A model generated the notes under the pieces. That model was not told the origin of the DNA. It searched no databases and was given only the letters and a program-made list of their open reading frames with translations. Position numbers and translations under genes: made by a program. Shown piece by piece: positions 1-47,823 of a stretch of DNA of 47,823 nt (position 1 is its first letter; each line of letters opens with the position of its first letter). The DNA lies in NCBI GenBank assembly GCA_022616535.1, contig JAKEEM010000024.1, positions 1 through 47,823 of the forward strand. Direction: 5' to 3'. This DNA is from Chlorobiota bacterium. GTDB taxonomy: Bacteria > Bacteroidota > Ignavibacteria > Tepidaquicellales > OLB5.

Positions 1-2
1 CG

Positions 3-1801
3 AAATATTTCTACGGCGAGCTGGACGGTTTTTCAGAGGGTATTTCAGCCGACGAAAGCGGAGAAAGCGAACCATTCGTTAAAGTGATTAAGGAGGGTAC
101 TCATTATGTTTGCAATGACATTGAAACCAATGTTCAGCTGAAAAGCCGGAAGGATGAATTTATAAAGCAGGGATTTAAGTCATTTGCAGCTTTTCCGATT
201 AAGGTGAAAAACAAGGTTGTTGCCGTATATAATGTGTATTCTGAAAATATTAATGTATTTGAAAAGCAGGAAACAGACCTGCTGCTTGAGCTTGCCAATG
301 ATATTTCCTTTGCTTTAGAATACATTGAAGTGGAGCAGGAAAGACGGCTGATTGAGGGGCGGTACAGAAATATTGTGGAAACGGCTCCAATTGGCATAAT
401 TCTAAGCGTTGAGGGAAAGCTTGCATACGCTAATCCCGAGTTCGTTAAAATAATGAGGGCTAAAAGTCCTGAAGAACTGCTTGGAAAAGAAGTTATAAAG
501 TTCATACATCCCGAATTCCACGATGCTGTAGGCGAAAGAAGAAAAAGGATTTTAAAAGGGCTAAGCAATCCTGAAATTGAACAAATATGGAGCAGGATGG
601 ACGGCTCAAACGTTTATCTTTCGGTTTCGGCAATTCCATATTACTTAAATGAAAGCATCATCGGAGTCCAGGTTCTTGTTCGAGACATTACCGAGAGGCG
701 GAAGATGATTGAGGATTTAAAAATAAGCCAAGCGCGCCTTAAAGGCATTGTTGATTCTGCAATGGATGCAATAATTACAATAGATTCAAATAAGAAAATT
801 GTGGTATTCAACGAATCTGCCGAAATAATGTTCGGCTATAAATCAGAGGATGTATTTTTAAAAAAATTGAATATTCTTATCCCTCAGAGATTTCATGAAG
901 TTCATGATTCACATATAGATAGATTTGGCGGGTCAGGTGCTACAAGCAGAAGCATGGTCATTTAAACCCGTTAAGAGGAATTAGACAAAACGGAGAAGAG
1001 TTCCCAATCGAAGCCTCTATTTCACAAATTGAAATTGACGGTGAAAAATATTATACTGCGATAGTAAGGGATATATCTGTAAGGATGCAAAATGAGCGTG
1101 CATTGAATGAATCAAACGAACGCTTGCACTCGCTTGCGGCGCACCTGCAGACGGTAAGGGAAGACGAAAGAACTTCCGTTGCAAGGGAAATCCACGACCA
1201 GCTTGGGCAGGAGCTTACTGCTTTGAAGATGGATATAAGCTTCTTAAAGAAGCGCATTGAATCGACAAGAGATAATCCCGAATGGAATAATATTCTGGAG
1301 AACCTGAAATCGATGACTGAAGTGATTGACATGACTGTTAATTCCGTGAGGAGAATTGCACGCGAGCTCAGGCCTGATATACTGGACAAGCTCGGCTTAA
1401 TCGAAGCTATCGGATGGCATGCGGAGGAATTTGAAAAAAGGACAGGTATTAAATGCATTTTGAATTTGCAAAACGGAAAAATAAAGTTTGACGAGAATCT
1501 AAGCACTACCATATACCGTATCGTTCAGGAATGCTTAACAAACGTAGCAAGGCACTCCGCTGCAACTGAAGTTAGAATAACAATCCAAAGCGATGACTCC
1601 TATCTTCATCTCCGGATAGCTGATAACGGGAAGGGTATTTCCGAGGATGAAATCAACAACACAAAGTCATTGGGTCTGGTTGGAATAAGGGAAAGGGCGT
1701 ATTCGGCGGGGGGCGAGCTTAAAATTGAAGGTGAAAAGAACAAAGGAACGAAATTAAAAATAATCATTCCATTAAACGAACATGCCGGAAAATACTATTA
1801 A
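3..1801 (+). CDS. GAF-PAS-PAS-HisKA_3 sensor histidine kinase, 5' partial, one-base frameshift
   Basis: This is a cytoplasmic sensor kinase that should autophosphorylate on histidine and pass the phosphate to the regulator encoded next. The frame is open from the window edge, so the N-terminus lies outside; GTG at 84 is not the real start. In order it shows a GAF C-terminal part, a PAS domain (about 360-700), a second PAS domain (about 710-1080), a HisKA_3 dimerisation helix with the REIHDQLGQEL phospho-site (about 1180) and a HATPase domain with DNGKGIS and GLVGIRERA. Reading stops at 963 inside the second PAS domain, but the missing half continues one frame over from GHLNPLRGIRQNGEEFP. One extra G in the GG pair at 956-957 would restore a single protein. 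I infer a sequencing error or recent mutation. It overlaps the regulator by 20 bp. The family call is firm; the signal is unknown. Confidence 0.88.
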
Positions 1802-2429
1802 CATAATTATAGCAGACGACCACGCTTTTTTAAGAGAGGGCATAAAAAAAACAATCAGGGATGAAATCGATATGAGTATCATTGGCGAGGCTTCCAATGC
1901 GGCGGATTTACTTAGAGAAGTCAAGCAAAAGGAAGCAAACGTGGTTATACTTGATATTTCGATGCCCGGCAAAAGCGGGCTTGACGTTTTAAAGGATTTG
2001 AAGGCGATGAGGAAAAATCTGAAGGTGCTGATCTTAAGCATGCACCCCGAAGAGCGTTTTGCAATACGCGCATTAAAAGCCGGTGCGATGGGCTACCTTA
2101 CAAAGGAAAGCGCGCCCGATGAGCTTGTTAAGGCAATAAGAACGATTTTAACAGGAAGGAAATACGTTTCCAAACAGCTTTCAGATAAGCTCCTTGATAT
2201 TATAACTGCCGAAGAAAGCGGAAAACTGCCGCACGAGGAGCTTTCAGACAGGGAATTTGAGGTGTTTATTAAGATTGCATCAGGCAAAAAGGCGTCCGAG
2301 ATTGCCGAGGAGCTTTCAATAAGCATTCACACAGTTAATACCTACCGCGCAAGGATATTGGAAAAGCTTAACATGAGCTCTAACGTTGAGCTTACACAGT
2401 ATGCAATGCACAATAATTTAATTGATTGA
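1782..2429 (+). CDS. NarL/FixJ-family response regulator (receiver + LuxR-type HTH)
   Basis: A DNA-binding response regulator of 215 residues. The N-terminal receiver domain (about 5-120) has the acidic pair IIADDH, the phospho-acceptor aspartate in VVILDISMPG, a conserved serine in LILSMH and the lysine in YLTKES. The C-terminal GerE/LuxR helix-turn-helix (about 150-210) carries LSDREFEVFIKIASGKKASEIAEEL as the usual pattern, followed by SIHTVNTYRARILEKL. The ATG lies inside the end of the kinase gene, so the pair is translationally coupled and forms a cognate system. Length is normal for the family. Target genes cannot be read from the sequence. Confidence 0.93.
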   Translation: MPENTINIIIADDHAFLREGIKKTIRDEIDMSIIGEASNAADLLREVKQKEANVVILDISMPGKSGLDVLKDLKAMRKNLKVLILSMHPEERFAIRALKAGAMGYLTKESAPDELVKAIRTILTGRKYVSKQLSDKLLDIITAEESGKLPHEELSDREFEVFIKIASGKKASEIAEELSISIHTVNTYRARILEKLNMSSNVELTQYAMHNNLID

Positions 2430-2505
2430 TTTACAGTTAATTAAAGCTTCGCTTTAACCCTTGATTGTAATAATTTTAACTACATAACTTTCATAGTTTA
2501 CGCTC

Positions 2506-2535
2506 TAACCCTAAAATCACCTATGGGTTATTTTT
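2506..2535 (+). terminator. Possible intrinsic terminator after the response regulator
   Basis: TAACCC (2506-2511) can pair with GGGTTA (2525-2530) across a 13-base loop and is followed by a run of five T. The stem is only six pairs, so the call is tentative. The rest of the 124-base gap before the next gene shows nothing clear. Confidence 0.4.
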
Positions 2536-2553
2536 GTACAGTTTAAAAAATAC

Positions 2554-2925
2554 ATGCAAAATAAAATGTTCATAGTTGAAGACTCAGACCTGGTTGTAAC
2601 CAAGCTCGAAAAGCTTCTTGAGCCGCTGAGCGGGGTAAAAATCCAGGGCAGGGCTTCGGACGAATACACTGCCGTAAAAATGATTGATGAGCTCAATCCC
2701 GATTACGTTATACTCGATATATCTTTGAAATACGGCCACGGGCTAAGAGTTCTTGAGAAAATCGAGAACATGAAAAACAAACCGTACGTGATAGTATTAA
2801 CAAACCTTAATTATGAATTTTACAAAGATAAATGCCTTAAGCTTGGAGCCGATCACTTTTTCGATAAGGCAATGGAATTTGAAAAAGTGTATGACATCCT
2901 AAGCGAAAGAGTTTCGAAAAATTAG
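2554..2925 (+). CDS. Stand-alone CheY-like receiver protein
   Basis: A single receiver domain of 123 residues with no output domain. Key residues are visible: the acidic pair in IVEDSD near the start, the phospho-acceptor aspartate in VILDIS, a threonine in IVLTN and the lysine in FFDKAM. Such proteins act by protein contact or as phosphate shuttles in phosphorelays. The next gene is a histidine kinase whose proposed GTG start follows after 13 bases, so the two probably work together. The start is an ATG after an AT-rich stretch with no strong ribosome binding site. Confidence 0.85.
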   Translation: MQNKMFIVEDSDLVVTKLEKLLEPLSGVKIQGRASDEYTAVKMIDELNPDYVILDISLKYGHGLRVLEKIENMKNKPYVIVLTNLNYEFYKDKCLKLGADHFFDKAMEFEKVYDILSERVSKN

Positions 2926-2938
2926 TAGGGAAGACACA

Positions 2939-4121
2939 GTGAATCAAAAGAGCAGCACCTTACCCCTTGTGGCAGGTAACAGCCGTAACGGGACCGGAGA
3001 AAACAATACAGCTGGAGAAAACAATACAGCCGGAGAAAACAATACAGCCGGAGAAAACAAATACAGGAAGCTTTACGAATTCATCAAGAGTCAAAAAGCT
3101 TGAGCTGAACGAGGATTTATTCAGCTCAATGATACGCCACAGCACCGATATAATAACCGTCATTGATGAGCGGGGAAACATTCTGTACGAAAGCCCATCG
3201 GCAGGAACAATCCTTGGTTACGAAGAAGGCGAGCTAACCGGCAAAAATGCTTTTGATTTTGTTCACAAAGATGACTTAAGAAAAGTCCGTCAGGTTTTTT
3301 CAGAGGGTTTAGAAAATCCTCAAAAACCCGTAAAAGCCGAATACCGCTTCATGAAAAAAAACGGTTCTTACGTATACATTGAATCTGTTGGAACCAATTT
3401 TGCGGAGCTTGAATCAATCGGAGGCATTGTTGTAAATTCAAGAGACATTACCTCAAGGCGTGAAAAAGACGAGCAGCTTAACAAAGCCCTTGCTGAAAAG
3501 GAAGCAATGCTCCGCGAGATTCACCACCGAGTAAAAAACAATCTTCAGATAGTATCAAGCCTTTTGAGCCTTCAGGCGTCATCAACCGGCGACCCCAAGC
3601 TTAAGAGCCATTTGCTTGTAAGCCAGAACAGGGTGAAGGCGATGGCTTTAATACACCAGCTTTTGTACAGGACAAAAAATCTCGGCGCAATAGAAGCCGA
3701 AGAATACCTTTACAGCCTTTCGAGCCAGCTTCTTGCAAGCTACGGCGAAACCGGAAGCAGAATAAAGGTTAAGCTTTACTCATCCGATGTTTTTTTCCCG
3801 ATAGAAACAGCCGTTCCCTTCGGGCTATTGCTTAACGAGCTGATTACAAACTCGCTTAAGCACGCTTTTCCGAGGGAAAGGACCGGCGAAATCCGCATTA
3901 CGATTTCAAGGGCTGACGAGGGCTTATTCGAATTAATTTATTTCGATAACGGGATAGGGGTTCCTCCTGCAGGCAGCCGCACGGATTCATTCGGGTTAAA
4001 CCTTGTCGATACGCTTGTAAAACAGCTTGAAGGAACAATAGAAAACCTGTCCGTTGAGGGAACAAAGTATAAAATTATTTTCCGGGGGATTAATTATCAA
4101 GCGAGATTCAATATTACTTAA
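2939..4121 (+). CDS. PAS-HisKA_2 sensor histidine kinase, probable frameshift near the N-terminus
   Basis: A soluble sensor kinase with one PAS domain (MIRHSTDIITVIDERGNI onward, ending VVNSRDIT), a HisKA_2 helix with REIHHRVKNNLQIVSSLLSL and a HATPase domain (LLNELITNSLKHAF, DNGIGVP). The PAS-kinase frame alone gives only a TTG start at 2967 with no ribosome site. A better start is GTG 2939, preceded by AGGGAAG, in another frame; that frame reads a GENNTA hexapeptide repeat and then YRKLYEFIKSQK, typical of the region before a PAS domain, and stops at 3101. Losing one A from the run at 3093-3097 would join the frames as IKSQKLELNEDLF. I therefore infer one gene from 2939 with an indel; the TTG start is the alternative. 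HisKA_2 kinases often lack fused regulators, which fits the receiver gene upstream. Confidence 0.8.
2996..3062 (+). repeat. 18-bp tandem repeat inside the kinase gene, three copies plus a partial
   Basis: The unit GGAGAAAACAATACAGCC occurs at 2996-3013 (last base T), 3014-3031 and 3032-3049, with a diverging partial copy from 3050. The unit is a multiple of three and encodes GENNTA in the frame of the GTG start at 2939 (PEKTIQ in the other frame). It would form a flexible Asn/Thr-rich linker ahead of the PAS domain and is prone to copy-number change. Confidence 0.85.
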
Positions 4122-4255
4122 TTGATTATGTCCCTAATTGAAATAAATAATAACAACCCTTATGAGCTTAAAAAGTTTGGAGTTATGACCCCGGAATTTT
4201 TTGTTTTTTAAACAAGAGAAAATTAAAAAAAAAGAGAATTAAAAAGAGGTATTAA

Positions 4256-4444
4256 ATGATAAGCGCAATTTTTACTGCTGAATTAAAAGAACATCACAAA
4301 GGGAGCGAAAACATTTTTGAGTGGATTTTTGAAAACGGCGAATCCGTGCTTATTGATGAGGACGGCTACAGGAGCATTTTGAGACAATGCTATAAATACA
4401 AACCGGAGCTTTATGAACATGAGCAACGCTGGACTGATTTTTAA
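4256..4444 (+). CDS. Small protein of unknown function (62 aa)
   Basis: A 62-residue soluble, acidic protein with no signal peptide or membrane segment and no domain I recognise. Visible features are NIFEWIFENGESVLIDEDGY and a tyrosine-rich C-terminal half (CYKYKPELYEHEQRW). The start is supported by AGAGG seven bases before the ATG and the gene is closed by a good hairpin terminator, which together make it more credible than a chance frame. It follows the kinase gene after 134 bases and may be transcribed separately. Function unknown. Confidence 0.5.
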   Translation: MISAIFTAELKEHHKGSENIFEWIFENGESVLIDEDGYRSILRQCYKYKPELYEHEQRWTDF

Positions 4445-4470
4445 ATTAGAACGGATTGGTTCGGTAGAAA

Positions 4471-4502
4471 TTTTTAAGGGAGTTAAATACTCCCTTTATT
4501 TA
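4471..4502. terminator. Bidirectional intrinsic terminator
   Basis: AAGGGAGT (4476-4483) and ACTCCCTT (4489-4496) form an eight-pair stem with a five-base loop, with T-rich flanks on both sides. It can end the small gene on the plus strand and the tRNA-Ser transcript on the minus strand. Confidence 0.75.
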
Positions 4503-4541
4503 TTAAATTAAATTTGGAATGTAATCTGAATTTTAAACCAG

Positions 4542-4632
4542 CGGAGAGGGAGGGATTCGAACCCTCGATAGAGGTTTAAGCCCCTATGACGGTTTAGCAA
4601 ACCGTTGATTTCAGCCACTCATCCACCTCTCC
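4542..4632 (-). tRNA. tRNA-Ser (anticodon GCT)
   Basis: Read on the minus strand this folds as a class II tRNA of 91 bases. The acceptor stem GGAGAGG pairs with CCTCTCC, the D arm contains TGGCTGAAA, the anticodon arm is ACGGT-TTGCTAA-ACCGT with GCT in the loop, a long variable arm (AGGGGCTTAAACCTCT) follows, and the T arm is GAGGG-TTCGAAC-CCTC. The discriminator is G, as usual for serine tRNAs. CCA is not encoded and must be added. It decodes AGC/AGU serine codons. Confidence 0.96.
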
Positions 4633-4691
4633 TAGATGTAAAAAAATGATGAAAAATATGGTAATCACTTATTAACAGAACAATTGATAAA

Positions 4692-4770
4692 CCTATGACG
4701 GTTTAGTCCGCCAACCGGCGGATTGATTTCAGCCACTGCACCCGCCTAAGGCGGGCTAATCCACCTCTCC
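4692..4770 (-). pseudogene. Degenerate 5' half of tRNA-Ser carrying two palindromes
   Basis: This stretch repeats the 5' half of the neighbouring tRNA-Ser: the acceptor strand, D arm and 3' side of the anticodon stem are recognisable, but the variable and T arms are missing. Two palindromes disrupt it. TCCGCC-AACC-GGCGGA (4707-4722) replaces one side of the anticodon stem and part of the loop, and CCCGCC-TAA-GGCGGG (4741-4755) interrupts the D-arm side. It cannot fold as a tRNA. It is best explained as a partial duplication with palindromic insertions. Confidence 0.7.
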
Positions 4771-5003
4771 ATTTATGACTGAAAGCACAAATTTACGAAT
4801 ATTAATGCTTTTAATAAAGTAAGTTATTGGACTTATATTGTCGGGACTTACGTCCAGACATAGAGAGGAAAGGAAGGATATTGAATAAGTAGAAAACCAG
4901 TCAAAGCCGACTAACCTTTAGCCCTACCTTTTTACCACATTTTAGCCATATTTTTCTTGAAAAAATTTATTAAATTAAGTTTAATCAAACTTATCACAGT
5001 GAT

Positions 5004-6143
5004 ATGAAAAAGCTAATACTTACAATTGTTTTTTTCTCATCCCAGACATTTTTATTTGCGCAGAATAAAGACGCCGTGAAATTTTTCAACTCAGGCGTTG
5101 AAGCAGAAAGAACAGGCAACTACAATGAGGCGATTTTTTACTACACTATGGCTGCCGATATGGACAGGGACTACGCCGACCCGTATTTGAGGCGAGGCGA
5201 TATATACAAAAGAATGAAAAATTACGGCAGTGCTAAAAGCGATTATAACAAAGTAGTCTCCTTAAACCCGAAGAATGAAGCGGTTTTAATGAACCTCGGG
5301 CAGATTAATTACGAGCTTAAGGATTATGAGGGCGCGGTATCAAGCTTAACTAAGTTAATCGAGCTTAATTCAAACAATGCTGATGCTTATTACATCAGGG
5401 CTAATTCATACTCCGTTTTAAAGGATTTCAGCAAAGCCGCTGGCGATTACTCTAAAGTTTTAGAGCTCAATCCCAATTACTCCGATGCGAGCGATAAGCT
5501 TAATAAAATAAAGAGCGAGCATAATATCGATATTGCCTCAAATGAGAAGACTGAAACAAAAGAAGAGACTAAGGAAATCGCAGTGAAAGAAGAGCCAAAA
5601 GAAGAAGTAAAGGAAAATCTAAGGAAAGAGGAAGTAGTTGTCAAAGAGGAGCCGAAGGAAGAAATTAAAACCGATGTTGTTGAATCAGGTCCGACTGCGG
5701 AAGATTACATAATGAAGGGTCTGGCTTTTTACGAGGGAAAAGATTTTCTAAGCGCGCTTGAGAAGTATAACAGGGCAGTTGAGCTTAAGCCATCGCTTGC
5801 CGAGTCATATTATCACCGTGGCAGGGCTTATACGGAATTAAATGATTTTCCATCTGCGATAAGAGAATACTCAAAAACAATTGAGCTTGACCCCGGGCAC
5901 GAAAAGGCACACATTAACAGGGGATATATCTATAACGAAACGAAGGATTACGAAAAAGCAATCAAGGATTTTAAAAGGGGAGTAGAAATCAACCCTAACT
6001 CTGCATTCGGCTACTATAATATGGGTGTTGCCTACTACAATATTGGCAATAAGGAAAAAGCGGTCGAAAGCTTCCAGCAGGCAGCCAGACTCGGCGATAC
6101 AGATACTCAGGAGTGGCTTAAATCAAACGGCTACAGCTGGTAA
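5004..6143 (+). CDS. Exported tetratricopeptide-repeat protein
   Basis: A 379-residue protein with an N-terminal signal peptide (MKKLILTIVFFSSQTFLFAQ, cleavage likely after FAQ). It has two arrays of about four TPR units each: residues about 24-160 and about 231-370, with the usual A..Y..RG, Y..A..DY and L.PN patterns. They are joined by a 60-residue linker very rich in glutamate and lysine (KEEPKEE repeats). TPR arrays bind other proteins, so a periplasmic or surface scaffold role is likely, but no partner is evident. It ends five bases from the convergent VOC gene and sits alone on its strand. Confidence 0.85.
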   Translation: MKKLILTIVFFSSQTFLFAQNKDAVKFFNSGVEAERTGNYNEAIFYYTMAADMDRDYADPYLRRGDIYKRMKNYGSAKSDYNKVVSLNPKNEAVLMNLGQINYELKDYEGAVSSLTKLIELNSNNADAYYIRANSYSVLKDFSKAAGDYSKVLELNPNYSDASDKLNKIKSEHNIDIASNEKTETKEETKEIAVKEEPKEEVKENLRKEEVVVKEEPKEEIKTDVVESGPTAEDYIMKGLAFYEGKDFLSALEKYNRAVELKPSLAESYYHRGRAYTELNDFPSAIREYSKTIELDPGHEKAHINRGYIYNETKDYEKAIKDFKRGVEINPNSAFGYYNMGVAYYNIGNKEKAVESFQQAARLGDTDTQEWLKSNGYSW

Positions 6144-6148
6144 TTGTT

Positions 6149-6532
6149 TTACACCTCATACGTTGTTATTTCAAGCTCGTGCCCGTCAGGGTCTTTAAAG
6201 TAAATTGAGTGTGATATATTGTGGTCCCGAAATTCAAACTCAAATCCCTTTTCCGTTAATGTTTTCATTGCACCCTCAAAGTTTTTCCTGTCCGCCCTGA
6301 ATGCAAGGTGCATCATAGCAAGCGTGTTCCAGTCAGGAGTAGGCGAGGGACTCGTGCCTTTGACCTTAAATAAAGCAATACAGGTGCCGCCTTTGCCCAC
6401 CATTGTTGGAACACCGCCCCACTCGCCTGCGTAATAATGCTCTAGCCCAAGGACTTCTTTATACCATTTCACGGAACGTTCTATATCCGTGACGGTGATT
6501 GCAATATGGTCAATTCTCTCAAGTGTAAACAT
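6149..6532 (-). CDS. VOC (glyoxalase/bleomycin-resistance/dioxygenase) family protein
   Basis: A single-module VOC protein of 127 residues. The paired beta-alpha-beta-beta-beta motifs are visible: IDHIAITVTDIERSVKWYKEVLG in the first half and MMHLAFRA...YFKDPDGHELEI in the second, with the expected metal ligands (His near residue 9, His of MMHLAF, Glu of GHELEI). Members include glyoxalase I, fosfomycin-resistance enzymes and dioxygenases; the substrate cannot be named here. It is last in a minus-strand run, 13 bases after the ureohydrolase gene, so probably co-transcribed with it. Confidence 0.85.
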   Translation of the reverse strand: MFTLERIDHIAITVTDIERSVKWYKEVLGLEHYYAGEWGGVPTMVGKGGTCIALFKVKGTSPSPTPDWNTLAMMHLAFRADRKNFEGAMKTLTEKGFEFEFRDHNISHSIYFKDPDGHELEITTYEV

Positions 6533-6545
6533 TTTGTAAAAATTT

Positions 6546-7439
6546 TTAAAACTTATAATTTAAAATTTTATAAACAAGCTTTGCGGTGAGAAAATCGGGA
6601 AACGGGAAATTTTTCCTTGGTGCAAGCTCAACCACGTCAAAACCAAGCAGATTTCTCCGCTCGCATACTTTCTTAAGCAGCTTCATTGTTTCATGCCAGT
6701 AAAAGCCGTTCGGCTCCGGTGTTCCGGTAGAAGGCATAATAGAGGGGTCGAAATAATCTACATCGAATGTAATGTATACATTCTTATCCAGCGTGTCGAT
6801 TATTTTTTCTGTGAAAACCGAATCGAAGCCTTCATTTCTGATTTGATGCGCGTAAAATGTGTTAATTTTTTTTTCCTTGATGAAATTAAATTCCTCCAGG
6901 CACTGCGCTCTAATACCGACTTGCGTAATTTTCGTTGTGAACTCCGCAACTCGTGCCGCAAAGCTTGCGTGTGAGTATTTGCTTTCCTCGTAATGGTCGC
7001 GCAAATCCGAGTGCGCATCGAAATGCAGGATTGATAGGTTTTCGTATGAATCAAAATGCGCTTTAATGGGCGCTGTTGATATCGAGTGCTCGCCTCCGAG
7101 CGTTACTACGAATTTACCCTCGTCAATTAATGACTTAACATTTTTATAAATTAAATCAAGCGCTTTTTTCCCGTGGAGCTTACCGAAAGCAAGAGGTTTA
7201 AGCGAAGCAATTCCGTGCGAAAAACAGACTTCTTTTTGGGTCTCCTCGTCAAAAAACTCAACGTAGTGAGATGCCTTTAGTATTGCATCCGGACCTTTAG
7301 CCGCGCCCTTGCCGTATGAAGTGGTTTTTTCGTAAGGACAGGAGAGAATTGCAATTTTGGAGCTTTCAAATGAGGAATACTGCCTTGTGATTGCTAAAAA
7401 ATTCTTTTTGGGCGAAAGAACTGAGAACTTTTTAGGCAT
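6546..7439 (-). CDS. speB: Agmatinase-like ureohydrolase (arginase family)
   Basis: A manganese-dependent ureohydrolase of 297 residues, most likely agmatinase, which converts agmatine to putrescine and urea. All family metal-binding motifs are present: GGEHS (about 115-119), FDAHSDLRD (about 140-148) and TFDVDYFDPS (about 224-233), followed by the substrate-loop motif STGTPEPNGF. Length and the TGTPEP motif fit agmatinase better than arginase or formimidoylglutamase, though specificity is not proven. It lies 13 bases downstream of dnaX on the same strand. A putative SpeG-like acetyltransferase elsewhere in the window could act on the same polyamine pool. Confidence 0.88.
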   Translation of the reverse strand: MPKKFSVLSPKKNFLAITRQYSSFESSKIAILSCPYEKTTSYGKGAAKGPDAILKASHYVEFFDEETQKEVCFSHGIASLKPLAFGKLHGKKALDLIYKNVKSLIDEGKFVVTLGGEHSISTAPIKAHFDSYENLSILHFDAHSDLRDHYEESKYSHASFAARVAEFTTKITQVGIRAQCLEEFNFIKEKKINTFYAHQIRNEGFDSVFTEKIIDTLDKNVYITFDVDYFDPSIMPSTGTPEPNGFYWHETMKLLKKVCERRNLLGFDVVELAPRKNFPFPDFLTAKLVYKILNYKF

Positions 7440-7452
7440 TGGTTATTAGGAG

Positions 7453-9183
7453 TTAATTAATTTCCTTGGCGTTTAATTCCTTAATCAGTATTGAGCGGAT
7501 TTTTTCGTAATTTTCCTCAGCGGCTTGAGGATTATTTTTATCGGGTGGTTTTTCATCATGCGTAGAAGATGAAACAAATTCTGAGTTTTTTACAAGGTTA
7601 ATCGATATGGTCTGCCCGAAGTATTTTGAAACCTTGCCCGAGAGGTAATCCTTGTAGCCGTCAACAAGCTCATATGTGCTGTCATCCACCTGAATTACAA
7701 GGTTCCCTTTTTCGTCTTTTGCTCCCGGAGCCGAAAGGCAGGTGGAGTCTTTAATTATGCTGTAAACCCACTTGCGCTCGGAGCGGATTTGGTCTTTAAT
7801 CGAGCTCCAGTGAGAATTTATGTCATTAGCTGCTTCGGTTAAACTGACAGCACTTTGCTCAATCTCAGCCGGCTGGGGGTTATCCCTGATTTGCGGCTGG
7901 ATTTCATCCGGCGGATTTGCTTTCTTAATCTCGGTTTTCGACTGGCTTTCGCCATGTTTCAGCTCATCGTCAGATTGGGAAGTTTCTTGGTTTAGTTTCC
8001 CCGCACTGCCCGAAGCCGAACGAAGCTCCTTAATATCCTCAATTATTTGCGATATGTCTTTTGTATCGGTGAATTTAATCAGCTCAACAAGCAAAGCTTC
8101 AATGAGCGTTCTCTGGTTTGAGGAATACTTAAAGTTAAACTCAGTTTGAAGAATCAGCTTAAGCGAGTTAATAATTTCAAGCTCGGTGAATTTTCCCGAA
8201 TATTCCGCATACTTTTGCTTAACGGAATCCGATTCCATAATCAGCTCGCCGGATTTTGTGGATATTGCCACGAGCAAATTCCTGTAATGCTCGGTAAGCC
8301 CATCGAGGAATGTCTGCATATCGTAACCCTTGTTCATCAGGTCTTCAAAATAGTTCAGTATACCGTTTGCGTTCTTGTTTTTTACTAAATCCGTTATTTG
8401 GAAATACACATCGCTTTCTGCAAGATTGAAAAACGATTTCAGCTTATCGAATGTAATGTTGTTATCCGAATATGCCGCCGCCATATCGAATAAACCCTGT
8501 GCATCCCGCATTGAGCCGTCGCCCTTCTTGGATAGAAAGAAAAGCGATTCGTCGTCAATTTTGACTTTCTCCTCATTTGCAATATGCCTAAGGCGTGATT
8601 TAATTTCTTCTATTGTAAGGCGCTTAAAATCGAATTTCTGGCAGCGGCCTAAAATTGTGAGCGGCACTTTTTCAGGTGCTGTGGTTGCAAATATAAACAC
8701 AATGTAGGGCGGCGGTTCCTCAAGTGTTTTCAAAAGTGCGTTGAATGAGGCGCCTGTGAGCATGTGGACTTCATCAATAATAAATATCTTGTACTTTGAG
8801 CGGACAGGACCATATTTGACTTTCTCTTTTAGCTCTCTAACATCATCAATATTCCTGTTCGATGCGCCGTCGATTTCAAACACGTCGGGGTGGTTGCGGT
8901 TATCATTGTTGATTTCATTGCAGCTCGGGCACTGGTTGCAGGGCTCTCCGTCAGCTTGGCGGTTTGTGCAGTTGAGCGTTTTGGCAAGGAGTCTTGCCAC
9001 GGTAGTTTTGCCTACACCGCGCGGACCCGAAAACAAATACGCGTGCGAAATGCGGTTATTCTTTACAGCATTGCGTATGGTTTTGGTTATAAACTCCTGC
9101 GATGTTACATCCTCAAACCTTTGTGGACGCCATTTACGCGCTGTTACTTTGTAGCTTGAGTTTTCGTTGAATAGTTCCGCCAT
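7453..9183 (-). CDS. dnaX: DNA polymerase III subunit gamma/tau
   Basis: The clamp-loader ATPase of the replicative polymerase, 576 residues. It shows the AAA+ Walker A GPRGVGKT (about 53-60), the structural zinc cysteines (C72, C82, C85, C88 by my count), Walker B IIDEVHML and the sensor GRCQKFDF, then domain III (residues about 245-370). A low-complexity charged linker (about 385-445) leads to a C-terminal domain like that of tau, which binds the polymerase. I see no obvious slippery heptamer for a gamma product. It begins immediately after the stop of the beta-propeller gene and is followed by the ureohydrolase gene 13 bases on, so it appears to be part of a minus-strand operon. Confidence 0.96.
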   Translation of the reverse strand: MAELFNENSSYKVTARKWRPQRFEDVTSQEFITKTIRNAVKNNRISHAYLFSGPRGVGKTTVARLLAKTLNCTNRQADGEPCNQCPSCNEINNDNRNHPDVFEIDGASNRNIDDVRELKEKVKYGPVRSKYKIFIIDEVHMLTGASFNALLKTLEEPPPYIVFIFATTAPEKVPLTILGRCQKFDFKRLTIEEIKSRLRHIANEEKVKIDDESLFFLSKKGDGSMRDAQGLFDMAAAYSDNNITFDKLKSFFNLAESDVYFQITDLVKNKNANGILNYFEDLMNKGYDMQTFLDGLTEHYRNLLVAISTKSGELIMESDSVKQKYAEYSGKFTELEIINSLKLILQTEFNFKYSSNQRTLIEALLVELIKFTDTKDISQIIEDIKELRSASGSAGKLNQETSQSDDELKHGESQSKTEIKKANPPDEIQPQIRDNPQPAEIEQSAVSLTEAANDINSHWSSIKDQIRSERKWVYSIIKDSTCLSAPGAKDEKGNLVIQVDDSTYELVDGYKDYLSGKVSKYFGQTISINLVKNSEFVSSSTHDEKPPDKNNPQAAEENYEKIRSILIKELNAKEIN

Positions 9184-10467
9184 TTATTTTTTAAAATCTA
9201 TGCCGCAGTACAGAATGCTTAAAAATCCGCCCTCAAGCCGCTGCCAGGAGCAGGCAACAAAATCATTAAAAGAATTTACACCAATATAATCACCAAAAAA
9301 GATATTTTTAATGGGTTTAAACGGTTCCTCTGAGATTTTAATGTTAGTAAAAGTTTCGCCTCCATTGGTTGAGCGTGCAAGGTAAACATCGGTATGGAAG
9401 TCATCATAATTTCTTCTATCATAAAATATAATGTTTATCACACCGGTGAGCGGGTCAACATGCATCCAGTTCATAAACTGCTGGCGCTTGTTTCCAAAGG
9501 GGTCATCGTTTATTCTTTTGGGTGCGCTCCAAGTATTACCTTTATCGGTGGACTTCACAAGGAAAATATCGATGTCATCATCGTCGTTTCTTGCGTCAGA
9601 GAAGTTTATATATATTGTTCCGTTATACGGACTTGAGCTTATATCACAGCAGGTAACGGGCATGCCGTTGCACCTAAAAATGTCTTCTATTTCATATTCC
9701 CACCCGCCGATTTGTGGCGAGACGGGTATATCGTTTTCAAGCCAGCTGAGCCCGCCGTCAAGCGAGAGGTCGAATACAATTCCCGCGGGACCCGACCACG
9801 AGACGTAAATCTCGCCGTTCGGACCGACGCAGGGAACAGCGCCCTCGGTTGTGTTGGCTGAATCGATGCAATCACCCGATACTTCGTTAATCAACTTTGC
9901 TTCGCTCCACGTTGTGCCGGCATCGCTTGAGAAAGAAAACATTATATTTGATTTATCGTCAGGGTCACGGCTGCCGTATTTATCGAACTGTGTCCAAGTA
10001 ACGTAAATGTTATTTTTCCATTTGCTGTTAGTCCAGTCTGCAATTGCCCATTCCTTATCCTGTTTTTTCGGGGGATTAAGCCCCGTATATGTGCCGGGAT
10101 TTTCCCAGCTCATGCCGCCGTCGGTTGATTTCTGGCAGACGATTCTGTCAATCCACTGCTCTTTTGATGGTCTTGATAAGTGAAAAAAATATACGCTTCC
10201 GTTTAAATCGAAAATAACGACCGGGTCGCCCCATACACCAAATGAATCCGAGACAATTGTTTTGTTTATCCACGTCTGTCCCTCGTCAAAGGAGTAGTAA
10301 TAGTTGTTTAGGTTTGCCGCAGCGACAATGTTGTTCGGATGTTTTGGATTGATTACTATTGTGACTTCGTTGGGCCTGTTTTCAATAGTGTTAATCTTAA
10401 TATTTTTATACTGCGCAAATATGAGAGCCGGAAACAGCAAAATGAAGGCGGCGAGTAATTTAAGCAT
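9184..10467 (-). CDS. Exported six-Asp-box beta-propeller protein (BNR/sialidase-like), no T9SS domain
   Basis: A secreted protein of 427 residues with signal peptide MLKLLAAFILLFPALIFAQ. It carries six Asp-box (BNR) motifs of the S.D.G.TW type (SFDEGQTW, STDGGMSW, SSDAGTTW, SLDGGLSW, STDKGNTW, STNGGETF), which suggests one six-bladed propeller. It shares with its paralogs the blocks GVWGDP.V, DRIVCQKSTDGG, EGAVPCVGPNGE and YDRRNY.D..TDVYLARSTNGG. I do not see enough sialidase active-site residues to claim sialidase activity. Unlike the next paralog it ends without a sorting domain, so it may stay periplasmic or leave by another route. Paralog spacing is six bases, and dnaX starts right after its stop. 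Confidence 0.85.
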   Translation of the reverse strand: MLKLLAAFILLFPALIFAQYKNIKINTIENRPNEVTIVINPKHPNNIVAAANLNNYYYSFDEGQTWINKTIVSDSFGVWGDPVVIFDLNGSVYFFHLSRPSKEQWIDRIVCQKSTDGGMSWENPGTYTGLNPPKKQDKEWAIADWTNSKWKNNIYVTWTQFDKYGSRDPDDKSNIMFSFSSDAGTTWSEAKLINEVSGDCIDSANTTEGAVPCVGPNGEIYVSWSGPAGIVFDLSLDGGLSWLENDIPVSPQIGGWEYEIEDIFRCNGMPVTCCDISSSPYNGTIYINFSDARNDDDDIDIFLVKSTDKGNTWSAPKRINDDPFGNKRQQFMNWMHVDPLTGVINIIFYDRRNYDDFHTDVYLARSTNGGETFTNIKISEEPFKPIKNIFFGDYIGVNSFNDFVACSWQRLEGGFLSILYCGIDFKK

Positions 10468-10473
10468 TCAGTA

Positions 10474-12060
10474 TTATTTAATTAATATCATTTTTTTTGT
10501 CCCGCTGAATTCACCGGCTTCAAGGGTATAAAAATATACTCCGCTCGGTAAATCAGTTGCATCCCACTGGTAATTATAACTGCCGGGATTCAATTGTTCG
10601 TTTACCAAAACAGCAGCCACTCTGCCAAGAGCATCGAAGACAGTTAATTTTACAAACGTATGGTTTGGAAGTTGGAACTTGACATTTGTTGTTGGATTAA
10701 ACGGGTTTGGATAGTTCTGCTCCAAACTGTAACTGCTTGGGATTTCGTTTGAAACCGGATTAATGCCAATCGGGAAATCAATTAGTGCAGTCCACACGCT
10801 TAAGCTTCCGCTCTGCAGTCTGGTCCAAATCGGTCTGACTCTCCCGTTATGAGCGGTTATTCCGTTGTAATCGCCGAAAAATACGCTTGATGTCGGAGTA
10901 AACGGGGTTGTGCTGATTCTCTCGTTAAGCCAGGTATTGCCTCCGTCAGTTGAACGGGCGAGAAAAACATCAGTCTGGTTATCGGTGTAATTCCTCCTGT
11001 CATAGAAAACGCAGTATAAAAATCCCGTTGCCTTATCGATTGTCATCCATGTAAAAAACTGTTCTTTGCCGGGAGCGTCGTTGTTGACTCTAATTGGAGC
11101 GCTCCAGTTCAATCCGCCGTTTGTGGATTTGCATACTTTAACGTCATGGTCGCCCGCACCTGCTTCATCAGTCCAGTTTATATAAATCGTCCCTCTGTAT
11201 GGACCATTGCTTATGTCGCAAAGCGTTATCGGCAGTCCGTTGCAGCGCTGAATCCCCGATATATTGTAATCCCATCCTCCGGGCTGGGGTGCCGCTATGA
11301 CATCGTTTGCAAGCCAAGTGTTTCCTCCGTCGGTTGATTTATCGAAGAAAATCCTGAAGTCATTAACACCCAAAGGACCCGACCATGCAACATAAACTTC
11401 GCCGTTTGGTCCGACTGCCGGGACGGCGCCTTCGGTTGTGTAATCTTCGTCAACACAGTTTCCGCCTCGCTGGCTTAATCTTACAGGCGCGAGCCAAGTT
11501 GCACCCCCATCGGTTGAGCGTGAAAATAAAATCCGCGAGCTGTCGGCGCCGCTTGAGCTTCCGTAAACATCAAACTCCGTCCACGTTACATAAATCCAGT
11601 TTCCTCTGGGTCCGCCTGTCCAGTCAACTATGCCCCATTCCTTATCCTGGTCTTTCGGTGGATTTAAACCCATATACGTACCGGGATTATTCCAGTTCAC
11701 TCCGGCATTGGTAGATTTCTGGCATACAATTCTGTCAATCCAGCTTCCTCCCGAAGGCGGGTTTGAAAGGTGGAAATAATAGAAATGCTGGTTTGTGTCA
11801 ACAATAACGCATGGGTCGCCCCATACTCCGTAGGATGAAGACGTGAGACTGCCTCTTGTCCAATTACTCCCGCCGTTTGTTGAATAATAGTAGCTGTTTA
11901 TGTTTGCGCCGCCTACAAGCTGGTTAATGTTTTTGGGATTGATGCAGATGGAAACTTCGTTTGGTCCGTTCTGGTTGCTGATTTGGATGTTGGTGTAAGG
12001 CGATTGTGCCATAGTTATACCACTTAAAAGAGCTATAACTAAAGTAAATAAAGTTTTCAT
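10474..12060 (-). CDS. T9SS-sorted six-Asp-box beta-propeller protein
   Basis: A 528-residue surface or secreted protein: signal peptide (MKTLFTLVIALLSGITMAQ), six Asp boxes (for example STNGGSNW, STDGGATW, STDGGNTW) forming a probable six-bladed propeller over residues about 20-440, and a C-terminal T9SS type A sorting domain beginning SLEQNYPNPFNPTTNVKF and ending SGTKKMILIK. The sorting domain directs export across the outer membrane and is normally removed. It is the closest paralog of the following gene (9184-10467) and probably shares its transcript. Ligand or substrate unknown; the sialidase label would be an over-call. Confidence 0.88.
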   Translation of the reverse strand: MKTLFTLVIALLSGITMAQSPYTNIQISNQNGPNEVSICINPKNINQLVGGANINSYYYSTNGGSNWTRGSLTSSSYGVWGDPCVIVDTNQHFYYFHLSNPPSGGSWIDRIVCQKSTNAGVNWNNPGTYMGLNPPKDQDKEWGIVDWTGGPRGNWIYVTWTEFDVYGSSSGADSSRILFSRSTDGGATWLAPVRLSQRGGNCVDEDYTTEGAVPAVGPNGEVYVAWSGPLGVNDFRIFFDKSTDGGNTWLANDVIAAPQPGGWDYNISGIQRCNGLPITLCDISNGPYRGTIYINWTDEAGAGDHDVKVCKSTNGGLNWSAPIRVNNDAPGKEQFFTWMTIDKATGFLYCVFYDRRNYTDNQTDVFLARSTDGGNTWLNERISTTPFTPTSSVFFGDYNGITAHNGRVRPIWTRLQSGSLSVWTALIDFPIGINPVSNEIPSSYSLEQNYPNPFNPTTNVKFQLPNHTFVKLTVFDALGRVAAVLVNEQLNPGSYNYQWDATDLPSGVYFYTLEAGEFSGTKKMILIK

Positions 12061-12077
12061 ATCAGTATTTTTGTTTA

Positions 12078-12320
12078 CCTGCCTTCAGCAGACAGGCATA
12101 CGAAAATCCTCAAATTTGTTGTTAGTTTCAAGATAAAAGGGGGTGGGGGTTATAAATAAGCAGTGTCTGCTTGCCGGGCAGACAACTTTGTATCTGTAGG
12201 GGCGTTCAACTGAACGCCCTGCTTGCTCTGTGCCAATGTCTCAGCAGAGTCTCCTGCACAGGGACTCTGCGTAAAAGTAAATCGCCAGAATCCTCTTAAA
12301 GAGAGACTCTGCCGGAACGG
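12078..12320. repeat. Cluster of short palindromes between the propeller gene and the SIR2 module
   Basis: The 280-base gap holds at least four hairpins: CCTGC...CAGG near 12078-12097; GTCTGC-7-GCAGAC (12165-12183); GGGCGTTCA-AC-TGAACGCCC (12200-12219), a perfect nine-pair stem; and GCAGAGTC with inner CCTG-CA-CAGG and GACTCTGC (12244-12270). A further AGAGACTCTGCC fragment occurs near 12300. No gene is apparent in the gap. Such stacked palindromes look like nests of REP-type elements and can also end transcription of the minus-strand module. Confidence 0.7.
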
Positions 12321-12340
12321 CGAAGCAAATTTTGGGATAA

Positions 12341-15300
12341 TTAATTCTCTCTTAAAAAATAGTAATTATTTCTCAAATATTTATCGTAAATTCTTTGCCC
12401 TAAAATTTTTATTTCATCTTCAGGATAACTCTTTAAATAGGTTACAATAGATTTAATATTTTCTTTTTTATAATCTGGAAGATAGTTATTCATCATTTCC
12501 AAATAAATTTCACCGACAGACTTGGCTGAAAATTTCTTTTTACCCTTATCCTTTAATTTATCTAAATATTCTATGAAAAAAGTAGAATTAAAATACTCTC
12601 CTACATAAGTGGCAACTTGCATTAACCACTTTTTATTTTCACTATTGATTTCAAACAAAAAAACCACTAGTTTGCCGAGGCTAGCTATTGCTTTTCTATC
12701 AATTTCATCTATTGTACTTTTTTTCTCAAAGTAATTATAAATCCATTTCCAAAATTCAATAATTCTTTTACGCTGTTCTAAAGCTTGAGTTAATATTTTC
12801 TCGTTTTCATCATAACTTTCAAAAACTATTGTGTGTCGAAAACCCCAAAATGTGTTAATAATTTTACTGAAAACTTCCGAATCATTTTTATTTAACATTT
12901 TTCCAAATAACGATTCTTTATCTAAATTATCTACACCCGCCAGATAACCTATAGTTAAATGCTCGATTAACTTATCTTGAGAGTGTTCATTTTTAAATTT
13001 AAAATTCAAGGCAAGCTCATAGTTCTTTCTTTGAAGCTTATATATGTCAATATAAACTTTTCCACTCCAAAAATAACCATCCATAAATGCATTCCATAAT
13101 ATTGTTTCGTCCTTATATAATTTCTCAATTTTACCCAGTATTCGCATTAACCAATTTTTATTAATATAGACGAAAATGGAAATATAGCAACCAATCAATG
13201 AATGAATTTCCATAATCCTTTCTTTAAGCAGACTTTCATAAATTTTTAATACATTAACGGGGAGTTTTACTCGCGCATTTCTCATGGTATCTGTTAAGCT
13301 AATTCTACGGGAAACATATATAAAAGCTTCTACAAGTTTACCGATTGTTGTATTAATTGAAATTGTTAAATAATCCTCATTCTCAAATTTTTGATAATCA
13401 TTTTTCAATAAACTAAAATAATCTAAAGCTTTAGAAAGTATTCCTGTTGCAATTTGTAAATTATGATCTTCAATTTTACATTCTACTTCATCCCTAGCAC
13501 CTTCACAAATTAAACTCGCAATATAGTTCAAGTTCCATTTATGGGTAATCTGAAACGGTGAATATTCTTTTTTTAACTCGCTATGCCAATTTACGGAGTT
13601 TAAATACTCTGAGAAAAATGTAAATAATTTAGACCAATCTATTATTTTCTTGTCTTTAATCGCTTCTCTTAGAGATTCGAATATTATGTTTATAAAGTTA
13701 ATAGGTGTACTTAAAAAGGGGTCTAAATTCTCAACAAATTTTTGAGGTCTTATTTTAATAACTTCTTTTAATTGATTATAAAGACCTCCTAATTTATTTT
13801 CTGGGTCATTGTCTCTATTACTATTTAATGTTGTAATAAGTTCAACAATTTCTTGGTTTGTCTTTTTTAAAAGCTCTTCAATACTTAATGGTGATTTACC
13901 TGAAACTTCAAAAACATAGCCCGAATCTCCCATTCCGATCGCTGGACCAAGTTCCGGGTCTTTGCTGGTTATACTTTTTAACTCTTTATATTTTTTATTA
14001 AATACCTCTATATGTGTAAGTGCTTTATATAATTTTTGCTTCCATAATATTTTATACCCTGGTATTACTTCTTCTAAATCAAATAACAACGAACCTCTTT
14101 CTATATATTTTTTTAACTCATCAATTTCTATTTGTTTTAAATTTACAAGTCTACTCAAAAAATGATTTAATTCATCCCCATAGTAATGTGGTTCAAATAT
14201 AACTTGATTAACCTCAGGCTTTTTCAAGTTTTTAAAAAAAACGCTTATATAATCATTTTCACTCTCAGCCATTACATATAAAGCAACTTTTTTAAAAAAT
14301 AAAAATTGGTGACATAAATATTTTTCCAAAATACTTTTTGTAAGGTTAATATTCACTAAACTTTTAGAACTCGACTTTGCAAGTAATGTGCTTTTTAAAA
14401 CTTCACACAATAATTCAATTGGTTCCGAATAAGGCTTTCTTGAATCATCATATAACGATTCCAAAGTTTGACTACTGTAAAAACTTAAAAAAACATCTCG
14501 TGCGACACCATCAAGTTCTTTTTGATTATATCTAATCTCTTTTATACTCCTAAATTCTTTTTTCAAACTATTTGAAAATTCATTGAAGTTTTTTACATTA
14601 ACTGCAAATTCTTTTAATAATTTGTAATCTCTTTCAGTATCCGTAATACTATCATACCTAGTTTCCAGAGGAGAAATATTACTTAATAAATATACTTTAA
14701 AATTATATGCATAATTAATTTTGTCGGCTTTCACACCAATGCTAATCGTATCATTATTCATTTTAAGTTTCAGGATATCTTCTTCAACCTTTAATATAAC
14801 TAGTATTTTAGCTTCAAGTTCTTCAAAAAACTTTTGAGTATTTTTTTCAGCAAATATTTTAATAAAATTACCTTCTGAAAATAATTCATTAACCCAAAAG
14901 TAATCTGCCTTAAGCCGGTAATTCACTTTTCCAAAAAACTTTGAATATTCTTTGGGGTTTTCATATCTTGTAATTTTAAATAAAATATTGAAAATAGTTT
15001 CTGCCTTATTAATATCATCTTTGGTAGAGTTTTCATTAACAAATTTTGTAATTAATTTTTGTGTAATTTCTGAAGTAATCAAAAGAGTATCAAATTTTGT
15101 ATCTAACCATGTATCAATATTATTTATTAAATTCGTATCAATTTGTTCATTTGGTAAATTTATTAGAATTTTAATGAAAAACCACCAAGTTCTAAAATTT
15201 TGTAATTCACCAGGTTCATTCTTAGAATAATCAGTAACAGACTCAATAATTTTTATTATTTCATTTTGTATTTCAAAATCATCCACAAAAGAAGGATTTT

Positions 15301-15547
15301 TTGTAATATTTTCTATATACAGTAATACATTCCAAACAGGAAATTCGAAACTGCCTTTTTTTATTTCTATTGGTTTAGGGTGTCTGGTGGCACTAAAGTA
15401 ACCGATTTCTAATAATGGTTTAAACCATTTTAATTCATCATTTTTACTAAAAAAATAATCTTCATATTCTTTTCTGCTCAATATGTTTTCTAAGAAAACT
15501 TTATCCTTCTTGTTAAGATATTTTTCTAAAATTTCACTTTGGTTCAT
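12341..15547 (-). CDS. Large (1068 aa) helical protein of unknown family, partner of SIR2 protein
   Basis: I do not recognise this protein. It is 1068 residues, rich in Lys, Ile, Asn, Leu and Phe, with no signal peptide, no Walker A/B pair, no nuclease motif and no clear membrane segment. The pattern of amphipathic stretches with regular Leu/Ile spacing suggests an almost wholly alpha-helical repeat scaffold. Landmarks are the N-terminal KDKVFLENILSRKEYEDYFF, a mid-protein glycine patch PAIGMGDSGYVFEVSG (about 535) and a Lys-rich C-terminus. Its ATG overlaps the SIR2 gene stop in an ATGA, so the two are translated together. Base use is much more AT-rich than the flanking genes, indicating transfer. 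By analogy with defense-associated sirtuins (SIR2 domain plus long helical region in one chain), I infer a sensor or regulator of the SIR2 enzyme. Confidence 0.8.
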   Translation of the reverse strand: MNQSEILEKYLNKKDKVFLENILSRKEYEDYFFSKNDELKWFKPLLEIGYFSATRHPKPIEIKKGSFEFPVWNVLLYIENITKNPSFVDDFEIQNEIIKIIESVTDYSKNEPGELQNFRTWWFFIKILINLPNEQIDTNLINNIDTWLDTKFDTLLITSEITQKLITKFVNENSTKDDINKAETIFNILFKITRYENPKEYSKFFGKVNYRLKADYFWVNELFSEGNFIKIFAEKNTQKFFEELEAKILVILKVEEDILKLKMNNDTISIGVKADKINYAYNFKVYLLSNISPLETRYDSITDTERDYKLLKEFAVNVKNFNEFSNSLKKEFRSIKEIRYNQKELDGVARDVFLSFYSSQTLESLYDDSRKPYSEPIELLCEVLKSTLLAKSSSKSLVNINLTKSILEKYLCHQFLFFKKVALYVMAESENDYISVFFKNLKKPEVNQVIFEPHYYGDELNHFLSRLVNLKQIEIDELKKYIERGSLLFDLEEVIPGYKILWKQKLYKALTHIEVFNKKYKELKSITSKDPELGPAIGMGDSGYVFEVSGKSPLSIEELLKKTNQEIVELITTLNSNRDNDPENKLGGLYNQLKEVIKIRPQKFVENLDPFLSTPINFINIIFESLREAIKDKKIIDWSKLFTFFSEYLNSVNWHSELKKEYSPFQITHKWNLNYIASLICEGARDEVECKIEDHNLQIATGILSKALDYFSLLKNDYQKFENEDYLTISINTTIGKLVEAFIYVSRRISLTDTMRNARVKLPVNVLKIYESLLKERIMEIHSLIGCYISIFVYINKNWLMRILGKIEKLYKDETILWNAFMDGYFWSGKVYIDIYKLQRKNYELALNFKFKNEHSQDKLIEHLTIGYLAGVDNLDKESLFGKMLNKNDSEVFSKIINTFWGFRHTIVFESYDENEKILTQALEQRKRIIEFWKWIYNYFEKKSTIDEIDRKAIASLGKLVVFLFEINSENKKWLMQVATYVGEYFNSTFFIEYLDKLKDKGKKKFSAKSVGEIYLEMMNNYLPDYKKENIKSIVTYLKSYPEDEIKILGQRIYDKYLRNNYYFLREN

Positions 15548-16499
15548 TTCTTCGATCTCCTGTCTATTTCTTTAAGAACTTTGTCCTTAGGTATCCTTCT
15601 AGCATCAATTAACTTTTGTAATTGCTTAATCACATTGAATAATTCATCATAACTTTCATCATCTAAAAAATAAGGAATGGATTTAACGGAAAATACTTTA
15701 AAATATTCACTACGAATTAAAAATTCTGAATAATCCTTGGAAAAAATAGGAACCAATAGATAGTGATTCAAATTTGAACTAGTTTCAGAATTTAAAGAGG
15801 TTGCAAAAAGGTTTTTTAAAATTTCGTAATCTCTCAAACTATAACCTATGAACAGAACACAATATGAAAAAATTTCTCTTAAAAATTCATTAATTTTATT
15901 ATCATTATAAAATTTGAAATAACTATCTTGTGAAAATATTGTATTTTCAATTCGACTTTTTTTTCCATGTAAATAAAAGAAATTTGAATTCTTAATATCA
16001 ATTATGGGTTCTAGGGGTTGTACTTCATCTGTTAAGTCATACCTATGAATTCCTTTTAAACTAATTTTATCTGTAATTTCTTCAAACCTTCATCAATATT
16101 AGTTGTAACATACGCTCTGGCATTCAGATTAAATATTCTATCATGAATTTCAGAGAATTTATCTCGATTTTGTGGGGTAATAGAATCTATAATTGGATTA
16201 TAAAAATATTTCTGCAATAAACTCTTCTCATTTTTCACTTTGGAATAGCAAATAGTAATGCATTCTTTGGGGTCATTATAAGCAATTTTTTTTAAAATTT
16301 CTTTTTCCTGAAATGAATATATGTCTGTTGGAAACTTTTTGATAATATTGATCGCCAAACCATCCCAACTTTCACAACCCGCCAACATTGAAACTCCCGC
16401 CCCTAAAAAAATTATTAATCTATCATTTTTAATCGCTTCAAGTAATTTCTCGTCCTCTTTAAAGCTAAAATAGTTTTTTCTGAGTCCCCTTTTATCCAT
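15544..16499 (-). CDS. SIR2-domain protein (probable NAD-consuming effector), one-base frameshift
   Basis: A SIR2_2-type Rossmann protein that would be about 318 residues if intact. The first frame (16499 to 16056) gives FLGAGVSMLAG (NAD-binding glycine motif, about 31-41) and YVTTNID (about 130-136). The second frame continues with FEEITDKISLKGIHRYDL, then FFYLHGK, with the histidine expected in the active site, and LFIGYSLRDYEI, which is typical of SIR2_2 proteins. One extra A in the plus-strand AAA at 16084-16086 would restore the frame. In antiviral systems such domains degrade NAD+ to stop infected cells; that role is inferred here. It overlaps the 1068-residue gene by four bases. If the frameshift is real the effector is dead. 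Confidence 0.85.
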
Positions 16500-17132
16500 A
16501 TTAATATTAAAAATTATGTTTTATCATACAGCAGCATATTTTCGTGCTTTTTCTTCATGTCGTAACATTTGGATTCTTCGTTACACTCCAAATGACAAAT
16601 TAAGTACCAAATTTATATAATCTCAGCAATTTATGATATACAATTATTAATTAATAATTACTAATTAGTAATTGTTTGAGCTAACTGAAAACCAGATTTT
16701 ACTCTATATACCATATATGAGGTGAAAGTTAAACAAAGAGCTTGACAAATAAAATTTAATGTATTAAATTTACCACAGTATTATTAGTCCCCCTTTTAAG
16801 CTTGTCCCGCACAAGTGTAAACGGGATGCGGGAGGGGAATTAAAGAGGGATTTAAAAATATGTACACCCGTAAATTTCTAATCCCCCTCAAGGTCCCCCT
16901 TTGTAAGGGGGACTTTTAAACAAAATGACAAAATTTCACCATAAATATCACCCTGATTTGCAAAAAAAGCTCAATGCATTAAAATTTAACCAAAAATTTC
17001 ATCTAACTTTACATAATATGGGATTTGAAACACGCAAAATTTTTTTGGGTGAAAAATTTGATGAAAATGGCGGAATTTCGGCAATTCAGTTTTTAATCTG
17101 CGAAGGAGGTGGAAGCTAAAATCTGCGGGGGA
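16500..17132. other. AT-rich intergenic region with a MITE-like element
   Basis: No convincing gene is present in these 633 bases. The part near the SIR2 gene (16500-16785) is very AT-rich, includes ATTAATTAATAATTA-type simple sequence near 16648-16672 and should hold the promoter of the module. The centre is the inverted-repeat element listed separately. A 64-codon frame at 16925-17119 has no ribosome site or recognisable content, and I do not consider it a gene. Confidence 0.6.
16786..16914. mobile_element. MITE-like element with AGTCCCCCTT inverted ends
   Basis: A 129-base unit starts AGTCCCCCTTTT (16786-16797) and ends GTAAGGGGGACT (16903-16914), giving imperfect terminal inverted repeats of about 10-12 bases. 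It also contains internal complementary blocks (GGGATGCGGGAGGGG, AATCCCCCTCAAGG). There is no coding capacity. This is the form of a non-autonomous miniature element or a large hairpin repeat; the mobilising enzyme is not in the window, and I see no clear target-site duplication. Confidence 0.5.
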
Positions 17133-18449
17133 TTACTTTTGCTCGTTTATTATTGCAGTCCAGACGCTGAGCTCGTTTTCGTCGAGTCTTGTCCATATCG
17201 GGCGGATTACTCCATTATAGGCGGCAATTCCCGTATAATCGCCCATAAAAGTTATCTCCGAGGGACTGAAAGGTGATTTGCTTATTCTTTCGTTGGTGAA
17301 TGTATTTCCGCCGTCTGTCGAGCGGGCAAGGTAAACGTCGGTTCGGTTATCAACATAGTTACGTCTGTCATAAAATACAATGTAAATGTATCCTGTTGAC
17401 TGGTCAATTGTCATCCAGTTGAAGAACTGGTGCCTTTTTCCCGTATCATCATTAACTTTAACCGGTTTTGACCAGCTAACACCGGCGTCAACAGATTTAA
17501 TAATCCAGATATCGGTGTTATCTTGGCCGTTTCTCTGGTCAGCCCAGCTGATGTAAACGGTTCCGTCATAAGGACCGAAGCTGTAATCAGATGCCATTGA
17601 AGGAAAACCAAAGACCCTGTAAATGCCCGGCACCTGAAACTTAAAGCTTCCCGGCAGCTCGACGGCTTTAATATCATTATCAAGCCAGCTGACACCTCCG
17701 TTTGTAGATTTATCTATAAATATTCCTTTTGGACTTACCCATGCAACGTAGACTTCACCGTTTGCTCCGACACACGGAATAGCCCCGAGAACCGTATTTT
17801 CCGCGTTGTAGCACATACTGCCGGGAGTCTTGTTCAGCCGTATTCTTTTGCTCCAAGTTTGGCCTTCATCGGTGGAATAAGAAAATATGATGTTTGAACC
17901 GCTGTCGTTTGGCGGGTAAGTCGAAGCGGGCTCATCGAAAAACTCCGTATGCGGGCATTGTGTCCATGCAACGTATATGTTGCTGCGATAGTAACTGTAA
18001 GTTAAGTCCACTGCCGCCCATTCCTTATCCTGCAGGTGCGGCGCGTTGATTCCCATATACGTTCCCGGCTGGCTCCATGAAATTCCGCCGTCGGTCGATT
18101 TCTGGCAAACGATTCTATCAAGCCAGATTTTGCTGTCAATTGAATTTGCAAGATGAAAATAATAAAAATTGCCTTTTGTGTCAGGAACCACACACGGGTC
18201 GCCCCAGACACCAAGCGTTGAAGTCAGCTTTCTCACCGCCCACGTTAAGCCGCCGTCGAATGAGTAATAATACGCATCGATATTAGCTGCCGCTACTATA
18301 TTATTTACATCAAGAGGGTTAATTGCTATGGTGACTTCATTGGGCGCGTCCTCGGAGCTGATTCTAACATTTTGGTAAGGGGACTGGGCATGACTTATTG
18401 ACCCGGTTAAAATCAGTATAGATACTGCAAATAATTGTAAATATTTCAT
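17133..18449 (-). CDS. Exported six-Asp-box beta-propeller protein, no T9SS domain
   Basis: A 438-residue paralog of the two propeller genes at 9-12 kb. It has a signal peptide (MKYLQLFAVSILILTGSISHAQ) and six Asp boxes (SFDGGLTW, STDGGISW, STDEGQTW, STNGGVSW, SVDAGVSW, STDGGNTF). Family blocks include TLGVWGDPCVV, DRIVCQKSTDGG, GAIPCVGANGEVYVAWVSP and YDRRNYVDNRTDVYLARS. It stops at VWTAIINEQK, exactly where the paralog at 10474 continues into its sorting domain, so it lacks T9SS targeting. Whether this is loss or a division of roles is unclear. It begins 30 bases after sppA ends and may be co-transcribed. Confidence 0.85.
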   Translation of the reverse strand: MKYLQLFAVSILILTGSISHAQSPYQNVRISSEDAPNEVTIAINPLDVNNIVAAANIDAYYYSFDGGLTWAVRKLTSTLGVWGDPCVVPDTKGNFYYFHLANSIDSKIWLDRIVCQKSTDGGISWSQPGTYMGINAPHLQDKEWAAVDLTYSYYRSNIYVAWTQCPHTEFFDEPASTYPPNDSGSNIIFSYSTDEGQTWSKRIRLNKTPGSMCYNAENTVLGAIPCVGANGEVYVAWVSPKGIFIDKSTNGGVSWLDNDIKAVELPGSFKFQVPGIYRVFGFPSMASDYSFGPYDGTVYISWADQRNGQDNTDIWIIKSVDAGVSWSKPVKVNDDTGKRHQFFNWMTIDQSTGYIYIVFYDRRNYVDNRTDVYLARSTDGGNTFTNERISKSPFSPSEITFMGDYTGIAAYNGVIRPIWTRLDENELSVWTAIINEQK

Positions 18450-18479
18450 TTTGCTGGTTATCGCTATAATACAAAATTT

Positions 18480-21041
18480 TTAATACTTAATTTCAAGTGA
18501 GTTTTCATCTTCACCGAAGCCGAGCAATTCCGTTAAATTATGCTGAAGATATTTTATTACCGATGAAGTAATTATTTCATTTATGGTATTACCTCCGGGG
18601 ACAGCATAATAAACAAGCTTATATCTTGAGCCGAGCCTGGATTTTTTCTTGGCGTATTTAATTGCTTCATACAAGCCGCCGATTTCATCAACCAGCTTTT
18701 TGTTGAACGCATCGCTTCCCATCCAGACTCTGCCCTGGGCAACCTCTTCAACTTCCTCTTGAGTCATATTCCTGCTTTCGGAAATTGAGCTTACGAAGCG
18801 CTCGTAATAAAAATCGATTAATCCCTGAATGATTTCAATTTCATTCTTATTCATTTTTTTAAAAAGTGAGACTATATCCGATGATTCGCCGCGCTTGAAG
18901 ATTTCGACTTTAACCCTCTGGTCATTCATCAGGCTGTCTAAATTGGGTTTGGCAAAGAAAACCCCGATACTTCCTGTTATAGTTAAATCATCGGCAAAAA
19001 TTTTATCCGCGCTGGTTGAAACGTAGTATCCGCCTGATGCAGCAACACTTCCCATTGAGACGACAAAGGGCTTTTTGTACTTTTTCTTTAATCTTATAAT
19101 TGCGGAGTTAATTTCAGCCGACGCAAGTGCCGAGCCGCCGCCTGAATCAACTCTTAATATAACGGCTTTAATTTTTGGATTGGAAAAAGCATCCTCAAGC
19201 TGTTTGACGACCGTTTCGGAGCCGGTTGAGCGTCCACCGACGAAGGGAAGGGGCAGCTTTACGGGCGGCGGCGCCTCGCTTTCGCCCGTCGTAATACTTC
19301 CGTAAACCCCGATTACCGCTATTTCGTCCGGCTCGCCCCACTCGGTATCCCACTCGGAGCGGTTGAAAGATTTTACTATGCTCCGCGCTTTGGAATTCTT
19401 CTCTGCAATGTCCTTTGCTTCTGAATACCAGCCGTTTTTATCGACCAAGCCGAGGCGGAACGCTTCAACACCGCTTATAGGCTGTGAGAGTTTATCACGC
19501 ATGTAGTCGTCCAGAGTTATGTTTCTTGCAACAATAACACGGCTCATCATCTTTTCGTAGATAATATCAAGCATTCTGTTAATTACTTCTTTTCCTTCTT
19601 CGGTGGTTGAGTCAAGAAGCCCCTGAAAAGTAAGCTTGTATTTTCCCGCGTGGAAGGTCTCCAGTCCGATTCCGTATTTTTGCAAAAACTGTTTGTAATT
19701 TGTAACCTCAATGCTCAAGCCATAGAATAAAATAGATTCAGATGGAAGGACAATATCATCTGCGTAAGTTGCAATGTAATACTCAGCCGGTCCCGTAAAA
19801 TCAGGCAGATAAGCGGTAACGGATTTGCCTTTTGCCTTGAAGCGCTGGATTGATTTTGCAAGCTCTTCAAGCGATGCGGTGATTTCAAACCTGCCTGTAG
19901 AAAGCGGGTAAATCTTTAACAGCATTCCTCTGACCGACGGGTCAGCCGCTGCATAGTCAATATCGGCAATTACCTCGTGAATGCTTCTTTTGCCTTTGCC
20001 GAGTATTCCGAAGAAAACATCTTCGGTATTATAATCCTGCAATGAGCCGGAGAGTGTGATTTCAATTATTTTTTTTCGCTCGGGGACTATGCTTTTTTTT
20101 CTTTCAAGCGAGTAGGAAAGCGAGATGTGATTGCCCTGCGATTTATAAAGTGGATTTGGATTTTCATAAAGAACGTATGCATTATAAATGGGTGAAAATC
20201 CGCCGTTAATATAATTAGCTTTAAATACAGGGTTATTATAACGAACAGTAAAATTGGGGAAATCAAATTTAAGTCCGAAATTCAAATACTCATTTTTAAA
20301 TTTACCTGTTGAAATCTGAGTAAAGTTTGCATTTAAATAAAGCCCCTTCGTTACATTAACATCTGCTCCTATTTTAAAGGAATTATTGTCAAAAAATCCA
20401 TGATTAATGTATGGAGTAAAACTAAAATCTAGCATAAACGTAAGCCTTTGGCTACCCAGGGGTCTTATCGCAAGTCCGGTTACAAAATTAATGCCTAATA
20501 ATGTATATTCTGTTATTGACCGGTTATTTCTCGCAACAAACGATGTTGACAAATAACCTTTCGGTCTGAATAAAAAACCCAGTGCAAAACGGTTTCGGAA
20601 TTTATAATCTTCAAAATAATCGGGAGTTGAGGTTTTTGATGAGCTGATATGCTCGAATAAAGCACCAACAGAGAGCTTTTTGTTTCCTATACCCAGTGCT
20701 AAAGAATAAGTATTAGTGAAGTAATTAAATATATACGGCGGCTCCGAAATATAAGTTGTTCTCATGCCAATTCCTAGAATTCCGGAATTAACAAGAATTT
20801 CTCCTTCATTTAGATTGACTTTTCCCCTGTAATTCTGCAAAAAAGCATTTATTGTTACATTAAGTCTGTGTCCCAAGCCAAGCACTGCGGGATTATAGCG
20901 AAATGCGTTTGCTCCTTCATCATAAGCTGAAAATAAATAAAGCTCATTGCTTGGGTTAAATAGGTTAAAATCCTGCGAATTTGCAGTTTGCAGAAAAAAG
21001 AAGGTGGCGATTAAAACCAAAATTGCAGATTTGGCTTTCAT
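18480..21041 (-). CDS. sppA: SppA-type S49 signal peptide peptidase with extra N-terminal barrel-like domain
   Basis: A serine protease of 853 residues. Residues about 325-560 and 570-830 form the two S49 modules of long-form SppA. The catalytic lysine is expected in GKYKL (about K469) and the nucleophile serine in GSVAASGGYY (about S669), with VDSGGGSALASAE and GSIGVFF nearby. Family members cleave leftover signal peptides in the membrane. Unusually, the first 320 residues are a signal peptide (ends NSQ) followed by a domain full of alternating aromatic/polar strands (for example YSLALGIGNKKLSVGALFEH, then FGLKFDFPNFTVRY), like an outer-membrane beta-barrel. That would place the protease in or at the outer membrane instead of the inner one. 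The S49 assignment is secure; location is inferred. Confidence 0.88.
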   Translation of the reverse strand: MKAKSAILVLIATFFFLQTANSQDFNLFNPSNELYLFSAYDEGANAFRYNPAVLGLGHRLNVTINAFLQNYRGKVNLNEGEILVNSGILGIGMRTTYISEPPYIFNYFTNTYSLALGIGNKKLSVGALFEHISSSKTSTPDYFEDYKFRNRFALGFLFRPKGYLSTSFVARNNRSITEYTLLGINFVTGLAIRPLGSQRLTFMLDFSFTPYINHGFFDNNSFKIGADVNVTKGLYLNANFTQISTGKFKNEYLNFGLKFDFPNFTVRYNNPVFKANYINGGFSPIYNAYVLYENPNPLYKSQGNHISLSYSLERKKSIVPERKKIIEITLSGSLQDYNTEDVFFGILGKGKRSIHEVIADIDYAAADPSVRGMLLKIYPLSTGRFEITASLEELAKSIQRFKAKGKSVTAYLPDFTGPAEYYIATYADDIVLPSESILFYGLSIEVTNYKQFLQKYGIGLETFHAGKYKLTFQGLLDSTTEEGKEVINRMLDIIYEKMMSRVIVARNITLDDYMRDKLSQPISGVEAFRLGLVDKNGWYSEAKDIAEKNSKARSIVKSFNRSEWDTEWGEPDEIAVIGVYGSITTGESEAPPPVKLPLPFVGGRSTGSETVVKQLEDAFSNPKIKAVILRVDSGGGSALASAEINSAIIRLKKKYKKPFVVSMGSVAASGGYYVSTSADKIFADDLTITGSIGVFFAKPNLDSLMNDQRVKVEIFKRGESSDIVSLFKKMNKNEIEIIQGLIDFYYERFVSSISESRNMTQEEVEEVAQGRVWMGSDAFNKKLVDEIGGLYEAIKYAKKKSRLGSRYKLVYYAVPGGNTINEIITSSVIKYLQHNLTELLGFGEDENSLEIKY

Positions 21042-21205
21042 TTAAACAGGTTCTGTTTTCGGATAAAGATTATACTAATATAATGGAAAAAGTATAATGT
21101 GCAAATAGCTTCACTTACCGATTTTAGTTTCATTTTTTGAACGAGGTACTGTAACCTTGCATAGCCCGCTGCATATAGGTTCAAGCTGTCCGTGGATTAT
21201 AAAAT

Positions 21206-21243
21206 AAAAACAGCCATCCGCCGGCCGACTGATGACTGTTTTT
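21206..21243 (-). terminator. Intrinsic terminator of the T9SS propeller gene
   Basis: AAAAACAGCCATC (21206-21218) and GATGACTGTTTTT (21231-21243) pair with one mismatch around a GC-rich loop. It lies just after the stop of the gene at 21265-23271 and has A/T runs for termination in either direction. Confidence 0.8.
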
Positions 21244-21264
21244 AAACTGGCTTGTTAAATAAAT

Positions 21265-23271
21265 TTATTTTACGAGAACCATTTTCTTTACACCGGAGAA
21301 ATCACCCGCAGAAAGCTTGTAGTAATATATTCCGCTCGGCAGGTTCGATGCATCGAAGTCAAATAAATAGTTTCCTGCCTGCAGGCTTTCATTATTTACA
21401 AGGTTTGCGATTTCCCTTCCTAAAATATCGTAGACTTTGAGCGATACAACGGAAGACTTTGGTAAACCGAATTTAATGTTGGTTACAGGATTAAACGGAT
21501 TCGGATAGTTCTGCGACAGGCTGTAAACCTTAGGAATTTCGGTACTTGTAATATGTATTCCCTGAGGGTTGCCAACGACGATTTGGAAGGTCCGCACGTG
21601 AGACCTTGGACCGGATGATTCAGTGCCTCTGATTGAATCGATATAGCTGCCTTCAGGGACATCGCTTGAAACTGAGATGTTCAGCGTGAGCGAATCAGGA
21701 TTGCCGTTAAATGTAATTGTATTGCCCGGACTGAAAGTTACGTTTATGGTCCCCGTAGCCGGAGGCGGAGTTATAACTGATGAATAGCTTACCTGTCCGC
21801 TGTAATTTCCAAGCAGGGGACTAATTACTCTAACAGTTGAATTGCCGCCGGGCATAATAGTATCGGACGATTTACTGAATGAAATTCCGAAATCGGGCAG
21901 GTATGCTGTATAGTCATGCAAAGTATTTGCCTGACCCGTATAAAATGGAAATGTAATGGTTCTGCCGGAAATGCCCTGGTAATCACCCAGGTAGTAATGA
22001 TTTCCCTGGCTGATTCTGATTGAATTGGGATTAAAATTCTGACTGCCGATTTTAAAGTTCGTGAACGTTAATCCGCCGTCGGTCGATACTGCTCCCCATG
22101 TTTCAGTTAATACATTACCTGTATCAGGCGGTACAATTGTCGTAGAATCATTTCTTGAATCCCACCAGAAAACCCAAAGCCTGCCCTGTGCGTCGACCGA
22201 AGCATCGGCCATCCACTGGTCTCTGATAGTAGCGTCATCGTTAACTCTTACAGGGTCGCTGCTGCTCCATGTAGCTCCGCCGTCAGTTGAACGGGTGCAG
22301 TTAATATCAGCTTTGTCGGGACCAAACGGGTGATGCGCATAAATATTGTAAATGTAACCCCTTCTGGAACCATTTGATAAATCAACGCAAATATGCGGCA
22401 TTCCGTTAACGCGGATGTCGCCTTTTAAAACATATCTTTGGCCTGCTCCTAAAATACCCGGTGTATTGTGAAATGAAGCCCTGATATCCGAGCCGAAAGT
22501 AGCCCCTCCGTCAGTAGATACTTTGGTTAAAGTTCCGCCGTTATACCAGGCAAGATAAACCTGTCCGTTGGGACCTGTTGCTATATCGGGACCGGGGTTG
22601 GGTGAGCCGGAACCCATATTGCCGACGAATGACCATGTAGCGGCATTATTTGTGCTTCTCCAGAAATCGACGCTGGCACCTGTTGCAAAATTAACGTAAG
22701 CCATATAAACGTGGTTCTGGTAAGGTCCTGCGGTCTGGTCAGCCCAAATCCATTCCTTATCCGCCTGCGAGTTATTGACAATGTTTCCGAGATTTGTCCA
22801 GTTTGCGCCGCCGTCTGTAGATTTATACAGCCTTACTCCATTTGAAAGCACTGCAAGATAGAAGTTCCCAAGACTGTCAGAACAAAAAGCGGGGTCGCCC
22901 TGGCTGGCATTTATTGTCGTGTTTCCCCACGTTACACCCCCATTTGTTGTATAGTAAACCAGCGGTGTCCCTACGAAGCCCGTAACTCTGTTATCACTTC
23001 CCACAAAGTTTAAGTGATTCCTGGGATTAACTGTGATATCGGTTTCAGCGAAACCATTGGTGTTTGAAACTCTGTAATTATCAAACGGACCTACGGAGAT
23101 TGTTATTTCATCAATACCGTACGGCTCGGTTGGAGCTACATAAGTATAGGGAGTAATCAGCTTCAGTGGATATTTCATATCCGACCGGAGCTGGTTATGG
23201 TCCTGCGAAAACAGGTTAAGTGCTGTTATAAAAACAGCTGAAATTAGTAAAAATTGGCTCTTGAATCTCAT
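21265..23271 (-). CDS. T9SS-sorted beta-propeller protein with Asp boxes and an additional Ig-like region
   Basis: A 668-residue secreted protein, the most divergent of the four propeller paralogs. It has a signal peptide (MRFKSQFLLISAVFITALNLFSQ), a pro-like segment, then six Asp-box or related motifs (TTNGGVTW, STDGGANW, STNNAATW, STDGGATF, STDGGATW, STDGGLTF). Residues about 470-580 look like a beta-sandwich (GNSTVRVISPLLG, NVTFSPGNTITFNGNPDSLT). The C-terminus is a T9SS sorting domain starting SLSQNYPNPFNPVTNIKF and ending GVKKMVLVK. It is followed by a good terminator. A role in surface binding or polysaccharide contact is plausible but not shown by the sequence. Confidence 0.87.
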   Translation of the reverse strand: MRFKSQFLLISAVFITALNLFSQDHNQLRSDMKYPLKLITPYTYVAPTEPYGIDEITISVGPFDNYRVSNTNGFAETDITVNPRNHLNFVGSDNRVTGFVGTPLVYYTTNGGVTWGNTTINASQGDPAFCSDSLGNFYLAVLSNGVRLYKSTDGGANWTNLGNIVNNSQADKEWIWADQTAGPYQNHVYMAYVNFATGASVDFWRSTNNAATWSFVGNMGSGSPNPGPDIATGPNGQVYLAWYNGGTLTKVSTDGGATFGSDIRASFHNTPGILGAGQRYVLKGDIRVNGMPHICVDLSNGSRRGYIYNIYAHHPFGPDKADINCTRSTDGGATWSSSDPVRVNDDATIRDQWMADASVDAQGRLWVFWWDSRNDSTTIVPPDTGNVLTETWGAVSTDGGLTFTNFKIGSQNFNPNSIRISQGNHYYLGDYQGISGRTITFPFYTGQANTLHDYTAYLPDFGISFSKSSDTIMPGGNSTVRVISPLLGNYSGQVSYSSVITPPPATGTINVTFSPGNTITFNGNPDSLTLNISVSSDVPEGSYIDSIRGTESSGPRSHVRTFQIVVGNPQGIHITSTEIPKVYSLSQNYPNPFNPVTNIKFGLPKSSVVSLKVYDILGREIANLVNNESLQAGNYLFDFDASNLPSGIYYYKLSAGDFSGVKKMVLVK

Positions 23272-23385
23272 TATATTGTTAAATTAATTTTAGGAATTTG
23301 TAATAATATGGTTTTTACTTCCCAAAATCAATTAATAAATGTGTCATTTAGGTAAGGGATTTTGGTAGTATTACTGTATTGTATG

Positions 23386-23416
23386 GAAAAAGGCATTCAC
23401 AATGAACGCCTTTTTA
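23386..23416 (-). terminator. Intrinsic terminator after the truncated T9SS cargo gene
   Basis: AAAAAGGCATTCA (23387-23399) pairs with TGAACGCCTTTTT (23403-23415) with one mismatch and a three-base loop. The stem resembles the GGCGTTCA hairpins at 12200 and 30121, so the same hairpin type seems to be reused as a terminator. Confidence 0.75.
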
Positions 23417-23436
23417 AAAAGAGAATATAAACAGAG

Positions 23437-24123
23437 TTACTTTAATACAGCCATTTTCTTAACATCCGAAAATTCCCCTGCTGATAATTTATAATAATAA
23501 ATTCCGCTAGGTAAATTTGATGCGTCAAAATCATACGAATAGTTTCCTGCTTCAAGAGTCTGGCTGTTTACAAGTCTAGTAATTTCCCTGCCAAGCACAT
23601 CGTAAATTATTAAGGATACCAGTGAAGACTTAGGCAACCCGAATTTAATGTTTGTTACAGGATTAAATGGGTTAGGATAATTTTGAGCTAAACTGAATTC
23701 TTTGGGAATTGATGGCGACTTGCTGTTGAGTATCACTGGCTTCATATCGCCGTCGTCACAAGGCTCATCATTCTCGGTATATTTCAATGTAATAACGTCG
23801 CTTGCATTCCCGAAATTATCAATCTCATTAGTAACACCTGTTACATATATAGAACTGCCGTCAATACCAATTGAAAAACCTTGGTCCGATATATTTGAAG
23901 AACCGTTATAAGTAGCTACGCAAATAATATCTCCAGTGGAAATATCATATTGAATTGTAGTTATATCAGCATTAGAACCTCCGTAACCAGAAAATCCGGT
24001 GACAAAAGCGTAATTGTTATTAATACATATAGACCTTCCGATATCCGGATTACTGCCTGAGGAATTATATCTTATTCCGGGTTCATTATTTTCTTCCCAT
24101 ACAGTATTGTTTAAATATAAACG
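23437..24123 (-). pseudogene. 5'-truncated T9SS cargo protein remnant
   Basis: The C-terminal 100 residues are a complete sorting domain (SLAQNYPNPFNPVTNIKF to VKKMAVLK). Upstream the same frame stays open to a TAG at 24124-24126 and encodes repeat-like text such as ITTIQYDISTGDIICVATYNG and SIGIDGSSIYVTGVTNE, typical of SBBP-type beta-propeller repeats. No ATG or GTG is present in this open part, no signal peptide is found, and the only start-like codon (TTG at 23787) lies after the repeats. A secreted protein without signal peptide cannot reach T9SS, so I read this as the 3' end of a lost gene. The divergent pfkB promoter region begins where it stops. Confidence 0.65.
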
Positions 24124-24215
24124 CTAAATATCATTTTATTTGTAAAGTGTAATCGCTAATTTTGCTAATATTTAATTAAATGGATTCCCGTTTGAATGGG
24201 AATGAGGAGATATTG

Positions 24216-25136
24216 ATGTCGTTACTGGTAGTCGGCTCACTTGCGCTTGATACAATAGAAACGCCTTTCGGCAAAGCCGAGCGCGCTCCCGGGGGCTCAG
24301 CAACCTTTATTTCAGTTGCCGCATCTTATTTCATCCAGCCTGTCAGACTTGTTGGTGTTGTGGGCGGCGATTTTCCCAAATCCGAGATTGAGTTTCTTCA
24401 GGAAAGGGAAATTGACCTCGAAGGGCTGCAGATTATCGAAGACGGAAAAACTTTTCACTGGCACGGTAGGTATAATTACGACTTAAACTCCCGTGATACG
24501 CTTAAAACCGAATTAAACGTGTTTGCTGATTTTGACCCCCTCATTCCGGAGAGCTTCAAAAAAAGCCGGTACGTTTGTCTGGGAAATATCCACCCCCAGC
24601 TTCAGAAGAAAGTCTACCAGCAGATGTCGAGTCCCAAGCTTGTTGTTGCAGACACAATGAACTTCTGGATTCAGGGGAATTATGATGAGCTCATTGACGT
24701 TTTGCAGTATATAAACGTGCTGATAATAAATGACTCAGAGGCAAGAGAGCTTTCGAAGGAGTTTAATTTGTTTAAAGCCGCAAAGAAGGTTCAGGGCTTC
24801 GGTCCGAAAATTGTAATTATTAAAAAAGGAGAGCACGGAGCCCTCTTGTTTTACGAAGACGAAATATTCAGCGCGCCTGCTTATCCGCTTGAATCCATTT
24901 ACGACCCGACTGGAGCAGGTGACAGCTTCGCCGGAGGATTTATAGGCTATCTTGCAAAGAGCGACGACACCTCATACGAGAATATGAAGCGCGCGGTGAT
25001 TTTCGGAAGCACCATTGCATCGTTCTGCGTAGAAAAGTTTTCGCTCGAAGGAACGCGCGACCTTTCGCATCTTGAAATTAAGGACCGGTTCAATGAGTTT
25101 AAAAGATTTTCCGCATTTGAGCCTGTTGATTTATAG
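24216..25136 (+). CDS. PfkB-family sugar/nucleoside kinase
   Basis: A ribokinase-fold kinase of 306 residues that transfers phosphate from ATP to a sugar or nucleoside. The two PfkB signatures are present: an N-terminal PGGSATFISVAASYF and the C-terminal DPTGAGDSFAGGF with the catalytic aspartate. I choose ATG 24216, which has GAGGAG seven bases upstream and yields MSLLVVGSLALDTIETPFG; the longer frame from 24180 adds 12 residues that do not fit the family. The following gene, mtnA, works in methylthioribose salvage. Kinases of this family could act in the same route, but this is only context. A triplicated 15-base repeat overlaps its stop codon. Confidence 0.86.
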   Translation: MSLLVVGSLALDTIETPFGKAERAPGGSATFISVAASYFIQPVRLVGVVGGDFPKSEIEFLQEREIDLEGLQIIEDGKTFHWHGRYNYDLNSRDTLKTELNVFADFDPLIPESFKKSRYVCLGNIHPQLQKKVYQQMSSPKLVVADTMNFWIQGNYDELIDVLQYINVLIINDSEARELSKEFNLFKAAKKVQGFGPKIVIIKKGEHGALLFYEDEIFSAPAYPLESIYDPTGAGDSFAGGFIGYLAKSDDTSYENMKRAVIFGSTIASFCVEKFSLEGTRDLSHLEIKDRFNEFKRFSAFEPVDL

Positions 25137-25177
25137 CAAAGTATTTTATAGCAAAGTATTTTATAGCAAAGTATTTT
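25133..25177 (+). repeat. 15-bp tandem repeat, three copies, starting at a stop codon
   Basis: ATAGCAAAGTATTTT occurs at 25133-25147, 25148-25162 and 25163-25177. The first copy overlaps the pfkB stop codon TAG. It is a local tandem duplication filling the spacer before mtnA. Confidence 0.9.
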
Positions 25178-25205
25178 TCGGCTTATACACTTTTAATCCG
25201 TATTT

Positions 25206-26279
25206 ATGATTGATAAGCTTGAATACACAAATAAACACGAGCTTGTCATTTTAGACCAGACTCTTCTGCCTTTAAAAGAAAAGTATTTAAAGCTTAAAGA
25301 CTATAAGGAAGTTGTTGAAGCGATAATAAGCCTTAGGGTGCGGGGCGCGCCGCTAATTGGAATTGCGGCGGCTTACGGAGCCGTTACAGGAGTTCATAAT
25401 TTTAAGGGCGATAACAGAAAAAATTTTGAGATTCACTTTTATAAAGTTCTCGAATCGTTCAGAAACTCAAGACCTACTGCAAGGAATTTGTTTTACTCGC
25501 TTGAAAGGATGAAAAATGTGTTTGAAGAAAACAAGGATAAGGAAATCGCTCAGGTAGAAGACCTGCTTCTGCGCGAAGCCGATGCAATCTACGATGAAGA
25601 TGTTGAAATGTGCAGCCGAATCGGGTTAAACGGGGCGGAGCTGATTGGAGAAAAAATGAAGATCCTTACTCACTGCAACACTGGTGAGCTTGCGGCAGGG
25701 GGAATAGGAACGGCACTTGGAATTATTTACACCGCAAAAAAACAGGGCAAGGATGTTTTTGTCTACGTTGATGAAACGCGCCCCTTGCTGCAGGGAGCAA
25801 GGTTGACTACATACGAGCTTGAAAAATACGAAATTGAATATGATTTGATAATCGACTCAATGGCGGCAAACCTGATGAAGGAGTCGCAGATTAATTGCGT
25901 AATCATTGGAGCTGACAGAATTGCAGCAAACGGAGATATAGTAAATAAGGTGGGGAGCTATTCGCTTGCGGTGAACTGTGCTTATCATAAAATTCCGTTT
26001 TACGTTGCTGCACCCGGCTCAACGATTGATTTTAATATTCAATCGGGTGAAGGAATCAAAATAGAAGAGCGCGATTCAGCCGAGATAACACAAATCAAAG
26101 GTGAAAAAATTACTAATGATAATGTTCCTGTTATGAATCCCGCCTTTGATTTGGTGCCGGGTAATCTGGTTAGTGCGATTATAACGGAATACAAGGTTCA
26201 CTCGCCTCCGTATAATTTCGAAAGCATAAAGCATATGTTTTTAAGCTACGTTCAGACGCTGTCGAAGGAACAGGAGTAA
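25206..26279 (+). CDS. mtnA: S-methyl-5-thioribose-1-phosphate isomerase
   Basis: Methionine-salvage enzyme of 357 residues that converts methylthioribose-1-phosphate to methylthioribulose-1-phosphate. Family motifs are clear: VRGAPLIGIAAAYG near the N-terminus, THCNTGELA with the catalytic cysteine, VDETRPLLQGARLTTYEL, IIGADRIAANGD with the catalytic aspartate, and KVGSYSLAVNCAYHKIPFYVAAP. The eIF2B-alpha-like fold is complete and length is normal. It sits between the PfkB kinase and recO, 12 bases before the latter, in a plus-strand group. Confidence 0.94.
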   Translation: MIDKLEYTNKHELVILDQTLLPLKEKYLKLKDYKEVVEAIISLRVRGAPLIGIAAAYGAVTGVHNFKGDNRKNFEIHFYKVLESFRNSRPTARNLFYSLERMKNVFEENKDKEIAQVEDLLLREADAIYDEDVEMCSRIGLNGAELIGEKMKILTHCNTGELAAGGIGTALGIIYTAKKQGKDVFVYVDETRPLLQGARLTTYELEKYEIEYDLIIDSMAANLMKESQINCVIIGADRIAANGDIVNKVGSYSLAVNCAYHKIPFYVAAPGSTIDFNIQSGEGIKIEERDSAEITQIKGEKITNDNVPVMNPAFDLVPGNLVSAIITEYKVHSPPYNFESIKHMFLSYVQTLSKEQE

Positions 26280-26291
26280 GGCAGGCAGAAA

Positions 26292-27002
26292 ATGTCGATA
26301 ACAAAAGCAGAAGCAATAATATTAAAGTGCGATAATTACAAGGAGACAAGTAAGATTGTTACATTTTACTCAAAATCGCATGGTAAGATGAAGGGAATTG
26401 CAAAGGGTGTCCGCAGCACAAACACAAAATGGGGCGGGTCGCTTCAGCCGATGGCGCATTTAAACCTGATGTTTTATTTAAATGAAAACCGCTCGCTGCA
26501 TTTGATTTCACAGGCGGAGTATGCCGCCGGATACACAGGCACTTATAAAAGTATTTATGATGACTTCGAAAAATTGCAAACCGGATTCAGAATTGTTGAG
26601 CTTTTGAACAAAACCACTCAGGAAAACCACGAAAACATGGCAATGTTTGATTTAACCCTTAAATCACTCGAAAATCTGAATAATGCAACTAAAAATTATG
26701 TTAATGTGTTATTTTACTATGAATTTCAGCTTGCTAAGCTCCTCGGCTTCGAAATTGATTTACATAATTTTACAAAGAAGAATATTGACAAAAAAAAAGA
26801 AAATGGATATTTTTATACGCAAAGATTTTCCCTGGGGGAGATTAAAGTGCTGAATATGCTGAGCGAAGGGAACTTTAATCGGCTGATGAATCTTAATATT
26901 TCAAAAACGTCCGAAAGAGCCATAGACAGGTTTTTTGAAAATTATTTCAGTAATCATTTGGATAGCATTCTTTTTTTAAATACAAAGAAAGTGTTTAACT
27001 AA
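26292..27002 (+). CDS. recO: DNA repair protein RecO
   Basis: Recombination mediator of 236 residues that helps load RecA onto single-stranded DNA with RecF and RecR. The N-terminal OB fold is recognisable from KAEAIILKCDNYKETSKIVTFYSKSHGKMKGIAKGVRS, followed by the LQPMAHLNLMFYLNENRSLHLISQAE region. The helical C-terminal domain lacks the four-cysteine zinc finger found in some RecO proteins. The start ATG follows mtnA by 12 bases, indicating co-transcription. Confidence 0.9.
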   Translation: MSITKAEAIILKCDNYKETSKIVTFYSKSHGKMKGIAKGVRSTNTKWGGSLQPMAHLNLMFYLNENRSLHLISQAEYAAGYTGTYKSIYDDFEKLQTGFRIVELLNKTTQENHENMAMFDLTLKSLENLNNATKNYVNVLFYYEFQLAKLLGFEIDLHNFTKKNIDKKKENGYFYTQRFSLGEIKVLNMLSEGNFNRLMNLNISKTSERAIDRFFENYFSNHLDSILFLNTKKVFN

Positions 27003-27018
27003 AAGCAAATTAAATTCA

Positions 27019-27044
27019 AAAGTATAACATCAAAGTATAACATC
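27019..27044 (+). repeat. 13-bp tandem duplication in the htrA leader
   Basis: AAAGTATAACATC is present twice in direct succession (27019-27031 and 27032-27044), ending just before the AAGGAG ribosome binding site of the protease gene. Confidence 0.85.
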
Positions 27045-27059
27045 AAGGAGAAATAGAAA

Positions 27060-28571
27060 ATGTCAAGAAAATCAATTATAGCTGCAGGATTTGTCGTGCT
27101 GTTCGCCCTCATTTTCGGGGCGGTATTGGTCGCAAATTTCAGCGGGGTTAAGGTTGTTCATTCGGACTCACAGATAGAGTTCAACACAACTCCCCCGATT
27201 ACAGTTAATCCCGAAGTCAAAAGCTTAAACGATGCTTTTGTGGAAATAAGCAAAAGCGTTACGCCGACAGTAGTTTTTATTACTGTAAAAGCCAAACCGA
27301 ACACGGGTGAAAAGGATAACCAGCAGCAGGACCCGTTCCACTTTTTCTTTGGTCCTGATTTTGAAATGCCCGACCCGGGTCCACAGTTTGGAAGCGGTTC
27401 CGGAGTAATTATTTCCAAAGACGGATACATCGTTACCAATAACCACGTCGTCAAGGGCGCGGGCGACCATGGGATAAAGGTAACGCTGACCGATAAGCGT
27501 GAATTCGACGCTAAGATAATCGGAACAGATGAGAATACGGATTTAGCAGTAATTAAAATCGAAGCAAACGGACTGCCGGAAATTTCAATGGGCAATTCCG
27601 ATAATGTGCAGGTTGGGCAGTGGGTGCTAGCAATTGGCAACCCGCTCGGATTAAACTACACGGTAACTGCAGGCATTGTGAGCGCGCTTGGGAGAAATAT
27701 CGGAATTGGCGGCGGCGGGTATAATATAGAAAACTTCATACAGACCGATGCTGCAATTAATCCCGGCAATTCAGGCGGGGCGCTGGTTGATATCAACGGG
27801 CAGTTAGTCGGAATCAACTCCGCTATTAAAACAAACACAGGTTATTACCAGGGATACGGCTTTGCAATCCCGGTTAACATGGTTAAAACCGTTGTGCAGG
27901 AGCTTATTAAATCAGGCAGAGTTGTAAGAGGTTACATTGGCGTGCAGATTCAAACCGTTGATGAAACGATGGCAAAGGGGCTTGGGCTGGATAAAGCAAA
28001 AGGAGTACTTGTTCAGAGCGTACAAAAGGGCGGCGGCGGCGATGAAGCAGGGCTTCAGGCAGGCGACGTGATTCTTGCTGTAGACGGCAGGGAAGTCAAC
28101 GCTTCAAATGAGTTGCAGGTTATTATCAACAGCAAACGACCGGGTGAAGTGGTTAAGCTTACTGTTTTCAGGGACGGCAAGACGATTGAAAAAGACGTAA
28201 CCTTAAAGCCGCGCCAGGATGATAATAACGAAACGGCTATGAACAAACAAAAGGATGAAACAAGCAACAAAGGGGTTTCATCCACAACGATTAAACCGCT
28301 GGGTTTAACGGTATCCGACGCTCCCTCGTCAGTTAAGGAAAAATATAACATTTCCGGTGGTGTGGTAGTTACATCTGTTGATAAATACTCAGATACGTTT
28401 CTGCGCGGAATTGCAGAGGGCTGGGTTATTACCGAGGTGGATAAAAAGAAAGTAAATAACGTTAATGATTTGAATGACTCTATAAGCGGCAGGAAGGAAG
28501 GCGACGCGGTGCAGATTAAGGCAATCGATAGAAACGGGCTGGAGAGAATTTATTTTATAAAAATTCAGTAA
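27060..28571 (+). CDS. DegP/HtrA-family periplasmic serine endoprotease
   Basis: A Do-family protease/chaperone of 503 residues that handles misfolded envelope proteins. An N-terminal hydrophobic segment (about 5-27) anchors or exports it. The trypsin-like domain has the triad H129 (VTNNHVV), D161 (ENTDLAVIK) and S238 (NPGNSGGAL), by my count. Two PDZ domains follow (about 290-375 and 405-500), separated by a Lys/Asn/Ser-rich linker. A methionine-poor, Gly-rich loop after the first strands (about 80-110) matches the LA loop position. AAGGAG lies upstream of the ATG. It follows recO by 57 bases that include a 13-base duplication. Family call is firm; degP versus degQ cannot be decided. Confidence 0.93.
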   Translation: MSRKSIIAAGFVVLFALIFGAVLVANFSGVKVVHSDSQIEFNTTPPITVNPEVKSLNDAFVEISKSVTPTVVFITVKAKPNTGEKDNQQQDPFHFFFGPDFEMPDPGPQFGSGSGVIISKDGYIVTNNHVVKGAGDHGIKVTLTDKREFDAKIIGTDENTDLAVIKIEANGLPEISMGNSDNVQVGQWVLAIGNPLGLNYTVTAGIVSALGRNIGIGGGGYNIENFIQTDAAINPGNSGGALVDINGQLVGINSAIKTNTGYYQGYGFAIPVNMVKTVVQELIKSGRVVRGYIGVQIQTVDETMAKGLGLDKAKGVLVQSVQKGGGGDEAGLQAGDVILAVDGREVNASNELQVIINSKRPGEVVKLTVFRDGKTIEKDVTLKPRQDDNNETAMNKQKDETSNKGVSSTTIKPLGLTVSDAPSSVKEKYNISGGVVVTSVDKYSDTFLRGIAEGWVITEVDKKKVNNVNDLNDSISGRKEGDAVQIKAIDRNGLERIYFIKIQ

Positions 28572-28674
28572 AACCTGTAAAGTTACAGTCAAAAAAGTGG
28601 AAAAGGCCTGATTCAAGCAGTGTTTTTGTGCCATTTTCCCTTTTATCTCATCCCCCCTTTACAGTATATAGTAT

Positions 28675-28706
28675 ATTGACAAAGTAAACATTAATAGTTA
28701 ACTTTG
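28675..28706 (+). promoter_or_regulatory. Bacteroidota-type promoter upstream of the mini T9SS protein
   Basis: ATTG at 28675-28678 and TAACTTTG at 28699-28706, separated by 20 bases, match the known TTTG / TAnnTTTG promoter of Bacteroidota-type housekeeping sigma factor. It lies 38 bases before the ATG at 28745. Confidence 0.55.
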
Positions 28707-28744
28707 CATAAGTATTTTAATTATATTAACTATATAGAGGTTAG

Positions 28745-29113
28745 ATGTACAAAGTATTTGTAGCAACTATTAGTCTATTCTTTGTCTTCGGTACTGTAAA
28801 TATCAGCGCCGATAATAAAGAACAGCTTGTGGATTTTAAGGGTAATCCCGATAAGTTTATACTCAATCAGAATTATCCTAATCCATTCAATCCAACTACA
28901 ATACTATCATACACTCTCAAGACTGATGCGGAGGTTAAATTAACTGTGTTTAACCTTGTAGGTCAGTCAGTTCGGGTTTTGGCAGAAGGCTACCAGTCGG
29001 CAGGCGATTACGAAGTTAAGTTCGACGCCGAAGATTTACCCGCAGGCATTTACCTCTATAAGCTGCAAGTCGGAGATTATTCCTCTGTAAAGAGGATGAC
29101 TCTGGTGAAGTAG
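28745..29113 (+). CDS. Mini T9SS cargo: signal peptide plus sorting domain only (122 aa)
   Basis: A 122-residue protein consisting of a signal peptide (MYKVFVATISLFFVFGTVNISA), about 15 charged residues, and then a complete T9SS type A sorting domain (FILNQNYPNPFNPTTILSY to KRMTLVK). There is almost no mature domain left to deliver. The gene has its own promoter, an AGAGG ribosome site and normal codon use, so it does not look like debris. It could be a decoy or occupancy factor for the secretion machinery, a tiny surface peptide, or the end product of domain loss. The first of three cargo genes in a row. Confidence 0.8.
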   Translation: MYKVFVATISLFFVFGTVNISADNKEQLVDFKGNPDKFILNQNYPNPFNPTTILSYTLKTDAEVKLTVFNLVGQSVRVLAEGYQSAGDYEVKFDAEDLPAGIYLYKLQVGDYSSVKRMTLVK

Positions 29114-29159
29114 CTCTTTCACTTTATAAACCATTTTTAAATTACCGGGGGGTAATTAA

Positions 29160-30080
29160 TTGATAAAAATCATTACGAGATTTGTGTTGACTTTTTTTAT
29201 TCTGCTTGCGCTGGTTTCGACTACACTTTCACAAAGCGATAATCTTTTTGTAATCGACAGCTTCGGCGACCATAAGCTTCCTAACTGGTACCCGGGCGGA
29301 AGCCTTACGATGAAATACTCGCACTCAGCCGATAACCTTGAAAACGGATACGGGATAATTTCAACGGGCACAAGCCAGATTTCGCCCAATACTTTTGCGG
29401 GATTAATCAGGAAAGAGGAGAAAATCCAGCTTGCTATGGATAATATCCTTTCGGTTATGCTTCAGGGTGTGAGCAATGACTTAACCGTTACGGTTCAGGT
29501 CTTATATGATATTAACAATGACGGCAAGTATGACGAATCGGCTGACTCGCGCCTTGAGACTGCGCCGTTTTCGCTTAACTTCTCCGGCTGGAAGGAAATT
29601 CACTTCAACATTAATACTAAGGAGTTTAAGGTAGTATCAAAACGCAAGGATGAGGATTTCTCAATCCTTGAAAACGAGGCAATCGGCATACAGTTTTTAT
29701 ACCAGGCAGGTAAGGATTATAAAGCAAGCACGTTTGAGACCGGAATTGCGATGATTTCCGAGCGTTACAGCAAGGAGCTTAAGCAGGAATCAGCATTAAC
29801 GGATGTTAACCCGGGCGAATCATACTTCGATACTAAAAACTATCCCAATCCTTTTAATCCCGAAACGAAGATTGTTTACACGCTTAAGAATGCAACGAGC
29901 GTAAAGATTACAGTTTACGACCGTCTGGGGAGGGAAGTTATTGTGCTGGTTGATGAGGAGCAGTCCGAAGGGACATACGAGGTGAGCTTCAATGCGTCTA
30001 ACCTCCCTTCGGGTGTTTACTTTTACAGAATCAGGACTCCCGAGCGTGTTGAAGTGCGGAAAATGGTGTTTACCAAATAG
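29160..30080 (+). CDS. T9SS cargo protein with uncharacterised N-terminal domain
   Basis: A 306-residue secreted protein. TTG at 29160 is the start, supported by GGGGGG eight bases upstream and by the signal peptide it opens (KIITRFVLTFFILLALVSTTLSQ). The middle domain (about 30-205) is a beta-rich module of about 175 residues with DSFGDHKLPNWYPGGSLTMKY, a calcium-site-like DINNDGKYDES and later IGIQFLYQAG; it may be a carbohydrate-binding type sandwich, but I do not recognise a family. Residues about 220-306 are the sorting domain (YFDTKNYPNPFNPETKIVY to VRKMVFTK). It follows the mini cargo gene by 46 bases. Confidence 0.82.
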   Translation: MIKIITRFVLTFFILLALVSTTLSQSDNLFVIDSFGDHKLPNWYPGGSLTMKYSHSADNLENGYGIISTGTSQISPNTFAGLIRKEEKIQLAMDNILSVMLQGVSNDLTVTVQVLYDINNDGKYDESADSRLETAPFSLNFSGWKEIHFNINTKEFKVVSKRKDEDFSILENEAIGIQFLYQAGKDYKASTFETGIAMISERYSKELKQESALTDVNPGESYFDTKNYPNPFNPETKIVYTLKNATSVKITVYDRLGREVIVLVDEEQSEGTYEVSFNASNLPSGVYFYRIRTPERVEVRKMVFTK

Positions 30081-30120
30081 ATTTCAAGATTCATCTGATT
30101 AAAGAATTTCGCAGATTATT

Positions 30121-30169
30121 AAAGGCGTTCAAATCCCGAGCAATCGGGACAGGTTGAACGCCTTTTTTT
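30121..30169 (+). terminator. Compound intrinsic terminator
   Basis: AAAGGCGTTCAA (30121-30132) pairs with TTGAACGCC (30154-30162), followed by seven T. A second palindrome, CCCGA-GCAA-TCGGG, is nested in the loop. The outer stem matches the GGCGTTCA hairpins at 12200 and 23387. Confidence 0.85.
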
Positions 30170-30215
30170 GTTTATACATTGCTGTTTTTGGGGATATTTT
30201 CCCTTAAATATTGAT

Positions 30216-30223
30216 TATATTTG
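30216..30223 (+). promoter_or_regulatory. Possible -7 element (TAnnTTTG)
   Basis: TATATTTG matches the TAnnTTTG -7 box and lies 49 bases before the ATG at 30273. I see no -33 box at the usual distance, so the call is weak. Confidence 0.3.
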
Positions 30224-30272
30224 ACTAACTCAATACACTTTCGTTCAGTTAAAATAAATAACTGGAGGAAAA

Positions 30273-31169
30273 ATGAAAAAAATAATCCTGCTTTTATTTC
30301 TCATTACTTCAGTTTCCGAATCAATGCCCCTCGATTCAAATTTATTTAAATATTTCCCGCTTAAGGTTGGCAATAGATGGACGTGGTTCAGAGGAACATT
30401 AATTTCACCGGGTCCCGGCTATGAAGCAATGAAAATACAAGGCACCCTAAACGCTAACAATCATACTTATTTTATCTCAAAGTATGATGTTTATCTTTTT
30501 AACGGTAACCTTTATTATACAACCAACCTGCATTACAGGATTGATTCGGTTTCGGGAAATTTATTAATTTACAGTACTCAAAATCAAACCGAATGTTTAT
30601 CAGACAGTCTGAACTCTTCACGGGGTGATTCAGCTAATTGTACTTGTGGCTATGGATGGTACAGATATGATACGAGTTCACATAATATATTTAACCAGAG
30701 CTTTCAAGCAAAACTATTTTCGTGGTCAAACTATTTTGAAGCGGGTGGTTTTAGAAAGTATGCCAAAGGTATAGGCCGAGTTCATGAAAGAAACTTTGCT
30801 GTTATGAATTTTGTCGAATTTACATTGAGGGGCTGTTTAATTGATGGAGTTTTGTACGGTGATACAAGCATCGTGGGTTTTGTTCAAATCAGCAGTGAGG
30901 TGCCTGAGACTTTCTCCCTTTCCCAAAACTATCCAAACCCGTTCAATCCGGTGACAAATGTCAAATTCCAAATACCAAAATATGGCTTTGTGAAGCTTGT
31001 CGTGTTTGATGTTCTTGGAAGAGAAATTGAAACCCTTGTGAATGAGGAGTTAAGTCCCGGAACATATGAGGTTGAGTGGGATGCTTCAAATTACCCAAGC
31101 GGGGTGTATTATTATAAGCTTACAGCACAGGATTTTTCCGAGACTAAGAAGATGGTTCTGGTGAAATAG
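30273..31169 (+). CDS. T9SS cargo protein with uncharacterised exported domain
   Basis: A 298-residue exported protein with signal peptide (MKKIILLLFLITSVSESM) and GGAGG before the ATG. The mature part begins LFKYFPLKVGNRWTWF, a motif common at the start of secreted Ignavibacteria proteins of unknown role, and contains a cysteine cluster (TECLSD, SANCTCGYGW, RGCLIDG) that may form disulfides outside the cell. The last 90 residues are the T9SS sorting domain (SLSQNYPNPFNPVTNVKF to TKKMVLVK). It has its own -7-like box and ends at a hairpin terminator. Confidence 0.82.
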   Translation: MKKIILLLFLITSVSESMPLDSNLFKYFPLKVGNRWTWFRGTLISPGPGYEAMKIQGTLNANNHTYFISKYDVYLFNGNLYYTTNLHYRIDSVSGNLLIYSTQNQTECLSDSLNSSRGDSANCTCGYGWYRYDTSSHNIFNQSFQAKLFSWSNYFEAGGFRKYAKGIGRVHERNFAVMNFVEFTLRGCLIDGVLYGDTSIVGFVQISSEVPETFSLSQNYPNPFNPVTNVKFQIPKYGFVKLVVFDVLGREIETLVNEELSPGTYEVEWDASNYPSGVYYYKLTAQDFSETKKMVLVK

Positions 31170-31185
31170 AATTCATCAGATTACC

Positions 31186-31208
31186 CCTGCAGCAGGCAGG
31201 CCTTTTTT
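31186..31208 (+). terminator. Hairpin terminator made of the CCTGC palindrome
   Basis: CCTGC-AGCAG-GCAGG (31186-31200) is followed by CC and six T. The identical 15-mer occurs inside the coding end of an ABC transporter at 37920-37934, so this terminator is probably a copy of a dispersed palindromic repeat. Confidence 0.7.
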
Positions 31209-31239
31209 ATTTTCTCATTAACCTTTATTTTTGCTTATT

Positions 31240-32034
31240 ATGAAATTACCAATTTGTACAGTCGATGCGTTTACCGATATGCCGTTTTCGGGCAATCCCG
31301 CAGCGGTTTGCATTTTACAGGAGGTAATCGAAGAAAGCTTAATGCAGAAGATTGCATTTGAGATGAACCTTTCCGAAACTGCATTTGTGCTAAAACAGGA
31401 TGACGGGTATTCACTAAGGTGGTTTACTCCAGCCGCGGAAGTTGATCTGTGCGGGCACGCAACGCTTGCAAGTGCCCATATTATGTGGCAGAAAGGTATA
31501 TGCAAAACCGATAGTTCTATTAACATTCACACAAAAAGCGGCTTGCTTACTGCGGAGTATTATAACGGCGAAATCGGACTCAACTTCCCTGCAATTGACC
31601 AAAAGCAAATCGATTATCCCCCTGAGCTTATCGATGCAATCGGCGGTGCCAAGCCAAAGTATGTCGGCATGACCAAGTGGAATTATTTAATCGAGCTTGA
31701 AGATGAAAATGCTGTCCGTAGTGTTGTGCCTAGATATGATATAATGCTCGCCTTGCCCGGCTGGGGAACTATCATTACCGCAAAAGCATCGATGGACGGA
31801 TATGACTTTGTTTCACGCTTCTTTGCGCCCGAAAAAGGCGTTCCCGAAGACCCCGTAACCGGCATAGCCCACTGTGCGCTGGGACCGTATTGGCAGAAGA
31901 AACTTGGTAAAGATAAATTCAAAGCTTTACAGGCATCTCAAAGGGGAGGAACGGTCGGTGTAAGCGTGGTTGGAGAGAGGGTATTGTTAACCGGCCATGC
32001 CGTATCGGTATTGGAAGGAGAAATAAATATATGA
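31240..32034 (+). CDS. PhzF-family isomerase/epimerase-like protein
   Basis: A 264-residue protein with the two-lobed diaminopimelate-epimerase fold of the PhzF family. Motifs are KLPICTVDAFTDMPFSGNPAAVC at the start, NLSETAF with the family's catalytic glutamate, FTPAAEVDLCGHATLA, and EDPVTGIAHCALGPYW near the C-terminus. Most members have unknown substrates; there are no phenazine genes here, so no pathway is claimed. I prefer ATG 31240 over the in-frame TTG 31231 because the MKLPI start matches the family. The stop overlaps the next gene in an ATGA. Confidence 0.9.
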   Translation: MKLPICTVDAFTDMPFSGNPAAVCILQEVIEESLMQKIAFEMNLSETAFVLKQDDGYSLRWFTPAAEVDLCGHATLASAHIMWQKGICKTDSSINIHTKSGLLTAEYYNGEIGLNFPAIDQKQIDYPPELIDAIGGAKPKYVGMTKWNYLIELEDENAVRSVVPRYDIMLALPGWGTIITAKASMDGYDFVSRFFAPEKGVPEDPVTGIAHCALGPYWQKKLGKDKFKALQASQRGGTVGVSVVGERVLLTGHAVSVLEGEINI

Positions 32035-32510
32035 CTGATAAAAATATTATAAGCCAGATACTCGAAGCGTGGAAAGTGAATAACAGAATGAACCTCATGG
32101 TGCTTGATTCACTTGATTCAAAATCCCTTGAGGCGAGGCCGATTGCAAAACGCGAGGGCAGAAACGCAGCTCAGCAGTTTGCACACATGCATAACGTAAG
32201 GCGCAAGTGGATTGAGCTCGGCGCAAAGGATTACCTCGGCAGGATGAAAGAAATTGATAAGGATTCCAAAATCACAATAACACTGCTTAAGAAAAGCTTT
32301 AAAGAATCCGAATCAGATGTAGCTAAATTTTTAAAAGATGCTCTTCAAGGCAAAGCCAAGATGAAAGGGTTTAAAAATCCCGTTACCTTTATGTGCTATT
32401 TAATAGCGCATGATTCACACCACAGGGGGCAGATTTTGCTGGCTCTCAAGCAATCAGGTATGATGGTTAATCAAAAAGTGCAATACGGGATTTGGGAATG
32501 GTATAAATGA
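32031..32510 (+). CDS. DinB-like metal-binding four-helix protein
   Basis: A 159-residue protein of the DinB/YfiT-like helical superfamily. The expected metal-site histidines are the one in QQFAHMHNVRRKW (first half) and the pair in AHDSHHRGQILLAL (C-terminal helix). Many members act as thiol-dependent transferases or hydrolases; the substrate here is unknown. Its ATG overlaps the phzF-like stop by four bases, so the two are translationally coupled and may serve one pathway. Confidence 0.85.
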   Translation: MTDKNIISQILEAWKVNNRMNLMVLDSLDSKSLEARPIAKREGRNAAQQFAHMHNVRRKWIELGAKDYLGRMKEIDKDSKITITLLKKSFKESESDVAKFLKDALQGKAKMKGFKNPVTFMCYLIAHDSHHRGQILLALKQSGMMVNQKVQYGIWEWYK

Positions 32511-32520
32511 AGCGGTTAAA

Positions 32521-32556
32521 AGGTTTATAAAGTTCATAAGGTTTGTAAAGTTCATA
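32521..32556 (+). repeat. 18-bp tandem repeat downstream of the DinB-like gene
   Basis: Two copies of AGGTTTATAAAGTTCATA differing at one base (A/G) lie at 32521-32538 and 32539-32556. They are followed by a related inverted stretch (GTAAACTTTAC near 32563), so the region can also fold. Confidence 0.8.
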
Positions 32557-32707
32557 AAGTACGTAAACTTTACAAGTTTTGTAATGTTTAAAAATAAATT
32601 TTATCCAAATCTTGACAGTAACTAAAAAAATCGTTAAGTTTGTAATAACACTAACTAACGGTATTTTATAAACTAAACCAAGAGGATGAGAATAAGACAT
32701 TAACTAC

Positions 32708-32881
32708 ATGAACAAGTCTATTATCACATACATGGTGACTATCACAGCACCTATTACAATCCTTGACGGGGGCGTAATGTGTCCGTTGGTTAAGTATAAA
32801 CGGAGGTTAGAGGGATAAAACCTCATAATAATAAAGAGTTTAACAAAACCGCGGACAAATTAAAAAGTCTGCGGTTTTTTT
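32708..32881 (+). promoter_or_regulatory. Structured leader with terminator before the first ABC half-transporter
   Basis: Three hairpins follow one another: CCGTT...AACGG (32783-32803), GAGGTT...AACCTC (32803-32824) and a terminator hairpin with AAACCGCGGAC and GTCTGCGGTTT followed by T-run (32846-32881). The transporter start TTG 32909 comes 28 bases later. A 36-codon frame (32708-32818) starting MNKSIITYMV overlaps the first two hairpins and could be a leader peptide or nothing. The layout resembles an attenuator, but the terminator may simply end an unrelated small transcript. Confidence 0.4.
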
Positions 32882-32908
32882 TTGGAGAATATTACACAGG
32901 AGTTTAAA

Positions 32909-34822
32909 TTGAAAAATTTTAAAAAATTATTTGAAATACTCGGTAAATGGAAATACAGCTATATTTCGGCAGCGGTGCTGCTAGTTATATCAATTGGTTT
33001 CAGACTGCTTGAGCCGAAGGTGCTGCAGATAGCGGTTGATAAAATAATCGGTTTCTTTGTATCCAAAGGGTCGGTTGCTGCCTCAGATGACGTTGTATCG
33101 CGGTTTCTGTATTCATTTCTGCCGGAGCTTAGGATTGAAAATATCGGTATAATTCTAATTTATCTCGGAATAATATTTTTGGTTATTTCATTATTAAGAG
33201 GCGCAACGATGTTCACATCAAGTGCAATTTCGGCGTCTTCAACGGAAAAGGCGATGAAGAAGCTCCGCGATAAGCTGTTTTCGCACCTTCAGCATTTGCC
33301 GATGGAGTATTACGGCAAGACTCCCACGGGCGAGCTGATTCAGCGCTGCACGGGTGATGTTGAAACAGTACGCAAGTTTGCTTCTATGCAGGTTGTGGAG
33401 TCCGTTAGAATGGCGGCAATATTTACGGGCGCATGTGCAATGATGCTGATGGTTAACGTTAATTACGCGCTTATATCGATTGTTTTGTTCCCGGTTGTGA
33501 TTATCGGCTCGGTTTACTTCTTCAAAAAAGAGGGCGAGATTTGGACAAAGCACGAAGCAGAACAGGACAAGCTGACCGCAATGGTACAGGAAAACTTATC
33601 AGGCATCAGAGTTGTTAAGGCATTTGCGAAGGAAAACTATGAAATTGAAAAATTTACCGCGCAGAACCTTCGCAAACGCCAGTGGGGAATGAAGCTTTTA
33701 AGACTGCATTCGATTTATTGGCCGGGGAGCGACATTATGGTTTACCTTCAGCTTGCAATTTCAATCTTCGCGGGAGGGTATTTTGTGCTGTCGAATCAAA
33801 TTACGGTCGGTGAATACACTGCGTTCTTTACATACGCTGCTTATGTTACATGGCCGATGAGACGCCTTGCTCAATTGGTTAGCGAAATGGGGATGACATC
33901 GGTTGCAATCGACAGGATTTACTCAATTTTAAATTACGGGCAGGAAGATTATTCGGGATTTGACAATGAAGGCAAAAATCTGAAGGGGAGCATTGAGTTC
34001 GATAATGTTTACTTTAAGTATGATGAAGACGTAAGCGGGATTTTAAACGGAGTGAGCTTTACAGTCTCCACGGGTGAAAAAATTGCACTGCTTGGTCCAA
34101 CGGGTGCGGGCAAATCGACGATAATTTCTCTGCTCATGAAGTTTTACGAGCCGGACAGGGGCAGTATTAAAATCGATGGCAGGGATATCAGCGAATACTC
34201 AAGAGCATTTTTGAGAAGCAAGGTCGGAGTTGTATTGCAGAAGCCGTTTTTGTTTTCAACTTCGATTAAGGAAAACATTGCGTATTCAAATCCGGACACT
34301 CATGTTGAAGAAATAGTCGAATCAGCAAAGGTAGCAAACATTCACGATATAATTATGGATATCTTTCCCAACGCTTACGATACGGTCGTAGGTGAGAAGG
34401 GGGTAACGCTTTCCGGCGGACAGAAGCAAAGGGTTACACTGGCTAGAACGATACTTAAGAATCCCGATATACTTGTGCTTGATGACTCGACTTCTTCGGT
34501 AGATACGGAGACCGAATATGAAATCCAAAGAGCGCTGATGGGAATTACAAGGAATAAGACGACTATTGTAATCGCGCACAGGGTAACTTCGGTTCAGGAT
34601 TGCGACAGGATAATAGTGCTTGATAAAGGAAGAGTAATAGAGCAAGGCACGCATGACGAGCTGATTGAAAAGGGCGGATTCTATAAAAAGATTTACGATA
34701 TTCAGGTTTCGATTGAGGATGAAATAAGCCGTGAAACGTTAAACTTGAGAAGTGAGACATCAGACGGCAGAAGTGAGAAGGCAAAAGTAAAAAGTAAAAC
34801 CGATTTGGCATCAACTTTTTAG
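32909..34822 (+). CDS. ABC exporter half-transporter with degenerate catalytic site (LDDS)
   Basis: A type IV (MsbA/BmrCD-like) half-transporter of about 637 residues: six membrane segments (about 15-320) and one nucleotide-binding domain. Walker A is GPTGAGKST (about 395), the signature LSGGQKQR (about 501), and Walker B ILVLDDSTSS (about 521), with aspartate in place of the catalytic glutamate. This marks one arm of a heterodimeric exporter. I choose TTG 32909 because CAGGAG lies seven bases upstream; the frame opens at TTG 32882 inside the terminator T-run. The C-terminus after the domain is a low-complexity Ser/Lys/Glu tail. The partner arm is encoded at 36106, beyond rtcB. Substrate unknown. 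Confidence 0.92.
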   Translation: MKNFKKLFEILGKWKYSYISAAVLLVISIGFRLLEPKVLQIAVDKIIGFFVSKGSVAASDDVVSRFLYSFLPELRIENIGIILIYLGIIFLVISLLRGATMFTSSAISASSTEKAMKKLRDKLFSHLQHLPMEYYGKTPTGELIQRCTGDVETVRKFASMQVVESVRMAAIFTGACAMMLMVNVNYALISIVLFPVVIIGSVYFFKKEGEIWTKHEAEQDKLTAMVQENLSGIRVVKAFAKENYEIEKFTAQNLRKRQWGMKLLRLHSIYWPGSDIMVYLQLAISIFAGGYFVLSNQITVGEYTAFFTYAAYVTWPMRRLAQLVSEMGMTSVAIDRIYSILNYGQEDYSGFDNEGKNLKGSIEFDNVYFKYDEDVSGILNGVSFTVSTGEKIALLGPTGAGKSTIISLLMKFYEPDRGSIKIDGRDISEYSRAFLRSKVGVVLQKPFLFSTSIKENIAYSNPDTHVEEIVESAKVANIHDIIMDIFPNAYDTVVGEKGVTLSGGQKQRVTLARTILKNPDILVLDDSTSSVDTETEYEIQRALMGITRNKTTIVIAHRVTSVQDCDRIIVLDKGRVIEQGTHDELIEKGGFYKKIYDIQVSIEDEISRETLNLRSETSDGRSEKAKVKSKTDLASTF

Positions 34823-34834
34823 ACAGACTTTCTA

Positions 34835-36031
34835 ATGAAAGCAAAAATAAAGGTATACGGCGAAATTGATGACAGGGCGCTGGCTCAAATCCAGCGGTGT
34901 TCCGCCGAGGCGGACTATGCTGTCTTATGCGCTGACCATCATGTAGGATACAGTATGCCTATCGGCGGGGCGGTGGCTTACAAAAATTTCGTGAGCCCTT
35001 CCGGTGTCGGGTTCGATATTGCATGCGGAAACAAAGCTGTGATGACCGATATCGAAGCAAAGGACGTTGACATAAAAAACGTGATGGATGAAATTATAAG
35101 ACGCATAAGCTTCGGAATCGGCAGAATAAATAATGAGCCGGTTGACCACCCGGTGCTTGATGAAATTGCTAAAGCTGATTTCACACCGCAGAAGAAAATG
35201 GCTAAGCTGGCAAGTGAGCAATTGGGAACGGTCGGAAGCGGAAATCATTACGTCGATTTGTTTGCAGATGAACAGGGAAGGCTGTGGGTCGGAGTGCATT
35301 TCGGTTCAAGGGGATTCGGGCACAGAACCGCGATGGGCTTTCTTGCTCTTGCACAGAAACTTGACTTTGACTCCAAGCCGAAAAATGCCAACAGCATGGA
35401 TGCACCGCCGACTCTGCTTGATGTGAAAAGTGAACTCGGAAAGGATTACATACAGGCAATGGAATTAGCGGGTAAATACGCATACGCAGGGCGTGATATG
35501 GCTGTAAGCAAGGTACTTGAAATACTCGGAGCAAAATCGCTGTATGAAGTACACAATAACCACAATTTTGCGTGGCTTGAGGAACATTTCGGGCAGAAAT
35601 ACTGGGTTGTGCGCAAGGGATGTACACCTGCGTTTCCACGACAGCAGTCATTTATCGGCTCAACAATGGGCAGCACTTCATACATAATAGAAGGTGTTGA
35701 TAGCGGTGATTCAAAGGACTCCCTTTATTCAACCATACACGGTGCGGGGAGAGTAATGTCACGCACACGCGCTGCGGGGAAAAGGAAATGGCGGCATGGC
35801 AAGCTGGTTTCGGTGTCAAGGGGAGAGATTAACTTCAAGCGAGTTAAGGAAGAAATGAGGCAGAAGGGAATCGAGCTCCGCGGCGGCGGTGCCGATGAAG
35901 CGCCGGAAGTCTATAAAAATTTAAATGAAGTGCTCAACTATCACCAGAATACGATAAAAATACTGCATCGCTTAAAGCCGATTGGTGTCGCTATGGCAGG
36001 TGAAGATGTGTATGACCCGTATAAGGATTAG
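34835..36031 (+). CDS. rtcB: RtcB-family RNA ligase
   Basis: A GTP-dependent RNA ligase of 398 residues that joins 2',3'-cyclic phosphate or 3'-phosphate ends to 5'-OH ends in RNA repair. Metal and active-site motifs are all present: GFDIACGNKAV, GSGNHYVDLF, VHFGSRGFGH, NHNFAWLEEHFG, and STIHGAGRVMSRTRAAG with the histidine that carries GMP. It is the short form, lacking the inserts of the 480-residue archaeal type. No archease or RtcA gene is nearby. It lies 12 bases after one ABC half-transporter and 74 bases before the other, an odd location. Confidence 0.94.
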   Translation: MKAKIKVYGEIDDRALAQIQRCSAEADYAVLCADHHVGYSMPIGGAVAYKNFVSPSGVGFDIACGNKAVMTDIEAKDVDIKNVMDEIIRRISFGIGRINNEPVDHPVLDEIAKADFTPQKKMAKLASEQLGTVGSGNHYVDLFADEQGRLWVGVHFGSRGFGHRTAMGFLALAQKLDFDSKPKNANSMDAPPTLLDVKSELGKDYIQAMELAGKYAYAGRDMAVSKVLEILGAKSLYEVHNNHNFAWLEEHFGQKYWVVRKGCTPAFPRQQSFIGSTMGSTSYIIEGVDSGDSKDSLYSTIHGAGRVMSRTRAAGKRKWRHGKLVSVSRGEINFKRVKEEMRQKGIELRGGGADEAPEVYKNLNEVLNYHQNTIKILHRLKPIGVAMAGEDVYDPYKD

Positions 36032-36047
36032 AAGCAACCCCCACTCA

Positions 36048-36073
36048 GTCTCCCCCTGTCAGGGTGAGACGAA
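36048..36073. repeat. Palindrome between rtcB and the second ABC gene
   Basis: GTCTC and GAGAC arms flank CCCCT...AGGGT, giving a hairpin of about ten pairs with mismatches. There is no T-run, so termination is doubtful; it looks like another member of the dispersed short palindromes. Confidence 0.5.
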
Positions 36074-36105
36074 AGAGAGGGCAATAAAATTTTTAAAGAA
36101 ATTAA

Positions 36106-37953
36106 ATGTCAAAACTAAAAGATAAACAATTTAAAACAAAAGGAGCGCTGTATCCATTCTTACGGCGGCTATTAACATACACATTTCGTTATCCCAAGTG
36201 GGTGGCGGGGTTTACAGGGTTTGTTTTGTTCGTAGCGTTGATTGAAGCAATTTACCCGCTGGTATGGCTGAGCTTAATTGATACGGTGATTGTTCCTGCG
36301 GTTGAATCATACAAAACAAACGCCGCAGTTGTGAATTTTGATACATCTGTCTTAACCAAATACGGCTTAACATTTGCGGGGCTTGGCTTGCTGCTTGCTT
36401 TCGGTGTGTTCTGTTTTATCAACTTTGCCGGCAGGATACAGGAATATGTAATGTATGATATAAGGCAGGAGCTTTTTAAAAAGCTGCAGGAGCTGTCGTT
36501 TTCGTTTTACGATAAATCCGCTGTCGGCTGGCTGCTTTCGAGGATTTCATCAGACACAATCAAAGTTACCGAGCTTGTTTCGTGGACTATGATTGAGGCA
36601 ATATGGGGTGCGGGGATGATTGTTTTCTGCGTAACGGCAATGTTTATCTACAACTGGAAGCTTGCAGTAATTGTTACGGCAGCGATTCCAATACTTTCAC
36701 TAATTTCATTTAAGCTGAGAATGCTGATATTGAAATACTCCCGCGAAGCAAGGAAATACAACAGCGAAATTACCGCAAGATTCAACGAGCATATAAACGG
36801 CGTTGAGGTTAACAAGAGTCTCGTGCAGGAAGAGCGTGTTAGCGAAGATTTTACTCTGCTCAGCGAGAAGATGAGGATTTCATCATACAAGGCGGCGTAT
36901 TACCAGGCAATATTTATGCCGCTCATAATATTCGGCGGCTCAACTGCTGCAGCACTTGTAATTTATTACGGCGGTTCGATGGCTATTGCAGTCCCAGCGG
37001 CAATTACAGTTGGCACACTTGCTGCGTTTTTCGGCTACGCAACAATGATATTTGAGCCGATACTCGATATCTCACGCTTCTATTCGCAGGCGCAAAACAG
37101 CATTTCAGCCGGCGAAAGGATATTTTCGCTTATTGATACAAAACCGCTCATTGTCAATTCAAACGGAGCGAAAGATTATGGAAGAATCACGGGTGATATT
37201 GAATTTGAAAACGTATCGTTCCAGTATCTGGAAGGAAAGCCCGTGCTTGAGAATATGAATCTTAAAATCGAAGCCGGGACTTCAGTTGCTCTTGTTGGTG
37301 AAACAGGCGGGGGGAAGTCAACAATAATTAACCTCATTTGCAGGTTTTACGAACCGACGGACGGAATGATTAAAATTGACGGAATTGATTATAAGGAAAG
37401 AACTATGGAAAGTCTGAGAAGCCAATTGGGAGTTGTGCTGCAGACGCCGCATTTGTTTTCAGGCACGGTGAAGGAAAATATTAAATATGGCCGTGATGAA
37501 GCATCGGATATAGAAGTGATTGACGCTTTGAGGACCGTCGGCGCGGATGAATTTATCCAGCGGCTTGATGAGCAGGTCGGCGAAGGGGGCGAACATTTGT
37601 CATTAGGCGAGAAACAGCTTGTCTCGTTCGCGCGTGCTGTGCTGGCTGACCCAAGGATATTCATAATGGATGAGGCAACTTCATCTGTCGATACTTTAAC
37701 GGAGGCAAACATACAACGCGGTATTGTTGGAATAATGGAAGGCAGAACATCGATTATTATTGCGCACCGGCTTTCGACTATAAAAAACTCCGACAGGATT
37801 CTTGTTATTTCAAAAGGAAAGATAATTGAAGACGGAAGCCACCGCGAGCTTATGATGAAGCAGGGAACATATTATAAGCTGTACACAAGACAATTACGTG
37901 AAGAGCGCGAAAAGATCTGCCTGCAGCAGGCAGGAGTTATGAACGTAGCGTAA
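36106..37953 (+). CDS. ABC exporter half-transporter with canonical Walker B and degenerate signature
   Basis: The second arm (615 residues) of a heterodimeric exporter: six membrane segments (about 25-330), then a nucleotide-binding domain with Walker A GETGGGKST (about 398), a degenerate signature LSLGEKQ (about 499) and a normal Walker B IFIMDEATSSVD (about 520) with catalytic glutamate. Its weak signature faces the weak site of the partner at 32909, as expected for one active and one degenerate ATP site. The C-terminus ends REEREKICLQQAGVMNVA; the CLQQAG part is encoded by a palindromic repeat, apparently inserted in frame without disrupting the protein. Substrate unknown. Confidence 0.92.
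   Translation: MSKLKDKQFKTKGALYPFLRRLLTYTFRYPKWVAGFTGFVLFVALIEAIYPLVWLSLIDTVIVPAVESYKTNAAVVNFDTSVLTKYGLTFAGLGLLLAFGVFCFINFAGRIQEYVMYDIRQELFKKLQELSFSFYDKSAVGWLLSRISSDTIKVTELVSWTMIEAIWGAGMIVFCVTAMFIYNWKLAVIVTAAIPILSLISFKLRMLILKYSREARKYNSEITARFNEHINGVEVNKSLVQEERVSEDFTLLSEKMRISSYKAAYYQAIFMPLIIFGGSTAAALVIYYGGSMAIAVPAAITVGTLAAFFGYATMIFEPILDISRFYSQAQNSISAGERIFSLIDTKPLIVNSNGAKDYGRITGDIEFENVSFQYLEGKPVLENMNLKIEAGTSVALVGETGGGKSTIINLICRFYEPTDGMIKIDGIDYKERTMESLRSQLGVVLQTPHLFSGTVKENIKYGRDEASDIEVIDALRTVGADEFIQRLDEQVGEGGEHLSLGEKQLVSFARAVLADPRIFIMDEATSSVDTLTEANIQRGIVGIMEGRTSIIIAHRLSTIKNSDRILVISKGKIIEDGSHRELMMKQGTYYKLYTRQLREEREKICLQQAGVMNVA
37917..37934. repeat. Palindromic repeat inside the end of the ABC transporter gene
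   Basis: CTGCCTGCAGCAGGCAGG includes the 15-mer CCTGCAGCAGGCAGG (37920-37934), identical to the terminator hairpin at 31186-31200. It adds about six codons near the C-terminus of the transporter while keeping the frame. Confidence 0.7.
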
Positions 37954-37993
37954 TCAATTAGTAATTAATAATTAGTAATTAGTAATAAAAAGC

Positions 37994-38753
37994 GTGGATA
38001 AGGAATATTATTATAATGAGACGGTAACGAGGTTTTACGATGCGGTCTATGATAAGATTCTGAACAAATCGGGGCTTGAATTTTATTTGCAGGAAATTGC
38101 AAAAATAAATGGAGCTGTACTTGAAGCGGGGGCGGGAACGGGAAGAATATTTGTCCCTGTTTTACAAAGCGGAGTTGATATTTACGGGATTGATTACAGT
38201 GAGCAGATGCTCAGCAGGCTTAAGGAGAAAATCAGCGAAAACGACCATTACCGCGTGTCAGTTCAGGATATGAGGGACTTTTCGCTGGACAGGAAATTTA
38301 CTCTTGTTTGTTTCTCCCTTCAGGGTCTTTCAGCATTTATTGACCATTGATGACCAGCTGAAGGCACTGGGCAGAATCTATGAACATTTGGAATCGGGCG
38401 GGCAGCTGATATTCGAAGTATTCTGCCCCGATTTGAAAAGGTTAACCAATGATACAGATAATGTTTCTGAATTTGAGGGCGAATATGAAATCGGAAAAAA
38501 GCTTCAGAGATTTGCATCGATTAAATACGATAACATTAACCAGATTTTGAATTTGACTTTCAAATACGTTTGGGATGAAGGGACAGGTGAGAAATCATCC
38601 GAGTATTCTTTCCCCATGCGGTATTTTTTCAGGTTTGAAATTGAAAATTTGATTGCAAGAACGAAGTTTAAGCTTGAAAATATTTACGGTGATTTTAAAA
38701 AGGGTGAGCTTTCAAATGATTCAAAAGAATTTATAGTTGTGTGCAGGAAATAA
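37994..38753 (+). CDS. Class I SAM-dependent methyltransferase, one-base frameshift
   Basis: A small methyltransferase of about 250 residues in two frames. The first frame (GTG 37994 start) has VLEAGAGTGRIFVPVLQSGVD, the SAM-binding glycine loop, and IYGIDYSEQML. It then runs into a false stop at 38348. The conserved continuation SPFRVFQHLLTIDDQLKAL, with the H.L.PGG-like ESGGQLIFEVF, is in the next frame from about 38305. Removing one T around 38311-38313 joins the halves into a normal protein. Methyl acceptor unknown. AT-rich TAGTAATTA repeats lie just upstream (37957-37986). The indel is probably technical. Confidence 0.83.
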
Positions 38754-38754
38754 A

Positions 38755-39201
38755 ATGATAACAATGATTGAATTGAAAGAAATCACCCGTGAGAATTTAG
38801 AGAAAGTTTTAACGTTAAAAGTTAAAAAAGAGCAAGAGAGCTTTGTTGCTCTAAATGCAAAGTCGATTGCCCAGTCGAAGTTTTATCCTTCTTTAGTCAC
38901 ACTCATAGTTTACAATGAAAATGAACCTGTCGGATTTCTGATGTTCGGAGAAAATGAGACCGATGGGTGCATGTGGATAATTAGGATGATGATTGATGAA
39001 AAGTTTCAGAGAAAGGGTTATGGACGAGAAGCTTTAAGACAGTTGATTGAACTTATTAAAAAGGAATACGGTTGTCAAGAAATTTTTCTTAGTTTTGATC
39101 CAGAAAATGAAGCGGCAAAGAAACTGTATGAATCTTTTGGTTTTTATGATACTGGAAAGATTGAAGAAGGTGAAATTGTTTACAAATTAAATTTAAAATA
39201 A
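38755..39201 (+). CDS. GNAT N-acetyltransferase, SpeG/BltD-like
   Basis: An acetyltransferase of 148 residues using acetyl-CoA. The GNAT core is visible: WIIRMMIDEKFQRKGYGREAL with the acetyl-CoA loop Q.KGYG, then FLSFDPENEAAKKLYESFGF. The N-terminal half (VKKEQESFVALNAKSIAQ, then VTLIVYNENEPVGFLMFG) resembles spermidine/spermine acetyltransferases of the SpeG/BltD group, so a polyamine substrate is likely but unproven. I start at ATG 38755, directly after the methyltransferase stop and with AGGA upstream; a longer frame adds only six residues. Confidence 0.87.
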   Translation: MITMIELKEITRENLEKVLTLKVKKEQESFVALNAKSIAQSKFYPSLVTLIVYNENEPVGFLMFGENETDGCMWIIRMMIDEKFQRKGYGREALRQLIELIKKEYGCQEIFLSFDPENEAAKKLYESFGFYDTGKIEEGEIVYKLNLK

Positions 39202-39205
39202 TCGC

Positions 39206-40285
39206 TTGAAAAATTTAAAGGATTTAAGACTATACGGTTGGAATGAGTTTTTCGAGGCGTATTTTAACGAGTATGCTTCCGACGGGCTAGCTCCTGCGCG
39301 TGTTGCCGTTGAACATCGCAATAATTACGAGCTTTATTCCGAGTATGGCGAGCTCATAGCGGAAAAATCCGGCAAGCTGTTTTATAACGCAACGAGTGCC
39401 GACGAGCTCCCAGCTGTTGGTGACTGGGTTGTAGCTATGCCGATTCAAAAAGAGAAAAAAGCCGTAATAAGTGCTGTTCTGCCGCGAAGGACGAAATTCT
39501 CACGCAAAAAAGCAGGTCCCGTTACAGAAGAACAGGTTGTTGCCGCAAACGTTGATACGGCTTTCATTGTCAGCTCGCTTAACCAGGAGCTTAACTTCCG
39601 CAGGATGGAGCGTTACCTTGCCCTTGCATGGGATAATGACGTTAAGCCAGTGATTGTTTTAAGCAAAGCCGATTTATGCGACGATGTATATGCAAAGCTT
39701 GTTGAAACCCAGAACAATATTACGGGAACTGACATTCACGTTGTAAGTGCTTTGAAGAATGCTGGAATAGATGAGCTTTTTAAATATTTTGAAAGCAATA
39801 AAACAATTGCTGTTATCGGTTCATCGGGGGTAGGTAAATCGACATTAATAAACAGTCTATTGCACTGGAAGAAAATGAAGGTGAGCGATATCAGTCTATA
39901 TAAAGATAAAGGCAGGCACACAACAACTCACCGCGAGCTTACGCTTGTGCCCGGCGGGGGGCTGATTATCGATACTCCAGGTATGCGCGAGATTCAGCTT
40001 TGGGAAGGCGGCGGAGGACTGAGCGAGCTTTTTGAGGACATCGAGCAGCTTTCACTTGAGTGTAAATTTTCGGATTGCAGGCACGAATCAGAGCCTGGCT
40101 GCGCGGTGAAAGAAGCAATAAAGAGCGGCACGCTTGACCCGAAGCGCTTTAAAAGCTACCGCAAGCTTCAAAACGAGATAAATTACTTTGAGCGTAAGCA
40201 AAATGTAAGAGCTCAGCTTGAAGAAAAGAAGAAATGGAAGAAAATCACAAACGAGGCAAGGAAAAAAAGGAAGGAGAAATTTTAA
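39206..40285 (+). CDS. rsgA: Ribosome small-subunit-dependent GTPase A
   Basis: A late 30S-assembly GTPase of 359 residues. The N-terminal OB fold (about 1-100) is followed by a circularly permuted GTPase domain with motifs in the order G4 VLSKADL (about 152), G1 GSSGVGKST (about 205), and G3 DTPGMRE (about 256). The zinc site is CKFSDCRHESEPGC (about 287-301). The C-terminus is a basic helix. TTG 39206 is the likely start, giving MKNLKDLRLYGWNEFF, which matches family N-termini. The gene follows the acetyltransferase by four bases. Confidence 0.95.
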   Translation: MKNLKDLRLYGWNEFFEAYFNEYASDGLAPARVAVEHRNNYELYSEYGELIAEKSGKLFYNATSADELPAVGDWVVAMPIQKEKKAVISAVLPRRTKFSRKKAGPVTEEQVVAANVDTAFIVSSLNQELNFRRMERYLALAWDNDVKPVIVLSKADLCDDVYAKLVETQNNITGTDIHVVSALKNAGIDELFKYFESNKTIAVIGSSGVGKSTLINSLLHWKKMKVSDISLYKDKGRHTTTHRELTLVPGGGLIIDTPGMREIQLWEGGGGLSELFEDIEQLSLECKFSDCRHESEPGCAVKEAIKSGTLDPKRFKSYRKLQNEINYFERKQNVRAQLEEKKKWKKITNEARKKRKEKF

Positions 40286-40410
40286 AACATTCCCTAAAAT
40301 TTTTCCACTAAATCCGGTAATTTTTTCATTCAATATATTGTTAAAAATTATTAAATTGCCTGATTACCAATTAATTTTTTATTAAATTCTTGAAATTTCC
40401 GCTATTTTAG

Positions 40411-42108
40411 ATGAAATTCAGCCAAATTAAGTATTCACGCCCAGATATTCTTCAGCTAGAAGAAAAATTCAACCATCTTATTAATTTATTTATAAATGCA
40501 GCAAACTTTGAGGAGCAGGATGCCCTAATCAAAGACATAAATGATTTAAGAATGGAGTTTCAGACACAGGCAACGCTTGCGAGTATAAAATATTCCATTG
40601 ACACGGCTAATAAGGATTACGAGGAAGAACAAAACTTCTTTGATGCCAATATGCCCGTTTACGAAGGCTTAATTCATAAGTATTACACTGCGATAGTTAA
40701 GTCAAAATTCCGCAGTGAGCTTGAAAAAAAATGGGGCAAACAGCTTTTTGACGTAGCGGAAGTTGCTTTAAGAACATTCAAACCGGAAATAGTTGACGAC
40801 TTAAAACTGGAAAACGAGCTTAGAACCGATTATACAAAGCTTCTTGCATCGGCAAAAATATTTTTTGACAGGAAGGAAAGAAACCTGCAGGGCTTGATGC
40901 CTTATATGGAATCAACCGACAGGGAAATAAGAAAAGCAGCAAATGAAGCAAAGTGGAATTTCTTTAAAGAAAATGCTGAGGAATTCGACCGGTTATACGA
41001 TGAACTTGTGAAAGTGCGCACTAAAATGGCAAAGAAGCTGGGATATAAAAATTTTGTGCAGATGGGTTACGACAGAATGGGAAGAACAGACTACAACGCG
41101 GAAATGGTTACAATTTTCAGAGAACAGGTTTTAAAATATATTGTTCCGATAACCGCTAAGCTGAAGCAGAAGCAGCAGAAAATGCTTGGAGTTGATTCAT
41201 TTAAATACTACGACCAGCCTCTTGATTATAAAACAGGCAATGCAAAGCCAAACGGCTCGCCCGACTGGATTGTAAGCTGTGCAAGGAATATGTATTCGGA
41301 GCTTTCGCCCGAAACCAACGAGTTCTTTACCTTCATGCTTGAAAATGAGCTTATGGACTTAGTAAATAAAAAGGGGAAGGATACCGGCGGTTACTGCACA
41401 TTCATAGAAAAATACAAAGCGCCGTTTATATTTTCAAATTTTAACGGAACGATGGGTGATATTGAAGTTTTAACTCATGAGGCGGGACACGCTTTCCAGG
41501 CATATTCAAGCAGGAATTTTGAAATACCCGAATATTTCTTTCCAACCTCCGAAGCCTGTGAAATCCACTCAATGAGCATGGAATTTTTAACCTGGCCGTG
41601 GATGGAGTGTTTCTTTAAGGAGGAAACCGAAAAGTTTAAGTATTCACATTTAAAGGGCTCGGTGATATTTATTCCCTACGGCGTATCAGTTGATGAATTT
41701 CAGCACTGGATATACGAAAATCCAGAAGCAACTCCCGCAGAACGCAAGCAGGCATGGCGTAGAACAGAAAAGAAATACCTGCCGTATATTGATTACGACG
41801 GCAATGAATTTCTTGAATTAGGGGGAAGGTGGCAGCAGCAGAGGCATATTTATATGTCGCCTTTTTATTACATCGATTACTGTCTTGCCCAGATCTGTGC
41901 ATTCCAGTTCTGGGAAAAAACTCACGATAACAGAACCAGGGCGCTTGAGGATTATTTACGTCTGTGCAAAGCAGGGGGGAGCAAATCGTTTCTGGAACTG
42001 GTTAAAATTGCAAACTTAATATCACCATTTAAAAACGGATGCATTGAATCGTTTGTTGGCGAAATCGAATTATGGCTCGATAAAAAAGGCGAAGAAAACT
42101 TCAATTAA
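40411..42108 (+). CDS. M3-family oligoendopeptidase
   Basis: A cytosolic zinc metallopeptidase of 565 residues that cuts short peptides. The zinc motif HEAGHAF (about 355) is followed by the third ligand region in EIHSMSMEFLTWPW. The N-terminal helical region and the YYIDYCLAQICAFQFW motif near the C-terminus are typical of the PepF/thimet-like M3 group. There is no signal peptide. It has its own spacer upstream (125 AT-rich bases with no clear signal) and a good terminator downstream. Confidence 0.92.
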   Translation: MKFSQIKYSRPDILQLEEKFNHLINLFINAANFEEQDALIKDINDLRMEFQTQATLASIKYSIDTANKDYEEEQNFFDANMPVYEGLIHKYYTAIVKSKFRSELEKKWGKQLFDVAEVALRTFKPEIVDDLKLENELRTDYTKLLASAKIFFDRKERNLQGLMPYMESTDREIRKAANEAKWNFFKENAEEFDRLYDELVKVRTKMAKKLGYKNFVQMGYDRMGRTDYNAEMVTIFREQVLKYIVPITAKLKQKQQKMLGVDSFKYYDQPLDYKTGNAKPNGSPDWIVSCARNMYSELSPETNEFFTFMLENELMDLVNKKGKDTGGYCTFIEKYKAPFIFSNFNGTMGDIEVLTHEAGHAFQAYSSRNFEIPEYFFPTSEACEIHSMSMEFLTWPWMECFFKEETEKFKYSHLKGSVIFIPYGVSVDEFQHWIYENPEATPAERKQAWRRTEKKYLPYIDYDGNEFLELGGRWQQQRHIYMSPFYYIDYCLAQICAFQFWEKTHDNRTRALEDYLRLCKAGGSKSFLELVKIANLISPFKNGCIESFVGEIELWLDKKGEENFN

Positions 42109-42130
42109 AAATGAGATGGTCCAGATTATT

Positions 42131-42158
42131 AAAAAAGGCGCCTTCGTGGTGCTTTTTT
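42131..42158 (+). terminator. Intrinsic terminator of the oligoendopeptidase gene
   Basis: GCGCC and GGTGC (one G-T pair) form a stem around TTCGT, flanked by six A before and six T after, which extends the stem. It lies 22 bases after the stop codon. Confidence 0.8.
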
Positions 42159-42168
42159 ATTTTGTAAA

Positions 42169-42648
42169 ATGCTCAACCAAAAAGATATTCTCAATAGGCT
42201 TTTAAATTACACGCAGATTTATAATCTCTGGCTTAATCACGGTGCTACCGAGGAGGCTGCAAAAGACCTCACTATTCAGCAAATCGATGCTTTCGAGGAA
42301 ATCGTAAATAACGATGAAGGGTGGGAAAAACTATTAGAAGTTTCAGAGCGGGGAAGAAATCACGATGCATGGCTTGCTGCTGACTGGCCTGCGGGATTCG
42401 ATGAGCTGTTGTTGTGTGTCCCTTTATGCAAGCTGGTTGACTGGGAGTGCGCTAAATGCACCATTGGCAAAAGGCAGGGTAATAATTCCTGCGCTTATGA
42501 ATATTCTGTTTTTGGCTATATTGGGGAGCTGGTTAAAAGCTATTCGCGGAAAGAACTGCTTAGTCATTTAAAATCAGTGAAGAAAATGCTGAAAGATGAA
42601 AGATATGTTTGGGATTTTGGAAAACTCGGGATAGAGCTGAAACCGTAA
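42169..42648 (+). CDS. Protein of unknown function with a central cysteine motif (159 aa)
   Basis: A soluble, acidic protein of 159 residues with no domain I can name. The central segment PLCKLVDWECAKCTIGKRQGNNSC holds four cysteines and may bind a metal or be redox active. The flanks are helical. The stop codon overlaps the start of the next gene in TAATG, so it is translationally coupled to the CPXCG-type small protein. Start ATG 42169 comes just after the terminator of the upstream gene, which argues for its own promoter within that short spacer. Confidence 0.7.
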   Translation: MLNQKDILNRLLNYTQIYNLWLNHGATEEAAKDLTIQQIDAFEEIVNNDEGWEKLLEVSERGRNHDAWLAADWPAGFDELLLCVPLCKLVDWECAKCTIGKRQGNNSCAYEYSVFGYIGELVKSYSRKELLSHLKSVKKMLKDERYVWDFGKLGIELKP

Positions 42649-42858
42649 TGGAATATTTTTTTACATGCCCGTATCGCTGGGAAGAGATTTCTATTGACGT
42701 ATCGGAAAAGCATCAAATCATACGTTGAGGATTGTGAAGTTTGCCTGCCTGTCTACTGCCAGGTAGCCCTGCTGCAGGCAGGCTGTAATCCCATAGCAGA
42801 AACTTTAGAAGTTGAAGACGGGGTTGTTTCGTCATTTCAGGCGAAAAAAGCAGAATAA
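42648..42858 (+). pseudogene. Damaged CPXCG-motif small protein (frameshift plus palindrome insertion)
   Basis: The family is a 60-residue cysteine-rich protein that normally starts MEYFFTCPYCWEEI. Here the start reads MEYFFTCPYRWEEISIDVSEK, with arginine for the second cysteine. The frame breaks at CATCAAATCATAC; losing one A of 42714-42716 would restore SYVEDCEVC. A 39-base palindromic segment (42745-42783) is then inserted in frame between two adjacent cysteines, adding 13 residues (LPVYCQVALLQAG), before the normal end CNPIAETLEVEDG to FQAKKAE. The insertion breaks up the second metal-binding cluster. Either the gene is decaying, or the indel is technical and only the insertion is real. 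Confidence 0.75.
42743..42783. repeat. 41-bp compound palindromic element inside the CPXCG gene
   Basis: The outer arms GCCTGCC (42743-42749) and GGCAGGC (42777-42783) enclose two smaller palindromes, CTAC-TGCCAG-GTAG and CCTG-CTG-CAGG. It shares the CCTGC/GCAGG arms with the elements at 31186 and 37920. Confidence 0.8.
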
Positions 42859-43179
42859 ATGGCTGAAGAAAATACAAAAGAAGTTTATTCGATAATCTCT
42901 GCAAATTTTGAGCTGCAGAAAACCGATGTTTTAACTCTTGATGAAGTTAAAGCAATGCTTGCTTCAAGAATCAACGACCTTCTTGATAAGAATGTTGAAC
43001 GGCTGCTTTCAATTATTTACAGAATCGATGTGAGTCAGAAGAAAATTGACGAGATTTTCAAAAATGAGTCGAAGGACGAGATTGCTCTGCAAATAGCCGA
43101 AGCCGTGATCCAGCGGCAGCTTCTTAAAGTCCAGACCAGAAAACTTTATAAAAATAAAGGTGAAAAGCTTGAAGAATAA
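42859..43179 (+). CDS. Small helical protein of unknown function (106 aa)
   Basis: A 106-residue soluble protein without signal peptide. It appears all-helical, with the central segment LASRINDLLDKNVERLLSIIYRIDVSQKKIDEIF, a pattern I associate with short uncharacterised Bacteroidota proteins, and a Lys-rich C-terminus. Its ATG directly abuts the stop of the CPXCG gene, and its end overlaps the start of the trans-sulfuration gene, so it sits inside a compact operon. Function unknown. Confidence 0.7.
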   Translation: MAEENTKEVYSIISANFELQKTDVLTLDEVKAMLASRINDLLDKNVERLLSIIYRIDVSQKKIDEIFKNESKDEIALQIAEAVIQRQLLKVQTRKLYKNKGEKLEE

Positions 43180-44328
43180 ATATTCAAACATCGAAACACA
43201 GCTGATTACCGCAGGTGAGCCGGAGCCAAGAGTTATGGGAGCAGTCGGAATGCCAGTGTTTCAGTCCTCAACTTATGAGTATTCGGGTGAGGAAGAATAC
43301 CATGATATAAGATACATCAGGTTAAACAATACACCAAACCATATTGCGCTGACTAAAAAGCTAACAGCAATTGAAAATGGCGAAGCTGCAATGGTAACCT
43401 CCAGCGGAATGGCTGCTATTTCAACAGCATTGCTTACAGTGTTAAACAGCGGCGACCATTTGCTTGCACAAAATATTTTATACGGCGGAACGTTTGATTT
43501 CATTAGCAAAGATTTCAAAACCTACGGCATTGAGTTTGATTTTATCGACTGCGATAAGCCCAAGGAGTGGAAATCTAAATTAAAACCGAATACAAAGGCA
43601 ATTTACTGCGAATCGATTACAAATCCCTTAATGCAGGTTTGTGATTTGAAGGAGGTTGTATCGTTTGCAAAGGAAAATAATATAGTCTCACTAATTGATA
43701 ACACATTTACAAGTCCCGTTAATTTTAAGCCGCTGCAAATAGGGTTTGACTTGTCACTTCACAGCTGTACTAAATATATGAACGGGCATAACGATATTGT
43801 TGCCGGTGCTGTGATTGGTAAAAAGGAGCTGATTGAGCAATTTACCCACAAGCTAAATCTCTTGGGAGGAACCCTTGACCCCCATACCTGCTTTTTGCTG
43901 CACCGGGGATTGAAAACACTTGCATTGCGAGTCCGTTACCAAACGAAAGTGCCTTGAAGGTTGCAAGGTTTTTGGAATTGCACCCGAAAGTCGATAAGGT
44001 AAACTATCCGGGACTTGAATCAAGCGTTTATTACAAGCGTGCAAAGGAGCTGTTCAACGGCTGCGGGGGAATGATTAGCTTTGAGTTAAAAGCAGGGGAA
44101 GAGACTGCCGAAAAGCTAATCGAAAATCTAACTATACCTTTATATGCTCCAAGTCTGGGCGGAGTAGAAACTCTCATCATACTCCCTGCTAAAACTTCAC
44201 ACGCAGGTTTGACCAGCGAAGAAAGAAAATCAATCGGCATTACCGATGGTCTCGTTCGGCTTTCTGTTGGTATTGAAAATACAGATGATTTGATTGATGA
44301 TTTTAAGAATGTATTATCAAAATTATAA
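43169..44328 (+). CDS. Trans-sulfuration PLP enzyme (cystathionine synthase/lyase family), one-base frameshift
   Basis: A PLP-dependent Cys/Met metabolism enzyme of about 386 residues. The first frame shows VFQSSTYEY, VTSSGMAAISTALL (cofactor phosphate loop), YCESITNPL, LIDNTFTSP and SLHSCTKYMNGHNDIVAG with the PLP lysine. It stops early at 43955, but the family sequence continues in the next frame as NESALKVARFLELHPKV through SLGGVETLIILPAKTSHAGL. One extra A at 43941-43943 restores it. I prefer TTG 43169 as start because AGGTG (43158-43162) is well placed; GTG 43160 is the alternative. Gamma-synthase, gamma-lyase or methionine lyase cannot be separated by eye. Confidence 0.87.
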
Positions 44329-44395
44329 ATTGCTGTTTTTGCGTAATTAAAGTCGACTGTCACGCCCTTCGTATTTTTTTGTCTAATTTAAAATA

Positions 44396-45286
44396 ATGAT
44401 AAATCCGTTTGCGGAAAAATATATAACCGATACAAAAGACGAACTTTTGATTCAATCGGCTCTGCAGGGAAACAGGAAATCGCTTGAGGAGCTGATTTAC
44501 CGCCACCAGGCATGGATTTACAACATCGCCTTAAGAATGGTTTTCTACCCGCAGGAAGCCGAGGATGTAACACAGGAAGTTTTGATTAAGATACTAACAA
44601 AGCTTTCCACATTCCGCGGTGAAAGCAGCTTCAGAACGTGGGCGTACAGAATAGTAGTAAACCATGTTTTGAATATGAAGAAATCGCTTGGGGAAAAGAA
44701 GCATTTCGATAATTTTAATGACTACTGGAGGGCGATAGAAAATACTCCTGATATGGATTTACCCAACCAGAATACATACAGCGTCGAAATGAAGACGCTT
44801 GTAAATGAAGTGAAGGTAAGCTGTATCTCAGGAATGCTTTTATGTTTGGACAGGGAACAGAGGTTAATCTATATACTTGGTGTTATTTTTCAGGTAACAG
44901 ATGCCGTTGGAGCGGAAATTATGGAAATAAGCAGAGATAACTTCAGGCAAAAGCTTTCACGTTCAAGGAAACAGATATTTAACTTTATGAACGATAAGTG
45001 CGGGCTCATGAATAAAAACAATCCCTGCAGGTGCGAGAAGAAAACCAAAGCTTTGATTGACTCCGGTTATGTAAATCCCAAAAATCTGCTTTTTAACATA
45101 AACTATGTTCACAGTGTTGAAAGCGTTGTGGAAGAAAAGTCTAAAAGACTCGACGAGCTGTTGGATGAGCGTTCGCAGAAGCTGTTCAGGGAAAACCCTT
45201 TCCAGGAGCCGCCTGATTTTGTAGAGGCACTAAAAGAGGTTATCGATAATAAGGAATTCAGAGATATATTTAACTTTACAAATTAA
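44396..45286 (+). CDS. ECF-family RNA polymerase sigma factor with cysteine-containing C-terminal extension
   Basis: An extracytoplasmic-function sigma factor of 296 residues. Region 2 is clear (IYNIALRMVFYPQEAEDVTQEVLIKILTKL, then FRTWAYRI) and region 4 follows (LCLDREQRLIYILGVIFQVTDAVGAEIMEIS, SRSRKQIFNF). Beyond the normal length there are about 95 residues opening with KCGLMNKNNPCRCEKKTKA, a cysteine motif seen in one ECF group, then a charged helical tail. The extension may replace a separate anti-sigma factor; I see none nearby. The downstream T9SS beta-helix gene starts seven bases later and may be co-transcribed. Confidence 0.87.
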   Translation: MINPFAEKYITDTKDELLIQSALQGNRKSLEELIYRHQAWIYNIALRMVFYPQEAEDVTQEVLIKILTKLSTFRGESSFRTWAYRIVVNHVLNMKKSLGEKKHFDNFNDYWRAIENTPDMDLPNQNTYSVEMKTLVNEVKVSCISGMLLCLDREQRLIYILGVIFQVTDAVGAEIMEISRDNFRQKLSRSRKQIFNFMNDKCGLMNKNNPCRCEKKTKALIDSGYVNPKNLLFNINYVHSVESVVEEKSKRLDELLDERSQKLFRENPFQEPPDFVEALKEVIDNKEFRDIFNFTN

Positions 45287-45292
45287 AAATAC

Positions 45293-46696
45293 ATGGAGAA
45301 ATATTTATTAATTTTATCAGTCCTTCTTTGCTTTACATCAAACGTTAACACAACAATTATAAATGTGCCGGGGAATTATTCAACCATACAGGCGGCGATA
45401 AATGCGTCTGTTAATGGTGATACCGTGCTCGTTGAGGCGGGAACATATATGGAAAACATAAACTTCCGCGGAAAGAGAATTGTGCTTACAAGCAGGTATT
45501 ATTTAACCAATAATCCGGCAACAATTTATTCAACCGTTATAAATGGAAGCAGTCCCGTAAATCCCGATACAGGAAGCTGTGTAATTATCAATAATAACGA
45601 GGATTCAACCACAGTATTACAGGGATTTGCGATAACCGGCGGAACAGGCACAAAGTGGCTTGACGAACACGGGGCGGGTTTATACAGGGAAGGAGGCGGG
45701 ATTTTGATTCAGTATTCATCGCCCGTTATTCAGAATAACATCATATATAATAATATCGTAACAAATGTTACGGGAGTAACAAGCACCGGCGGCGGAGGAA
45801 TCAGGATTGGGGACGGCTACCCGAGAGTTTATAATAATATATTTATGAATAATACCGCAAGATACGGAGCGGGCGTTGTGCTTAATTATACGGGAGGTGA
45901 GTATAAAAATAATATAATATGTTCAAATTACGGGTCAAATCAGTTTGGCTCAGGTTCGGGAATGTGGCTTAACGGCTTTTTCTCAAGACCGATTACGATT
46001 CAAAATAATACAATTGCCGGTAACTCTGCCGTTAGTACTTGTGCCGGGATTTACGGCTTCGGTGGTGTTCAGGCAACTATTAGGAATAATATTGTTTGGG
46101 GCAATACTGTTCCCGGAAATGTGCAGGTCGCAGGCGGAAGCTTTACAGTGCGGTATTGCAACGTGCAGGGAGGTTATCCAGGCGGAGGCAATTTAAACGT
46201 TGAGCCGCTGTTTGCCGATTCAAACTATATTCTGCAGTCCAATTCGCCGTGTGTTGATAAAGGGGATTCAAGCACTATTTACAATGACCCAGAAGACCCG
46301 AATAATCCAACTTTTGCAAAGTATCCCTCACGCGGGGGGCTTAGAAACGACATCGGTGCTTACGGCGGACCTTTAAGCAGGATTTTAACAAACCAGCTTA
46401 TCGGAATAGGCAGTATTGGAAGCGAAATCCCGAAGAACTTTGTTCTCTACCAGAATTATCCGAACCCGTTCAACCCGGCAACTAAAATTACGTTTGCTCT
46501 GCCGAAGGGCGAATTTGTTACATTAAAGGTTTTTGATGTTCTCGGGGAAGAAGTTGAAACGTTGGTTTATGAATTTAAACCGGCAGGTAAATATTCTATT
46601 GATTTCAGCTCTGCTGAACTCACCAGCGGAATTTATTTTTACAGAATAACGGCAGGGAATAATACTGAAACCAGAAAAATGATTTTGGTTAAATAA
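45293..46696 (+). CDS. T9SS-sorted right-handed beta-helix protein
   Basis: A 467-residue secreted protein. After a signal peptide (about 1-19) it has a right-handed parallel beta-helix of the pectate-lyase/NosD type: VPGNYSTIQAAINASVNGDTVLVEAGTY opens the fold, and short repeats with asparagine ladders follow (NNIIYNNIV, YNNIFMNNTA, KNNIICSNYG, QNNTIAGNS, RNNIVWGNT). The last 90 residues are a T9SS sorting domain (LYQNYPNPFNPATKITF to TRKMILVK). Such helices bind or cleave polysaccharides; no catalytic triad is obvious. It follows the ECF sigma gene by six bases. Confidence 0.88.
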   Translation: MEKYLLILSVLLCFTSNVNTTIINVPGNYSTIQAAINASVNGDTVLVEAGTYMENINFRGKRIVLTSRYYLTNNPATIYSTVINGSSPVNPDTGSCVIINNNEDSTTVLQGFAITGGTGTKWLDEHGAGLYREGGGILIQYSSPVIQNNIIYNNIVTNVTGVTSTGGGGIRIGDGYPRVYNNIFMNNTARYGAGVVLNYTGGEYKNNIICSNYGSNQFGSGSGMWLNGFFSRPITIQNNTIAGNSAVSTCAGIYGFGGVQATIRNNIVWGNTVPGNVQVAGGSFTVRYCNVQGGYPGGGNLNVEPLFADSNYILQSNSPCVDKGDSSTIYNDPEDPNNPTFAKYPSRGGLRNDIGAYGGPLSRILTNQLIGIGSIGSEIPKNFVLYQNYPNPFNPATKITFALPKGEFVTLKVFDVLGEEVETLVYEFKPAGKYSIDFSSAELTSGIYFYRITAGNNTETRKMILVK

Positions 46697-46703
46697 ACTG
46701 AAT

Positions 46704-46731
46704 AAGCCAGGTCAAAGACCTGGCTTTAAAA
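46704..46731. terminator. Bidirectional intrinsic terminator between convergent genes
   Basis: AAGCCAGGTC (46704-46713) and GACCTGGCTT (46717-46726) form a perfect ten-pair stem with an AAA loop, between the stops of the beta-helix gene and the Yip1-family gene. Confidence 0.9.
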
Positions 46732-46734
46732 TTT

Positions 46735-47535
46735 TTATCCTCCAACGAAAAATTTTAACGGTCCGAAAGATGTAAGCACCACCCATATCAGCCACAAAAC
46801 AAATACCATCGAAATGGTTTTTGCCGAGCTTAGTGCGGACACCTTTGCAAGGCCTATTCCGACAACAATTAAATACCATATGTTAATTAAATCAAAGTTA
46901 GCTAAAAATGCATACATTGCCATTCCAACAGAATCCTGGTTAACAAGCAGAACCGGACCAATGTTTACTAATAATTTCCCCATTAAGATTGCCATAACGC
47001 TGTCAATAACAAGCTGAATCGCTGTTATTATTGCAGATAATCCCAGGACATTCAGCACATCAATGTATGATGCCGCGCCTTTGAAAATCTTAACTCCTCC
47101 CCAGTATATAAGTCCTTTTAAGAAGAAGAATACCAGCACTCCGACCACTGAAAATATTAATCCGAATATCATCATCATAGAACCGCTCATGAATTTCTGC
47201 GCTTGCTCTATTTGTTCATCAGCCTGCTCTCGGCTCATTTTGCCCTCTTTTACAGCGTTATCCAGTCTTTCCTCCATTGCTTTTTTTTGTTTGGTTTGAA
47301 TCTCCGATACAAGCTCCTCGTCTCCCATAACAAGTAAAGTTGAGAGTATGCTTACAACCATAACAATTAAAATCGGAATTACCCAGTAATTTTTTTTAGT
47401 TGACTGCTTTACCGAGGTGAATGTCTCACCCGGCTCGGCGAAAACTCCTGCCAGCGCATCACCTAAGGTAATGTTTTCCGGCGGCGGCTCAGGGGACTGA
47501 ATTGCAGCAGCAGATTGTTCAGTGTTTTCTTCCAT
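46735..47535 (-). CDS. Yip1-family integral membrane protein
   Basis: A 266-residue inner-membrane protein. The N-terminal 50 residues are cytosolic and Pro/Glu-rich, followed by the AEPGETFTSVKQS motif that opens bacterial Yip1 domains. Five hydrophobic segments follow (about 50-70, 120-145, 160-185, 195-225 and 235-262), with a charged helical insert (KQKKAMEERLDNAVKEGKMSREQADEQIEQ) between the first two. The bacterial role of this family is not known. It starts seven bases after the dapB stop, so the two are co-transcribed. Confidence 0.83.
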   Translation of the reverse strand: MEENTEQSAAAIQSPEPPPENITLGDALAGVFAEPGETFTSVKQSTKKNYWVIPILIVMVVSILSTLLVMGDEELVSEIQTKQKKAMEERLDNAVKEGKMSREQADEQIEQAQKFMSGSMMMIFGLIFSVVGVLVFFFLKGLIYWGGVKIFKGAASYIDVLNVLGLSAIITAIQLVIDSVMAILMGKLLVNIGPVLLVNQDSVGMAMYAFLANFDLINIWYLIVVGIGLAKVSALSSAKTISMVFVLWLIWVVLTSFGPLKFFVGG

Positions 47536-47542
47536 TTTTTGG

Positions 47543-47821
47543 TTATGTTAAGTTATTAAAAATATCTTCGAATTTATAAAACCCTTTTTTATTACAGATA
47601 AACTTTGCAGCAAGCAACGCTCCTTCAGCAAACCCTCTGCGTGAGTTTGCGTTATGCTCTAAAATAATTGAATCGGCCTCGCTTGTAAAAATGACTTTGT
47701 GGTTTCCAACAACGTTTTCGATTCTTTTAGACACGATATTCAGCTCGCCCGGACTTAAATCCGTTTCATCGTTCGTTATTGAGCTTTTACGCCTGATTTT
47801 TTCGAGCAAATACTCAGCAAT
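47543..47821 (-). CDS. dapB: 4-hydroxy-tetrahydrodipicolinate reductase, C-terminal part
   Basis: The C-terminal 92 residues of a lysine/diaminopimelate-pathway reductase; the gene runs off the window. IAEYLLEKI followed by SEADSIILEHNANSRRGFAEGALLAAKFI is the recognisable C-terminal domain, in which the EHNA.SR..FA.GA..AA motif lies at the subunit interface. The N-terminal NAD-binding part is outside. The open frame reaches the window end, so the TTG at 47809 is not its start. Confidence 0.88.
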   Translation of the reverse strand: MAEYLLEKIRRKSSITNDETDLSPGELNIVSKRIENVVGNHKVIFTSEADSIILEHNANSRRGFAEGALLAAKFICNKKGFYKFEDIFNNLT

Positions 47822-47823
47822 TC

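Follow-up and report, generated by a model that had tools for sequence, protein, structure and literature searches.

A hairpin-bearing tRNA-Ser remnant in a Chlorobiota bacterium as a probable relic of a tRNA-associated GIY-YIG cassette

Introduction

The closest described counterpart of the locus reported here is SegB of phages T4 and T6, which the accessible text of two reports presents as a free-standing GIY-YIG homing endonuclease of tRNA regions (PMC13096335, PMC2988022). According to the accessible part of the first report, SegB cleaves within tRNA genes, its nuclease activity is required for the tandem amplification of tRNA together with segB, and its preferred motif, RAWTSGAAC, was found at 23 of 83 sites (PMC13096335). 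On our own reading of its letters, that motif would be the reverse complement of the tRNA T-loop.

The anticodon and T-loops of tRNAs are classic integrase crossover sites, and tRNA fragments at integrase attachment sites were reportedly described by Williams in 2002. Double-hairpin elements in the mitochondria of Allomyces are said to be mobile palindromes. In the accessible text on each, the GC clusters of yeast mitochondria are mobile palindromes (PMC4478555) and REP palindromes are linked to RAYT transposases (PMC3733652).

We analyzed a 47.8-kb stretch of DNA from a Chlorobiota bacterium (47,823 nt, hereafter the window) that carries a partial tRNA-Ser copy with two palindromes. The structures to which this remnant belongs resemble the SegB system, as far as the latter can be judged from the accessible text, in that a small GIY-YIG nuclease gene adjoins tRNAs, in that tandem arrays of a GIY-YIG gene plus a pseudo-tRNA recall SegB-driven tRNA amplification, and in that the SegB motif would correspond to the T-loop, which is the site of inserts and truncations here. 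They differ in lying on bacterial chromosomes and in encoding a domain of catalytic size only (70-140 aa), and the likeness is one of kind; they are also flanked by partial tRNA copies with swapped hairpins, none of which is mentioned for SegB in the accessible text (PMC13096335, PMC2988022). REP palindromes, as partially accessible, are likewise short and bacterial, and Y1 transposases are found in this genome (five matches, none on C44, the contig of the window). Unlike in that system, no GTAG tag was seen by eye at the remnant hairpins, and mobilization by a RAYT is not supported, the relative G007 having a tRNA-Ser pseudo-copy and no Y1 transposase match. The yeast clusters, as far as described in the accessible text, and the Allomyces elements share with our loci the insertion of short, GC-rich hairpins, single or double, close to RNA genes, but here the setting is bacterial, tRNA arms are replaced in register and tRNA duplications are tied to GIY-YIG genes. 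Among open PubMed Central papers, and for the search terms used, we found none that describes hairpin-bearing tRNA copies accompanying GIY-YIG genes on chromosomes, and the accessible text of an article on prokaryotic tRNA fragments mentions neither endonuclease nor hairpin (PMC9897764).

Results

The features of the tRNA-Ser locus are as follows.

4541..4632, minus strand: intact tRNA-Ser(GCT) (ARAGORN; Rfam RF00005, 58.6 bits), the only one found in the genome
4633..4691, minus strand: 59-nt spacer between remnant and intact gene, without a GIY-YIG frame (from the sequence)
4692..4770, minus strand: pseudo-tRNA-Ser, a copy of tRNA-Ser(GCT) positions 1-50 plus two hairpins (three 15-nt direct repeats with the intact gene, alignment score)
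4707..4722, minus strand: hairpin TCCGCC-GGTT-GGCGGA in the anticodon arm, in place of CGGTTTG (7 nt, tRNA positions 29-35)
4738..4758, minus strand: 21-nt D-loop insert with hairpin CCCGCC-TTA-GGCGGG (core 4741-4755), in place of tRNA position 13
4788..4819, minus strand: ancestral tRNA-Ser upstream (promoter-like) region, directly before the remnant and not before the intact gene

The remnant aligns with the intact tRNA-Ser(GCT), an essential gene, with a score of 62.5, compared with a maximum of 24.25 for shuffled sequences. Its extent bears out the initial annotation, which had described a partial copy retaining the 5' half. On the minus strand, three blocks are identical to the intact gene: 12 nt at the tRNA start (4770-4759), 15 nt between the two inserts (4737-4723) and the last 15 nt of the remnant (4706-4692). 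Both hairpins, TCCGCC/GGCGGA and CCCGCC/GGCGGG, have the perfect six-pair stems originally noted. They had been placed where the D and anticodon arms should be, which holds in part for the anticodon side, where the 5' half of the arm and part of the loop are lost and the 3' half (CTAAACCGT) is retained; on the D side, the hairpin is a D-loop insertion with the loss of one base, and the arm is not replaced. Counting hairpins with a stem of 6, at least 5 G/C and a loop of 3-4, we found none of their type in the window besides these two, with a chance expectation of 0.74 per window, or ~0.001 per 79 nt, under a first-order Markov null (50 simulations). The remark that similar GC-rich palindromes occur elsewhere in the window is weakly true, there being one close relative (34901-34914, of the CCGCC..GGCGG type); further GC-rich palindromes lie at 12200-12219 and 16893-16913. 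Neither ARAGORN nor an Rfam tRNA covariance match indicates a tRNA at 4692-4770. A functional tRNA is thus rejected there, leaving the description as a remnant standing, and a known RNA family is rejected as well, Rfam having given weak chance matches only.

The 70 nt upstream of the remnant resemble the region upstream of the intact tRNA-Ser in 8 of 13 relatives (in each case none of 500 shuffles was as good), whereas the 59 nt before the intact tRNA-Ser of the window resemble the tRNA upstream region of none of the 13. Thus, the remnant marks the ancestral gene start and the intact gene is a displaced copy.

We read the tRNA-Ser loci of 15 genomes of the family, of which that of G006 is truncated by a contig end and the single one from G013 contains a weak match only. 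Similarity to tRNA-Ser is present at the locus in relatives, in agreement with the initial annotation, and several have hairpin-bearing copies of their own, which adjoin the intact gene in G003, G004, G007, G008, G009, and G012. Those of G003 (L242) contain TCCGCC-AGTT-GGCGGA at positions 29-35, the same site and the same hairpin type as in the window. Relatives G001 and G005 have a tRNA-Ser(GCT) with a GIY-YIG gene and a second tRNA 3' end, while the stretch read in G002, G010, G011, and G014 contains no such copy. Regarding the wider neighborhood, tRNA-Ser and an adjacent TPR-protein gene share a strand in G008, G010, G011, and G014 and lie on opposite strands in the window, where the 4541-4770 tRNA-Ser block is flipped relative to the TPR gene as by a small inversion.

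Two tRNA-Ser loci from other families, L352 (G084) and L380 (G107), have an intact gene that is preceded by a short-offset 5' pseudo-tRNA-Ser(GCT), whose hairpin is at the anticodon or in the D-loop, and followed by a GIY-YIG gene. The window has this layout minus the nuclease gene, as no GIY-YIG gene was found in the spacer or flanks of its tRNA-Ser locus. The remnant is a hairpin-bearing cognate pseudo-tRNA on the same strand as, and beside, an intact tRNA, which is a feature of the class described below; because the locus has no GIY-YIG gene, we file it as a relic and not as a class member. It is called a cassette relic on account of the L352/L380 layout, the hairpin site that it shares with copies in G003 and the cassette present at this tRNA in G001 and G005. 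We consider that it is probably what remains, on the 5' side, of a cassette that invades tRNA genes, has a tiny free-standing GIY-YIG nuclease at its core and duplicated part of its target tRNA.

The initial annotation had proposed a search for further tRNA fragments with palindromes, and such fragments proved to be frequent. Scanning 1 kb on each side of the 46 distinct ARAGORN tRNAs of this genome, with a threshold set above shuffled flanks, we found same-strand pseudo-copies at 11 tRNAs (13 copies in total) and none on the opposite strand. Hairpins are present in the copies of nine of these tRNAs (Ile-GAT, Ile-TAT, Asp, Cys, Gly-TCC, Gln-CTG, Leu-TAA, Leu-CAA, and Ser-GCT) and absent from those of Thr-GGT and Leu-TAG. 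The same scan in relatives gave pseudo-copies at 3 of 40 tRNAs in G001, 13 of 39 in G003, 1 of 26 in G026 and 0 of 27 in G044, again with none on the opposite strand; G026, from another family of the order, and G044, from another family of the class, were each covered by 20 regions and not by all tRNAs, and G044 has a case outside the scan, at a tRNA-Met (L294). Some odd low-scoring tRNA calls may be further pseudo-tRNAs (G000:C76:88423-88493, C73:37945-38021); these odd calls include a tRNA-Tyr with anticodon ATA (49 bits) and an 85-nt tRNA-Arg(TCT) (47 bits).

Of 29 hairpins tabulated, 7 stand in for precisely the 17-nt anticodon arm and others for the 5' half of an arm, and 6, all double hairpins of 22 nt, are insertions into the T-loop of G003 tRNAs. 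A near-identical 22-nt double hairpin (TCCCGAAGGGACTCCTTTGGAG) is seen at the same T-loop spot in G003 pseudo-copies of Ile, Ala, Val, Pro, and Arg tRNAs (L216, L220, L230, L234, L235). The register of the exchange was examined at the anticodon arm in every copy with both 9-nt arm flanks conserved (at most one mismatch each), hairpin presence not being a criterion. Among 30 such copies, the arm is intact in 2 and less than 75% identical to that of the tRNA in 28, and 23 of these 28 swapped arms pair at five or more outer positions in exact register, compared with 0.23 expected after shuffling. Such a precise exchange of tRNA arms for unrelated hairpins, whether it came about by mutation or by selection, is unusual and calls for a mechanism.

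Neutral decay might provide one: tandem tRNA duplication would yield spare copies in which short selfish palindromes (REP-, GC-cluster- or double-hairpin-like) accumulate, intact tRNAs being intolerant of them, with GIY-YIG genes merely sharing the sites. Consistent with this, the hairpins fall into a few families (TCCCG..CGGGA, TCCGCC..GGCGGA) that are present elsewhere in the genome too, which has 62 CCGCC..GGCGG sites and 15 of the reversed pattern, the near-identical G003 double hairpin recurs in the T-loop of six different tRNAs, and many pseudo-copy arrays of G003 and G001 have no GIY-YIG gene. But decay does not predict arms exchanged in exact register between near-identical flanks, or copies that all lie on one strand. 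Nor does it fit the distribution of TCC..GGA hairpins, which are 11 to 25 times denser near tRNAs (within 400 bp) than elsewhere in G001 and G003 (0.21 and 0.51 per kb, respectively, vs 0.02), with corresponding values of 0.16 vs 0 in G026 and 0.16 vs 0.05 in G044. Free hairpin insertion throughout the genome is not supported by aligned G001/G003 DNA (147 kb), where few of 58 gaps are GC-rich hairpin gaps. We therefore judge neutral decay to be unlikely.

The pseudo-tRNA could instead be kept as a structured RNA, serving as a 5' leader, an mRNA end or a regulatory decoy co-transcribed with the tRNA. The remnant does sit behind the tRNA promoter region, it folds better than the majority of shuffled sequences (z -2.3; equaled by 5 of 200), and stems vary elsewhere while remaining complementary, as among the tRNA-Pro copies, in which stem sequences change and pairing is kept. 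However, the two hairpins alone account for the fold of the remnant, and the copies differ in extent (5' part, 3' part or full) as well as in which arm is altered, making retention as an RNA a poor prospect, in our estimation.

The cassette reading draws on the GIY-YIG genes found beside tRNAs at other loci. Pfam PF01541 was matched in all five genomes searched. This genome has seven GIY-YIG matches, two of them long (583 and 649 aa, UvrC-like by length) and five small, and all five small genes adjoin tRNAs, namely Asp, Leu-CAA, Met (twice), and Gly-TCC (P ~1.5e-9). The wider PF01541 search also revealed several small GIY-YIG genes in G001 and G003 that are not beside a tRNA. The mini proteins comprise 70-140 aa, with little beyond the catalytic domain; in 11 of them Y5, G18, and H30 are invariant and Y16, R26, and E62 nearly so. 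Two layouts are common, one in which the intact tRNA is followed by the GIY-YIG gene and a hairpin-bearing 3' pseudo-tRNA, and one in which a hairpin-bearing 5' pseudo-tRNA is followed by the GIY-YIG gene and the intact tRNA. The Gly-TCC locus of this genome has, in addition, a short-offset 5' copy. In the tRNA-Asp cassettes L289 and L297, the GIY-YIG frame enters the pseudo-tRNA (..HSGGRPD/E) and reaches its stop codon within the loop of the swapped T-arm hairpin.

A profile of the 11 tRNA-adjacent proteins had matches in 36 of 61 genomes drawn from the phylum. We examined 100 loci, consisting of 30 of the 40 PF01541 hits and 70 rows of the profile search (30 loci, then 40 from near the top of the list), which yielded 113 distinct GIY-YIG matches with split frames counted separately. 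Of these, 79 lie within 500 bp of a tRNA, a rate that is an upper estimate, as are those that follow, because a profile built from tRNA-adjacent proteins overstates the general rate. All 79 are on the strand of the tRNA, which precedes the nuclease gene in 59 cases and follows it in 20, and 26 tRNA types are represented. A cognate pseudo-copy is present at 63 of the 79, and 58 of these 63 copies contain a new hairpin, at least 4 of which consist, by eye, of tRNA sequence, compared with 73 of 291 control segments (Fisher P 7e-24).

For most of the remaining 34 matches, the scan registered no tRNA neighbor because ARAGORN had called none. Fourteen border recognizable tRNA pieces (L318, L337, L341, L345, L363), three are ~130-140 bp from a tmRNA on the same strand (L338, L372), and one mini gene abuts or overlaps the 5' end of the RNase P RNA gene (L321); the rest are without an RNA neighbor or further away. 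Thus, essential RNA genes other than tRNAs may also be targets (L338, L372, L321); no partial copies of tmRNA or RNase P RNA were found beside their GIY-YIG genes.

Some cassettes are repeated in tandem. At L345 (G105:C34), positions 929-3824 hold 7.9 copies of a 364-bp unit composed of a terminator, a GIY-YIG gene and the 3' part of a pseudo-tRNA-Met, with hairpins in the anticodon arm and acceptor strand. L297 (G026, Asp) and L300 (G003, Met) each have two tandem units of a GIY-YIG gene plus a pseudo-tRNA.

Discussion

The remnant is a true example of a recurring structure and is best filed as a relic of tRNA-associated, free-standing GIY-YIG elements, in a variant for which we found no account in open papers. 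A cassette entering a tRNA gene would duplicate part of that gene, yielding an intact copy and a pseudo-tRNA in which a short GC-rich hairpin replaces or interrupts at least one arm. In the window, the 5' copy would have stayed at the native promoter with the intact tRNA 59 nt further on, and the GIY-YIG gene would since have been lost, or would never have become fixed here. With that gene absent, the role of a nuclease at this particular locus is proposed by analogy to the loci that have one.

By analogy with phage SegB, the nuclease may cut tRNA genes, and repair of the cut from a cassette-bearing template would produce the duplication, with one intact and one partial copy. In the partial copy, replacement of the target arm would preserve homology while removing the nuclease target, and would shorten a direct repeat otherwise able to recombine the nuclease gene away. 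The function of the hairpin is the most tentative part of this proposal: it may make the copy a usable homology arm that is not cleavable, and may break up long homology that could collapse the duplication. The T-loop recurs as a boundary, as the 5' copies of Gly, both Ile tRNAs, Gln (L347), and Val (L371) end there and the double-hairpin inserts of G003 sit at the same point.

Several observations count against the cassette reading. The intact tRNA retains the presumed target, so that the immunity of the cassette is unaccounted for. Many copies have an intact T-loop and a swapped anticodon arm instead; a single fixed cut site therefore does not fit all of them. The arrays of G003 and G001 without a nuclease gene weigh on this side too, as does the fraction of random segments with a qualifying hairpin (73 of 291, the controls above).

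A stronger version of the cassette reading, which we regard as speculative and rather improbable, would make the cassettes natural cleave-and-rescue drives aimed at essential RNA genes, namely those for tRNA and perhaps those for tmRNA and RNase P RNA. The nuclease would destroy the gene and the cassette would supply an intact copy, the hairpin-swapped copy being a functional part, either as a cleavage-proof homology arm or as a transcribed guide. In the boldest variant, the adjacent pseudo-tRNA would be transcribed, its hairpin acting as a handle and its target-matching stretch guiding the minimal nuclease.

The recurrence of these structures beside dozens of tRNA genes across the phylum, in most cases together with a tiny GIY-YIG gene, suggests a poorly known class of selfish element that invades tRNA genes. 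If this class exists, chromosomes of the phylum harbor numerous copies of a mobile element that is among the smallest known to us and is aimed at genes that the cell cannot lose. It would also explain odd tRNA fragments that annotation dismisses as noise, and would provide both a chromosomal counterpart to SegB-type biology and a natural parallel to engineered cleave-and-rescue drives.

The initial annotation had read the copy as a possible scar of integration or repeat expansion, and this is partly supported: the evidence favors a duplication associated with a mobile gene, but one other than the usual tRNA-targeting integrase. That a tyrosine-integrase element (phage or ICE) left the remnant as its attachment-site scar in tRNA-Ser is very improbable, for although such fragments also place a partial tRNA beside an intact one, and clean half-tRNAs do lie near integrases in this genome (C3, C12, C48), none of its eight phage-integrase (PF00589) matches is on this contig, and the copy here is upstream, hairpin-bearing instead of a clean block of identity, 59 nt from the intact gene and without cargo, in a pattern also seen in tandem same-strand arrays.

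The clean partial tRNAs of this genome are a 5' Arg piece of 56 nt (L140, C3), a Val/Ile-like 3' part (L141, C48), a 3' Pro piece of 46 nt (L142, C36), and a 5' Asn piece of 39 nt (L143, C12). Three of the four (C3, C12, C48) have an integrase match within ~1 kb, and these pieces are probably ordinary attachment-site scars.
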